This document shows, piece after piece, positions 1-64,000 of a stretch of DNA of 64,000 nucleotides. Under the pieces are notes generated by a model, which had not been told where the DNA came from, searched no databases, and saw only the letters and a list, made by a program, of their open reading frames with translations. The position numbers and the translations under genes are program-made. Numbering within the stretch: the stretch's first letter is position 1; every line of letters begins with the position of its first letter. Origin of the DNA: Syncephalis fuscata (taxonomy: Eukaryota > Zoopagomycota > Zoopagomycetes > Zoopagales > Piptocephalidaceae); assembly GCA_025786725.1 (NCBI GenBank), contig JAHLTZ010000003.1, forward strand, positions 372,001 through 436,000. The letters run 5' to 3'.

Positions 1-337
1 GCTAATGAGGTGTGTATGCATGAATAGTGTAATAACATATTTTACCGATCAGTGTTTACTAGCTGTTGAATGCAAATGCAAATAAACAAAACTATGGAAA
101 GTGCTTAAATATAATTAAAATGAAATCATGTATTTATTACCAATTTGCACAGTTGAATAGGCATAACTCAGACTTGTTGACAATACGATGATGCTATTGA
201 TTAATAGTTGAATAAAACGAGAGCATTGGCTGTAACTTGGTATGTAAGTGAAATGAATGATCGTCATTGAATGGTCTTGATTTTGCCAAAGATATGCCTA
301 ATATATTGCTCTGGCACCTCCATTTACACCACCAATG
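1..337 (-). other. 3' exon/UTR and flank of member A
   Basis: No separate gene is visible. On the minus strand this stretch aligns with the 3' exons of members B (23807-23560) and C (35882-36180), including shared blocks around CAAGACCATT, GCCAATGCT and a TAATAAAT polyadenylation-like signal. It is most likely the 3' UTR of member A. Confidence 0.55.
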
Positions 338-1021
338 CTAATCTATTGAATATACAGGCTAAACTGTATCGATAGTATATATGTAGAATGTGCCATATAA
401 GCAGCATATAAATTAATGCTATACGATGTCACTTACATTCTATTAATACAAGTTATCAAGTGCACACATTGAATGACATGTAAAAAATATAAAATTGGTT
501 AATATAGCATACTACTTACCAACTATCAATATAGTTATTAAATATACACAACGTATATTGTTTAATTAGCATATAGCTATTTAATATAAAATGCCACTTA
601 CCAGCTATTGATATTAGATTGTTAAACACACACAGCGCATAGCATGTAATTAGTTTATATTTATTTGATACAAAACATCACTTGCCAACTATTAGTATTA
701 TTATTGGATATGCATAATATATAAAATATAATTGGTATGTAACCAAACAATATACAATTCCACTTACTGGCAGCTGTTATGTGTTATAATGGCCATCATG
801 TGTATAATAGTGTCGATAAGTGTTGGAATAATGATCCATAATCACAACTTATGTTCTAATGATGCATTAGGTAAACATAGTGTTAATAAGTATACTAATT
901 TACATATTTATTGTAATTGCAACATACCACGGCGAGCTAGAACTGGCTTAGCATCCACCACAATCATAGTGGCCACAAGAGCCACGACAATGGTACCGAC
1001 GACAGCAATAGAAAGATTCAT
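338..1021 (-). CDS. Micro-exon secreted peptide, family member A (39 aa predicted)
   Basis: Exon 1 (1021-928, 94 nt) encodes a start Met, a hydrophobic signal peptide and a D-A-K-P-x-L-x-R-R end, closely matching member C. It leaves one base (phase 1) before a gtatgt donor. Micro-exons follow at 853-855, 768-773 (6 nt), 686-688, 602-604, 520-522 and 437-439; the last exon starts at 342 and gives an in-frame TAG at 340-338. Introns are 72-94 nt. The joined frame is open: 31 residues plus an 8-residue acidic/hydrophobic tail without cysteine. Oddities: the first micro-exon is followed by ATAAGT instead of GTAAGT, and the third uses a GC donor. Skipping the first micro-exon keeps the frame (38 aa). 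It may be a functional short peptide or a contracted, decaying copy. Exon 1 is seen with confidence; the full splicing is inference. Confidence 0.7.
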
Positions 1022-1887
1022 GTTAATACTGGATCGTTAAAAGAAACAAGTAGAATGGAAGATGGTATGTGTTTATTATAAATAATCCGATACATAGGCG
1101 GTAGAAATCTACATACAAGTCTATACAGCACCATTACACAGCTCAACTACACGTCGCAAACTAGATCTATTGGCTTTAAAAAAACAGCGACAATGCGCCA
1201 TTATGCTTCTATTGTCACTTTTACCGGCAAAATCAATTTCCATACTTGCATGCATTCCAAACAGTCCATAACATCAATGCAACAGTAACATTGATACGCT
1301 GTAATATTGCTTATTGCAGGACCTATCACTATGCATAGACTAGTCGTACTGTCTAGAACTATGAGGATATACCGATTGACGTGTACTTGTTCAAATTAAC
1401 ATTGCACCTTGACTACAGGAATAAACAGCTCATTTTAGCACTATAATATCAACTATCAATACAAAATGTTTTAACAAACAGTTTCTAGCATTGGCTATTG
1501 GATGTTGGATAGCAGCATTTATAATAAGGCATCAAGTTTAGCATTGATATTATTAATTGTTTGGTCATTAGGCAATGTAAAGACGCTAAACTGCACCATC
1601 AAACTGTCTATTACATATAGTTAGTTCTGAGTGTACAGCAATAATACGCGGCCTATTAATCAGTGGTAATCTTAATGCACATATGAGTTATTTAGCCAAT
1701 AAACAAATAAAATACTATGGTATAATAGAACATACTAACAGTGAAATAATAATAAATAATTCATTTTTTAAAAATAAACCATTTGTAATTATATTTATAT
1801 CAACACAAGAATGATGACGATTATATCAGGGTGCAACAGTGCAAATAACACTCGTTTTACTTGACTATTTCCATTCCAACTACAATT
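1022..1887. other. Intergenic region between divergent member A and MCD4
   Basis: No convincing coding region. It holds the likely promoters of member A (minus) and MCD4 (plus). Blocks at about 1540-1700 and 1805-1885 recur in diverged form at about 25655-25815 and 26195-26285, upstream of decayed member B, so this spacer was part of a segmental duplication. Confidence 0.6.
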
Positions 1888-3869
1888 ATGTTACAGTCAA
1901 CGCCCAAGGACGCGCCACCCGGCGAGCGTACAGTATGGGCACGTAATGCACTACTGCTTATCGGTATCATATTCCACGTTACTTATATCTTTAGTATTTT
2001 CGACATTTACTTTACATCGCCACTTGTGCATGGTATGGGCCAGCACCGTTTATCGACCCCCGAAGCACCAGCCCGCCGTCTTGTACTATTTGTCGCTGAT
2101 GGATTACGCGCAGATCGACTATTTGAACCACTGCCCACTATTCAAGATGGTCATAGTGAAGAGCCACAACTACTCGCCAGTGACGGTTCGGTAACACGCG
2201 CTCCATTTCTACACGATATTCAAACACGCGTTGGTTCCTGGGGCGTGTCTCATACTCGTGTTCCAACCGAATCACGTCCCGGTCACGTCGCAGTCATTGC
2301 TGGATTCTACGAAGATGTAAGTGCCGTAACCAAAGGTAAGTATTCAACAAATAAAACAATTACTCCTACATATCATAACACTTATATCCATAATCATCAG
2401 GCTGGAAAATGAATCCAGTAGATTTTGACTCAATATTTAATCAAACAGAACATACTTGGTCATTTGGATCACCGGATATTCTACCAATGTTTGCTCATGG
2501 TGCATCAGATCCTGATCGTGTTGAAACATTTATGTATAGCGCAGAAGAGGAAGATTTTGCCCGTGGTAATTATAGATAGAATCATCAATACATATATATA
2601 TATATATACTGTTGAACTAATCAGTAGTAATCATGTTATGATAGAGGCATCTATTCTTGATACATGGGTATTTGATCATTTTGAAGCACTTTTAGAACGT
2701 TCACGTACCGATGAGCGTCTTCGAGAACAACTAGCCAAGGATCGAATTGTATTCTTTCTACATCTTATTGGACTTGATACAAATGGACATGCATTCCGAC
2801 CACATTCAAAGGAGTAAGTATAACTAGATAGATGGATGGATGGATAGTTAGTAATAGGCTTATAAATAACTACTAGATATTTAAATAACATTCGTCTAGT
2901 GGATAAAGGTGTTCAACGTATTCAAAACTTGATTGAGGCTTATTACAACGATAAAAAGACATCTTATGTATTCACAGCCGATCATGGTATGGGCAATCGA
3001 GGTAAGTATCTATACTAATATATAATACATAATATAATAACACGATCAATAGGTGCACATGGTGATGGTGATCCAGATAACACTAGAACACCACTTATTG
3101 CATGGGGTGCAGGTGTAAAAGGACCAGAATTAAATGGACAAGGTCATGATGACTTTTCAGAATCATGGACAAGTCTTAAACAAATAGCCCGTAAAGATGT
3201 GGCACAAGCAGATATTGCACCATTAATGGCATCATTATTGGGCATTAACTATCCAGTTAACAATGTTGGTGTATTACCAGTTGGTTATTTGGGTGGATCT
3301 GATGAATTTAAAGCTCGATCGGCATTAACAAATGCACAGCAAATACTTGAACAATATCTGGTAAAAGAAGGTAAATAATAGTTATAGTATTTATATTGTA
3401 AAATCAAATAACATTTACATATGATGATAATGATATGTAGAAAGTAAACGACGAACAGAAATTGGTTTTAGACCCTTTGAACCATTAAAAGATCAACAGT
3501 CAATAGATAAACTTGATTATATTAAACAATTAGTTGACAGTAAAGATTATACCACAGCAACAACAGCAGCCATTGATCTAATTCAGGAATGTTTACAAGG
3601 ATTGCGCTATTATCAAACGTGAGTATTACGTCAATTGATAGATGTTATAAGATATTAGTTGATTAATGGTATAATTCTAGTTATGATTGGCGCTTTTTAA
3701 GATCAATTGTATCTATTGGATATATTGGATGGATTGCTTATAGTTTACTATTTATCATTAATGTTTATGTATTTGAAGGAAAGAGTAAACATTTAACTAC
3801 AGTAATACAAAGTTCGACAATAAATCAATCATCATCCAATAGATTTGTAAGTAACTAATAATCCAAATA

Positions 3870-3923
<54 letters not shown>

Positions 3924-5786
3924 ATTATGGATTAGATTAATGGTATGGCAGTTATTTGTGCATTAATCATGTCAGCCATTTTATACATTCAAGGATCACC
4001 GACTATGTATTACTTTTACGTGGCATTTCCCATATTCTTTTGGCATCAAGTTTTACAACAACATCACACGTTTGCTCGTTTATTCTACGGACAAGCATCT
4101 GAGAATGACTCTACTTTGAAGCGTCGTTATAGTTGGTTAAATGTATTACTCTATGTATTATTATTGGTTGGTGCGCTTGAAGTATTAGTAAGTCATTATA
4201 TACATATTACTATTGTTACAACTGTTATAATCTAATATTATTCTCTTATAGGTATATAGTTACTTTGAACGACGTATACTTACCATCTGTTTATGGTTAT
4301 TGGCATGTTGGCCATTCACTGCACCTGCTCCATTCAGATCTCATCATCGACTGTTGATTGGTATGTGGCAAATTGCTTGTATTGTCACATCGATATTTCC
4401 CATATTGCCAGTTGAGAAGGGCGATGATATTACACTAGTGTAAGTATTCTAGTCATAGTTATATATAATGGAACTAAATAATAGAAATATAATTAGTATG
4501 GCTGGTGGTGTTGCGACTTTAACTGTAGCAATCATTTACTTGGTAAAAACTGGTCCTTCACTTCGTTCCAATTCTCAGTCTAGTTATTCGTTCTATCTTA
4601 CATTGTGGCAGGTTAGTGCTCAATTGTTTAATACTATAATGAATAAGAGCAACATTTAATGCAGTATCAATTGTTTGTAGATGTTATTGATTATAATAAG
4701 TATGGCTACAACTGCCAGTAGTGTATGGCGACTTGAACAACGACAAGGCTTACCATGGTGGAATCAAATAATAGGATGGTCTACATTGGGTAATACATTG
4801 TTTAACAATAGTATTGTATTATTAATATTAATATTAATATATAACTATAATGGATATTATTATTATTATTAGGATTGTCGTTAATTACACCATTAGCAAT
4901 AAGTAATAGTACTCAGCATTATTTATACCGATTGGTCACTATATTTTTGACATTTGCACCCACATATATTCTACTAAGTATATCGTATCCTTTTAGCTAT
5001 AATATCTATAATGATGATTACATAGGTTATTTATTAACTAATCAGATACGAGATGTTATTCTATGTGGCTTTTTCGACTGTTCTCGTATGTTGGATGTTT
5101 TTGGAACGTCGTCTATATGCTTATAAACAACTAGAAAGCTTTAATGACGATGATATAAGTGTGGGTGACTAATGATAGTTACGAGTTGTCTATTATGTTA
5201 ATTGAAATGAATAGAATATATCCCTGCCTATTGAGGCATTGAATCGCTCGTTACGTCGACAAGATGCCCGTACAGCTATATTTTTCATATCCTTTTATAA
5301 TATTTGTATATCAAATCATTCATTAGAGCATCTTTAACTTGTGTGTAATACTTGCTTTTTGTTAATGTAGCCTTTTTTGGCACGGGTAATATTGCGTCGA
5401 TTAGCTCGTTTAATCTATCCTCCGTTTATCGACTTACCACTACATTCGATCCATTCTTAATGGCTGCACTACTGATATTCAAGATTCTTATTCCGTTCTT
5501 TGTGCTATCGGCCGTGTTTGGTGTGGCAAGTCGTGCACTGGATCTGCCACCATTCAGTCTATTTTTACTTGTGCTATCCACGACTGACGTCATGACATTG
5601 AACTTTTTCTTCCTTGTCCGTGACGATGGTAGCTGGCTTGAAATCGGTACTAGTATTAGTCACTTCTGTATTAGTTCAGGTTTCGTTGTTTTTACAACTA
5701 TTCTATTCTGTGTATCCCATTTGATGGTGGGACATGTCCTTGTCCCAACCTCAATAGTATCCCGCACACAAAAGAAGAATACTTAG
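1888..5786 (+). CDS. MCD4: GPI ethanolamine phosphate transferase 1 (MCD4/PIG-N)
   Basis: An ER membrane enzyme that adds phosphoethanolamine to the first mannose of the GPI anchor precursor. The first ATG is at 1888; a membrane segment follows at residues ~20-40. The lumenal alkaline-phosphatase-like domain shows FVADGLRAD (metal ligand), the catalytic-Thr stretch [32 protein letters not shown] and [24 protein letters not shown]. Many hydrophobic segments fill the C-terminal half, ending with a typical MCD4 stretch ([13 protein letters not shown]). About a dozen short introns (e.g. 2335-2400, 2816-2875, 3002-3053) join in frame wherever I checked; one carries an ATT microsatellite at 3872-3919. 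It is divergent from member A. I saw no frame break. Family assignment is firm; exact exon borders are inferred. Confidence 0.95.
3872..3919. repeat. (ATT)n microsatellite inside an MCD4 intron
   Basis: An uninterrupted run of ATT trinucleotides lies within an intron of the MCD4 gene, just before the exon that resumes near 3935. Confidence 0.9.
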
Positions 5787-6711
5787 TGTTTTGTTTATTA
5801 AATAATGAAAAATCTAGTAAATATTATAAATAAACTTGATGCTAATTGACATTAACAACACTAGTAATAAGTTGAATATATTTATTATTATATACTCATG
5901 TATTTAATCAATTAAGTACTCGTTATTCAATTAAAGCTGTTGTGATACGTTGCACAATACTTCATTTGATGAAACTGAAGACATGTAATATACTTATAAA
6001 TATAAATTGTACCCGTAAGGTACTGACCTTGTACGATGGATCTAAATGTATTCAAAGCTAGTACTAATAAATATGTTAATCCTTGTTAATTAAATAAATA
6101 ATAATAAACATTAGTAAATTTTATTTTCTATTTATTATAAGTTAAGGTTTGTTATATCTAATGAAATGAATAATGACATGACAATGGGTCAGTAATTAAG
6201 TTACTCGTTCTATAATATGGATCGTGAACTAAAGGCCTTTACCATTAGTTTTTGCTATGAAAAGAAAGTCGACTAACGTTGACACCATCCAAAGAGTATT
6301 TTAAATACTTGTGCTACAATTTATCATTGACTATATAGGCCTTGTAGACAATATCAATGAAACAAGCAGTAATTGTTATTATCAGGCGTAACGTGTTTAC
6401 TCTGTACTACATAAAGTTAGTCACGCCAACCGAGCAGCTGAACACCTTAATTTTACTATTTAACATCGGTCTATTCAAAGCAATATGTACATTAATTATT
6501 CACTCATACTCAATAACCAAGTCTTTACCATTTGTCATCGTATTAGGCGATCAGACAATCTACATTTTAACAATCCAATTAGTGTCATAATTAAAATTAA
6601 CAAGCTTTATTGGACAGCTTTTATTTTTGCTATAACGTTTATTATCCAGCATGCTAACGTACCTTCATACTATTTTGTGGTACTCGTCGTGATTAATGCC
6701 GCTAGCCTTGC
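5787..6711. other. Intergenic, MCD4 to fungalysin
   Basis: AT-rich spacer without a supported gene. Near its right end, in another frame, 6670-6708 encodes a short hydrophobic stretch (residues like FVVLVVINAASLA) that could be the displaced signal peptide of the following fungalysin, separated from it by a one-base frame slip. Confidence 0.45.
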
Positions 6712-8552
6712 GTGTCGGAACGAGTCAACGTTGCGCCCATTGAAGCTGGTCCATTGCCTAAATACGAGGTATCCTTGCTTTCTCCTACTCTACAACGACA
6801 TGGTAATCAATTTGCACCATCTGGTAAACCAGAAGATGTGGCCAGGGCTTTTGTTCGCCAGCAACTTAAATTCAAAGATAATGACTATGTAGTGAAAAGC
6901 TTCTATGCTACAGAATCCACTGGTGTAACACATGTCTACCTTAAACAGCTGTTCCAGGGTATTGAAGTAGCCAATGGTGATATTTCTGTACACGTCGATG
7001 CCAAAGGCGCAGTAATTGCGTATGGTGATGGTTTCTATTACGGTACCGATGCTTCAAAGCGCAATCTATGGGCCGGCCAATCAGCACCACGATTTGTCAA
7101 CCAAGTATGGCATTTGGAAAATTGGCCGATTACATTGGCAAACCAATAGATCCATCCAAGCTTACAACAATTCCCGATACTGACACTCAAAATGACAGCA
7201 AACAACAAAGATTTATTCTGCAAGGTATTCCTTATGCTCAAGATAAGGTTATTGCATAGCAATCCTACATCCACACGGAAAACGAGTTGCTTCAAGCGGC
7301 ATGGGAGTTTTTTATTGATCTTGGTGACAACTATTTTAATGCTCATGTCTCGGCCGATGGCTCAAGCGTATTATCTCTGGCCGATTGGATATCAGATGCA
7401 AGTTACAATGTGCTTAAAGTAGGGATGACGATTTACGTACAGGACAGCGCACTCTAGTGATCGATCCAGCAAATACAAAGGCATCGCCAAAGGGATGGCA
7501 CGACTTTGCCGGTCGCCAAACAACAACAACACGCGGCAATAATGTTGAAGCTATGTCACCTGCTGGAAGATCGGGTGGCCAAAATGTGCAGCCAACCTCG
7601 GCTAATCTTAATTTTGATTTTCCATTAGACTTGGCGAAAGAGCCCAGTAGTTATCGACCGGCGTCTGTCACTAATTTGTTTTACATGAACAATATTATGC
7701 ATGACGTCTTCTACCAATACGGATTCACTGAAGCAGCGGGCAACTTCCAAAATGATAACTACGGCAAGGGCGGCCGTGGTGGGGATTATGTTGAGGCCAA
7801 TGCACAAGACCATCGGGTACGAATAACGCCAACTTTTACACACCTCCTGATGGTCAACGGCCACGTATGCGTATGTTTGCCTGGACACGTACACATCCGG
7901 GACGTGATGGTGATTTTGACAATGATATCATTGCTCACGAGTATTCGCACGGTATTTCTAACCGTCTGACTGGAGGACCCGCAAATTCCAACTGTTTAAG
8001 GGGAGATGAATCGGGCGGTATGGGCGAAGGATGGGGCGATTTTATTGGAATATGGCTTCGTCTCAAGGCAACCGATAAACACGATAAAGTAACCACACTC
8101 GGAGACTATGTGAACTTAAAAGGTATTCGAAGATATGCTTATTCAACCAGTAAAACCGTCAATCCTACAACATATGGTCTTGTGTATAAAAAGAGTTGAC
8201 AGAAGCACATGCCATCGGTGAGATTTGGGCAAATATTTTGTATCAGATGTACTGGAATTTGGTCGATAAAATTGGATTCACTGACGATAAATATTCAGTC
8301 AACACTGACAAGGGAAATACACTTGCTCTTAAGATTATTGTGGATGGCATGAAACTGCAGCCATGCCGTCCAACTTTCGTTTCTGCACGTAACGCAATCC
8401 TCCAAGCAGAGCGTCAAATTACAGGCGGTAAGCACAAGTGCGTCATTTGGGCGGCGTTTGCTACTCGAGGTGTTGGTTTTAAAGCTTCAACCGATGGTCG
8501 TAGCCGTGTCGTTGAGGATTTCTCGCTACCAGCCGAATGTAATAATATTTAA
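6712..8552 (+). pseudogene. Fungalysin (M36 metalloprotease), frame-broken
   Basis: Secreted zinc endoprotease family with an N-terminal FTP propeptide (6712-~7100, with VYLKQLFQGIEVANGDISV) and the catalytic domain. The zinc motif HEYSH lies at about 7936-7950, within [20 protein letters not shown]; the third-ligand region is [10 protein letters not shown]. The reading frame needs five repairs: a missing base near 7101, an in-frame TAG at 7257-7259, and missing bases near 7424, 7814 and 8194. All four slips are one-base losses. No intron explains them. The last part (TEAHAIGEIWANILYQMYWN) is well conserved. The true start and signal peptide are not in frame. It is either a young pseudogene or a gene hit by deletion-type assembly errors; the TAG is a substitution, which favours real decay. 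Confidence 0.88.
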
Positions 8553-9227
8553 GCGTTAACGTTTTAAATAATAAATAGCTACTTACGTTTTAATACAGTT
8601 AATGTGCTTTGTCAATAATATGAAACTATTGTAGCGATATTTGAGCATAGAAATTGATTGATTATTACCATGTTGTACATAAAAGTATTAATAGAAGCAT
8701 GACGATATGTAGTTTCAATCTATGGTGGAGATCATGTGTTATGATTGATGTTTGAATACAGTAATTGTAATACCAAAAAGGTAATTACAAATATCATAAG
8801 AAGTTGTTTTGCTACATCATTTATTTGCAAAAATTCTTGCTATTTCCTTTAACTAGATTTGTTTCAGCTCAACCACCAATAAGAATTTATTATAGCCACT
8901 TTTAGTAATTGCCCGTGTTTCAACTGCTGAGTTTTAATATTAAATTGCCTGGATTTAGAAATAATTTGTATGCAATACATAGTTCTTTTTGCTTTGGCTG
9001 AGCTATTGAATGTAGAAATAAATAAAAATAGCAATAATACGGAGTCATATTGGAATAGCAAAATGACAATTTATTATTAAGACCACCGCGCTTGCAGCTA
9101 TTTAAGATGCGACAAATAACCACATTCTCTAAACATTATTAACTCTACTCTCCACATACACACATCTTTCCACTTACGCTTTCTCTACCACTTTGACGCT
9201 CTTCACTACGAATAAACACTCACCACA
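8553..9227. other. Intergenic; promoter side of secreted-protein copy 1
   Basis: No gene seen. From 8839 onward the sequence is nearly identical to that upstream of copy 2 (from 11175), including a TATTTAAG element about 130 nt before the start codon. The two copies therefore share their promoters. Confidence 0.6.
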
Positions 9228-10297
9228 ATGCTTGGGTCATTTACAAAAATTTCTAGCATGATATGCATGCTAGTCATGCTGTCAAGTACAACAATGGGTG
9301 CTAACAATGGTAAATATATACATATTTGCGCGTCAATAACCTCTAACTGTGCTATAGTTCTACCTGCAGATAAAACTTTCTTCAATTCAATTAAAATACT
9401 TAAGCGAGAAAAGATCACGATAACCGCAATCAATGAGCAAGATGGCGGAGTGCCTTATGCATTAGGCAAAATCAGCCGTAGCACGTTTAGCTCTGATCCA
9501 ATTGAGATTAGATGTCCAGATAAAGCAACCGAAGCAACCGAGCGTTACATCAAGCTAACGGTATTTAAACATACAATGGTCAAACTCATTTAACTAACAA
9601 TGGATTTATAGAAATATCTGAATACATATAGTGATAGAAATATTGCACGAAACTATATTGCAGGCACACTTATGGCTTTTTCCGTCGGAAGCAGAAATTG
9701 TTTTATTACGGCAAATCCTATAGGTTCAACGCCTTTTAGATATGCGGAAAAAATGTCAACTAACGATCGGGTCACTGATTTGATTTCTTCTCTTAGAAAT
9801 ATCATTATTGCTAGAGCATACTTGGAACAAAATCAGTTGACTGATAAGGAACTGACAAATGATCACATTATCATTTCTGTCAAAAATGGCAAGCCTTTTG
9901 CCACAGTAGCCATGATTCGTCCCCTCAACGAGAAAAATGGCATGCAAATGACCTACATGAATGCCCAAGGCACAGTTCAAGTAAAGTCCAATCAGGGTTC
10001 CTGGTGTCTTGGACAAGTGCTTTTTAGAGCGCTTTTCAGTTCCCTATTCCCAATCAACTATGGTGCACCTACATTCAGTCTTGATAGCTACGTTAATGGA
10101 TTGCCAAAATCTAGAATAAGCTTCCGCTCGTCCAATACCAAGGCTAACAGAGCAAACCTTCTAAACCTATTGATAGGATTTATACAAGCATTACTGTTGC
10201 CGGATGAGAGGCGACCAAATTTTGACAAAGCATTGCAGCTTGCAACAGAGCTTAGCCTAAGTTCACGCTAAGCTAAGAAAGTAGCTACTTTAACGAT
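8839..10297 (+). repeat. Duplicated ~1.46-kb segment, copy 1
   Basis: Nearly identical to 11175-12637 (roughly ten differences by eye, mostly single bases). The unit holds about 390 bp of promoter, a whole gene and only about 25 bp beyond the stop codon. Homology stops sharply on both sides. Direct orientation, separated by about 880 bp. Confidence 0.92.
9228..10271 (+). CDS. Predicted secreted protein of unknown family, copy 1 (~330 aa)
   Basis: Not recognised. It begins with a signal peptide (residues ~1-23, ending S-T-T-M-G). Two open stretches join if a 51-nt intron (9561-9611) is removed; it has a gtattt donor, a TAACTAAC branch-like site and a tatag acceptor, and both sides are phase 0. 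The result is about 330 residues, low in cysteine, with a conserved-looking middle (around GTVQVKSNQGSWCLGQVL). Relative to copy 2 it lacks three bases between about 9391 and 9412. This shifts the frame for a few codons and then restores it (ILKRE in place of KYLSEK). Unspliced, it would stop at 9591-9593. It has no homologous neighbour other than its duplicate. Confidence 0.75.
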
Positions 10298-11174
10298 TTT
10301 GAATCAATTATTTGTAGTAATTAAAGATATAATGTAATGAGGCAACATTTTATTGTTTAAATTGCCAATAAAACTAGGCTTAATCTTTACATATTGCATC
10401 AATTATTTAATGAAAACAAAACCATTATTTTTTGCATTGGAGTAACTTTTTGTTACTAAATTGAATGAATTTTACTATTAGATTTCAACTTGGATGCAGC
10501 AATACTAGTGTGTGTTGGTAATCAATAAATTGTAAGTATATATATCGTACTGTAGTTTTTATGGTTGTGTACAATGCGTATTATAATTTGATTAAACAGG
10601 TGTAATGCCATTCAGTGATTTTGGTCCATACTTACTACAGTTTTGATTTATTCAAAATTGCTTATTATAAATTCAGTAATTCTGTTAAGATTCTGGATAA
10701 TCTTTGCCTGCATGACTAATAACAATAAAACTTTTTCATTCATGTTTAAAAAACAATTTCTTTATCGATTGATACCGCTTTTTAGCATATTTTTTATTTA
10801 ATCAATTTAAGCTATTTATAATAAATTGCAATGTTATAATCCAAATAGATGAATATTATGCACATACTGTATGAAAGTATTAATTATAATAATTTGCCGC
10901 ATTTTATTACTAAAAAAACTAGTCAGCTATGTTGCTTTTTTGTGTAATTAAAAATAGCGTTTAGAATGTGATAAATGTGTGCGCTTACAATTCATTAGTA
11001 TAAGAAGAAGCAAATAATTATAATTTTTATTTGGAATACTCGGGCACGCTTGTTTGAAAAAGTTCCCATGTTTCTTTAATTAAATTTATTCTGTTATATT
11101 TTTTTAGTGTAAGAAGCGAATAATTACGCTACTTATTTAGAATACTCGGTGCACGCTTGTTTGTAAAGATTCTC
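10298..11174. other. Spacer between the two secreted-protein copies
   Basis: No gene seen. A diverged direct repeat of about 65 bp occurs at 10998-11066 and 11108-11168, directly before duplicated copy 2. It may mark the duplication junction. Confidence 0.5.
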
Positions 11175-12637
11175 GCTATTTCCTTTAACTAGATTTGCTT
11201 CAGCTCAACCACCAATAAGAATTTATTATAGCCACTTTTAGTAATTGCCCGTGTTTCAACTGCTGAGTTTTAATATTAAATTGCCTGGATTTAGAAATAA
11301 TTTTGTATGCAATACATAGTTCTTTTTGCTTTGGCTGAGCTATTGAATGTAGAAATAAATAAAAATAGCAATAATACGGAGTCATATTGGAATAGCAAAA
11401 TGCCAATTTATTATTAAGACCACCGCGCTTGCAGCTATTTAAGATGCGACAAATAACCACATTCTCTAAACATTATTAACTCTACTCTCCACATACACAC
11501 ATCTTTCCACTTACGCTTTCTCTACCACTTTGACGCTCTTCACTACGAATAAACACTCACCACAATGCTTGGGTCATTTACAAAAATTTCTAGCATGATA
11601 TGCATGCTAGTCATGCTGTCAAGTACAACAATGGGTGCTAACAATGGTAAATATATACATATTTGCGCGTCAATAACCTCTAACTGTGCTATAGTTCTAC
11701 CTGCAGATAAAACTTTCTTCAATTCAATTAAGAAATACTTAAGCGAGAAAAAGATCACGATAACCGCAATCAATGAGCAAGATGGCGGAGTGCCTTATGC
11801 ATTAGGCAAAATCAGCCGTAGCACGTTTAGCTCTGATCCAATTGAGATTAGATGTCCAGATAAAGCAACCGAAGCAACCGAGCGTTACATCAAGCTAACG
11901 GTATTTAAACATACAATGGTCAAACTCATTTAACTAACAATGGATTTATAGAAATATCTGAATACATATAGTGATAGAAATATTGCACGAAACTATATTG
12001 CAGGCACACTTATGGCTTTTTCCGTCGGAAGCAGAAATTGTTTTATTACGGCAAATCCTATAGGTTCAACGCCTTTTAGATATGCGGAAAAAATGTCAAC
12101 TAACGATCGGGTCACTGATTTGATTTCTTCTCTTAGAAATATCATTATTGCTAGAGCATACTTGGAACAAAATCAGTTGACTGATAAGGAACTGACCAAT
12201 GATCACATTATCATTTCTGTCAAAAATGGCAAGCCTTTTGCCACAGTAGCCATGATTCGTCCCCTCAACGAGAAAAATGGCATGCAAATGACCTACATGA
12301 ATGCCCAAGGCACAGTTCAAGTAAAGTCCAATCAGGGTTCCTGGTGTCTTGGACAAGTGCTTTTTAGAGCGCTTTTCAGTTCCCTATTCCCAATCAACTA
12401 TGGTGCGCCTACATTCAGTCTTGATAGCTACGTTAATGGATTGCCAAAATCTAGAATAAGCTTCCGCTCGTCCAATACCAAGGCTAACAGAGCAAACCTT
12501 CTAAACCTATTGATAGGATTTATACAAGCGTTACTGTTGCCGGATGAGAGGCGACCAAATTTTGACAAAGCATTGCAGCTTGCAACAGAGCTTAGCCTAA
12601 GTTCACGCTAAGCTAAGAAAGTAGCTACTTTAACGAT
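11175..12637 (+). repeat. Duplicated ~1.46-kb segment, copy 2
   Basis: Partner of 8839-10297 in the same orientation, offset 2336-2340 bp. Differences are few, e.g. single-base changes near 12198, 12406 and 12529, plus the three bases missing from copy 1. Confidence 0.92.
11565..12611 (+). CDS. Predicted secreted protein of unknown family, copy 2 (~331 aa)
   Basis: The full-length counterpart of the gene at 9228. Exon 1 is 11565-11900, the intron 11901-11951 and exon 2 11952-12611, all phase 0. The signal peptide is identical and the second exon is almost identical. Where copy 1 has the displaced ILKRE segment, this copy reads KKYLSEKK, so it probably keeps the ancestral frame. Function unknown. 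I weighed a faint resemblance to rRNA N-glycosylase-like folds and did not find the needed motif set. Confidence 0.78.
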
Positions 12638-13188
12638 CTTAAATAAAATGTTGTAATAAAAAAGTAATGGTCTAGTGCCAATTATACTTTACTGCTGGTG
12701 TATTGTAAATTATCAAATTATTTATTACCTATTTATTGTAATTTAATGGTAAAATAACAAAGTTTAAAATACTCATCATAGATTTATTATCCAGTATGCA
12801 CATATAAATTGTAATGGTAACATCGCTAATTGCTATTTTACATTATATATATACTATTGTACAATAGCCATGTACTGTTCAAAAATGTTGTTTTTTGCTG
12901 CTAACTCTATTGGTTATAAATATTAACTCATATTAGTACACAATAGTAATGATATATAGGCACAAAACAATAAATATATAGCAATAGGAATTACTACGTC
13001 GTTTCCAAGTCGATGGTATATCTCCATGTTGTAGATATGCCATGATAGCGACTACTATTTCTAAATGTAATGACTTACCAACTTTCAACATAGTATAGAT
13101 ATTAATTATAACATAGGAAACTAACTTTAATCTAAGTTTAATGCTTAATAAATGTATAATAGCGCTAAATGATGGAAAAAACACGTCA
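12638..13188. other. Intergenic, secreted protein to SNF5
   Basis: AT-rich spacer between the end of the duplicated segment and the 3' end of the minus-strand SNF5/SFH1 gene. Nothing supported is seen. Confidence 0.5.
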
Positions 13189-15764
13189 TTAACCTGATCG
13201 CATTTCAACAATGGCTCGGTGGCCACGACTACGCAAATGGCCTTCAAATTGTGCAAATTGAGTAGGTTGATTTATCGGATACACAGCACCGGTGCAGTCC
13301 TGACACCGAATCACCATGCCACCGCTACCTGTACCATCGTAGATCACATCCATTCGATCCTCCGGATACTGCATACTGACTCGACTTAATCCTTGTGTTA
13401 ACCAAACGGGCCATTGCTAATAAATAAAATAGTTGTAATACAAAAATGCACCATCATTGAGTATTGACACTATTAAATACCATTGTTACTTACCGTTGGT
13501 GGAACCGGTCCTACAAGAGGCATCGTAGCAGGATTAGCTAGCCCGGCAGCATTATTGATATTTGTATTACTATTGTTGTTGTTGTTATTGTTGTTATTAG
13601 GCGTTGTTGGGGTCGGTGCCGTCGACGATGTAGATAGTGCAAGTTGTGCATGAGCAAGCGCACTATTGTTCATCGGTGTCGTAGGCTGGTTTAATCGCAT
13701 AGGATTCATGGTATATGGTTGGCCAGAAAGCGCACCATTCATGCTTTGGGCAGACCTAATAGGCAGACCAGTCGCTTGAGTAGAATTCATAGCACCGCCT
13801 CCTGGCTTGCCATTAAGTAAATGAGCCGTTGCTGGTGTTGTCATGTGCATACGGGTCGGTGTCAATGGTAGATTGGCCGTGGGTTGCAGTGAGCCTAATA
13901 AATGCAATTGTTTAGTTATACAACTAATGAATGATTAATATCAGTGAATACTTACCACAATGATTGCACATAATCTAGTAAATAAATACAAAATATAATC
14001 GTGTTAATAGTCTATTGATCCAACAGCTGAATTACTTACCCGAGGCTGTCCTGTTTGTGTATTAACGGTCATGGCACCTTGCAATGCATTACCGCATCCT
14101 TTACAGTTCTGGTTAGAACCGGATCGGGTTGGACTTTGCGGGGTCATGCCAGCACCCGTGTAGGATGATGAAGCAGTGGCATTACGGAATTCAAATACGG
14201 TATATTTGCCTGGCGTGGCATTGCTAGCGCCAGCACTATGGCCACTTGGTTGTGGACTATTCATATTATTACGTACATATTCTTGAATATCTTGTTTAGC
14301 ACGTAATTTGGCCGTACGTGTACTTCGTAAAGGTGCATCGCCTAGTACAGGTGATTCGGACGAAGCACGTGGCTGCGATATGGTTGTACGGCTTGTTCGC
14401 ATCGGTTCACGTTCCGGTAAGGCTACATGACGACGATTTCGCGTTTGTCGACGTTTGCGTCTAATTATGTTATAATAGATTGGTTAGTACTACCAGTATA
14501 GAACTAGTCTTTTATGTCATTACCGGACATCTCGTTCTGCATCTCGTTCGATCTTTTCCATTTCAAAATCGGTCAATTCATTTAATATTGGATAAGCGTG
14601 GGCAATTGGTCGGCGTACTGCAGCTACAGGAGGTAAAAAGTTGGCGCGTAATTCTTCATCGCTGGCCAAAGCATTCGATTCAGGTGCATGTCCCAGCAAT
14701 GAGAGAGTCTTTTCATAAACGTAGACTTGTTCTCTAATTGAATGAGCAATGGCCGTACTAATGATAGATGATTAACAATATATACATTTATATATCTATA
14801 TATATATATCACGCAATTATGCTTACCAATATTCACCAGAAAGTGCCATCTCAGCTGCTACATTCGTCGCTACTTCTTCCGGTGCCATTTCATCATTTGT
14901 TAAATCCCATTCTAATTGATCAACAAAAATGCGACTACTTGTTACTTCGCTAATATCAACCTATACAAGAATATCGTTAGTACTATTTAATCCATTCATC
15001 AATACTTGTATAGATCTTACTTTAACATTAATTCTAAGCTCTTCGTTCTTTTCTCCTTCTTCCGTGCCTTCAAGAGCTAGCCAAGATCGACGTGTAGCAA
15101 ATGGCTTGTAGTCTTCCAATTGTTCTCGAATCGAACGTGCAGCCATTTGGATAAATGCTTGAGGTAATTTTAAATCATGGCATAAAACCTCAGCAAAATG
15201 TTCTGGTGTAATAAGTGTCTCTATAATCTACGCGTCAGTAATTATTACATTTTATAAATAGATCAATAACCTACCCGTCAAATTCCACGTAAATACATCA
15301 CGTAACTTATGACCATCAGCTTCTAAATCAAGTCGAATTGGTACAAGTACATTTTCACAATCGGCTTGTTTTTCCAGTTGTTGTTTTGTACTAGAATCAT
15401 CATAACATAGTAAATAAATAGAGAAAATAAAGCGTTAGATAGCCACTCTTAACAATGCATTTTTAATCATCGATCCAAACTCTAATTGCTTACAATTTAA
15501 TACTTACAATCTTACTTCCTTTGTACGTGTGGGTCGTTTACGTTTTGCAGGAATTAATATGTGAAATTTTGCACCTGTTGATCCATTGCCGTAGCCACGA
15601 TATCCAGCACCGAACCAGCCACCTGTTGCTGCTCGATACTGGGCATCGCGTTGAATTAACGAAAACAGCTCATGTTGTGTATGAGCTTGTCGTTCTATCG
15701 TCGCTCGATAGGTACGTTCATGCTCTCGATACTGTGCCACTCGGGTCTTTTGCAGTGATGTCAT
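13189..15764 (-). CDS. SNF5/SFH1 (SMARCB1/INI1) chromatin-remodeller subunit
   Basis: Core subunit of SWI/SNF- or RSC-type remodellers, acting in the nucleus. The exon starting at 15764 is charged; the next carries the first SNF5 repeat (NVLVPIRLDLEADGHKLRD, then FTWNL). The second repeat has LRINVK-VDISEV and VDQLEWDLTNDEMAPEEVA, then AIAHSIREQVYVYEK. A basic NLS-like run (RRKRRQTRNRR) follows, and a GATA-like zinc finger C-x2-C-x20-C-x2-C split by an intron near 14036. Then comes a Pro/Asn-rich region with a poly-Asn tract (13564-13605) and a conserved tail ending at 13189. All junctions I traced stay in frame. Upstream of 15764 the frame is open to about 15857 without an ATG, so an extra 5' exon is possible. 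SNF5 and SFH1 cannot be told apart here. Confidence 0.92.
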
Positions 15765-16623
15765 TGTATCGCCGCCCGTATCTACTTCGTCTTTAACGGT
15801 GGTGACATTGGCATTGGCATTACTATTACTAGTTGCGGTATGCCCATATCTGTTTCAATGCCTAGTGCCGTGGTTGGCGCTATGGATGGCGTTGGATTCG
15901 CCATCTTATTAACGCGACCAGCGATGAATCAACTCAATAGTCTATTATTACTATGTATTATAACTATTACTATTATAGCTATTCCAGTGTATATTTATAC
16001 AGCCACCAATAAAGGTGTTAATAATAGTAGTAATAGTAGTAATAATAATAATACTATCCGTAATAAACGCGTATGGTCAAATTGACAAATATTGACGTGA
16101 TGAGTGGTGGTGGTGGTGAGTGAGTCTGTAGTCAAAAGGTCAATAAAAGTGGAGTGAAAGTAAAAGTAAATAAGAATAGAATAGAAATTGTGTGTTAGTG
16201 TGTGTTTGTGTGTATGGATAAACTTACACTCTCCATTTTCATCTTTGATCTATGTGATGGATGTTAATTAATTGTCATTTCTACTATTAATCGATCACCA
16301 TCAATCTATAATAACAATAATAATACACTAATACATCTTTTTATTTAAATATTTTCAAAACATTGACTCAGTAAAACCTTTTCACAATAGTGAATTGGTT
16401 AGTGTTATGTTACAAATTATAGTTTTTCTTACATTATTACTACAATTCAGTTAATAGTTAATAAATAACTGACCCTTTAACCTTATAAAGGGACACGGCG
16501 TATTACTATTATCGTTATCGCTATCGTTGTTGTTACGTTCGTTGAAACTAGCCTTCTTTTTCCATTAGTCGCATTCCTTACTTCTATACCGACCACTTGT
16601 GCAGAGATCTAGGTATATTGACT
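15765..16623. other. Divergent promoter region, SNF5/SFH1 and MMS19
   Basis: About 860 bp between two outward-facing starts. It contains trinucleotide-rich stretches (e.g. 16018-16060) and TG-rich runs near 16100-16215. No gene is supported; the open frame on the plus strand from 15840 is low-complexity. Confidence 0.55.
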
Positions 16624-19600
16624 ATGACTACTGTACCACAAGCAGTGGCTGCGTACTGGTCACAAGGCATGGCCGCTCAAGCAGCCGAGGATATTGTTGT
16701 GGGCAAGTGTCGCGTATTAAACATTTTATTAATAAGCAATACTAATCTTTATCTATATACGTATACGTGTATATATCGTGTAATAGCCATCAATACTGAG
16801 GAGAACAATAGTATACTGCTTATGATACAAGCACTTCAACCGCAACTTACTAGCGAACAAAGTAGTGAACGCATCCAAGGTAAACTGCTTTAATAACCAT
16901 CCCTTATTTAATCTGATTGATTAACATGACTAATTGCATTAGGAATTGAATTATTAAATACCGTATTGGATAAATGTGATACACATCGTGTTACAACATC
17001 TATTGGTAACTAATAGAAAATAGTATTGCATCTATTTGATTAATATTATTTTATTGTTATAGCTCGTGTATTAATTGAATTCTATGTCAATCGATTGGAT
17101 ACGGATGAAGCATGTCTTGAAACAATGCTGACAGGTCTATTGATATTTGAACGATTTTCAACACTTGAAACGGATCAAATAGAAAAAATAATAGTGGCGT
17201 ATGTAATAATCTACTCATTTATCAAATAACTAATCTATAATGTAACGGTTTATTTAATTAAAATAGGTTGTTACAGTTGAACGTACAGCGGTATCCTCAA
17301 ACAACTCGATATGTTGTATTTCGTTTAATGGATTGGCTAATTACCAATTATGCTTCAGGTAAATATGATGCATTTTATTTGAATACTATTTATTAATACT
17401 CCTATAGCACTGGCATCTAAATCTCCATCTTCCCTAGATGTAGTATTGGGATTCATTAAGATTATGGATGGTGAAAAGGATCCCCGTAATTTGTTATTAG
17501 CCTTTTCGGTATCTCAAAAGTTGATTCAAACATTTGATGTAACACAACACGCAGAAGTAAGTAACTATTTTATTTAAATTGTTGTAAATATTAACATGCT
17601 ATTAGGAATTATTTGAAATTCTCTTTTGTTACTTTCCAATTACTTTCCGTCCACCACCACATGATCCATATGGTATTACTGCTGATGATTTAAAACTTGC
17701 CCTTCGGTAATTACCTATATTCTGTTCAATACTATTCTATTGTTATTAATATTATCTATAACTATTAGTAATTCATTGGCCGCTACTCCACTCTTTGGAC
17801 CCATGGCATTACCGATGTTGATTGAGAAACTATCATCTAGTCTGGGCAGTGCCAAAGTAAGCTTTATAGATACTGATTAATTTTGAATCATACTTATTAT
17901 TCTTGTTATATTTATTAGAAAGATGCACTTGATACCATTGCGGCATGTGCACCTATCTATGGTGTCACACTGTTGATCGAGCATTTTGATACATTATGGA
18001 GACTTATTCAGGCTGAGGTAATAGATATATAGGGTATTAGTAGATAGAGTGAAATAGTTTAACAAATGTACTATATAGATATTCAATGCTATGGATGATA
18101 GTGTAACCGAATCAGCTTGTCATACATTAAGATCATTAGCAACAGTCATGAGTCGTGCAAATCAAGAAGCCAGCCCATCACCAGCGACTCTATTGCTTAA
18201 TGCTGCACTGGACACTATTAATAGCGAACTTGCCAGTACATCATCATCCTCTAATGAAAACCAACGCTATAAGGCTATATCTCAAATAATAAGATCTATT
18301 GGTGGTGCTACATGTAAGTCATTGTTGTTAATATAGTATAACAGGTTATTGATTCTATTATACACCAACTATTACATCTGTAGCCACTTTACTTGAGAAG
18401 CTATGTCAACAGCTAATACCATCCATTATAATGCAATACCAAGGAGAAGATATTCCCGTAACTCGTAAAAGATCATTTTTATTGGTTCTTGGGTCATTTT
18501 TAGAGGCTGGTCAAGATATTTACGGTGAACTAGTACCAGTTGATATAAGCGATGAAGGTAAATAGGATATCTATTAACTATGCAAATATATAAATGTAGC
18601 TATAACAAATTCAATAATAGTAATGGAAACAGTCCAGCCTGCTGTGGCATTGATACCATTTAAAGAGAGTATGATGCAATTATTTGGAACAGCTTATACT
18701 TCAACGGCAGAATATGATCAATTAAGACATACAGGTCTAGAAGGTGTAAAACATTTGCTTTTCATATCAGGACTATTACTGCCAAATGAGGTGAATATCA
18801 ATAACACACATTTATATATTTAATTAATACTGAATCTATCATTTATTATAGGCAGGTATTATGGTACAACAAATTATTCATGTTATTCTAGATCAGTTAA
18901 CTTCAATGGTAGAAGAAGAGCCAGGAGAATTACGGTAATAGTATATTGCTGGTAATAGTAATGGTATTTATACTTATATATATATATGTATATTTAATTA
19001 GATCAAAATCAATTGAAATACTAACTCAATATACACTACATCGGCCCATGGTTGTTAAAGATGTGGCATTTCAACCTTGTATCGCTCAATTATCCGAGGC
19101 TATTATGCTATCAACAGCTGATGCATCGATCGATAAAGATATACCTCGACAAATAAAAGCCAAGATTCAAATGGCCTTGCATGTAATGGCTGCTTGTGCA
19201 GTTACACGTTACTTATTTGAAGATGTTCTACTACAATGGCTCGATATTATCGATCATCTTGACACAAGGATTAGTGACGATACTAAACAGTCCGCCAATC
19301 AATGGTTACTTATCCAACTACTACAATCTATTCTACGTGTTTATCAGTCGGCCGAGACTAGAATATCTAATGATACACCATCAACTGGGCCTATCATTCC
19401 GGCATCTATTTATCCAACGATGCTTCTATTTCTACTATCCAAGATAATTGAGCCTACACTTTGTTCAAATGCGAATACAGGCCATGGCAATTCGTTATTT
19501 GCCGATAGTACAGTTATATCGACGACAGCCCATTTACTAGGAGAAGGCATGCGTCTATTGGATAATGAACAGTAGGTTTTATTAAATTATTTACTTTTAA

Positions 19601-21229
19601 TTGGATTACTAACTAGATGATATATTTAGATTACAACAAACAGTTTTAAATCAAATAATGACATTGTTTATGCAAGGTGATTTATCTGGTTTAACTTTGG
19701 TTAGTCAACAGTCAACAACTCCGTTTATACCATTACAAGTAAGCATTATAATTACTAGTCTATTATAATAGATATTTACTGCATTATTATAGAAAGGTGC
19801 ATTGATTGAACAACAGAACACTGTACCGTTATTAGCAGCACTATTGAATCATTGTAGACCAGCGGTAATTATTACTATCATACCATAGTAATATATTAAT
19901 AACTAATTAATATTAATAATATAATATCTAGGTCAAAATACCTGTAGAATCTACATCATCATTTTTATTCCAGTTATTGGAGGTTGGGTGTGATGATCAA
20001 ACCACGACGGTTAATAGTCAAGCATTAGCGCAAATGAGTGCTTCTATCATTAATAAAATGGGTAATTACTATTTAATAAAATAGATTAATAGTAATGGCT
20101 AATAATCAACACTAATAGATACAAAGCAAAGAGAGGCACTATTAAATGATTGGTTTCAATCAATTAAACAGCGCCTATACGATCAACAATTATCGATCAA
20201 TGGTCGACGTGCAGCTCTTGTATTTCTATTATGGGTAATTACTAGCATTGTTTAAATGCTACAACCTATAACTAATATGTCTATCTATTTATTAGTCAAC
20301 AAGAGCATTTGCTTTATTAGCACACCCAATGGCTCGTGAAATGACTATTCAAATCATTGAGTGCTTTAAAGAAAGTGATTTGGCACAAGATGCATCACAT
20401 GGATTCAGTATTATTACTCAAAGTCATCAACAACAACAGGAGACTGCCGATTGTTTAACTGCTGATCAACGTACATTTACAGTGACAAAGGTAAATAGAT
20501 TATATTAGTTAGTTAATTAGTTAGTTAATATAATCTATTATAACATAATTATAGTTATTACATAGACAAAAGTTTTTCATGTATGCTCTTCCAATGATTA
20601 CTCAAGGGTTCCATGAAGCATCTGATGGTAATTATATTAATAGTATATGTATATAATATTAACAAATAACTGTGTCTAGATACTCGAGTCTATTATCTAA
20701 TTGCTCTATCACATCTACTTAGTAATGTACCAAAACAGATTATGCTCGAGGCACTTCCACCGGTAATACTACTAATATGATACTAATTTGTTTTACTAAC
20801 AACAACAACAACAATAGCTTGTACCGCTACTTATTCAATCACTATCGATCCGTGGGGATACATCGCTTAAACAGTCAACACTCACTGTATTTTCACTTAT
20901 GGTCAAAGAAGCGCCTCATCTTGTAGCCGAACACATTGGTACATTAGTGGATCAGGCATTAGAAATATGCCAGATAAATGAACAACGCAACAATCCAATG
21001 GTAATAACAACACTTTTTAACATCTAATGATTACTTTATTGACAAATAGTCTTGTATTTAGATTATTCGTATAGCAGCACTGCAATTCCTAGCCTTAATG
21101 CCGGTTCATGTACGTTATGACGTACTGCATCCATTTAAGAGCCTTGTGCTACGCATTCTCGCAAAGGTTGTTGATGACCCGAAACGCCGAGTACGTAAAG
21201 AAGCAGTACTTTGTCGACATTACTGGTAA
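16624..21229 (+). CDS. MMS19: MMS19, cytosolic Fe-S cluster targeting factor
   Basis: HEAT-repeat adaptor of the cytosolic iron-sulfur assembly targeting complex, delivering clusters to DNA polymerases, helicases and XPD. Recognised from the N-terminal core (KIMDGEKDPRNLLLAF; ITFRPPPHDPYGITADDL; FGPMALPMLIEKLSS; GSAKKDALDTIAACAPIYG) and the C-terminal signature KVVDDPKRRVRKEAV just before the TAA at 21227-21229. The start ATG is at 16624. About twenty short introns interrupt it; the product is on the order of 1,100 residues, near family size. Intron 1 (16703-16786, 84 nt) is GC-AG with the strong gcaagt form. It has no in-frame stop, so its retention would insert 28 residues. The gene converges on CLP1 with a 149-bp gap. 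Confidence 0.93.
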
Positions 21230-21378
21230 GTAGTAGAATGGTTGGTGTTAAATAAAAGGCTAATTCTAGTTACACCAGGATTAATCTATCAGCAAGATAA
21301 TTTGCTATTGTCAATCTATTGTCGGATAATGTGATAATCATTGCTTTATTATTACTAATACTATTGCCATTACAATTA

Positions 21379-23395
21379 TTAAATGGATTCGGCCCATTTA
21401 AATGCACCCATGACTAATCGATTACTGGGTAGACGAGAGGCTGATGGTGTTAATACGGTCATTTTGCGCTTAGTAGTATTTACATCCGATCTATAAATAA
21501 ATATAAATATATAAATAAATGAAATATTAGTGCTATTGAATGACTTACACGTAGACAAAGCCCAATACGCTGGCCATAACCAATTTCTCTTCCTCTTCCG
21601 GATGATGAGTATGTATTGTAATTGCTGTTGTTGAAGTATCTGTCGTGGCTGTTGTGCCATCAGATGAATCCGGTGCTACAATAGGAGCACAACCGGTGGC
21701 ATCGACTATGGCTAATATTGAGTGTAGCAGAATGTCACCGGCTTCAATGGGCACTAAGCGTTCACTTGAAGATTTACGATCAGCACCCAATGGCAAGGCT
21801 GAGGAAGGTACTACATTCTCTGTGATTATACATATTAATGTGGTTGGTTACTGTTATTGCAATTATTGATAAAATAAACGGTTATTTACCCTCGCCCACA
21901 CGGTAGATTCTAACGTCATTAAAACTGATCACTAATGAAAATGGCGATAGTTCACATTGACCAGGGTGTCCGTAAAAGTATTCACGTATTCTACGCATTT
22001 GTGATTGACGTAAAAATGATTTATCACGACGAGCCACCTAAAATGATTGTTAAATAAGGTTGCCTTGCTATTTTATTAAACTTACACCGCCCAATTTAGT
22101 CAACTTTAAAATAGTTACTTGTGATGAATTGGATAAAGATCGGGTAAGATCGCTGTGTAGTCGTTCATGCCCCAGCACTAATACAACATCCGCTATGATA
22201 GAGTAAGTACGTAAGTATATGCAAGTGTTAATGAGTTACCAGAGAACGATTGAATAATATGTAGTAAAAGTTCAAATTCACCATGTTCCACACATCCATT
22301 TGTATCGACAATCATGCCAGAATGCAAAGCTATGTACATATCATATGTAAATAATTGATTATTATTATTAATAAATGGTTCGTTAGTTACTATTTCTACT
22401 ACCTTCTTGATCTTCATTAAGGCGTGCATCAACTGTGGTGGCCATTTTGCTAATTAGCTTATACAGTAATTTTGGATTCTCTTGCGGCGAATCAAATCCG
22501 TAATAATATGCCACCGGTGCCCTACTACCTCCACTGGCCGTTAAATCAAGACCAATTGATCCCAGTTCCTCCTCTGGATAAACTGGTAGATCAACCATAG
22601 CTGTCGATATCGCACCAGGCATAACAGTGCCGCCCTAATATCACCGATGAATAACGCTAACGTAGATGTACATAAAAGTTCCACTTACATCAGCAGTATC
22701 TAGGCTGACAAACATTGGCTGACGACCTTGGCGTACGGCATAGTTAAGCAGTATCTTGGCTAGTGAGGTTTTACCCGAATCAGGAGCGCCTACAAGCACT
22801 ACCTATATAAAATACGACTTGCTTGTAATCAACCGTATCCTTCCACTGTAATAACCTACCCGAGGACCTTTTGTATTTTGACTGCTGCAGTCACTCGTCG
22901 CTCCTCTAGCGAAGTATGGATATTGAGAAACATAGGCATCGGTGTATCGTCTGCTACATAGTCTGCGCCACCTGCCGCGGGTAAGTAAATCAATCAATGG
23001 CCACCACACAGTTAAAGAATAGTACAAAAATCACAGTTGAGTGGTGGTTGCTCGTTTTACGCAAGGATATTTCATTCAATTCAATTGTACAGCCTTGCCA
23101 CGTAAATATCGCGAGTTTTTGTCCCGAAAAGCGATACTCTTTATCTACCATTAGCTCGCAGCCAAATATCTCGGCCGTACCTTCGGTCATCTAGTTGGAG
23201 TAGCAGTAAAGGCAGCCGGTTAGTTGGTTGGTACGCAGCACAAGTAAAAAACGTCATTACTTTTAAAGTTAAATTGTAACCAAATTCCACTTCTAGTCGA
23301 AGTTCATTTTCCGCCTCGAGCTTAATCTTGCGGTTTGCATTGCCGCTGTTAAGATTAGACGAGGCGTTAATTGGCAATAAAGATGGATCGGTCAT
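21379..23395 (-). CDS. CLP1: CLP1, pre-mRNA cleavage factor / polynucleotide kinase family
   Basis: Subunit of cleavage factor I for mRNA 3'-end formation (nuclear); animal homologues are RNA 5'-kinases. The start is at 23395. The N-terminal beta domain includes ENELRLEVEFG, AEIFGCEL, FTWQGCTIEL and YVADDTPMPMFLNIH. The P-loop reads GAPDSGKTS, followed by AKILLNYAVRQGRQP. Later come ADVVLVLGHERL and the C-terminal domain ending GAFKWAESI. Several short introns. Just before the P-loop (near 22861-22872) the frame of the preceding exon does not meet the conserved K-G-P-R-V unless one A is added to an AAAA run; the alternative is a weak gtcctc donor that omits G-P-R. Elsewhere the frames agree. 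Confidence 0.92.
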
Positions 23396-23559
23396 ATTTG
23401 TTGACTTGAAAGAGATTTAGTGTGGTTGTTGTGTTTATTGTGGCTTTAAATAAATATGATTTTTATGATGATGATGATGCTGATTGTTATATGTGATGTA
23501 ACCATTAAAAAAGATTTAATAATTGATATGATGTGTGTTTATTTCGATTCAAGTGTAAT
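23396..23559. other. Spacer between CLP1 start and member B 3' end
   Basis: Short AT-rich spacer with a small ATG/GAT repeat near 23466-23480. It must hold the CLP1 promoter. Confidence 0.4.
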
Positions 23560-24880
23560 TAAAATGAAACCATATGTTTATTATTACAAGCTTGCATAGT
23601 TGAATAGATGCAAATGAGTGCAAGCTTATTGACAATACAAGGGAATCATTAAAAGCTGAATAAACTAAAGCATTGGCTGGAACTTGATACGGGATTAGAC
23701 TAAACGACAGCTGCCAAATGATCTTGCTTTTTACCAAATATCCACCTATAGTATATTACGTTAACAATCGATTTATTCTGCCAATCCTGATGTCTTGAAA
23801 GCATTGGCTATTTTATATTTATAAATAAACGCAGTATATTTCATGTAATTGGTTTATACTCAAGTAATATACAGCGACACTTACTATCTATTAATGCAAG
23901 TTATTAGACATACGCGATACATGGCATATGCTTAATGCGTGGCTGATTGATATATAGTGGCACTTACTATCTATTAGTACAAATTATTAAACATAAAGTG
24001 TAGAACATATATTTAATGCGTAGTTAATTAATATACAATGGTACTTACTTGCTATAATTACATATTAATTAATACACCCGGTACATAGTTACATTTAGTA
24101 AATAGTTGACAAATATACGGTGTCACTTACAATCTATTAGTGCAAGTTATTAAGCGCACAACATATGTCATATGCTCGGTTTATTTTTTTTAATTGCTAT
24201 ACCATGTCACTTACGGGCTATCAATCCATGTTGTTAAAATACATAATAAATGCCATATGTTTAGTATATAGTTGATTGCTGTACAATGTTACCTACTCTC
24301 TATTAATAAAGATTATTAAACGCACACAGTATATGTTATATGCTTAGCGTATAATCGATGAATATACAATCTCACTTACAATCTATTAATACAGTTTATT
24401 GCATGTAAACAGTAAGTATGATTTATTTAGCACATAGTTGACCAATATGTAATAACACTTACTTTCTATTTGTATAATTTATTAAACAAACGATGTATAG
24501 CATGCAATTAGTACATAAACAACTAATATGCAATGGTAATTACCTCCTATCAACACAAATCATTAAGGACATATAATGAATGGTATATTATTAGTGTGTA
24601 AATAATTAATATACAATATCACTTACCCTTTATTAATACAAATGATGAAACGCACACACACGCACACACATTACATTGCATATATTTAGTGCCAGCTTAC
24701 TAATGTATAATACTACTTACTATCTATTAACATTATTATTTTAGTACAAACAATAGTTAACTAAATAAATATATAATTATTATAGCAACAACATACCACG
24801 CCGAATTAGAGCTGTCCTAGCATCCATTATGAATGCAGAGGCTGTAAAGGCCACAATAGTGATGTTGATGTTGATATTGA
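23560..24880 (-). pseudogene. Decayed micro-exon peptide gene, family member B
   Basis: Homologous to members A and C. The exon 1 remnant (about 24880-24797) keeps the hydrophobic stretch and the A-L-I-R-R end with a phase-1 gtatgt donor, but a deletion has removed the start ATG: alignment with A shows the bases around A's 1019-1040 missing. About eleven acceptor-NNN-gtaagt units follow between 24723 and 23877 at ~80-bp spacing; a 3' exon begins at 23807. One unit (near 24626-24628) has AA in place of the acceptor AG. The joined triplets give a stop after about five residues, and no cysteine pattern remains. The 3' exon aligns with those of A and C. I read it as a pseudogene. Confidence 0.72.
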
Positions 24881-26290
24881 TTTGTGAAACAAATAAGTAG
24901 AGTGAACACTAGTGTGTGGTTGGTATGAAGTGGACAATGGTGAGTATTTAATTAAAAAAGTAGAGCGCAACAATGATAGCGCTATTTAATCGTGTGTATT
25001 GTGCGGTCTATTTAAATCTATGCTCATTCTGGGGCATCAGTATACTACATTGTATGAAATGTACCCTTGCAGTGTAATGTAGCCAATAAAGCACGCACAT
25101 ACCGATAAAACAATGTCACGATATTATGCAGTCTGGTTTTTGTTTTAACCTGTTTAATATTTACACAAATCATACGGGTAGTAATGATAATCAGTATATA
25201 TGTGTGGAAATTTCCCTACTAATTCTGCTATGTAACAACCAGTTCATTCATGCGGGTTAAACTAAATTTATTGGTTGATTTTTGTAGAAACATTGAAGAC
25301 ACACCATTGTGCCTTTGCTGCTGTTTTCACCGACAATCTCAACACTTAATGTCAGTATGTATTTTAAACAATGTACAACACCAACATAAAGGCGGCATTA
25401 ATGCACTGAAATTGTATCTCTTTAAATATATCTATTATTGTGCATAACGTAGTTATAGTTCCTTAGACCACAAAGGATATACTAATTAATTCAAACGTTC
25501 ATTCAATTTGAAAATTATGACCTAGCTACAAAAATAAACGGTTTATTTTTAACGCAGTAACATCAACTGTTAATATAAATAGTATTTTCGACAATTACTT
25601 TTATTATTGATTATTGGCCACGATGTAACGGCATTTCGACAATAAAACGCTGAACCCAAATGGTAATGTTATTGATTGTTTCACCATAAAGTAATACAAA
25701 AACGCTGAATTGTACCCTCAGACCGTCTCAGTCGAATGTACTTAGTTTTTGAGTTTAGAGCAGCAATGGGCGACATATTAGTTAGTAATGATTTTAGTGC
25801 ACAAATGAATTATTTACCAATGGCTTGTTTTGCTATAACCATTATAATTTACTATAAATTTATATCATTAATTGCCAATAGTTTTAGAAAAAACTATAAA
25901 TCAGAATTTGGCAATGATTTTAAATTTCAAACACGTTTTCAATAGTTTGAAAAATAAATAACATAGTGTCGTGGTTGCAAAAAATTTAATTAGTTATTTT
26001 GTCAGCATAAGTCTGGTTTTTTTAAAAATTATTATTTGAATTAAAATATAGCAAAACAAGTAAAATTAATTTACCTAAATGCAATTTTAATTGTAGAACA
26101 TATCATTAATAAAACTGTGTCTATCTTAAATCACATTGTGTCAGTATTCAAAATAAACAAAAGCTTATCAAAACTGCTTTTATTCCATATAGATTGACAA
26201 GAGAACAGTAATGGCCATATCAGAATATAATAGCGCAAATAGCACTCATTTTATTTGGTCATTTCTCATTCCAAATACTATTTAAAAGGC
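23560..26290. repeat. Diverged segmental duplication, copy around member B
   Basis: Contains member B and, in the same order and orientation, blocks matching the 1-1890 segment (member A plus the MCD4 5' spacer). The copies are clearly diverged, with many indels, and B's copy is longer. Confidence 0.6.
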
Positions 26291-27186
26291 AAATTTACTA
26301 CCGTTTTGTTTGCCATGATACTCTGAAACAATTAATGCAAAGCACGGACTGATAGCAATACTGATAGCATGGGATGAGCTTTGCATAGTAATTAGTATAG
26401 ATAAAGCAACCCACAGTGCTGGTGCCTATTTATGGCGCAAATCATACAAAAACATCCAGGTTCAATTAGTGGCAGGTTCATGTACTATCCAATTAAGCAT
26501 ATTCTATTTTAAGAGATGCTTTTTCGTCAAGACCCGAAACGTGTTAATGCATACGCATGAGCAATAACCTATTTTAGAAACTGAATTTTTGCCACGTTCC
26601 AGTATTACCGTTTAAATCTCAGCTTGAAGGCGAATGTGACCAAAAGAAGCATATTTACGAAACTGGGAGGTACTTGATGCTCTTCTATATAGCGGACTTT
26701 TGTTGGCTATTTGGCGCTTGAACCGATAGTTTTATACGCCGCGATTTCGTTTTATTTGCGCAACTCTTACAACTAAACACACTTACAGCCACGCTTTTAT
26801 CACGCTTCCATCAATTTTACGCATCATTGTTGTCCAACCATTGTCTGTTGCCGTGCAAGTATCGGATAATTTTGCTACTCGGCTACTATCTTTGGTTCGA
26901 CAAGCATTCAAGAACACTATATAATCCTTTGCAGCATAACGAAAAGAGAGAAGTGCGATAGACTTGATATGATAGAATTCTTTATTATTCTATCTATAAT
27001 TAAGCCTTAATATCGTCTAGTACTATTAATACTGTAACGTATTTATCTCGTTTTCTTTATTATATACATCGGACACTGTCAGCTTGTCACGTTAATCATC
27101 GAGCGTTTGGAGTGTTTAACTGTTTGAAGTATTTAATACTTTTCGGTATTTCGATATAATACACGAAATCAATATACATCGTTGAA
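24881..27186. other. Long intergenic region upstream of tyrosinase 1
   Basis: No convincing gene. The left part (to ~26290) contains diverged copies of the spacer between member A and MCD4: about 25655-25815 matches 1540-1700, and 26195-26285 matches 1805-1885. The copy does not continue into an MCD4 gene. The right part is the likely promoter of tyrosinase 1. Confidence 0.55.
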
Positions 27187-29021
27187 ATGTTCACATGCAC
27201 TCTCACCCGGCTGACAGTAGCAACTGCTGCTGCCGTAGCGCTACTGGCCGCCACATTGGCACCCTCGGCGACTGCCTTGAGTGGCATGTGTGACAATCCA
27301 CGAACTCGTAAAGAAATTAACGATCTTTCCAGTGAAGAGCTGAAGAACTTTTTGATGCCATGCTTGCTGCTCAGAAGCGTCCAGCTCCTGACAAGCCGTC
27401 GTTCTATGATGACATTACGTATTTCCATCAAGCCTTTTCGGAATACACTCATAATTTGCCGATCTTTTTACCATATCATCGTATCATGCTTCATTATTTG
27501 GAAAAGGAGCTACAACGTATTAATCCGTCCGTTGATATGCCCTACTGGGACTGGTCGGCTGTATCTCAGTCGCCAGAAACCTCCGTCGTGCTATCACCCG
27601 AATGGTTCGGCACTAATGGCCGTGGTCCCAAGATGTGCGTTGAAGATGGCGTTTTCAAAGACTTTAAGCCTTATTTCCACGCACCCGAACATTCCGACTG
27701 TATCCATCGCCAGTACGATGGTGGCAATGTTATTAAGCCAATGCCCAGTACCGATATTATTGCTGGCCTTGTTGCCAATAGTAAGAACTGGGACGAGTTC
27801 CGCAGAGAACTTGAAGGTGCGGCCCATGGTCGAACACATAACGGTCTTGGCGGCACTATGAGTACTATGTTCAGTCCAAATGATCCAGTATTCTACATGC
27901 ATCACACCTACCTCGATAAGATCTGGTACGACTGGCAAAAGATCGATCCGGAAAAACGCGTCTATCAATTCTATGGATGGGACAGCAAAATGAACCGTGA
28001 ATCTAATCTTAATCATTTCTTGCCACAGCCATTCCCAAATCATAGAGTTGGCGATGGTATGAGTGTTCGTCACGCCGGTATGTGCTATACCTATCAAGAT
28101 CCAATTAAGGCATATGAAAAGTACAACGCTGCAGCATCGACACCAGCTACCGCAGTCCATGCTCGTCGGTCACTCGTTGAGCTTGAACGTCGAAATAATG
28201 ACTTGGGTGTAGAAATGGTAGGCACCGCGTATAATGGCCCACCATCCGGTACCGACCGTCGTTTCTTGACTGTACTCAGTCCTCCAGAACCATTACCAGA
28301 ACACTGGATTCTTATGATGGGTGGTAATGTTACCGAAACACGTATGCAGGAACGTCGCACCGCACGTATGTGTGACCAGCTTAACCGTGTCGAAGGCTAC
28401 ATTTCACCATCAGCACTATGGTATCAACAAAGAGCTTTGGAAAAACTAGTTGTCTCTGAAGAAGTGTTCTACGTCTACATTAATGGCCGCTTGGCTAAAG
28501 TGTCGAATAATGGTATTAACGAAACTACCAGTAAGCTTTCAATTACAGAGCGTATTTCCCGCATCAAATTCTCGTTTAAACAAGCCGGTCTCCGTATTAT
28601 TAATAGTATTCGCGAACGTGCTCGTGCTTTGCGTCGCATTATCGGCTGCGGTGTTAATCGTCTTATTAACCGATTCGAAAGTGCAACCAAGAAGATGACT
28701 AAGAAGGTGACCGATAAAGCCAAAAGCATATTCGAGAAGACGAAGAGCGCTTTGTTCAAGCATTTCGACGTAAAATCGGCCGATCTGAAATTCATTGGTA
28801 ATACTGCGCCAGTATCCACCAAAACAACAACGTCACTTATTAACCAGACTTTGCCAAAGCTGCCGGTAAAAGCTTGCGACAAAAAGCAGAAGATATCAAC
28901 AGAGTCGAGCATTTTAGATATGCCCACCAGCTCGGCTAAACAAAGTGTTTCAGACAAAGCAACAACTACTCTACTTGATTACAACAGTAATGGCCCAAAA
29001 ACTGCCACTTATATCGTCTAA
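27187..29021 (+). CDS. Secreted tyrosinase 1 (type-3 copper oxidase), one-base frame slip
   Basis: Tyrosinase/polyphenol oxidase, oxidising phenols to quinones, likely for melanin or wall cross-linking. The start ATG at 27187 leads an Ala-rich signal peptide. CuA: histidines in YFHQ, YTHN and FLPYHRIMLHYLE. CuB: HGRTHNGLGGTMSTMF and SPNDPVFYMHHTYLDKIWYDW. The C-terminal extension has the motif N-R-V-E-G-Y-I-S-P-S-A-L-W shared with its paralogues, then a basic amphipathic tail. Intronless. After about 56 codons the frame slips: the T run at 27349-27353 has five bases where six would restore the paralogues' N-F-F-D-A. The rest (27360-29021) is open for over 550 codons, so a homopolymer error is more likely than decay. 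Confidence 0.93.
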
Positions 29022-29954
29022 GCATCTGCTAGTGGGTACCACTTCAGAACAACTATCTATTTGATTTACGTCTTTGCTCATGAAACTTTATAAATCATGC
29101 ACATTCTCATTAACAATAAATTGAATTGTGACTTTAGCACTTTGTTACATCCAAATATTAGCCACTATTAGATGTACTAACTCATAGTATAACTTTGGTA
29201 TATTTTTTATTAAAATATAAACCAAATATATGTGTTATTTTTCGTCAAGTTTATTAATCTAGCCTTTTGTTTTATTCCATTTCAATTGAAATAAGATAAA
29301 AGTATTAAAATGGACTATATATGTATGATATTTTCTAATAACGGAATGAATGCAATTGAGTATAGACTTGTTGTTAATATAATTATAGCGTTGCTTAAAG
29401 CTAATAGTTGTGTTGGTGTTAGAATTTATACGTAAAGTTAAATCAAAATAGCTAACTATCAAATAAATCATTAACATTATGATTATAACGCTTTGCTGTA
29501 GCTGTCATCAGATACTTGAATCAATATAGACATAGTATACTTGGCTTGATTTTTTTGGTTTCAGTTTTATATTTATATTATATATAGCTGTAAAGCAAAA
29601 CTATATATTACACTTATTTCATTATGTCTTTATTAATGTAATACATAGCACATTAATCATAAGTTATAATATTTGTGAGTGGTATATATTAGCACGCCAT
29701 CACTTTTTTAATCATAAACTAATATGCGAGCGCAACTATTGTGCTATTTAGGTAAAATTAATACAAATTTAGTAATAATTAATTGAATAAAATATGTTAA
29801 AAATGTTAACTTTTTACTGATTTAATAAGTTGATTTAATTAAATTGTGTTTAAATGACCATTCACAATAAATATTAACGTAATGTAATAACATTATTATT
29901 TTCATAAAATAGAATTGATTGTAACAGAACATTGTATTAATAGTAATATTAAAC
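29022..29954. other. Intergenic after tyrosinase 1
   Basis: Very AT-rich, no supported gene. Confidence 0.5.
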
Positions 29955-30612
29955 ATTTAAACAATAAATGTAACACACTATTTGATTTTATTAAAACATT
30001 TGAGGCTGCTTATTGTTGTTGTTGGTCATGTATAGAAAGATTAATCAAATGTTAATAAAAGCCATTGATTGCAATTCCATATCGTTCCGTAGTTGTTGTT
30101 ATTGTTGTTACTACGTACAGTATGGTTTTTTGCGTCTGAATGGTCTCTTTTATTTTCCAATCTTCTACTGTTGCATTTTGGGCATATTTGCAATGTAAGA
30201 TACTTGTCTATGGTGACAAAAAGGTAGAATGACTAGTATTTCTGATGTTCACCATTGTCTTGAGCATTCTTGATATCAACTTGGTAGGCGCAGTTTATTT
30301 GCCGACCATTGATGAAGTAAATGGTCTCCATCATATGCAATAATAATAGGCTAAGTGTCTTTATAAGGAAGATCTGTGGTGATAGTTGTAACCAGAATAT
30401 ACGGCATGCCGTTGAGATTACTTGAACAGGTGTTAATGTAAAATAAGAGAAATAAAGACCAGGGATTGAATAATACTATTTATTGCTGTTCAAATACGCA
30501 TGCTATTTATATTGATATATTTGGCATTATTGTATAATATATTACTAAATAGAACAATAAATAGCAATAGGAAAAGAAAGTGAAATGAGTAAATAAAAAA
30601 TGTGGGGGTCAA
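29955..30612. repeat. Dispersed ~655-bp repeat, copy 1
   Basis: Nearly identical to 38281-38939 in the same orientation (offset ~8326 bp), with a few single-base differences and indels. On the minus strand it holds short coding-like stretches, among them a zinc-ribbon-like C-P-K-C (near 30165-30180), but no intact frame. Probably a mobile-element relic of unknown class. Confidence 0.85.
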
Positions 30613-31651
30613 ATTAAAAATAATTTAATCATGCAAATATTACATGCTCAATCCGATGTTTTATTTCATATGTAGCTATACAACTTTTATTAATGGGCAA
30701 TAAATAAAAATAATCCACCATTTTCTCATTGCAATAATGTATAATATTAGCTGCTTATTTTGATAAATAATTAAATTAAGCATTATACGAATTGATTTAG
30801 TCGCGGTCGTAAAGTGCGAGTATATGAGAAGTTACGATGTAATTATAAATTATCGGTACAAACAACTGAGATTATAAATTATAACAACAATAGTAACTAT
30901 TTAATTACTAAAACTTGTTAATTCAATTCTATTTACAACTCTGTTTTCTGTGCATTATCTCGGCTTAACGTTGCCGCCGTTTTGGTCGCATCAGAAATAA
31001 TCAACTTCTTGGCAAACACAACTCAGTTCAGCATAGCTATAATAATTTGCTATAGGTTAAACTAGTAGGCCTTTGAGCTGCCGATTGTTTTTCCATTGGT
31101 TTCTGCTTTGATTTTTCTTTTATCTTCCATTTTGCTTAACTTGTTAAAATTAATTTTTAAAAACGCGGACAGCATTTAGGCCTTAGATGGTTACTAATTG
31201 ATATTCAATTCACAGTCACTATGCATTCGAAATTGCCGATATTTGCCGAGCTATTTGATGTGTCTAATCTAGTGTCTGCATATTGTATTGTATGTAATTT
31301 AGCCGATGCAATTTAGTTTACAGCTATGATTAATATTTTTTAAAACTGGTGTTAATTACCATATTTTATTATAATAAAAGTATTACAGAACAAGAAAGAT
31401 AAAATATAGTTTAGCAATTAGATCAGGTTGCGAAGTGTGGGCACTTTTTGTGTGAGATTGTGTGTAAAGACGTTTTGGATTAATTAGAATTATCCATAGA
31501 TGGTGTTAAGGGCGTAATCAGAGTATTATTGAATATTACACTGTTGTACCCATTTACTTCTCCGCCTCTTTCGTAGCTAAACCACTGGCAATTACTGGTT
31601 GCGCACGTCTTTTCAAATATGTTGTAATCGTTGATTCGTATTGCCATCTAA
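30613..31651. other. Gene-poor region before the LINE relic
   Basis: AT-rich; no gene, RNA or repeat supported. Confidence 0.45.
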
Positions 31652-32055
31652 CTAGCATTGTATAGCTGTTACCTTCTCTTTGTCAAATATAGCTTCAGTA
31701 TGTGTTCTGTATATCTGCCACACTGCTGCTGCATGCATTACGTTAATTTCTGGTATAGATCTGTTCCATGCCTGCGGTCCATTCAGTACATCCGCCAGCT
31801 CTAGCGGTGTTGATTGATGCGGTGATAAACAAATCCAATCTAGAAAACTACCAATTATCCCCCAAAATTCATCAGTGCGTTTACATTCGTAAAAATAGTG
31901 TAATAATGTTTCTGTGAAAGACATATTGGGCACATTTTAGTGGTGTTGGGTATAAAATGTGTTAATTGTGTTGCTGTGTTAACAGCACCATGCTGCATCA
32001 GCCAAATTAAAGATTGCTGCTTCGGCTCCAAATGGGTGAAAATACGTTTGACCAT
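31652..32055 (-). mobile_element. LINE-type retrotransposon relic (zf-RVT region)
   Basis: Two minus-strand frames together resemble the reverse-transcriptase zinc-binding region found at the end of non-LTR retrotransposon ORF2 proteins: W-L-M-Q-H-G-A...H-F-I-P, then C-P-I-C-L, then TLLHYFYECKRTDEFW. The two parts differ by one missing base near 31915. No reverse transcriptase or endonuclease part is visible, so it is a truncated 3' fragment. Confidence 0.65.
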
Positions 32056-32504
32056 GATATCATTTTAATGGTTAATGTATTTCTTTCTTCTTCACTTCTA
32101 ATCCATCTATCCACACGTGGCTCAATCTTCTTTTTGTCTTGTATAAATAAACGGCCTCAGCTGAGATTGATAAAAATAACACGTTGGAATGTTTCATTGC
32201 TTAAAATGCTGTGATGCATCATTCTATAAACAGTACTTATTGCATAGTCGATTCCAGGTGATTTGAATTAGTTACTATTTAAATGATTCTAGTTGCACAA
32301 CATATAGCATGATAGGCCTGGATGTGATACATTTGTAAATTTAAAACAATGATTCCCCTGTAACAATCAACGTAGTGTCGAATGAAATGCACGCATGTAC
32401 CAATCAACACACCTTGTAATTTAAGGAATTATGACTGATCTATATATAGCAGTAAAAATTTGTATAAAAAATATCAGGTAATTTATTGAACTTATTTTTG
32501 TATT
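32056..32504. other. Intergenic / degraded element sequence
   Basis: On the minus strand, 32060-32200 has a weakly coding-like stretch that may belong to the LINE relic. No intact gene. Confidence 0.35.
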
Positions 32505-33000
32505 AATTTTACGCGTCATTTTGTATGCATGCGAATATTGGGGACCGAGTTATTCAGTGAAAGCAACGATAAAAATAACATTATTGTTTTTACAAAAACT
32601 AAAACAATATACTTGTTTTCACCAAATAGTTAGACTGTGTAATAAAAAATAATGCCAATATACCAATTTTTATCACATATGTACTGGACTATGCACATTG
32701 TTATCTCATTTGTATAAATGGTTGGCAGGTTCAAGTATAGACCGGGCAGGTTATGCGCTATTTTGTGTGCATGCAGATATTGGAAGCCGAATCGATAGAA
32801 TGGTAAAAACATTTTTATTGTTTTTTGCAAAATCAAACAATGCCTTGTTTTTACTAAATGATTAGACCGTGTAACAATAAAAAATACAGAATGGCGTACA
32901 TGTCTCTATCGCATATGTATTTCCCATTGGAATTGCCGCGTTATCGGTGTAAATAACTAGCAGATTGAAGTAAAGACCGGGCAGGTTAAAATTAGGACCG
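32505..33000. repeat. Diverged tandem repeat, period ~242 bp, upstream of member C
   Basis: The block starting TTTTGTATGCATGCGAATAT at 32519 recurs, diverged, at 32761 (TTTTGTGTGCATGCAGATAT). Matching downstream stretches end in GACCGGGCAGGTT at about 32739 and 32975. Two units are seen. Confidence 0.75.
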
Positions 33001-33026
33001 AGCAGGTTAAAATCAAGACTGGCAAG
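32974..33026. repeat. ~20-bp direct repeats (GACCGGGCAGGTTA type)
   Basis: Three back-to-back variants begin at about 32974, 32994 and 33015. One more copy of the core lies at 32739. They sit about 280 bp before the member C start codon and could be protein-binding sites; no proof. Confidence 0.55.
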
Positions 33027-33159
33027 CATTCTATCATGCCATAAATTTATTGGTACATGTACACCTCAAAACATTTTTGGATTGTTTATTGGTTCATATT
33101 ACACACCAATGGTATATCTCGTATACGGCAGTATACTAGCATCTCAACATAATCATAAG

Positions 33160-33168
33160 TATAAATAG
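33160..33168 (+). promoter_or_regulatory. TATA box of member C
   Basis: TATAAATAG lies 145 nt upstream of the ATG at 33305, followed by a C/T- and A-rich leader. Confidence 0.55.
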
Positions 33169-33304
33169 CCCACAAAATATACACAACCAACTGCGATATC
33201 ATCATCACACTCTACTTCTTGCTAAACACACACTACTCTTCACTCTATACCAAACACACTCTACTATCTCTTTTATTTGTTTGTCTTAACAAATCACTAT
33301 TATC

Positions 33305-35886
33305 ATGAAGCTTTCCATTGCCGCCGTTTGCACTATTCTCGTGGCTTTTGTGGCCAGTACAGCCATGGTAGATGCTAAACCAGCCTTAGTTCGCCGTGGT
33401 ATGTTTTAATAACAATAAATATGCTATAATATCTTGCTTACTAACAGTATTGCTAACTAATAATCATAATAGGTCGTAAGTTGTATTTATATTAACTAGC
33501 TAATTACTGATTATATGCATGCACTGTGTTTATCAATAACTTAATACTAATAGTCGGTAAGTGATATTATATATTGATAGATTATACATTAATTCTATAC
33601 CATGTATTATATATACCGACAACTTAATATTAGAGGAATGTAAGTTGCATTATATACCAATCAATTACTTACTAATTACATATTATGCACTATGTGTATT
33701 AATGACTTAATACTAATAGGCTGTAAGTAGCATTATATTGTTAATTTATAAATTAATTATATACCATGTATTGTGTGTATCAACAACTTAATATAATAGG
33801 GGGTAAGTTATATTGTATATTAATTGAATATTGGCTAATTTTATACCATTCACTATGTATATCAACAATTAATACAATAGCATGTAAGTTATATCCTAAT
33901 TAATTAGGCATTGGCTAATTATATATTATCTATTGTGTGTATCGTTAACTTAATATCAACAGGCAGTAAGTAACATTGTATACTAACTGACATACATTAA
34001 CTGTGTCATGCGCCATGTTTCAACGACTTGATATATTAGTGGGTAAGTAGCATTGTATATTGAATGACCATGCACTAATTATATACCATGCACTGTGTGT
34101 ATCAATAACCTAATATTAATAGATGGTAAGTTGTATTGTAAATGAACTAATTATTCACTGATTATATCCATGTACTGTGTATCAACAACTTAATATTAAT
34201 AGAATGTAAGTTATATTGTATACTAATTGAGCATTGACTAACTACATATCGTGTATGTGTACATCAATAATTTAATATTAATAGGCAGTAAGTTATATTA
34301 TATGTCAACTGACTATACATTAACTATGCTATTTACTATGTACATCAATAACTTAATATAATAGCTAGTAAGTGATATTATATATTAATTGTCTATCCAT
34401 TAACTATGCTATTTGATTTTATCAATTTTTAATATCTAACAGCCAGTAAGTAATATTATATATTAATTAATTATACAATAATCATATAATATTTACTAAT
34501 TGTACCAATTATTTAATATTAATAGTTTGTAGGTTATATTGTATATTATTTGACTATATATTAATTATGCAATTTATTGGTTGTATCAATTATTTAATAT
34601 TAATAGATAGTAAGTTGTATTGTATATTGAATGACTATACATTAACTATGCTATTTACTAATTGTACTATTTAATATTAATAGCTAGTAAGTGATACTAT
34701 ATATCGATTGACTATACATTAACTGCTATTTACTGATGATACTAATTATTTAATATTAATAGCTGGTAAGTAGCATTGTATATTAACTAACTATACATTA
34801 ACTGTTATTTACTGATTGTGCTGACTATTTAATATTAATAGCTGGTAAGTGATATTGTATATTAACTGGCTATACACTAACTATATACTATGTACTATAT
34901 GCATCAACAATCTTATTAATAGAGTGTATGTAAAAATTTGTATTGTTATGTACTAATCACATCCTATTTACTGTATGCATTAATAACTTAATATTAATAG
35001 GCAGTAAGTTTTATTTTGTATTAAATGGCTATACACTAATCATATGTTATTTACTGATTGTACCAATTATTTGCTATTAATAGGGAGTAAGTAACACTAT
35101 ATATTAACTGACTATACATTAACTATACTATTTACTTATTGTACCAATTATTTAATATTAATAGAAAGTAAGTTGTATTGTATATTAATTGGCTATAAAT
35201 TAATTATGCTATTTGCTGATGATACCAATTATTTGATATTAATAGATAGTAAGTGATATTTTATATTAATTGGCTATCTTAACTATGCTACTTACTGATT
35301 CTACCAATTATTTGATATTAATAGATTGTATGTATAATTTTGTATTAATTGACTATGACTAATCACATACTATTTACTGTGCGCATCAACAACCTTTTTA
35401 ATAGACTGTATGTAAGAATTTGTACCAATTGGCTATACTAATCATATACTATTTACTATGTATATCAACAATTTAATATTAATAGGCGGTAAGTTGTATT
35501 TTATAATAACTGACTGTCTAATCATGCTATTTATTAATTATACCAATTATTTAATACTAATAGCGAGTAAGTTGTATTGTGTATTAATTTTTTAATTACT
35601 AATTATATACCATGTACCGTATCCATTAACAAATCAATATTAGAGCAATGTAAGTTTTATTATATATCAATTAACTACGTATTAACTACATGCTGTATAC
35701 TATATGTATCAACAACTTAATAATAGGTCGTAAGTAATATTGTACATTAACTAATTACTCATTAACCACATGCTATACACTGCGTATCAACAACTTAATA
35801 TTAATAGGCAGTACGTAGCACTGTATATTAATGGCAATGCATTAATTATATGGTATATAATATCTTTATTTGTAAATACAGAATAA
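33305..35886 (+). CDS. Micro-exon cysteine-rich secreted peptide precursor, member C (64 aa, 32 exons)
   Basis: Exon 1 (33305-33398, 94 nt) encodes a signal peptide ending M-V-D-A-K-P-A-L-V-R-R and stops in phase 1 at a gtatgt donor. Thirty micro-exons follow (28 of 3 nt, two of 6 nt). The last exon begins at 35882 and its TAA is at 35884-35886. All 31 introns are 71-80 nt. Total coding length is 195 nt (64 codons plus stop) in 2.58 kb. The joined mature part after R-R, a Kex2-like site, is 33 residues, begins G-L-E-E-C-W-A-C, ends C-R-K, and has six cysteines: C-x2-C-x3-C-x8-C-x5-C-x3-C. The inner pattern CxxxC-x14-CxxxC resembles alpha-hairpinin folds, which is only a suggestion. A role as effector, antimicrobial or signalling peptide is unproven. 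No one-base slip is present. A retained intron would usually bring a stop; skipping any micro-exon keeps the frame. Confidence 0.88.
33473..35810 (+). other. Array of 30 micro-exons at ~80-bp spacing
   Basis: Micro-exon first bases: 33473, 33554, 33634 (6 nt), 33720, 33800, 33881, 33963, 34040, 34123, 34203, 34285, 34365, 34443, 34526, 34607, 34684, 34763, 34842, 34923, 35001, 35084, 35165, 35246, 35325, 35405, 35486, 35564, 35644 (6 nt), 35727, 35808. Each is preceded by an acceptor of type TTAATAG/TAATAG/CAACAG and followed by GTAAGT. Exceptions are GTAGGT (34529), GTATGT (34926, 35328, 35408) and GTACGT (35811). Introns resemble each other along their length (TTAACT/TATACATTAACTATGC...ACCAATTATTTAATATTAATAG), so the array grew by tandem duplication of an intron-plus-one-codon unit. 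All splits are between codon bases 1 and 2. Confidence 0.88.
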
Positions 35887-36180
35887 TCGATGGTTCAAAA
35901 TTAGCATTGGTAGTGCAATCAAACTACTATCCATACACTTTAGGTATATATTCGGTGAAAAGCAAGACCATTTGACAACTACGCCGTCCAGTCTATTTAT
36001 ACATCAAGTTTTGGCCAATGCTCCGGTTTATCCAGTCTTTAACCAATAAAATTATTATTTTATCAACAAGCTTGCAATCAGTTGTTTCTATTCAACTGTG
36101 CAAGTTTATAGTAATAAATTTATGGTTTTATCTTAACTATACAATCAAATTGCTATATCTATAACCATGTTTTATTTGCA
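35882..36180 (+). other. Conserved 3' exon (mostly UTR) of member C
   Basis: Only the first five bases are coding. The following ~290 bp align without large gaps to the minus-strand 3' exons of A and B, including CAAGACCATT, a GCCAATGCT block and an AGTAATAAATTTATGG end that may carry the polyadenylation signal. A different frame stays open from 35882 to about 36046, but the micro-exon frame does not use it. Confidence 0.6.
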
Positions 36181-38280
36181 TTCAATAATGACAATTATCA
36201 ATCAAATAGTTAAATTAATAACAAAATGTGTATAATTATATCGTCTAAGCTATAGGCATAGATTGGTATGGATAGTAGCAAAGCTATTATTATCATATAG
36301 CCAAGTAATATTATGCTGAAATTAGAATAAATACGCTTTTTAATAAAACATGGCAATAAAGCATACAGTATTATAAAACAAAATAAATAGACAAAACGAA
36401 TACGTGAATAGTAATAACAAAACTATACTGTATGTAATTAGCCAATAGCAATGAACGAAATGGATCAAAATCTGCTAAAAGAATACAGCTAGCAATAAAC
36501 TTTTAGCTTTTATTAATATAATTTCTACAATTTACAATATTAATGATATAGATGGCCATATAGTATGTGTATACAAGACAGATATGTACAGTACAACAAT
36601 AATGATAAATAAATAGCTTAATAACCAATGACACTCAACAGCCGGTTTCATCTTCAATAAAGCGGATATTTTGTTTAAATGTGTGGCTATTACAGCTATT
36701 TAACTGAAAAAACACATTAAACAACCAATAGCGTGCTTAATATTGTGGAAAAATTTATCTTTATTTACTTAATAAAAATATCACAAGATTTAATATAAAT
36801 TAAGTGGTTTAAATGATTTGTCACAGCACCCTTTTAAGCTTTTTTGCCATGTTCCACAACTCTTTTAAATTAGAACATTGGAGCGACTACTGCAACATTT
36901 AAAAAGGAATGTTACGAGTAGATTGTTGTAGTTTATCAATGACAAATGTCATGTTGACGATTTTATTTTGCACATCTTCACTCTTGTTGATACACCAACT
37001 AATTAATTTAAGTTGATCAAAGCAATAACACTTTTATGTAATTCGGAATTATTTGATTGCTATATCTGATATTTAAAATACTCTAAATCAGTCTAATCTT
37101 ATTTGTTGGTTAGATTTAAATCTAAAATATTTATTAATTAAACAGTTTTTGTTTGCATTACACTTTATTTATTTTGATAGTTGCTTCATTAGTAGTTTGT
37201 ATTTATTCAATAAAAACGTTTATTTCAATATTAACTAAATTACATAAGCAGCTTTAAATTAAAATTTATTGCGTTTATTGTAATTGATTTTTTATCCAAG
37301 GTTTTGGCTTTGTAACACTTATTAGAGTTTAGAAATAGTGTAGATATATAATACTGCTACTCGAATAATCATAAATATGATTTTTATAATCCAGTTCATT
37401 TTAGCCTATTATCAGAATTTATACAATGCGACTTTTGTTATAAATATGCTAATGCGAGCTGTGGTTATAAGTTAAAGTCATTTGATACTAGTAATATTTT
37501 TGTATTAAATTGGTATTAAAACAACTAAGTTACTGCCATTTCTTTTTTTTAATCACTTGGTTAATGCTACGTCATTTTATTACGGATGTTCTAGCAATGC
37601 CACTCTTTTTTATCGGATTAAAAGTAGACCAATCTTTTTAATAAATAATAATAATACCTGTTGAGCCATTACAATTGTTATTATGTATCAAGTAATCAAA
37701 CATATACTTACCTTGCTACTTTAGCTTGTACGCCTTCTGGCTTTACATTTGAGTATGCAACAATATCATTTGTAATATATTTAATAACATATCTAATAGT
37801 ACCATTATCAAACTCATATGGACAAGCATTAGATGTTCAAAATTGCATTGGACAATTTTTACTAGGCCAGTTTTCTGCTTTCCGACAGTCAAAACAGATT
37901 AACATTTGTTGTTGGAATTGTTTTCATAAGAAGAAATAAAGTGCAGTTTTATTAAATCGCTTTTTAATATTTCAATCGTTAACAAGTTCAAACTTGTCAA
38001 CGGCAATCTTCAGTTCTTTGATACTGTCAAACATAGCTTCTTTAAGTATTTTGGTAGACATTTACATGTATTTTCTTAATAAAAGAGTTTGATGGCTTAA
38101 TAATTTTATTTATGCTTATTTAAAACCGTAATTTATTATGGTAAATATTTTTTAAAAACTCACCATTTCATTCTGACTTTCACTTTTTGAGTTTTCATAG
38201 CAAAATTCGTTTCAATTGAAGTTGTACTGCTATAAATAACATAATTATATTGTTTTTATTAAAACGCTGTTAATAAATCT
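36181..38280. other. Gene-poor AT-rich region; faint minus-strand coding relics 37660-38065
   Basis: Most of this stretch shows nothing. Between about 38065 and 37700 the minus strand holds three coding-like pieces: a start with S-T-K-I-L-K-E-A-M; a C-x2-C...W-P-S-K-N-C-P zinc-finger-like piece; and FDNGTIRYVIKYITND followed by a gtaagt donor. They are interrupted by stops. This could be a degraded gene or mobile element next to repeat copy 2; family unknown. Confidence 0.3.
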
Positions 38281-38939
38281 ATTTAAACAATAAATGTAAC
38301 ACACTATTTGATTTTATTAAAACATTTGAGGCTGCTTATTGTTGTTGTTGGTCATGTATAGAAAGATTAATCAAATGTTAATAAAAGCCATTGATTGCAA
38401 TTCCATATCGTTCCGTAGTTGTTGTTATTGTTGTTACTACGTACAGTATGGTTTTTTGCGTCCGAATGGTCTCTTTTATTTTCCAATCTTCTACTGTTGC
38501 ATTTTGGGCATATTTGCAATGTAAGATACTTGTCTATGGTGACAAAAAGGTAGAATGACTAGTATTTCTGATGTTCACCATTGTCTTGAGCATTCTTGAT
38601 ATCAACTTGGTAGGCGCAGTTTATTTGCCGACCATTGATGAAGTAAATGGTCTCCATCATATGCAATAATAATAGGCTAAGTGTCTTTATAAGGAAGATC
38701 CTGTGGTGATAGTTGTAACCAGAATATACGGCATGCCGTTGAGATTACTTGAACAGGTGTTAATGTAAAATAAGAGAAATAAAGACCAGGGATTGAATAA
38801 TACTATTTATTGATGTTCAAATACGCATGCTATTTATATTGATATATATGGCATTATTGTATAATATATTACTAAATAGAACAATAAGATAGCAATAGGA
38901 AAAGAAAGTGAAATGAGTAAATAAAAATGTGGGGTCAAA
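38281..38939. repeat. Dispersed ~655-bp repeat, copy 2
   Basis: Second copy of 29955-30612, same orientation. The two copies bracket the LINE relic and member C. The ends lack an obvious TG...CA pattern and the interior shows no LTR-element genes, so LTRs are unlikely. Confidence 0.85.
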
Positions 38940-39134
38940 GTATAGTAGTCCCAAACACTAATATATTAAGTAATTGTATTTATTAAATGATAGAAGTATT
39001 CAAATAAATGACCGTGTTATTAAAAAACGTATCATCATTAAACAACTTTGACATAACTCATGTGTATCCATTGTATTTAATCAACGATATAGGCTTATAG
39101 CTTTTGTGCTATGATCCATCTATTGGATTTAGAC

Positions 39135-40764
39135 TCAATTGCCAGTATATTGAGAGATAAACGCCTTTACTTCATTGGCCGATGGTACTGTAATGTTCTT
39201 ACCCGTAGCCGATTGAATAGCATCCTTGGCCTTAGATACAAGCTCATTGATCGAGACACCACCATTATAGCCTTGAATCATTTGCACTGCATCGGCGCCA
39301 ATACGTTTGACTAAATCAGATGTATCAGGAGAAGTCTTACAAACTGAACTACTTGGTCGCGAATCTCTTTCACAGCCGCCAATGGATCTTCACTGAATTT
39401 GACAGGAAAATTGATTTGCTTGCCATCCAAATAGCCAACAAACTCCTTAGTTGTCTTAATCAGCTCACTAAGAACATCTGGGCGATTGAAAAGAGCGGAT
39501 TTCGAAATATAACCAGGAATGCCATTTAGCACTTTGGTCAAGTTGACATTGCGTTGCCAGTAATATTGAGTATCCGAGTAGGAGATGTTATTCATCTTGC
39601 ACCACCATTCAGGTGTTGCCTTTGGAACACGAATACCAAGTATATTGGTACGGTCCGAACCATCTGGTGTCAAGTAAGCAAATGGATCTTTTTGCTCCTG
39701 TTGCTTTTTGCAGCCACACTGTGTGCTATTGCTTGATGCTGAAACAGTTGTCGTTGCTGTTTGGTTGGCAGCTGGAGCCGCAGCATTGTATTCACGACGA
39801 CGAAGAATCACCTCGACAGCACGTCGCAGCAAATTGCTGCCCATATCGCCAAGATCATCGTTACCCGATGCATCTGGTACTGGTGCATTTTTAACAGCTG
39901 CTGTCGCCTTATTCATATTGCTATAGGTGTAGCAGTATGGATCGGCCTTGGTATTGAATGTAGCACTAGCTTGGATGTTCCATGGAACAAGCATTTCGCT
40001 GGAAGCGGTTGGTCCATAGTCATTCTGATGGCCAAGAGCCTGCCATTCTGCCCAGTGTTTATCGACGAGCGAGTGATGCATCCAGAATACAAGATCGCTA
40101 GGCGATGACATGTGTGAAAATGATGCACCAATACCGTTGTGGACACGTGCATGTGCTGTGCCTTCATAGCCGCGTCGAAAAGTGTCATAATCCTTGGCTG
40201 ATGACTGCAGTTCAGCTACAAATTCTGAACCGTAAAATGCACCAAGCTGGTCAGTTCCTTTTCCATCAAATGCACGTGAGAAGCAACTGCCTTTTGTTGG
40301 GTAATATGGTCGATAATCCTTGAACTGACCATCAGTGACACATTGGCTACTGCCTTTACCATTAGTACCGAACCAGTCGGCACGGAAGATGGTGTTAACT
40401 TCGGGCGCTTGTGAATCGGCCGCCCAGTCCCAGTATGGTAAAGGAACGCTGGTACCACGTTTCTGAAATTCTGATTCAAACTGGCGAAATATTCACGATG
40501 CCATGGTAAAAAAGCAGGAACGCCGTGGGCTTGTGACGAATATGTAATGTGGATATTGATGAATTCGTCATATTTATTCGGCTGCGTCTCTGCCTGCATT
40601 TTTTTAATAGCATCAAAGAATGATTGGCGATCACTATCGGACAATTCACGAATTTCACGACGAACATTAATGGTTTTGCAATCGGCCTCTACATGCTGAA
40701 CACCGATGCTAGACGCTAAAATAATGGTGGCCGTTGCGGCCAACAAAGCAAATAGATTCTTCAT
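39135..40764 (-). CDS. Secreted tyrosinase 2, two one-base frame slips
   Basis: Type-3 copper oxidase like tyrosinases 1, 3 and 4. The start is at 40764 with a clear signal peptide; then C-K-T-I-N-V-R-R-E-I-R-E-L, the common N-terminal motif of the set. CuA: NIHITY, QAHGVPAFLPWHREYF. CuB: AHARVHNGIGASFSHMS and SDLVFWMHHSLVDKHWAEW. The C-terminal extension has WWCKMNNISYSD and GIPGYISKSALF. One base is missing in the A run at 40478-40480 (plus strand) before the conserved P-L-P-Y-W-D-W, and another near 39345, after which the frame runs to a TGA at 39135-39137. Intronless. As both slips are single missing bases in otherwise well-kept sequence, assembly error is as likely as decay. Confidence 0.9.
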
Positions 40765-43700
40765 GGTGATTTATGATAATAAAATATAATCTGAAATATA
40801 TTGGTTAGCCTGCTAATGCTTGATGCGTGGTATAAAAGCGATTAGAGGAACAAATGACGAATGGTATATAGAGATGCAACAAAGACTAATGATTGATACA
40901 TCAAAGCTGCCAGTGCTTCAGCTACTAATATTACTTTTATAGAATAGAAATATTGTAGTGGGAACTAGGCGTTGATCTCTGCAATAGATATCTAAAAGAC
41001 AGCGGTTGTGAAAGGAAGGTTGTCGTGTGAACTACCCAACACTAATACTAGCTAAATAAACGTGAAGCGAAACAAATGTGTCAAGATGTGGCGGTGGAAA
41101 CGATATACGTTTAGTATGTGGAAACGGCCCAGATAGATAAACAAGCAGAAGCTAGTATGTGACCGTGCCAAAAGGAAGTCGAAGAAGCGTAAAAAATAAT
41201 AATGAAAATTAGAAAGAGCTATTCTAGTCGTAGTAAAAAACAGGCGGCACTTCAAAATACAATCAAAAAAGGAGCACGCGGAGTACTAAAAACAAGTAGA
41301 GACTCGAGAATGTGCTCCTGAAACATGATTGGGGGCCCTTAATAGGCATGTTGCCAAATATGTCGTGCAGTCTATGCAACCACTACCAAGTATGATATTT
41401 TACGAGCCGCAAGAAGAGAACTTAGGCGAGACTACGATAGCTGTAGCAAGTACGACATGTGTGGCGTAGTACGTATGATTAGAAATACCCCTTCTACAAC
41501 GTAGTATACAAGAGCCAAGCACTACGTAATAATTACGCTCTTTTTTCACAAAAGTAACATAGGCTTGCAACTTGAACAGGTTACTGCCATGCAAGCAGAC
41601 GACAACTTTCAATGAGCTGTATTCAATTGTTTCTTCAAAAGTACAACATTGATGCTGGTGCAGCCATTGAGTAATTGCGCGATAAAATATCGTCTACAGC
41701 ACCCGTAGCCGTTGTTGATACATAGTCATAGATTGTTGTACAGCAAAAAAACGAAGCAATGCGCAAACAGGTGTCGTTTTAGTTTTGTAACCTACCGTAG
41801 AAGTATTAGAGAAGAGCTATGTAGGCGGACCTATAGAGAGTGAATGAGTGAAGAGATGGCGCGGGATTAACAATTCTTAGTAAATTATTTTAAAGGTATA
41901 CAATACGACTAGTATCAACTAGTAAAAATATCCAGCTGAAATCATACCACTGGGATAAATTACGCTTGTTTACGTGATGAGTGGTGATAGCAATAGAATC
42001 ACCCGTAAAGCAAGAAGGTAAGAGTGTGGAGGAGTTGGTAAAGGAACTATTGAAAGCAAAAGGTCGAAAAGAAGATAAATAGAAAAGTGGCGGGAATAAT
42101 ATCTGGTAGAGGGTAACAATGTTGTGCGCGTAGGCGTCTTTGTCTTTGTCTGTGTGTGTGTATATGGCAGAGGTCTGTGGCTCCGCCGTTCAGTAATCAT
42201 GATGCTTTTAAGGCAATGACAATGCAGGCCTTTTCAAGGCAACATAAACGCTAATTGTACCACACAATATCCAGTAATTGTATGAACGATGACCAACAAG
42301 GAAAGGCCCAAGGGTATAGATGGTAGTCTAGTATATTAACTATTTCTGGATACGTGTGGCATTGTTGATGGGACACATATGTAGTAATGGATAGAGGCAT
42401 ACAAAAAAAGACGGCATTACCAATAGAGGAAATCAGCGGAAAATTGTTTAGGCTGGCCGATAATACGAAAACAATTGATATTGCTAATAAAGATGTTTTC
42501 AAACTATTACTACTTTTCACCCACCTAATGATGTTAATGATAATAATAATTGAATGAAATAAATCAAAGTTTGTAGTTAGATTTGAGTAATAATAATAAT
42601 AATATAGCTGGATAGATGGATGAGCTGTTCAATGATGCTGAATAGGGTGGCTGTTTACCAATAGCTTTGTGAATAGGTGGAGTAGCTATTAGTATTAGAT
42701 AAAATAATAAAGTGGATGTATAGTTAGTTATGATACAAAAGCGATATTGTTTATCTCACTGGCGATACGTATTTGTCTCTACGTCGGGTAAATTGAATGT
42801 CGATCTCAAATCGATGTTTGTAAAGGGGCAACAAGTGTACACGAGTGACCGCGCGTGCATCTCGCTCGTGCCATCAGTACTACTACATTTGTTTGTCTGC
42901 AATGATCATCGCAAAAACTTGGCCTGATTGTTCAAATGAATCGGTGCAGTGCTAAAAATGGGCACGCATTTTGCTGGGGGTTTCCGGTTGTTCAATTTCA
43001 ATCGCAAACTATTACCAATAAAAACATTGTTTAAAAATAATTGACGGAGCGACATGTTTGCCGGGCTAAAGTCGGTAATAATGACGATGCGAGCTATTTG
43101 ATTACAATCATTAAATTAAAAATAGAACAATGGTTATTGATTAATTTAATTGAAACGTGTGAAAAGTTAATAGCCGTATTTGATATCGGCTTGTTAATTC
43201 ATGTCCGATCTATGCGACCCAGCATCGGAATATGAAACCACTGATACTATTACAAAGGTAATTAAAGCTATACAAAGAATAAAAACAAAAACAGTGCTAG
43301 TAATAATGGAAATAATAAAAGTAGTTTAAACATGTAGCAAAATATGCATCAAAACTTGTACGAATATAGCCTAGATAATGATAGACGGCATTGTCAGTAG
43401 ATGACCATTCAAGATGTGCTTGAATGGAAGCATTGATAGGTTGAATGAGAGTTGAATTCTTGGATCTACCATTAATCCCACTTTACTTATTCCTCGTCCA
43501 ATTATCAACTTATCAATGCCAATAATACTGATTGCTTACTGTAATTATGCCATAAAATGATGCTAGTCTTTTACTTTAGAATGCATATTAACTTTCTTCT
43601 TACCTGTTGATCTAGTCGGATGAGCTGTCTACGCCACCCATTAATTCGTCCATCTCCTTTGCACGTAAATTATACAACCCCTAATTCTCTGCTAAATATT

Positions 43701-45220
43701 GTTCCTTACGCATAATGACCGCCACTGTAGTTGCATCAGTATTATACATGTTAACATTTAGATAAAACAATGCTAGCCACGCTCTTGTGTATCGTTTATT
43801 CGTACTCGCCATGCCAAGTTGTGATGGCTCAAGCTACTAATAAACTGCTTTCTTTAACCACTGATTAGCACTATGGCGTATAGTACTTGTTCTATTAACC
43901 TATCTCCTTTTCCCCACAGCTAGGCGCACTTCTATGTTTCTATGTTTAGATCGCGTGTGCAACACGCAATAAATGATAGTCGCCACGCTACTCCTGGGGA
44001 GATGCGCGTAGCATCTGCATATCCATATGACGTTTCCCATAGTAGTTGCATTTTTAGAATTCATAAACAATAGCTAGCATATCTAGTCGCAAAATCAAAT
44101 TTGATTTAGCGCATGCATGAAATGAACTGCTCGTCGTCGTTTATTACAAAATAACGTAACGTAAATCGCCTCAAAAGCAAACCGCCAAGCATCTATACTC
44201 TACTATTCACACCATTTTTCCTATTCTCGGTATAATCGCACGGCGACATCGCACACTATCATATCTATTTATTTATACTTCAAACCATCTTGCGTCTTAG
44301 TGCATTTCGATTGAGAGATAAGCAAAGCACCGGCCTACTACCATACATTCCTTTGCTGTTTAGAAGCGCCAATAGGTACAATTCTTGGCATTTCTGCGGT
44401 CCACATAGATAGATTGGCTTGTTGTCTGTTCTTAATATAGCTGTTTTGCCAACAATCAGGTAAGCATAGCGGTTTTATTGAGCTCTATTGGGTTTAAATC
44501 TATTTTGATGGCACTATTGTTTTCTATATTCTAATAAATAATCAGCAATGTTTTGCCAATGAAGACAAGCAAATGGCAAGTGCATGGTCTACTCAATGGC
44601 GTGCCATGCAGCCTGGCAAGCCACCTGCACTTTGATGCATGGTAATGCACGAGTTTACTATTGACCTTACACTTTTCATTGTCATGTCTATACGTATGTC
44701 ACACTCTCATCCTATTTACTTGGCTATCATGCGTTCTTATGCACACTTCATACACACTCTCAGACACACCGCATGTGTTTCAGTCTGATGAAGAGTACGC
44801 CGGTCAATTACTTAGTAGTATAACCGTCTAAACTACCTATAGGCCGTGCTTTTGGTACCGGTTAGGTAGGACAAAACAAGTCATTGTATCACAGACATTT
44901 GCATGCTATCCTTGTTGCCGCATTGCGACAGTTATTGTCAGGGTAGTAGACGAAATATAAAAGCAATGCTGGTGGCTTGTCTACTCAAACGCAATACTCC
45001 TTGTCCGCCTACTTTATTTGTTCTTACCTTCGTTAAACCCTTACCGGGCACCCTTTGTGTAGTCTCATACGTCGCAGGCCGTCGTTTTAAATACTGTTTT
45101 TACCACTATTGTGCACTAACTTGCAATATTTCGTATATAATTGTATTAACACACAGTTTGTCCAATCCTACCATCATACCATTCATTAGGATTTGTTATT
45201 TTAAATTCAATTAATACAAA
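40765..45220. other. 4.4-kb gap between divergent tyrosinases 2 and 3
   Basis: The longest stretch here without a recognised gene. Short open frames (e.g. 42730-42927 plus, 44903-45214 plus) have no family features. It contains an inverted 8-bp pair AGGAGCAC/GTGCTCCT at 41270-41277 and 41310-41317. Probably the shared regulatory region of the two divergently transcribed tyrosinases; no RNA gene recognised. Confidence 0.5.
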
Positions 45221-46957
45221 ATGCGCTTTTTTATTAAACAAGTGGTGGTGCTTGGCGCCATTGCTAGCGCTGCTTTATTCGGACGCTCAGACGCCAAATG
45301 CCAGGAAATCCGTGTACGTCGAGAGATCCGTGATTTAAACGAAGATGAATTAAATATGTTTATTACGGCCTTAAGAAGCATTATGTTTAACGCAAGTCCA
45401 AGTACTTTCGATAGCTTTTCCCATCTACATTACATAAATAGTCCTAAGGCCCATAACACACCGGCTTTCTTGGCCTGGCATCGTAAATTCATACTGGATG
45501 TAGAGAACGAGATAAGAAAGAATCACACAGATTTCGTTTTGCCTTATTGGGACTGGACATCTGAAGCTCAAGCACCCGAGTTGTCACCCATTTTGTCAAA
45601 CAGCTATTTTGGCAGTAATGGATATGGTGACAACAAATGCATCCAAGATGGCCCATTTAAAGATTTTGTACCGCATTACACTCAATACTATAAAGGCTGC
45701 CTTGCTCGCGACTTTAACAACAATAACACTTATGTCGGCAACACAATTACACCATTCTACACCCAGGAACAAACAGTCAATTTACTGACTAAGCATGGTA
45801 ATTTTGATGATTTCTCATCCCGTTTGGAAGCCGTGCCACATGCTTATGTGCATAATGGCATTGGTGGCGGATTCTCTACAATGAACAGCCCAAATGATCC
45901 GCTATTTTACATGCACCATGGATTTTTAGACAAATTATGGGCCGATTGGCAAAACACGTATTCGAATGTTACGCATCCACTAGGCACGATTATTAAGCCG
46001 GACTATTTGCTTGAACCATGGAATGTAACTGCTGGATCAATGTTATATACCGTTGACGACTTGTGCTATCGTTATGCTAATCCTACGGCTGCATATGCCA
46101 ATAAAACTCAAGAGCAGCCACAGCAAATGAACAATAAGCTACGACGACGCATGCCAAGCTATTCGGCCGTTGCACAGCCTCGTTTCGGTGCCAATAATGA
46201 CGAAACACCGGTAGCACCTCGTCCTTCTACCTCTAATAATGAACAAGCCTATAAACCTCTAGCTATGGACCGTGAAGATTTGACCAAGCTACGTGCACCA
46301 TTGCCAATTTCTGAATCATGGTGCAAGATGAATCGGCTCAATATTACACGTGTGCGCGAGTATGAAAGCGAGGAACGTGAATTTATTCAGAAGCTAAACA
46401 AAATCCCCAACTACGTATCTCCATCAGCTTTATGGAATAAGGACGACTCGATGAAGAAGCTAGTAGCCACTGGCAAAGTCAAGCAATTTTCGGCTTACGT
46501 TGACGGTAAAAAGGTAGTGGTACCTGTAACAGCTGGCAGCAATCCCACCGATGCTGTGGCCCGCACTAGAAACACGCTACTTCAATCTGGTCTTCATATT
46601 CTTAGTCCTAATGAAATGGTCGCCAATCTTCAAATGATTATTGGTGATGGTGTCATTAAGAGTTTGGACAGTCTTTTGGGCAATACACCTATCCTGGGTG
46701 GTCTACTTAATGGCGGTCTACTTGGCGGCGGCAATAGCGACAACGCGTCAAACAAAGGTCTACTAGGCACCGGTCTACTTGGTGGTGGCAATGCAAATAA
46801 ATCACGTGGATCGACCAATGCTGACATTAATGTAGATGCCAGCGTTGAAGCCAATGCTAAAGCATCTACATCTTATGGCCGTGGACAGTCTACAGATAAC
46901 AACAAAGCCACCCATAGCTCATCGGGTCTCCTGGGCGGTCTTGTGAAGCTTCGTTGA
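45221..46957 (+). CDS. Secreted tyrosinase 3 (578 aa, intact)
   Basis: An uninterrupted 578-residue tyrosinase: signal peptide to about residue 25 (...R-S-D-A-K), then C-Q-E-I-R-V-R-R-E-I-R-D-L. CuA: SHLHYINSPKAHNTPAFLAW then HR; CuB: PHAYVHNGIGGGFSTMN and SPNDPLFYMHHGFLDKLWADW. It also has L-P-Y-W-D-W and, in the C-terminal extension, ESWCKMNRLNITRV and KIPNYVSPSALW. The tail (about residues 485-575) is Gly/Leu/Asn-rich with repeated L-L-G-G-G units, unlike the other three. The start ATG at 45221 follows an AT-rich leader. It is the reference for judging frame slips in tyrosinases 1 and 2. Substrate unknown; extracellular phenol oxidation is likely. Confidence 0.96.
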   Translation: MRFFIKQVVVLGAIASAALFGRSDAKCQEIRVRREIRDLNEDELNMFITALRSIMFNASPSTFDSFSHLHYINSPKAHNTPAFLAWHRKFILDVENEIRKNHTDFVLPYWDWTSEAQAPELSPILSNSYFGSNGYGDNKCIQDGPFKDFVPHYTQYYKGCLARDFNNNNTYVGNTITPFYTQEQTVNLLTKHGNFDDFSSRLEAVPHAYVHNGIGGGFSTMNSPNDPLFYMHHGFLDKLWADWQNTYSNVTHPLGTIIKPDYLLEPWNVTAGSMLYTVDDLCYRYANPTAAYANKTQEQPQQMNNKLRRRMPSYSAVAQPRFGANNDETPVAPRPSTSNNEQAYKPLAMDREDLTKLRAPLPISESWCKMNRLNITRVREYESEEREFIQKLNKIPNYVSPSALWNKDDSMKKLVATGKVKQFSAYVDGKKVVVPVTAGSNPTDAVARTRNTLLQSGLHILSPNEMVANLQMIIGDGVIKSLDSLLGNTPILGGLLNGGLLGGGNSDNASNKGLLGTGLLGGGNANKSRGSTNADINVDASVEANAKASTSYGRGQSTDNNKATHSSSGLLGGLVKLR

Positions 46958-47401
46958 GCAGCTTTACGAGTAATAAGCCTTTAAACATTATAATTCAAAA
47001 ACACTTTTATAACTCTACGATTATTTCATTTATTTCCTTTACTAAGCAACGTCCAACAAGATGTATTTGCTTTATTAATGGTGCAGCAAGATGTGCACAC
47101 TGGTTGATCACATCTTTTGTCAATAAATAACATTATACAATATAAATATTATGTCTTTTATGTTTTAGATAACACTTTGCAAATGGTGACATAAATAGCC
47201 CATTGTATTTATTCATTAATTAGATATGAGGCTAGCAATATAAATTATCGCCAATATTTAACTAAAGCAGCGTATTTTTATAAATAGTGGCAAACAAGAT
47301 TCAATTAAACATTAACTATGGCCATACAGTTACCTGTTTTATTTATTATTGCAATCAACAGCGTATTTACAAGTCTATAATATAACAGACTCGATAAAAC
47401 A
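46958..47401. other. Intergenic, tyrosinase 3 to EIPR1
   Basis: AT-rich 3' flank with AATAAA-like signals (near 47120) and the EIPR1 promoter. No gene seen. Confidence 0.5.
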
Positions 47402-49190
47402 ATGCCGCCACGCTCAAATTCCGGTGAACCAACACATGTTCATGGCTTGCGTCATCAGGTAAGCACGCAGTTGCGAGTGAATAAGCAATGCATACTCATC
47501 GATAGTTGACAATTCACAATCTATATTCCTTAACAATAACGACAACAACTAGGTGCGCTGCTTAACCGCCTTGTCAGCTTCGGAGGAGCAAGCACTATTT
47601 CTAACGGCTACCTGGAGTCCTCGTAGCGATAACCAAATTCACTTGGTTGAGGTAGACGAAGAACAAGCTAAGCCGCTACGTGCTCGCGTATTTCAACATG
47701 ACGCGGCCATTTGGCATATGGCAAGCCATCCAAAAAAGCTGGGACTTGTTGCTTGTTGCGAGGATCGTCCACTAAATGAAAAGCAGCGTCTAGTTAAATT
47801 GATAAAAATACCTGGACTAAATGCAGATAGTGCTGCATCTGTATCGTCGTCAACATCTGATATTAATAATTCACCATCTAGTACACTACCATCCCACCAT
47901 CAAGTCAAAATGCACGATCAACTGGGCGCGAGACGGTTAACGTTGTTGCTACACTAGAGAAAACTAACACTCAGACGGCAACAACAACAAATCTTACACA
48001 ATGGTAACATGAACTATTTACTAACATATACACCTATACCAATACTCATACTATTTAATGTTTAGGCTTACGTGGGAGCCACTACACGGTAACCAGCTAT
48101 GTACAGTTGATAGTGATGCGTTAAACCTATGGTCATGGAAAGAAGGCGATGGACTAGCAGTAGGTAGTATTAACTTATGTTAACTCTATTAATCACAGCT
48201 GCCATTAGTTACTCAACACGCTAAATACATCAAGTAATAATGAAAGCAATAATAAATCTGATATTTATCGACAGGCCGCATGGAGTCGACATCGTTCAAC
48301 GTTGGTAAGCGTTGATGGATCTACCATACGTGGATGGGATACACGACACAATAAGTAATATTGAATATTTATTATTATTACTATTATTATTATATTTTAA
48401 CGCATTTATTTATATTTAATGCACGTAGACAAGTCTACACTGTACCACTGGCCCATGACGGTAATATACGTGCAGTCGACTGCAATCCAAATGTCCCTCA
48501 TCGATTTGCCACAGGAGGCGATGATGGTGTGGCACGAATATGGGATGCACGAAAATTACAAAGTTCGTGGATGGAATTGGCGGGGCATACGCATTGGTGG
48601 GTATAATGTGCTATTAAAATGACGTAATAAGCTAACAACAGGGTAGGATATGGTCAATTGCCTATCATCCAATGCACGATCAATTGCTATTGACCGGCGG
48701 CAGCGATGCACATGTCAATCTCCAAAGCGCAGTAACCGTATCATCTGCAGCTTATGGTAGTGGTGATCCCGAAGAAAATACTTCAGATTGGAGTGCTGAA
48801 GGAGGAGAAGAAAATGGCCCAACTATAGCAAGTTCTACAGTCATATCTAGCTTTAATATGAATCAATTAGCTAGTCAATCGCCTAGCACGCTTCAACTAC
48901 CTTCGCCGTTGGGTAATGTGCCTTTAAGTAGACGGTCCTCTTCAAGGCAAGTAACACACACACACACAAATGTGTACTGCTGTTTAGTGCATGCTAGCAT
49001 CAACCATACTTACACTAACTATAGACGACCTACGAATGGCCTTATCAAGACATTCACCGACCACGACGATAGTGTCTATGGTGTGGCATGGAGTCAGGCT
49101 AATCCATGGCTAATTGCCTCTATATCATACTCGGGACGATTGGTCATGTCCTATGTTCCTAGTGAGGAAAAATACAAAATCTTATTGTAA
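47402..49190 (+). CDS. EIPR1/TSSC1-like WD40 protein
   Basis: WD-repeat partner of EARP/GARP tethering complexes in endosome-to-Golgi and recycling traffic (known from animals). It starts M-P-P-R-S-N at 47402. Recognised from RSDNQIHLVEVDEEQ, HDAAIWHMASHPKK, WEPLHGNQLCTVDSDALNLW, VPHRFATGGDDGVARIWDAR, HTHWWV and the C-terminus DHDDSVYGVAWSQANPWLIA followed by SYSGRLVMSYVP. Introns are short. Near 47928 the frame slips: one base seems missing in the GGCGCGAG context, since the next frame (V-N-V-V-A-T-L-E-K) runs correctly into the splice donor. As this is a conserved single-copy type of gene, an assembly deletion is the simplest reading. Confidence 0.88.
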
Positions 49191-49747
49191 TCTATAATAA
49201 TGACTACAGTATATATATGTTTATTCGTGGCGATAATATAATACATAATAAAATATACACATTGATAATATGGACAGCTGATTGCCCATTGTTTGCAAAT
49301 ATAGTACACTTTCCAAAAAAGTGCCAACCAAGTATTGTCTCAATTTAGTAATGGATTGGTTATTAGCATCCTTGTATCTATTCGTTGTGCAACTGTAATG
49401 GGACGAATTACAAACCACTGGGCACATGGTGCCCGAGTTGTAAACCAGATAGACACAAACAAACGGGTGCACAGATATAGCCGAAAACGGGTTCATTGAC
49501 TATTAAACAAGGCGGTAACATAGACTACAGCTACCTGATATGTAAGGTTTGCATGTCACATGGACTTGTATACAGTACTGGAGTAATATGCACTGGTGCT
49601 GACCATTAAAAATATACCTTTAATTTGACCATCAATAAACAATACTTAAACTGGGATTTAATTGACCTGTCTGCATAAACATAGTTTCCATCGTTTGTTG
49701 TTTAGTTCCACAGTATATAGATTACTATAGCATTTATTTGCTTTAAA
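49191..49747. other. Intergenic, EIPR1 to seven-TM gene
   Basis: No gene supported. A minus-strand open frame at 49221-49496 has no family features. Confidence 0.45.
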
Positions 49748-50675
49748 ATGGCCGATAACCAATCTGATTTACAGTATCTTTGGGGAGTTATTCCTATAGA
49801 TCCTTCGGGTGAACAATCTGCATGGGATTTTTTTATGCTTCATACAAGCGTGGAGGAAGCACGAGAAAGAGCTCAAGCTTTTTTCCTGCAAGCTTGCATG
49901 ACCACAGTGGTATTTGTAGTGTTTATACGTAATCTTTGGCATGCTTCTATACTTGTATACAAAAAACCTACAAGTGTTGGCAGTTGGTGCTGTTTTCTTC
50001 CCGCCTTGGTAGGCACTATTTCCGGTGCCATGGATATGACCTTGATTATGCCGAATGGACTATCCTGTCGTGTGTGTAATATGACCTATTCGTTTGGTGT
50101 TACACTATCGAGTATGTGTGTTAGTGTTTGTTTGCTGTTACGGCCTACATTATTGTTAATAAGAGCCGTGTATTGCTGGCGGTGGGTATTGCTTTAATAT
50201 TGCCGGTACCTGCCATACTTTGGATGTTTTGGCGCAGAGTCGATCAGTGAATACTGCGGAGAACTCCTGTGCCTACGAATTTCCGTCGTATCTTCCCTGG
50301 TATCGATTGGCGCTCGATGTTTCAATTAATACAGTATTTTCGACTATATTTCTTAATGTGGTGATTAAACAGTATAACAACATGGGTAACAAATGCTGGA
50401 AGAAACTACACTCGGATGGTTTATTCTACCTGCTCTGTGTGGTGCTGTCCAACATATCTTGTGCATTTATCATAGCATTTAAACTTTTTGGCGGCCTTAG
50501 TGAAATAATGTTTTTCTTCGATTGTAAGTACATAAGATAACCATTTAGAACAGCCATTAATATCTATTTAGGGGTGATAACTTCAATGCTACTTATTCAT
50601 CAGCATGAAGGCATGCGGGAAGCTTTTTATTCCTATAATTATTCTTCAGATTCCAACAAACTGCACTACCGCTAA
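49748..50675 (+). CDS. Predicted seven-transmembrane (GPCR-like) protein, two frame slips
   Basis: Unrecognised family. The soluble N-terminus (~45 residues, LQYLWGVIPIDPSGEQSAWD) is followed by seven hydrophobic segments: CMTTVVFVVFI; CCFLPALVGTISGAM; YSFGVTLSSMCVSVCLLL; VLLAVGIALILPVPAILWMF; LALDVSINTVFSTIFLNVV; LFYLLCVVLSNISCAFIIA; and IMFFFDWVITSMLLI after splicing of a 45-nt intron (50525-50569). Cysteines sit in the loops before TM3 and TM5. One base appears missing near 50141 and another near 50246; both repairs extend membrane segments sensibly. The stop is at 50673-50675. The topology resembles small fungal orphan receptors. Ligand and signalling are unknown, and I see no motif proving G-protein coupling. 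Confidence 0.68.
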
Positions 50676-51134
50676 AACAAACTCTAAATAATGATATTTC
50701 GTATAAAAAATATACAACTTTAATTATTTGTTTTGCACGTTAGCGGTAGAATGTAGATTTAAAATATATATTATGTCATTTTATTAAATGTAATATTTAA
50801 ATAATAAACATTAAAAATTGTTTATTTTTTACCACGGTGACAGTGTCAAATATTTTAGTATATTGAATGAAGCAAGCTGTTGATTACTAAAATGTATGTT
50901 TTTATTTCATTGGCATTTTTTAACTTTGTAAATATTAGTTTGATTTCAAATAAACTTTATTAAAACTAAATTAGTAAATGTTTTAGTAACAGTGTCAATT
51001 TTAAACAAGTTTATGCTTTAAAATCTTGTGCATTTATTACTTTATTTACACAATTCATTAACAATTTTGGCTAATTCTATATTAGAGAAAATAGTCATTG
51101 TTTTATAGCGATTGGTAAATCGTAAAATTAGTGC
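50676..51134. other. Convergent spacer, seven-TM gene and FAS1 gene
   Basis: Very AT-rich, with several AATAAA-like signals; nothing else seen. Confidence 0.5.
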
Positions 51135-52165
51135 TTAAAATTTTACTTTTTCGCTAAGCTGTTTACAAGTTATTCCTTCTCCATTCTTAGAAAAACCTTT
51201 TACAATAGGAGTTTCAAGCCATGGATCGAGCAATTGGTCAATGACGTATATGATACCGTTGTTAACGTTAATCGTAGATGCTACAACAACGGCACAGTTA
51301 ACCTGCATACGTTTGGACCCCATATAGACTAAAAGCGATTTGGGATCATTATTAGTGTCAAGAGCGGCTGTTGGTACAAATGATTGTGTATATGATGACC
51401 ATCTACCAAAGTCATAACTATGATCACTGATCAAATGGTAGGCCAACATATGTTCTAAATAGCCTTGTCCTTCTTTAGTTTTTGCCCGTTCCTCCCAGCT
51501 ATCGGCTAATTGGAATTTACTGTTAACAGGAACAAATATCTAAACAACACAATGTTAATGTCAATCTAATGTGTATAATAATAATAACAGTAGAGTAATA
51601 AAAGAAAAAGTACTTACCGTGCATCGTTGTGCCTTATTACTAAGGTATTTTTTAAACATGCTCGATGTATTGATTATTTTTGCAAAATTGCTCAAGTTTT
51701 GCACATTGCTCAATACATCCATAATAGTAAGATTGCTGTAGGTCTTGTTCTCTGATAACTCAAAGCCAGGCATTAAGCTAAGCGGAGGATAGCTTCCAGG
51801 AAGCTTGTTAGGCAGTATACCTTTTCAATAAGAGGTGGTACTGAATTTCTTTTTACTTCATTTTGTGGCGTTGTTCTGGTTTGTGCTGTTGCATTAGCTT
51901 GTGTTGTTGTTTTAACTTGTGGCTCTGCTCCAGTTTGTGGTCCTACTTTGGTTTGCGCCGTTGTTTCAGTTCGCGTCATTGTTGTGGCTTGTGGGCCTGT
52001 TCCAGCTTGTGCTGCTGCATTGGCTTGTGCTGTTGCTTCAATTTGCGGTTTAGCAAACGCTAAGCTGTACATGAAAACTGCTAAAAGCTGATATAAAACT
52101 ATCAGCTTTAACATATTCTTAATCTTTAAATGACGCAACATTGAATGAATATGCAATTTAAACAT
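51135..52165 (-). CDS. Secreted fasciclin (FAS1) domain protein, one frame slip
   Basis: The likely start is at 52165, or the Met about 17 codons later that better begins the signal peptide (M-L-K-L-I-V-L...S-L-A-F-A). An imperfect Ala/Gln/Thr repeat region (~residues 42-100, AQT-x-PQ type) follows. Then one FAS1 domain: TIMDVLSNVQNLSNFAKII, a phase-0 intron near 51541-51617, IFVPVNSKFQLADSW, and the closing INVNNGIIYVIDQLLDP. FAS1 domains are extracellular adhesion modules. One A is missing in the run at 51822-51825 (plus strand), between L-I-E-K and G-I-L-P-N-K. The protein ends at 51135. Adhesion or cell-wall association is inferred. Confidence 0.82.
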
Positions 52166-53130
52166 ATAAATTGTGCTAAAATAGCTGACTATCTTAATAC
52201 GATACCAGCTTTGGCTTTGAAGATGCTAGAAATGCTAGAGAAATGCAATGGAAATGTCAAAGATACTTTGCAACAATAATGAGAAGAAAAGCTTTGTCAA
52301 ATTATAGCTGCCATGCTAGCCAGGACTTTGCTGCTGTTTATTCAATAGCAAAGGACCAAAGGATTGTATTTATTGGCTACAGCGTTTATCAATAGCCATT
52401 AAATCATACTATAATTTAATGGTCAAATGACTAGCATTTACATACTTGAACTACGCATTCTTTCTATTGAACATGATGATGGATGGTGAATGGCATTAAA
52501 GTTTAAAATGTTTATCATTATAAATTTATTATTGAGTATGCATATACCTTCTATCCACCTATCGTTAACAGTGTATGCTTATACTACTATATATCATTAT
52601 ATGACATACTAGGCACATTTTATTCTATATCATTTCATTTGGCTTCAAACTATTCTAAACTAGTAATAAATTGTTTAGTATTAGTGTGTTGAAAATAATA
52701 TAAATAAATCATTGCTATTATTGTTAAAATGGACACTATCATCATAGCTGTATTAAATGTAACTAACTGTGATGTGTTAATATCTGTAAAAAACTATTAT
52801 ATTGAATTAATAACGTTGTAGCCATTGCAAGTGGGCTTCTAAAAGGAAGACCAAGATTGAATCACTTTCTGTTTATCAATTTGCATTTGATCAACTCGTC
52901 TTGATTTTTTCATAGTGGGCGCGTCGTTATTCCACAAGTGCCATCCAAGTTGTAAACAGCACTCGCTTATACACGCTTTTCACTCCTGCAGTATTTTAGT
53001 TACTTTTTACCTGCAAGCGTCGGTTACTTTGTCGATCTGTTCTCTAGTCCAGTTTGGCACTAATTGTGCCGACTCTCTTGCTCCTCTGGGTGCTTGATTC
53101 CCTGGGGTAATTAAAAGTGTGTAGATCCAT
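52166..53130. other. Divergent spacer, FAS1 gene and RNA14
   Basis: No gene supported. It must contain both promoters. Confidence 0.5.
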
Positions 53131-56100
53131 ATGCTTGAACAGAACATAGAAATTACGATGGATCCAATCGACTCGTCTACCGCCCAGGCTGGTGCAGACA
53201 GCGAGGTGACAACGGTCAGCAATGATGTCAACTCTGCTACCACGACTACTCCCGCGACAACAATGCCAGCATCGGAAACAACTATAACTACAGTGGCCGG
53301 CAATACTGATTCAACGATGAGCACGGCAGCTGAAGAGACGACAACTAACACTGAGCCACGGCCTTCAAGTCTAATAGGCACGGAACGCTCTGCGCAGATA
53401 GAGGCTCGCCTTGCCAAAGATCCATACGACACTGATGCTTGGCAAATGCTGCTATCTGAAGCGCAAAACGCCGGTACCGAGGAGCAAACTCGTGATGCAT
53501 TTGATCGCTTTTTGGAACAATTTCCAACATCGGTAAGTTTTATTATGTGTGCTAGCTGGCTAGCTACATCAAATGCTAATCCACAATAATTACCAGGGCC
53601 GTCATTGGGCATTATATGTCGAGTTTGAGCTGCGTAATCGACGTACCGATCTTGCAGAAGCTATTTTTGCACGCTCTTTGCGCGAAGTGCTTTCAGTCGA
53701 CTTGTGGAAATCTTATTTAGCCTATGTGCGACACAACAATGAACACGGTGGCGAAGAAGGCCGCAGCATTGTTATTAAAGCATATGAGACTGCTTTGCAG
53801 TATATTGGTGTAGATAAAGACGCCGGCAATATTTGGAACGATTATATTGCTTTTATTAAAGCAGGAGAGGTAAATAAAATGCTTATTCATGGTTTATCAA
53901 TACTTATTCATTCAACGACTACAGACAAGCTCCACCTATGAAGAACAGCAAAAGATGGATGCCATGCGCCGTGCATACAGACGTGTGATTGCAATCCCTG
54001 TTACAAATATTGAGTCACTTTGGCGTGACTATGATGCATTTGAAAATAATTTGAGTCGCATGACGGTAATGCATATAATTGATATTGGAATAGTTTGCTA
54101 ACTATCTAGTATATAGGCAAAAAAGTTTCTTGCTGAACAATCGCCAATTTATATGACGGCACGAACAGCAGCTCGAGAGCTTAAACAAATGTCTGAATCA
54201 TTACAACGCAGTGCACTACCATGTCCACCACGTTGGACCGAGAAAGAAATGAATCAGGTATATCTAACAAATACTGCACTACAAACATGCACACACACAC
54301 ACATATATATATATTAATACAAGACTTTAGATGACAGCATGGCGTCGCTACTTGGACTGGGAAAAGTCGGATCCGTTAAAGATTGAGGACACAGCCACAC
54401 GCTATGCACGTATTAGTTTTGCCTACAAACAAGCTATGATGACTTTGCGATTCTATCCAGAAATATGGTTTGTTACCATAGGCTATTTGATAGCAGCATT
54501 TACTAACCACCCACCCATTAACTAGGTTCCAAGCAGCGTTATTTGCAATTGATAATCATCGAAATGAAGAGGCTATTCATATTCTTAAAACTGCCATTGA
54601 TATCATGCCCAGTAGTTTTCTAATGCATTTTACTTTGGCAGAGATTTATGAAGAGAAGAAACAAATTACCGAAGCCCGTGCACTTTATGAGGCATTTATA
54701 GAGCATTTATCTGCAGATATTGCAAAAATGAACGAATCAATGATAGCAGAAATAAAGGCATTTGAAGCAGCAGCAAGTGATACTGCTTCAGAAATGGCTG
54801 CTGCACTTACTGCAACCGATGGATTTGGTGAGACAGACGGCGAGGAACGAGAGGAGGCACGTCGAATAGTTCGAGAACAGGAAAAAGCCAAAGAAGAAAT
54901 AAAACAACGTTGGCAAAAGCGTATAGATGAAGCAAAGCGCGGCTACACTCTAGCAGCCATTATGATGATGCGTTTTGTACGACGAGCTGAGGCAAGTATA
55001 TATTAAACACAATATAACTAAAATAATTAATCATACAATATAATCTAAAGGGTATCAAGGTAGCCCGTCAAGTATTTAGTAGAACACGTAAATCACCCTA
55101 TATCACCTATCATTTATTTGTAGCTTCAGGTAAATAGATTGGATTAAATTAAACAACAATAAGCATAGCAATATCATTTATTTATATATATTATAATATT
55201 TATTAGCATTAATGGAATATTATTGCAGTAAAGAAGCCGGAATTGCTGGTCGAGTATTTGAACTAGGATTGAAGTCTTTTAATGATCCTGATTACATACG
55301 GGAATATCTCGACTATCTTATTCGTACCAACGACAATAATAGTAAGTGTTGTTTTAATTCTATTACATACGATGAACCAACCATTAACCTTTAATGTAGA
55401 TGCACGTGCTTTATTCGAACGCACCATTAATACAATGCCCGTGGAACGAGCTCAAGATGTTTGGAGACTATTCCTCGACTATACTTGTGATTATGGCGAA
55501 CTAACAAGTGCCAAAGAAGTAGAGCAGCGTTATTTGACCGCCTATCCTAATGGTAACTATAATACTATACGATAGTAATATGCTATAATGCCATAATAAC
55601 ATAATGATAATCATTCTAGCTACCGCATTTGATGTATTTGGAAAGCGATACACATTTATGGACTTGACTTATACCATATCTGAGACAGGTGGTAAGCATT
55701 TGCAGTATATTTATATTCGATTACAAACCATATGATGATAGTCAATAATTACTCTGGATCATCGAGTGCCCATGCCAATACCGCATTGGGCGGTGCTGGA
55801 CAATCAACAGATAGAAGTAGTGGTGTTGGTGGGGTAGCTGGTACTGGGACCGGCATAGGTACAACATCTCGTTCAGTCATTATGTCTCATGGTGCCGGTA
55901 CTGGTGGTACTGGTGGAGGTATTGGTGTTAGCGGAGGAGGTGAAATTGAAAATGTTCTATTACAACCTGTCAATCGAGATAAATATCCACGACCTGATTT
56001 TAAACAATGGGAAACTTATCGCGCACCATTAATACCTGTTATGCCATCTAATCCCAATCATCCATTTAATAGTGGTGTATCAGGTCCTGGTGGACATCAT

Positions 56101-57089
56101 CGACCATCTAATACCACTGGTGGAACAGCCACAAATGCTTCAAACGTTACTAGTAGCGGTGTTGCTAGTAATAGTGCTATTAATATGGTATCGGCAACAT
56201 TACCATCACACGCCACAGGCACCGGCAGTCCATTGACAGTAGCCGCAGCATCGGCCACTGGAGGGGCAGCATCTACAGTAGCATCACACGGTGTTGTTAG
56301 TGGTGGCCATCCTTATCATACACATCATACACACCCACGTCAATTTGGATGGGGAGGCAATACACCATTACCTGATGCTATTATGAATCTATTACAAACA
56401 CTACCACCGGCTATACACTATAATGGTAAGTTATTATCTAATAAATCTATATGTTTATTTAATTAACTAATTGTTTAATAGGTCCTAAAATAAGTGTAGG
56501 GGAAGTATTAACGCTATTAAACGCAGCTAGTCTACCATCTAGTGCAGCATCAGTCACTGGACACGATACAATGCCTACCGAACATTATAATCCATCGGCA
56601 CCCTCTTCATCTTCAGGTCTATGGTCTAATCAAAACACCGGCCATATGAGTAATGGTGGTGGTGGTGGTCATCGACCATTATTCTCAGGACATCATTCTA
56701 TGGTAAGTTGTAATATAATAGAATAACATTAGACAGCAATAATAACTATAACAATCAATAGGAACCACATGGTCGAGGTGTCAATACAGCCAACACACAT
56801 TATCATCCCTCTGTCCCATCATCGTCTACTATTCAGACACAACAACAACAACAACAACAGCCACCACAAGTACAACAACAACAACAACAGCAGCAGCAGC
56901 AATCATCACGTTATCCACCCCCTATGGATCGACGCCGTGACTATGACCATGGTCCAGGCAAGTCATTGTAATAATTTATGTCAAAACACTAACATTATAT
57001 ATATAGGTGGCTATCGAGGACCAGGTAGTGGAGGATCACATCCACATCATAATCGACCCATGAAACGATACCGTGAAAACGAATACTAA
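53131..57089 (+). CDS. RNA14: RNA14/CstF77, mRNA 3'-end cleavage factor subunit
   Basis: HAT-repeat scaffold of cleavage factor IA, binding Rna15 and the polyadenylation machinery in the nucleus. Start at 53131, or 53158 (M-D-P-I-D-S). A Thr/Ser-rich leader precedes ERSAQIEARLAKDPYDTDAW, then HAT repeats (GRHWALYVEFELRNR, IWNDYIAFIKAG, SLWRDYDAFEN, TAWRRYLDWEKSDPL, DVWRLFLDYTCDYGEL). The C-terminal part is Gly/Ser/Thr-rich with RPDFKQWETYRAP and PDAIMNLLQTLPPA, typical of the Rna14 tail; Gln- and Arg-rich ends follow. About ten short introns. The last (56958-57006, 49 nt) is GC-AG with gcaagt. No frame slip noticed. It converges on UTP4 with a 165-bp gap. Confidence 0.92.
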
Positions 57090-57196
57090 TTCTTTTGTTA
57101 TAGCATTATAAAATATAATTAAAAAGTAGGAAAGAAAATAAATGATTATTTCTAGTTTTTTTTATTTAAATCATGCCTATAAGATACTGTCAAGAG

Positions 57197-57226
57197 TGAA
57201 AGAGAGAGAGTGTGTGTGTGTGTGTA
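57197..57226. repeat. GA/GT dinucleotide repeat in the RNA14-UTP4 spacer
   Basis: A run of GA followed by GT dinucleotides lies between the convergent 3' ends of RNA14 and UTP4. Confidence 0.85.
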
Positions 57227-57254
57227 CTTTTATGGGAATAGATTCATTTAAAGA

Positions 57255-60200
57255 TTATGTACCATAAGTAGGAGCATAGAAAGAGGCAGGTAATTGTTGT
57301 AGAATATGATGAAGTGGTCTCTCCACCACCATCATTTGATGATGTCCCACCATCGATACATTCAATAAAGGTTGATAACGTAATACGATAGCTAATGGAT
57401 TAGATTTAGATTTAGATGAATTGGTATTAGTAGACACTATTTCCATATCAGATATTAATGAGTTATCCTCTGATACATTCTCTTCTTCTTCCTTTTGTTG
57501 TTGACGACGACGTTTAACCACGACAACTGATGCACGTCCCTTATGTTTTCCATTCTTTTTAGTAATATGATCGTTATTAACCATCGTTATATCTTGTGAT
57601 GTACTTCTATCGTCCATATAGACTCTACCAATAAATTGATTACCCCATAGAATAATAAGATTTGGATCTTGTGGATCAAACAATACACCTAAAATATGAT
57701 CCCTTGAATGACGGAATGCTTTGGGTAGTTGCGACAGTATTGATGTTGATGAAGGTGTATCAGTACTCTGTGTACTGTTGCCTGTTAAGAGTCGTTGTGA
57801 TTCCACATCATAGATATGCACTTCATGATTGGCCAGAGTAATGAATAGACGACGGGCATCTGGATGGAATGTCAAATGAGTGTGCACTGACATAAATACA
57901 GGTAAAATGCCATGGTACTATATCCGTTATATTATATTAATGTCAACACTATTACCAATAGATGCCACTTACTTTAAGGGTATCCAAGTGATAAATATGA
58001 ATATGATTAGACACATCACCAATCACTGCCCATTGTCCATCAGAACTGACGATTAATGATCGAATAGTGACATGTTGATTATTGTTGTTACTATGTTTAG
58101 TAGTCTTTGGTGTAGGTAGTGGTTTAATAGTTAGGGGGAACTGATGTGATGACCATTGAGTTAAATCAACTACGGCCAATTCATAATCAGGTGTGGCCAC
58201 TAGTAATTTACTATTATCTGGACTGAACACTAATTGATGGGCACCTCTTGATACTTCATTCCATGTTGATGGTAGACGCATTTTTTTAGCAATCCATCGA
58301 TCATTAATAGTAGGCTATATTACACAATCATTAGTATTTACTCTTTATGAGTATTCGTGACTTACATGTGGTAGAATGCGGAATAGTTTTACTTGTTCAA
58401 GTGTGGCCACAGCCATCCATTGGCCATCTTGAGAAAGAGAACTGGCTATTAAATTCTCCATATCCTAGTAATAGATTATTTGTTAGTATTCTATTCTATA
58501 TACTAATAATTGTATAGTCATTCTTACCTGTAACTGGATTTCTAATAGCAATCGATAGGATTCTTTAAGAAAGAGTGGATCACCAAGTGCATGGTTACTA
58601 TTGGCATTGCTGCCTTTATCTACTGCAGCTGATACATCCACAGGTGCACGCTGTCCTAGCTGCCATAATCGTACACTATGATCAAACCGTGATAGTAGCC
58701 ATTGTCGTTCAGTCGATACATCGACAAGTGGGGTCATTGGATTAAGTGGCAAGTATTGTTTACGATCAGTAGAGAATGAACTATGTCGACAAACTACCAA
58801 TTGAACGCCAATACCGCCTGATACAACTGAATTGATAGACGGAAGAGTGGATACATCAAGGCCACGTACATCATGTGAATGGGGTCGATTAGATGAAGCC
58901 AGGATCCATTTTGTAGAGGATTCATTATTGGATGATTCACGACGTGTATCTTGACGTGTATTGACACGTGTATATTGATTGATTTTACGATCCACACCCG
59001 ATGAATAAATAACACCATTCTATTAATAGACATTCATTAGTAATCATTTAATATGAATACATGGCTTAACGTACCTCTGCTGCTGCTAGACAAAGTACAT
59101 CAGCTTTGTGATAATCTAATAGAAACTTGACAGTGCCCATTTCACTATTCCATAATTGTACTCGTCCTAACGAATCACCACTGACAATGGTATCATCCCT
59201 ATAAATAGTACAATCGATTGAGTATTAATTAGTATAAATACTGATATCGTCTATATAGTATTAATAGTATATACACTTACTCTAACATTAGTACAGCCCA
59301 GACCATAGTTTGTACTTTGCCCTCTTTGCCTACAGTCATACGTAAAGATATTCTGCCTATTTTCATATTAATTACTATCAACTACTTATTTATTAATAAA
59401 GATACTTACCAGTAGAAATATCCCATTTACGAATAGCACTATCGGCTGATCCTGTAACAAGATAGCGACCATCTTTGCTCCAGGCCATTGAAAGAATACG
59501 AGCTATTATTTATTATTTAGCTGATTAATTAATGGTTGTTCTATTAAATAAGCTGGTATATTGTACCTTTTGTAGGTTCGAAACTACGTAGATAAGCAAA
59601 TTCACCATCAGCAATATCAAATAGACGAACACAGCCATCTTCACAGCCAGCAGCTAGTATAGTTTGTTGCGGATTAACTGCAATACACCATACAGCACCA
59701 CCCATAGAGTCCAAACGGGCCTATTTAATTGGTTAGTAAATATTTACAACTATTAAACTATTTATTTCACTAATGATATTTACCTTGGGCCGTAGAGTAT
59801 CAAGGTCCCATTCTGTTACTAAAGCATTAAGACCGGCTGAGAATAGACGAGGTGGTGTACGTATAAGCTGCTTCTTTTGCTCGGCTATATCTTCTGGTGC
59901 GTCTGCTTCATCTTCAACTGGTATCACTTGATGTGCCCATGCTAGTGTTTCTAGCGCTTCATTAGCACCACCAGGAATTGTCTATTGTAAAAGTAAAAGT
60001 AAAAGTATAAAATATCAGTAAAGTTGCCATAGAGAATAGAGGTTAAAGCATATAGATAGATAGATAGATGGATAGTATATAAAAGAGAGTTACTCGTGTT
60101 TACCTTAGTAATAGCCAGCGGCTAGCCGGATCCCAGATCTCAATATCGCCATTGGCCCGACCACACGCCAAATAGACGCGTCGGTAGGTAGACGGCGAGA

Positions 60201-60261
60201 ATATTACTGCACTAATGGCAGCTGGCGTGTAATTCACGAATCTACACCGATGCAACTCCAT
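57255..60261 (-). CDS. UTP4: UTP4/cirhin, SSU processome WD40 protein
   Basis: A t-UTP subunit of the small-subunit processome with two WD40 propellers, needed for pre-rRNA transcription and 18S processing in the nucleolus. It starts M-E-L-H-R-C-R-F-V-N-Y-T-P at 60261, a typical Utp4 opening. Propeller 1 includes YLACGRANGDIEIWDPASR, RLFSAGLNALVTEWDLDTL, GCEDGCVRLFDIADG, YLVTGSADSAIRKWDISTG and TIVSGDSLGRVQLWNSEMG. Propeller 2 and an acidic/basic insert (VVVKRRRQQQKEEEE) precede the closing L-P-A-S-F-Y-A-P-T-Y-G-T. Multiple short introns. At intron 1 (about 59983-60113) the donor leaves two bases while the exon-2 frame needs a third, so one base may be missing at the junction. Confidence 0.9.
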
Positions 60262-60535
60262 GACACAATAGCAACAATAAATAACTACGGTGTTAAAATA
60301 TTGTACGTTAATACGAAAGAAGTTGAAGGTGGAGAATGTTTTTTCTTTTTTTTTCTTTTTATGATTTCGTTTTTATCATATCGCACACTTGTCTATTTCA
60401 GTGTATTAATACGTAATATGACAGCAATTAAATTTACTTTTACATAATTACATAATTAACTATTAGTTGATTATTTATTAACTCAAATAAAGGAAAGATG
60501 TGAATAGACGCAGTAGAGTGTATTATTGGCAAAAA

Positions 60536-62802
60536 TTAAAATAGATTCAATGCAAGTCCTAAAGAAGATAGTAGTCCATTGGTTGGTTTAGCGGCCAGTG
60601 TGTCTGCATCTGTATCTGTACTAGTGCCGACACTGCTTGCTAAAGTATCTACTATCTCGTTTTTGCTTTCATTTTTTATATTATTTGGTGAATCGAGTCC
60701 AGGAATAAGCGTATCAACTGTGTTACTTAGTGTTTTGCCTGCATCATTAATAGTATCCCCTACAATGGGCATATTCTTTGTAACATCTTCGACAATAGTT
60801 AGTGTTTCTTTTGTCACATCACCTAGTAGTTTTACAGGGGCGAGTAAATCGCCCGAACGTATACGCTCTACTAAACTGGATGGCGATAGATAACCAGTGA
60901 GCTGATTGACATCATTGATAACACGTCGTAGTTTGGCTTCTTCCTTGCGTACACGGTTCGCCGAAAGCTTATTCATCTTGATCCACCAGTCAGGTAACGG
61001 TCGTGGCTGTCGAAGACCAACTAGATTATCGCGATCGGTGGCTTGAATGTTTATTTGTTTTTTTGTATTGCTTGCTTTTTGATTAGCAATAGCTGTTAAT
61101 TGGTCGATTGATAATAAATGACTATCCATTAGTGCAGTGCCACTGTTGTTAGTACTGTTACTATTATTATTATTATAAGCAGCAGTAGCAGCAGCAGTAT
61201 CAGATGGTGTTGAGCGACGTACAAGTCGCACTTCATCCAATTCGGCTAATAAATCATCGTCATTTTCTACATCATCGGTCTCGGCTGTATTCCTGCTTTC
61301 AAATGGCTGGCGATTACTAGGGAAAAAGTCATTGTCATTTCGCTGGTCGTTAGAACGGCGGTTCGTATTTTCTTCATTGTGATTATTATTCATATTTGGT
61401 TCGTCCCAAAAGTCTAGACTTTCTGGTATTGATCGGCTAGAGAAGTTGCGGATTGGTCCACGCGGTCTATTAAACATAGAGCGCATATTTGATCGTGGCG
61501 GTCTTTCTGACATTATTGATTCGTTGGGCATGGTCAAACTTGGTGGCAGAGATCGTTCAAAGTTGCCTACACGCGGGCTAGAGAGGCGGCCACCTGGTGT
61601 TGGACGACCAGGAACCCAAGTGCCGGGAAGTACGGGCCGTCTACCTGAACGAAGCGATGGCGGAAGCGGTACGCTGTTTCTTGAACCGTGCATCGAGTCA
61701 TTTGGCGAAAAGCGGAATGGCGGTGTTGAAGTGCCCGACGAGGAACGTGGCGTTGTAATAATGCCAAGTAATCGTCGTCGAGCCGAAGCAATCGAGTCAT
61801 CGTAACTGCCAGTGTCATAATTGTAGCACAATACGCGATGATTTAATACGGCTCGTACAGGTAGACCCCAAGGTGACATTCGATCATTGGGCAATGCCTC
61901 ACGATCATTGTCATCGTCGTGGCCGCCATACATAGCCAATCGGACTTCTGGACGAGCAATTTGCCAATCGGCCCACATCTTATCCATAAAAGAATGGTGT
62001 ACCCAAAACAGTGGACTATTATGGTGTTAGCTTAGAAATAAGGTGTTGCTGTTCATTGCGACTTACTCATTTGGGCTTGTCATGCTGCCCATATCGCCGC
62101 CAATGCCCATGTGGACAACGCCATGGGGTGGTCCTTCCATTGAGTTCCAGAATCCTTCAAACGTATTCTCATCCTGTTGAATGCTTAACAATGCTTCGGG
62201 GGCATAAAGTGCAGCAATATCGGCCTTTTCGTTAAATGATCGCTGTAAGCAGCGACGTTCTGGCACAAATACCGACCAGTTGGCAAATCGGCCATTGGAT
62301 ACACAATTGTCATCGCCTTCGCCGTTACCACCGTACATTTCATCACTGAAAATAGGTGACTGTTCTGGTGATTGTGAATCAAGTGACCAATCCTATACAA
62401 ATATGATATTATTGTTATTATTGCTATTGGTTATGTAACAAAGCATTTTCTTACCCAATAAGGAAGTGAAACGCTAGAATCCACTCTTTGTAGAGCAAGT
62501 TCAAAATCACGAATAAATTTACGATGCCATGGCAGAAAACTTGGGACGCCATGGGCAATATCCGTGTTGTCTAAGTGTACCTGTACAAAACGGTCATAGA
62601 TCGATAGATCGCCATCTCGACGACGTTTTAGCTCAAGAACCGCGTTGAAAAATCGATCCTGGTCACCACGAGATAGCTTGCGAATCTCTCGTCGAATACT
62701 AGGACGCATACACGTTTGCGCGTCGACTTGTGACGAAATGATTGTGGCCATCAGTAGGCACACGGACGCAAGTCGTCCAAACCACTGCAAATCACTCAGC
62801 AT
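60536..62802 (-). CDS. Secreted tyrosinase 4 (two introns, long C-terminal insert)
   Basis: Starts at 62802 with a signal peptide (to about residue 28, ...S-Q-V-D-A-Q-T-C). CuA: VQVHLDNTDIAHGVPSFLPW then HRKF; after intron 1 (about 62393-62453) DWSLDSQSPEQSP; CuB: PHGVVHMGIGGDMGSMTSPN, intron 2 (about 62014-62068), DPLFWVHHSFMDKMWADW. The C-terminal region carries a Pro/Arg/Ser-rich, then acidic and Asn-rich insert (about 61750-61130) before the shared DWWIKMNKLSANRVR and TGYLSPSSL motifs. No frame slip. It is the only one of the four tyrosinases with introns, so it may be the oldest, or the others may derive from an intron-less copy (inference). Confidence 0.94.
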
Positions 62803-64000
62803 GTTGGTATGCTTATTTCTAATCCGTTCTACAAAATTGTCACAGGACTGCTTTACAATGCTTTACAAATACCCCGGCTGGGCTCCGCAAGTTTTTACCG
62901 GTAATTTAATACGTGTATTCGCACAAGTAGCTGTAATGTAATGGCTGGATAAAGGATTCCCTACAAGCTAAACGAGTGTTGCGAAATGCTAAAATGGAAA
63001 TGCAATGATATTCTTGTGTGCTCGAGTAGTAGAATGACGAGCAGTTGCTCATTTGAACAAAAATGATCAGTGCTTTCGGTAGGGGATGAAGGGGCTGCAT
63101 GTCTACGCGGCAGGTGCACGATACAGTGAGCGTCATAGATTCTACGTGTACTGGGGTTTTTATCGCTAATGGATATCGGTAGTAGTTTTACTCTGTGAAA
63201 ATGCTCAACTATTTGTTCTTTCAGGGGCTGATACGGCTAAAAAGGAGAAGCCACCAATTTATTATAGATTAACGTAATCCGACAGTGTTTAAGGACGCGA
63301 TAAACAAACAAACTAAGGAGAAAGGAGAAGATTTGAAAAAAGGAGCACGATCTCCTGGAAACATTGGATATAAACCGACTAAATATAACTCGCTCCGACA
63401 GATAATACATCTGTTATATTTAAACGTGTATATTTGAATTACAGAACTTGATACGATCGGGCCATCGCCACCATCAGTATGATTACCAACACATAAATCC
63501 AATTTAATATTTTATAATACTTAATCGAATACCAAAAAAAAAATTATTTAATGATGATGGTAAAAATGCATTACTTATAAATAAAATGGTTTCCATAACT
63601 AAATTACATTTTTATAATTATTTTCTTTAAAATTGTAACTAGTAGCCGATATATTTAATGATACATAATTATGAAGCATAATTTAATGTAAATAGATTTA
63701 CATTAAATTAGTTGGTAATAAAGTTTAGTATTGATGTACACAGCCTGTGGCTATAACTACTGGCTATATGTACAATTAAAATGGCACCAGTAAACAGTTT
63801 CAACGCAGTGTCGATCATACTCTACTATCGTTTATGCATACTGGTGATCTTTCCGTTGACCAAGTCTTTTTGTATAATAAACTGGACCATTCACATGGTA
63901 AATCCCAAACACCGCAACTGAAACTTTATAATATACCATCCGCGTGTTGTATATCATTAGGCATTGAAGGGGCAGCATGATGCACGTGAATGCATTTAAT
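62803..64000. other. Right-hand flank; possible gene fragment 63793-63980
   Basis: Mostly the promoter side of tyrosinase 4. Near the right end a plus-strand frame (about 63793-63980) reads like protein (KQFQRSVDHTLLSF, then GDLSVDQVFLYNKLDHS) but has no ATG in frame and ends in TGA. It might be an internal exon or a relic. Family unknown. Confidence 0.3.

Follow-up and report, generated by a model that had tools for sequence, protein, structure and literature searches.

A gene of the fungus Syncephalis fuscata (Zoopagomycota, Piptocephalidaceae) appears to encode its putative mature peptide in an array of exons that are almost all a single codon long. The gene lies at positions 33305–35886 of a 64,000-nt stretch of genomic DNA (the window), and its anatomy, its family, the evidence for its reading frame and its unit-wise evolution can be read directly from the DNA. 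Stepwise splicing of about 30 introns probably yields a secreted, disulphide-rich peptide that is diversified codon by codon through the exchange of units. We also lean, with some reserve, towards a wider claim of a new gene organisation: single-codon exon cassettes genome-wide (~3,900 by extrapolation), where a conserved intron is repeated and the exons between its copies vary. Under this claim, recombination between introns would alter peptides by one or more residues without frameshift, and splicing might additionally yield combinatorial sets of peptides from each gene.

All parts of the window gene lie on the forward strand. Exon 1 (33305–33398, with the ATG at 33305) encodes MKLSIAAVCTILVAFVASTAMVDAKPALVRR, by eye a putative signal peptide with a short pro-region ending in R-R, and ends in phase 1. 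The first intron (33399–33472, 74 nt) belongs to a conserved intron family of its own. Direct reading and a chain search then place an array of 30 inner exons at 33473–35810, of which 28 measure 3 nt and two measure 6 nt. The 3-nt exons start at 33473, 33554, 33720, 33800, 33881, 33963, 34040, 34123, 34203, 34285, 34365, 34443, 34526, 34607, 34684, 34763, 34842, 34923, 35001, 35084, 35165, 35246, 35325, 35405, 35486, 35564, 35727 and 35808; the 6-nt exons are AGGAAT (33634–33639), immediately before the first cysteine, and AGCAAT (35644–35649). Introns measure 71–80 nt and the acceptor-NNN-donor units are spaced about 80 nt apart. After the last intron (35811–35881, 71 nt), the last exon (35882–36180, the end being that given by the sequence-only reading) finishes the final codon with AA and continues with the stop TAA (35884–35886) and a 3′ UTR common to the paralogues, intronless ones included. 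Joined after the dibasic site, the exons predict RR followed by GLEECWACMDECTTIYTTAECRKNNYCAKQCRK and the stop, with cysteines spaced C-x2-C-x3-C-x8-C-x5-C-x3-C directly after R-R. The sequence-only reading had arrived at the same 30 units, at inner exons in phase 1 and in multiples of three, at a stop at bases 3–5 of the last exon and at 33 residues with six cysteines after R-R; the frame-ruled chain search and the joined exons bear all of this out.

The chain search used position weights for acceptor and donor, trained initially on the 3-nt units of the window, and a mild penalty on exons longer than 3 nt. Run without a frame rule, it reads 35644–35649 as a 4-nt exon, CAAT, which is compatible with the splice signals but shifts the reading frame; the frame rule restores the 6-nt reading. 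Two other scoring variants stop one unit earlier, at 35808, giving a 29-exon parse. We favour the 30-exon model because the intron at 35811–35881 is closer to the last introns of the paralogues (likeness 0.76) than to inner introns (0.64). A 6-nt exon at the third place also occurs in seven of nine genes listed unit by unit (L028, L029, L031, L049, L050, L058 and L059, where L numbers denote fetched paralogue loci) and is absent from the other two, L056 and L057.

Genome searches place the window gene in a large family. Among 192 candidates for the signal exon, 40 scored copies are 88–100% identical; a two-part pattern of this exon gave 73 matches, and a 20-base pattern of its start gave 172 (control, 0). 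The strict unit TTAATAG-NNN-GTAAGT occurs exactly 1,992 times, and its reversed control once. Acceptor-donor spacings of 1–2, 4–5 and 6 nt gave 16, 7 and 6 matches (controls 16, 4 and 2): the 3-nt spacing is exclusive genome-wide and the others are near background. The strict unit captures 473 of 918 parsed 3-nt exons, and an equal share elsewhere would extrapolate to about 3,900 single-codon exons in the genome, perhaps in a hundred or more genes of some 30 units each; the longest arrays reach 49 units. Of 39 paralogue loci fetched, 36 have an array starting after exon 1 and three are intronless. The matching paralogues of which the sequence-only reading had spoken thus prove to be a genome-wide family, and the two other arrays in the window look decayed. 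Both lie on the reverse strand: a decayed array at 23820–24800, and a short, partly decayed member at 440–1020 that keeps a signal exon with ATG and about five units, by eye with no cysteine. Within the window, the intron profile matches nothing outside the family's own three arrays (30 and 14 hits).

An intronless member and the joined window peptide, used as protein queries at a sensitivity reaching relatives that share 5-residue words, matched only S. fuscata proteins (BDF19DRAFT series). By eye, no joined array peptide is identical to any of the eight deposited proteins obtained, so the parsed arrays seem to be unannotated. One deposited protein, P0003 (111 aa, contig C1), has a similar signal and a cysteine-free tail containing lysine and histidine, so that other mature peptides may be preceded by this signal exon as well. 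Unit arrays at about 267.7, 276.1, 470 and 520 kb of contig C2 have no loose signal-exon match nearby; they are either diverged members or another family built on the same array.

The loci comprise the window gene and the 39 paralogues: 33 could be parsed through to the last exon and three are intronless. The other four went unparsed, three of them cut by contig or fetch ends and one lacking a recognised 3′ motif. Without a frame rule, 986 of the 996 inner exons in the 33 parsed genes, as predicted from DNA, are 3 or 6 nt long (935 and 51), so that the coding sequence consists mostly of tiny symmetrical exons divisible by three, as in micro-exon genes. When the frame rule is applied and GC donors are allowed, 27 of the 33 genes are free of stops before the last exon, and stops or a frameshift interrupt L021, L022, L023, L039, L045 and L049. 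Excluding two short decayed genes (L022 and L023), the remaining 31 hold 174 cysteines and seven stops in 1,060 codons. Three stops (L021, L039 and L049) interrupt the array, and four (L036, L043, L044 and L047) fit genuine ends built across the last junction. Because codons straddle exons, shuffling the exon order provides a fair null. In 5,000 trials on the same 31 genes, shuffled arrays gave 91.2 ± 6.6 cysteines (maximum 114) against the observed 174, and 61.9 ± 5.8 stops (minimum 44) against the observed seven. For the window gene alone, in its 29-exon parse, at least six cysteines and no stop occurred together in 0.0018 of 50,000 shuffles. Exactly six cysteines are found in 16 of the 27 uninterrupted genes, and 2, 4, 5, 7, 8 or 9 in the rest.

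Base composition, splice signals and divergence are further lines of evidence. The G+C content is 45% in triplets and 23% in introns, and a GTAAGT donor follows 818 of the 918 parsed 3-nt exons. Once permitted, GC donors make up 19 of 1,025, and double-length introns drop from 15 to three; 12 of these 15 contain a unit with a GC donor or another weak signal, which restores the array. In 12 closer pairs of genes, splice-site bases diverge by 0–4%, and intron bodies by 0.6–10.7% in 11 pairs and 16.8% in L024/L025; for the window gene and L031 the values are 6% for splice-site bases and 20% for intron bodies. Signal exons differ by 0–3.2% in 11 of the 12 pairs (5.2% in L056/L057), triplets by 0–57%. 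These divergences and the cysteine counts follow a conotoxin-like pattern of conserved prepro region, variable mature peptide and fixed cysteines. That the micro-exons are coding, as originally proposed for the window gene, is supported by the family-wide frame and cysteine statistics, the exclusive 3-nt spacing, the conservation of splice sites and the existence of intronless homologues.

The intronless members L042, L046 and L053 have the same signal, R-R, six cysteines each, and the 3′ UTR of the array genes, with a likeness of 0.89–0.92 to their nearest array genes; L042 additionally has the stop context of the window gene. The eight deposited proteins included a fourth uninterrupted cysteine-rich member, BDF19DRAFT_449406 on contig C212. 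Upstream of the ATG, L042 and L053, and L046 in pieces, match array genes to the fetched edge, 407–500 nt away, and L046 is also homologous to them for about 2 kb downstream. Since the upstream homology runs to the fetched edge, the intronless members are DNA-level relatives of the array genes. A plain mRNA retrocopy was rejected as their origin, the upstream match being unlike a cDNA pasted at a new site; cDNA conversion of a copy, or an ancestral state, remain. If they arose by cDNA conversion, they would be fossil evidence that a full array was spliced exactly. Trees of the upstream and 3′ flanks disagree and leave the polarity of intron loss undecided. Pfam returned no family above cut-off for two intronless members (TIL in L046 at 15.6 bits against a gathering threshold of 24.5, no family in L042). 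In the PDB, a sequence search matched 8erw_A (C2HR4_8r) at E 0.0003, although no single stretch passed, and there was one match at E 2; we take this outcome as chance.

The introns record how the arrays change. First and last introns form separate conserved families and the inner introns a single one; the first intron of the window gene has a mean divergence of 0.15 to other first introns and of 0.36–0.45 to the next 13 intron positions. Inner introns at the same place are most alike mid-array (0.21) and diverge by 0.25–0.31 near the edges. Within a gene, neighbours are closest, with divergence of 0.240 at lag 1 and 0.274 at lag 8, and whole blocks, codons included, are duplicated in L051 (lag 10), L025 (lag 11) and L054 (lag 13). 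In eight of 13 pairs with array introns less than 0.13 apart, triplets are 2.6–5 times more divergent than introns; triplet and intron values are 0.304 versus 0.063 in L028/L029 and 0.522 versus 0.106 in L028/L031. The five closest pairs, with ratios of 0–1.7, have no clear triplet excess.

Two pairs display the changes in detail. L058 and L059 are identical over 500 nt upstream and differ by 3.8% across the 3′ UTR and by 0.3% beyond it; the first 14 and roughly last nine units are near-identical, and most of what lies between has been replaced in introns, codons and unit number. L028 and L029 likewise have a replaced central block, with 0 of 497 positions different upstream, 1.7% across the 3′ UTR and 1.5% beyond it. 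For triplets whose two flanking introns are nearly identical (both within three differences), the count is 114 identical out of 123, plus six with one changed base and three with two; unit exchange, rather than selection, may therefore account for much of the triplet excess. Randomly chosen units would differ by ~0.72 in triplets and ~0.21–0.29 in introns. Block-wise exchange of units seems to be the main event, and selection favouring change and opposing cysteine loss likely acts in addition, not cleanly separable from exchange. In distant pairs, changes correlate hardly more strongly within codons (0.05–0.14) than across codons within exons (0.01–0.09), and close pairs show no difference between the two. 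L058 lies on the 21.8-kb contig C58, and L059, with its identical upstream 500 nt and differing array centre, on C2; L021 (C245) and L026 (C66, 20.9 kb) are also identical for 500 nt upstream and contain unaligned stretches of 454 and 147 nt. These small-contig copies may be alleles or haplotigs, in which case the block changes would be allelic.

Nine array introns of 484–502 nt in eight genes (L027, L032, L039, L040, L044, L045 with two, L054 and L058) hold an insert of about 410 nt, whose position within the intron repeat is always similar and whose orientation is always the same. Target-site duplications of ~15 nt, exact in some cases and decayed in others, flank the inserts, which by eye resemble a tRNA-derived SINE in reverse orientation; ARAGORN found no tRNA in the six of the eight insert-bearing loci that were scanned. 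In six genes (L027, L032, L040, L044, L054 and L058) the joined frame is open despite the insert. The second intron of L032 (890 nt) contains a different, longer insert of ~800 nt that is T-rich. In the window, a 664-bp direct repeat (98.8%) flanks the array gene, with both copies on the forward strand (29955–30616 upstream and 38281–38942 downstream), and similar DNA occurs in about 10–13 of the 39 fetched loci. We considered the gene as cargo of an LTR-type element and rejected this, as the repeats by eye lack the usual LTR ends and similar DNA lies downstream of other members. Elsewhere in the window, 8821–10320 and 11157–12659 form a recent duplication (98.7%, ~1.5 kb) with a 199-aa open frame, and tyrosinase-like open frames lie near the array gene at 27360–29021, 39311–40764, 45221–46957 and 60536–61987, one confirmed as PF00264 and the others judged by eye.

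Other readings of the arrays have to be weighed against these data. Being true tandem repeats of ~80 nt, the arrays might be a non-coding minisatellite whose consensus merely includes splice-like motifs and whose variable part is the triplet. However, the cysteine and stop statistics hinge on which exon is joined to which, the G+C content of triplets is twice that of introns, intronless homologues exist, and 6-nt exons and GC donors preserve the frame; the exon-order shuffle rejects a non-coding satellite, which we regard as exceedingly improbable. A coding array could have originated in a different way, with a contiguous cysteine-rich gene broken by many phase-1 insertions of one mobile intron, tandem duplication being secondary and the intronless genes ancestral. 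Membership of all inner introns in one sequence family and the common framework of the intronless members agree with such an origin, as does the position of L046 and L053 outside the array genes in upstream and combined trees, both midpoint-rooted. Yet introners are near-identical introns in many unrelated genes, and in the window, the stretch scanned, the intron profile has no copies beyond the three arrays of the family. Adjacent introns are more alike than distant ones, blocks are duplicated along with their codons, L042 nests among the array genes (weakly, the trees conflicting), and every third base as an insertion target would be extraordinary. We consider this origin unlikely.

The triplet excess in eight of the 13 close pairs could also reflect a dedicated mutational mechanism that replaces triplets, rather than ordinary recombination and selection. 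Exon changes are rich in transversions, with 116 transitions among 310 changes compared with 1,452 among 2,039 in introns (ten overlapping pairs), and in L028/L029 two triplets are changed next to introns that differ at 0, 0 and 2 positions. But changes cluster in blocks where the introns differ too, and the excess is about that expected from exchange of random units; special whole-triplet swapping is unsupported where both flanks are near-identical, triplets there being mostly identical as well, and we judge such a mechanism very unlikely. A more plausible variant, though still less likely than not, concerns the products: the array may be transcribed and variably spliced, with any unit skippable in frame, so that each gene would produce mixed peptides as in schistosome micro-exon genes (MEGs). 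Each unit runs symmetrically from phase 1 to phase 1, its splice sites resembling those of the others, and exon skipping in schistosome MEGs is reported in PMC4015677. On the other hand, the prevalence of exactly six cysteines among uninterrupted genes points to one main product, and a window-gene transcript lacking the entire array would encode no more than R-R and a single residue before the stop.

The reading we prefer is a secreted peptide made by stepwise splicing; we infer the splicing and its order, as well as secretion, processing and function of the peptide. Exon 1 would provide a signal peptide and a pro-region closing in a Kex2-type dibasic site, and the mature peptide would be assembled from single-codon exons in phase 1, across codon borders, between copies of one ~78-nt intron. 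As a 3-nt exon can hardly accommodate the splice complexes of both its sides simultaneously, intron removal would have to proceed in succession. The simplest order would be 5′ to 3′, in the manner of recursive splicing: with every step the growing exon would gain one triplet, and the GTAAGT donor that follows would become usable. Intron definition is suited by the strong donors, the narrow range of intron lengths and the conserved 3′ end; a U1 search found one gene above cut-off. The array would evolve as a coding minisatellite, in which recombination between repeated introns duplicates, deletes or replaces intron-plus-codon blocks. Through such unit exchange, residues could be added to peptides, removed or replaced without disturbing the frame, and selection would maintain the cysteine framework. 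Syncephalis species are obligate parasites of Mucoromycota fungi. The products are likely diversifying disulphide-rich peptides in the contact of the mycoparasite with its fungal hosts, an effector or antifungal role being a guess from lifestyle and variability.

In design, the nearest known systems are schistosome MEGs and aphid bicycle genes. Schistosome MEG exons are several codons long and do not form arrays of one repeated intron, whereas almost every exon of the S. fuscata arrays is one codon. Aphid bicycle exons are also much longer than one codon, and we know of no 78-nt intron repeat in these genes. The protein searches found no sequence homology to either group, only S. fuscata proteins being matched at their 5-residue-word sensitivity. 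According to PMC9168663, bicycle genes resemble the S. fuscata arrays in being putative effectors that evolve fast and contain an unusually large number of small exons; an aphid megacycle gene carries over 100 micro-exons. Exons no longer than a codon can be spliced elsewhere: PMC8831610 and PMC8042270 list isolated 1-nt or 3-nt cases in plant APC11 and VPS55, Drosophila TnT and mouse Ncam, the 1-nt exons being verified in plants (PMC8831610) and the 3-nt exons reported from Drosophila and mouse (PMC8042270); these are single exons inside ordinary genes and not arrays. PMC8831610 also describes conserved GTRAGT donors in VPS55 and interprets intronless copies of APC11 as intron loss mediated by reverse transcription. 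Among fungi, the micro-exons of Trichoderma Xlr2 and S. pombe are single regulatory ones, unlike the S. fuscata arrays, and fungal micro-exons are termed little characterised in PMC11121469.

That an array of single-codon exons had not been described in fungi agrees with the literature matches listed, none of which describes one, subscription literature lying mostly outside their reach; the literature naming S. fuscata is, by title, on other subjects. Conotoxin superfamilies combine a conserved signal, a pro-region with a basic cleavage site, a variable mature peptide and a fixed cysteine framework. The S. fuscata peptides resemble them in way of working only, with no homology claimed, and to our knowledge conotoxin genes have no single-codon exons. 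The arrays raise the question of how a spliceosome handles thirty successive 3-nt exons faithfully, and whether introns can be retained for turning codons into cassettes that are open to exchange, speeding up the evolution of a parasite's peptides. They also suggest that ordinary gene prediction may miss such a secretome. If true, one amino acid per exon across a mature peptide would be the most extreme gene fragmentation known to us.
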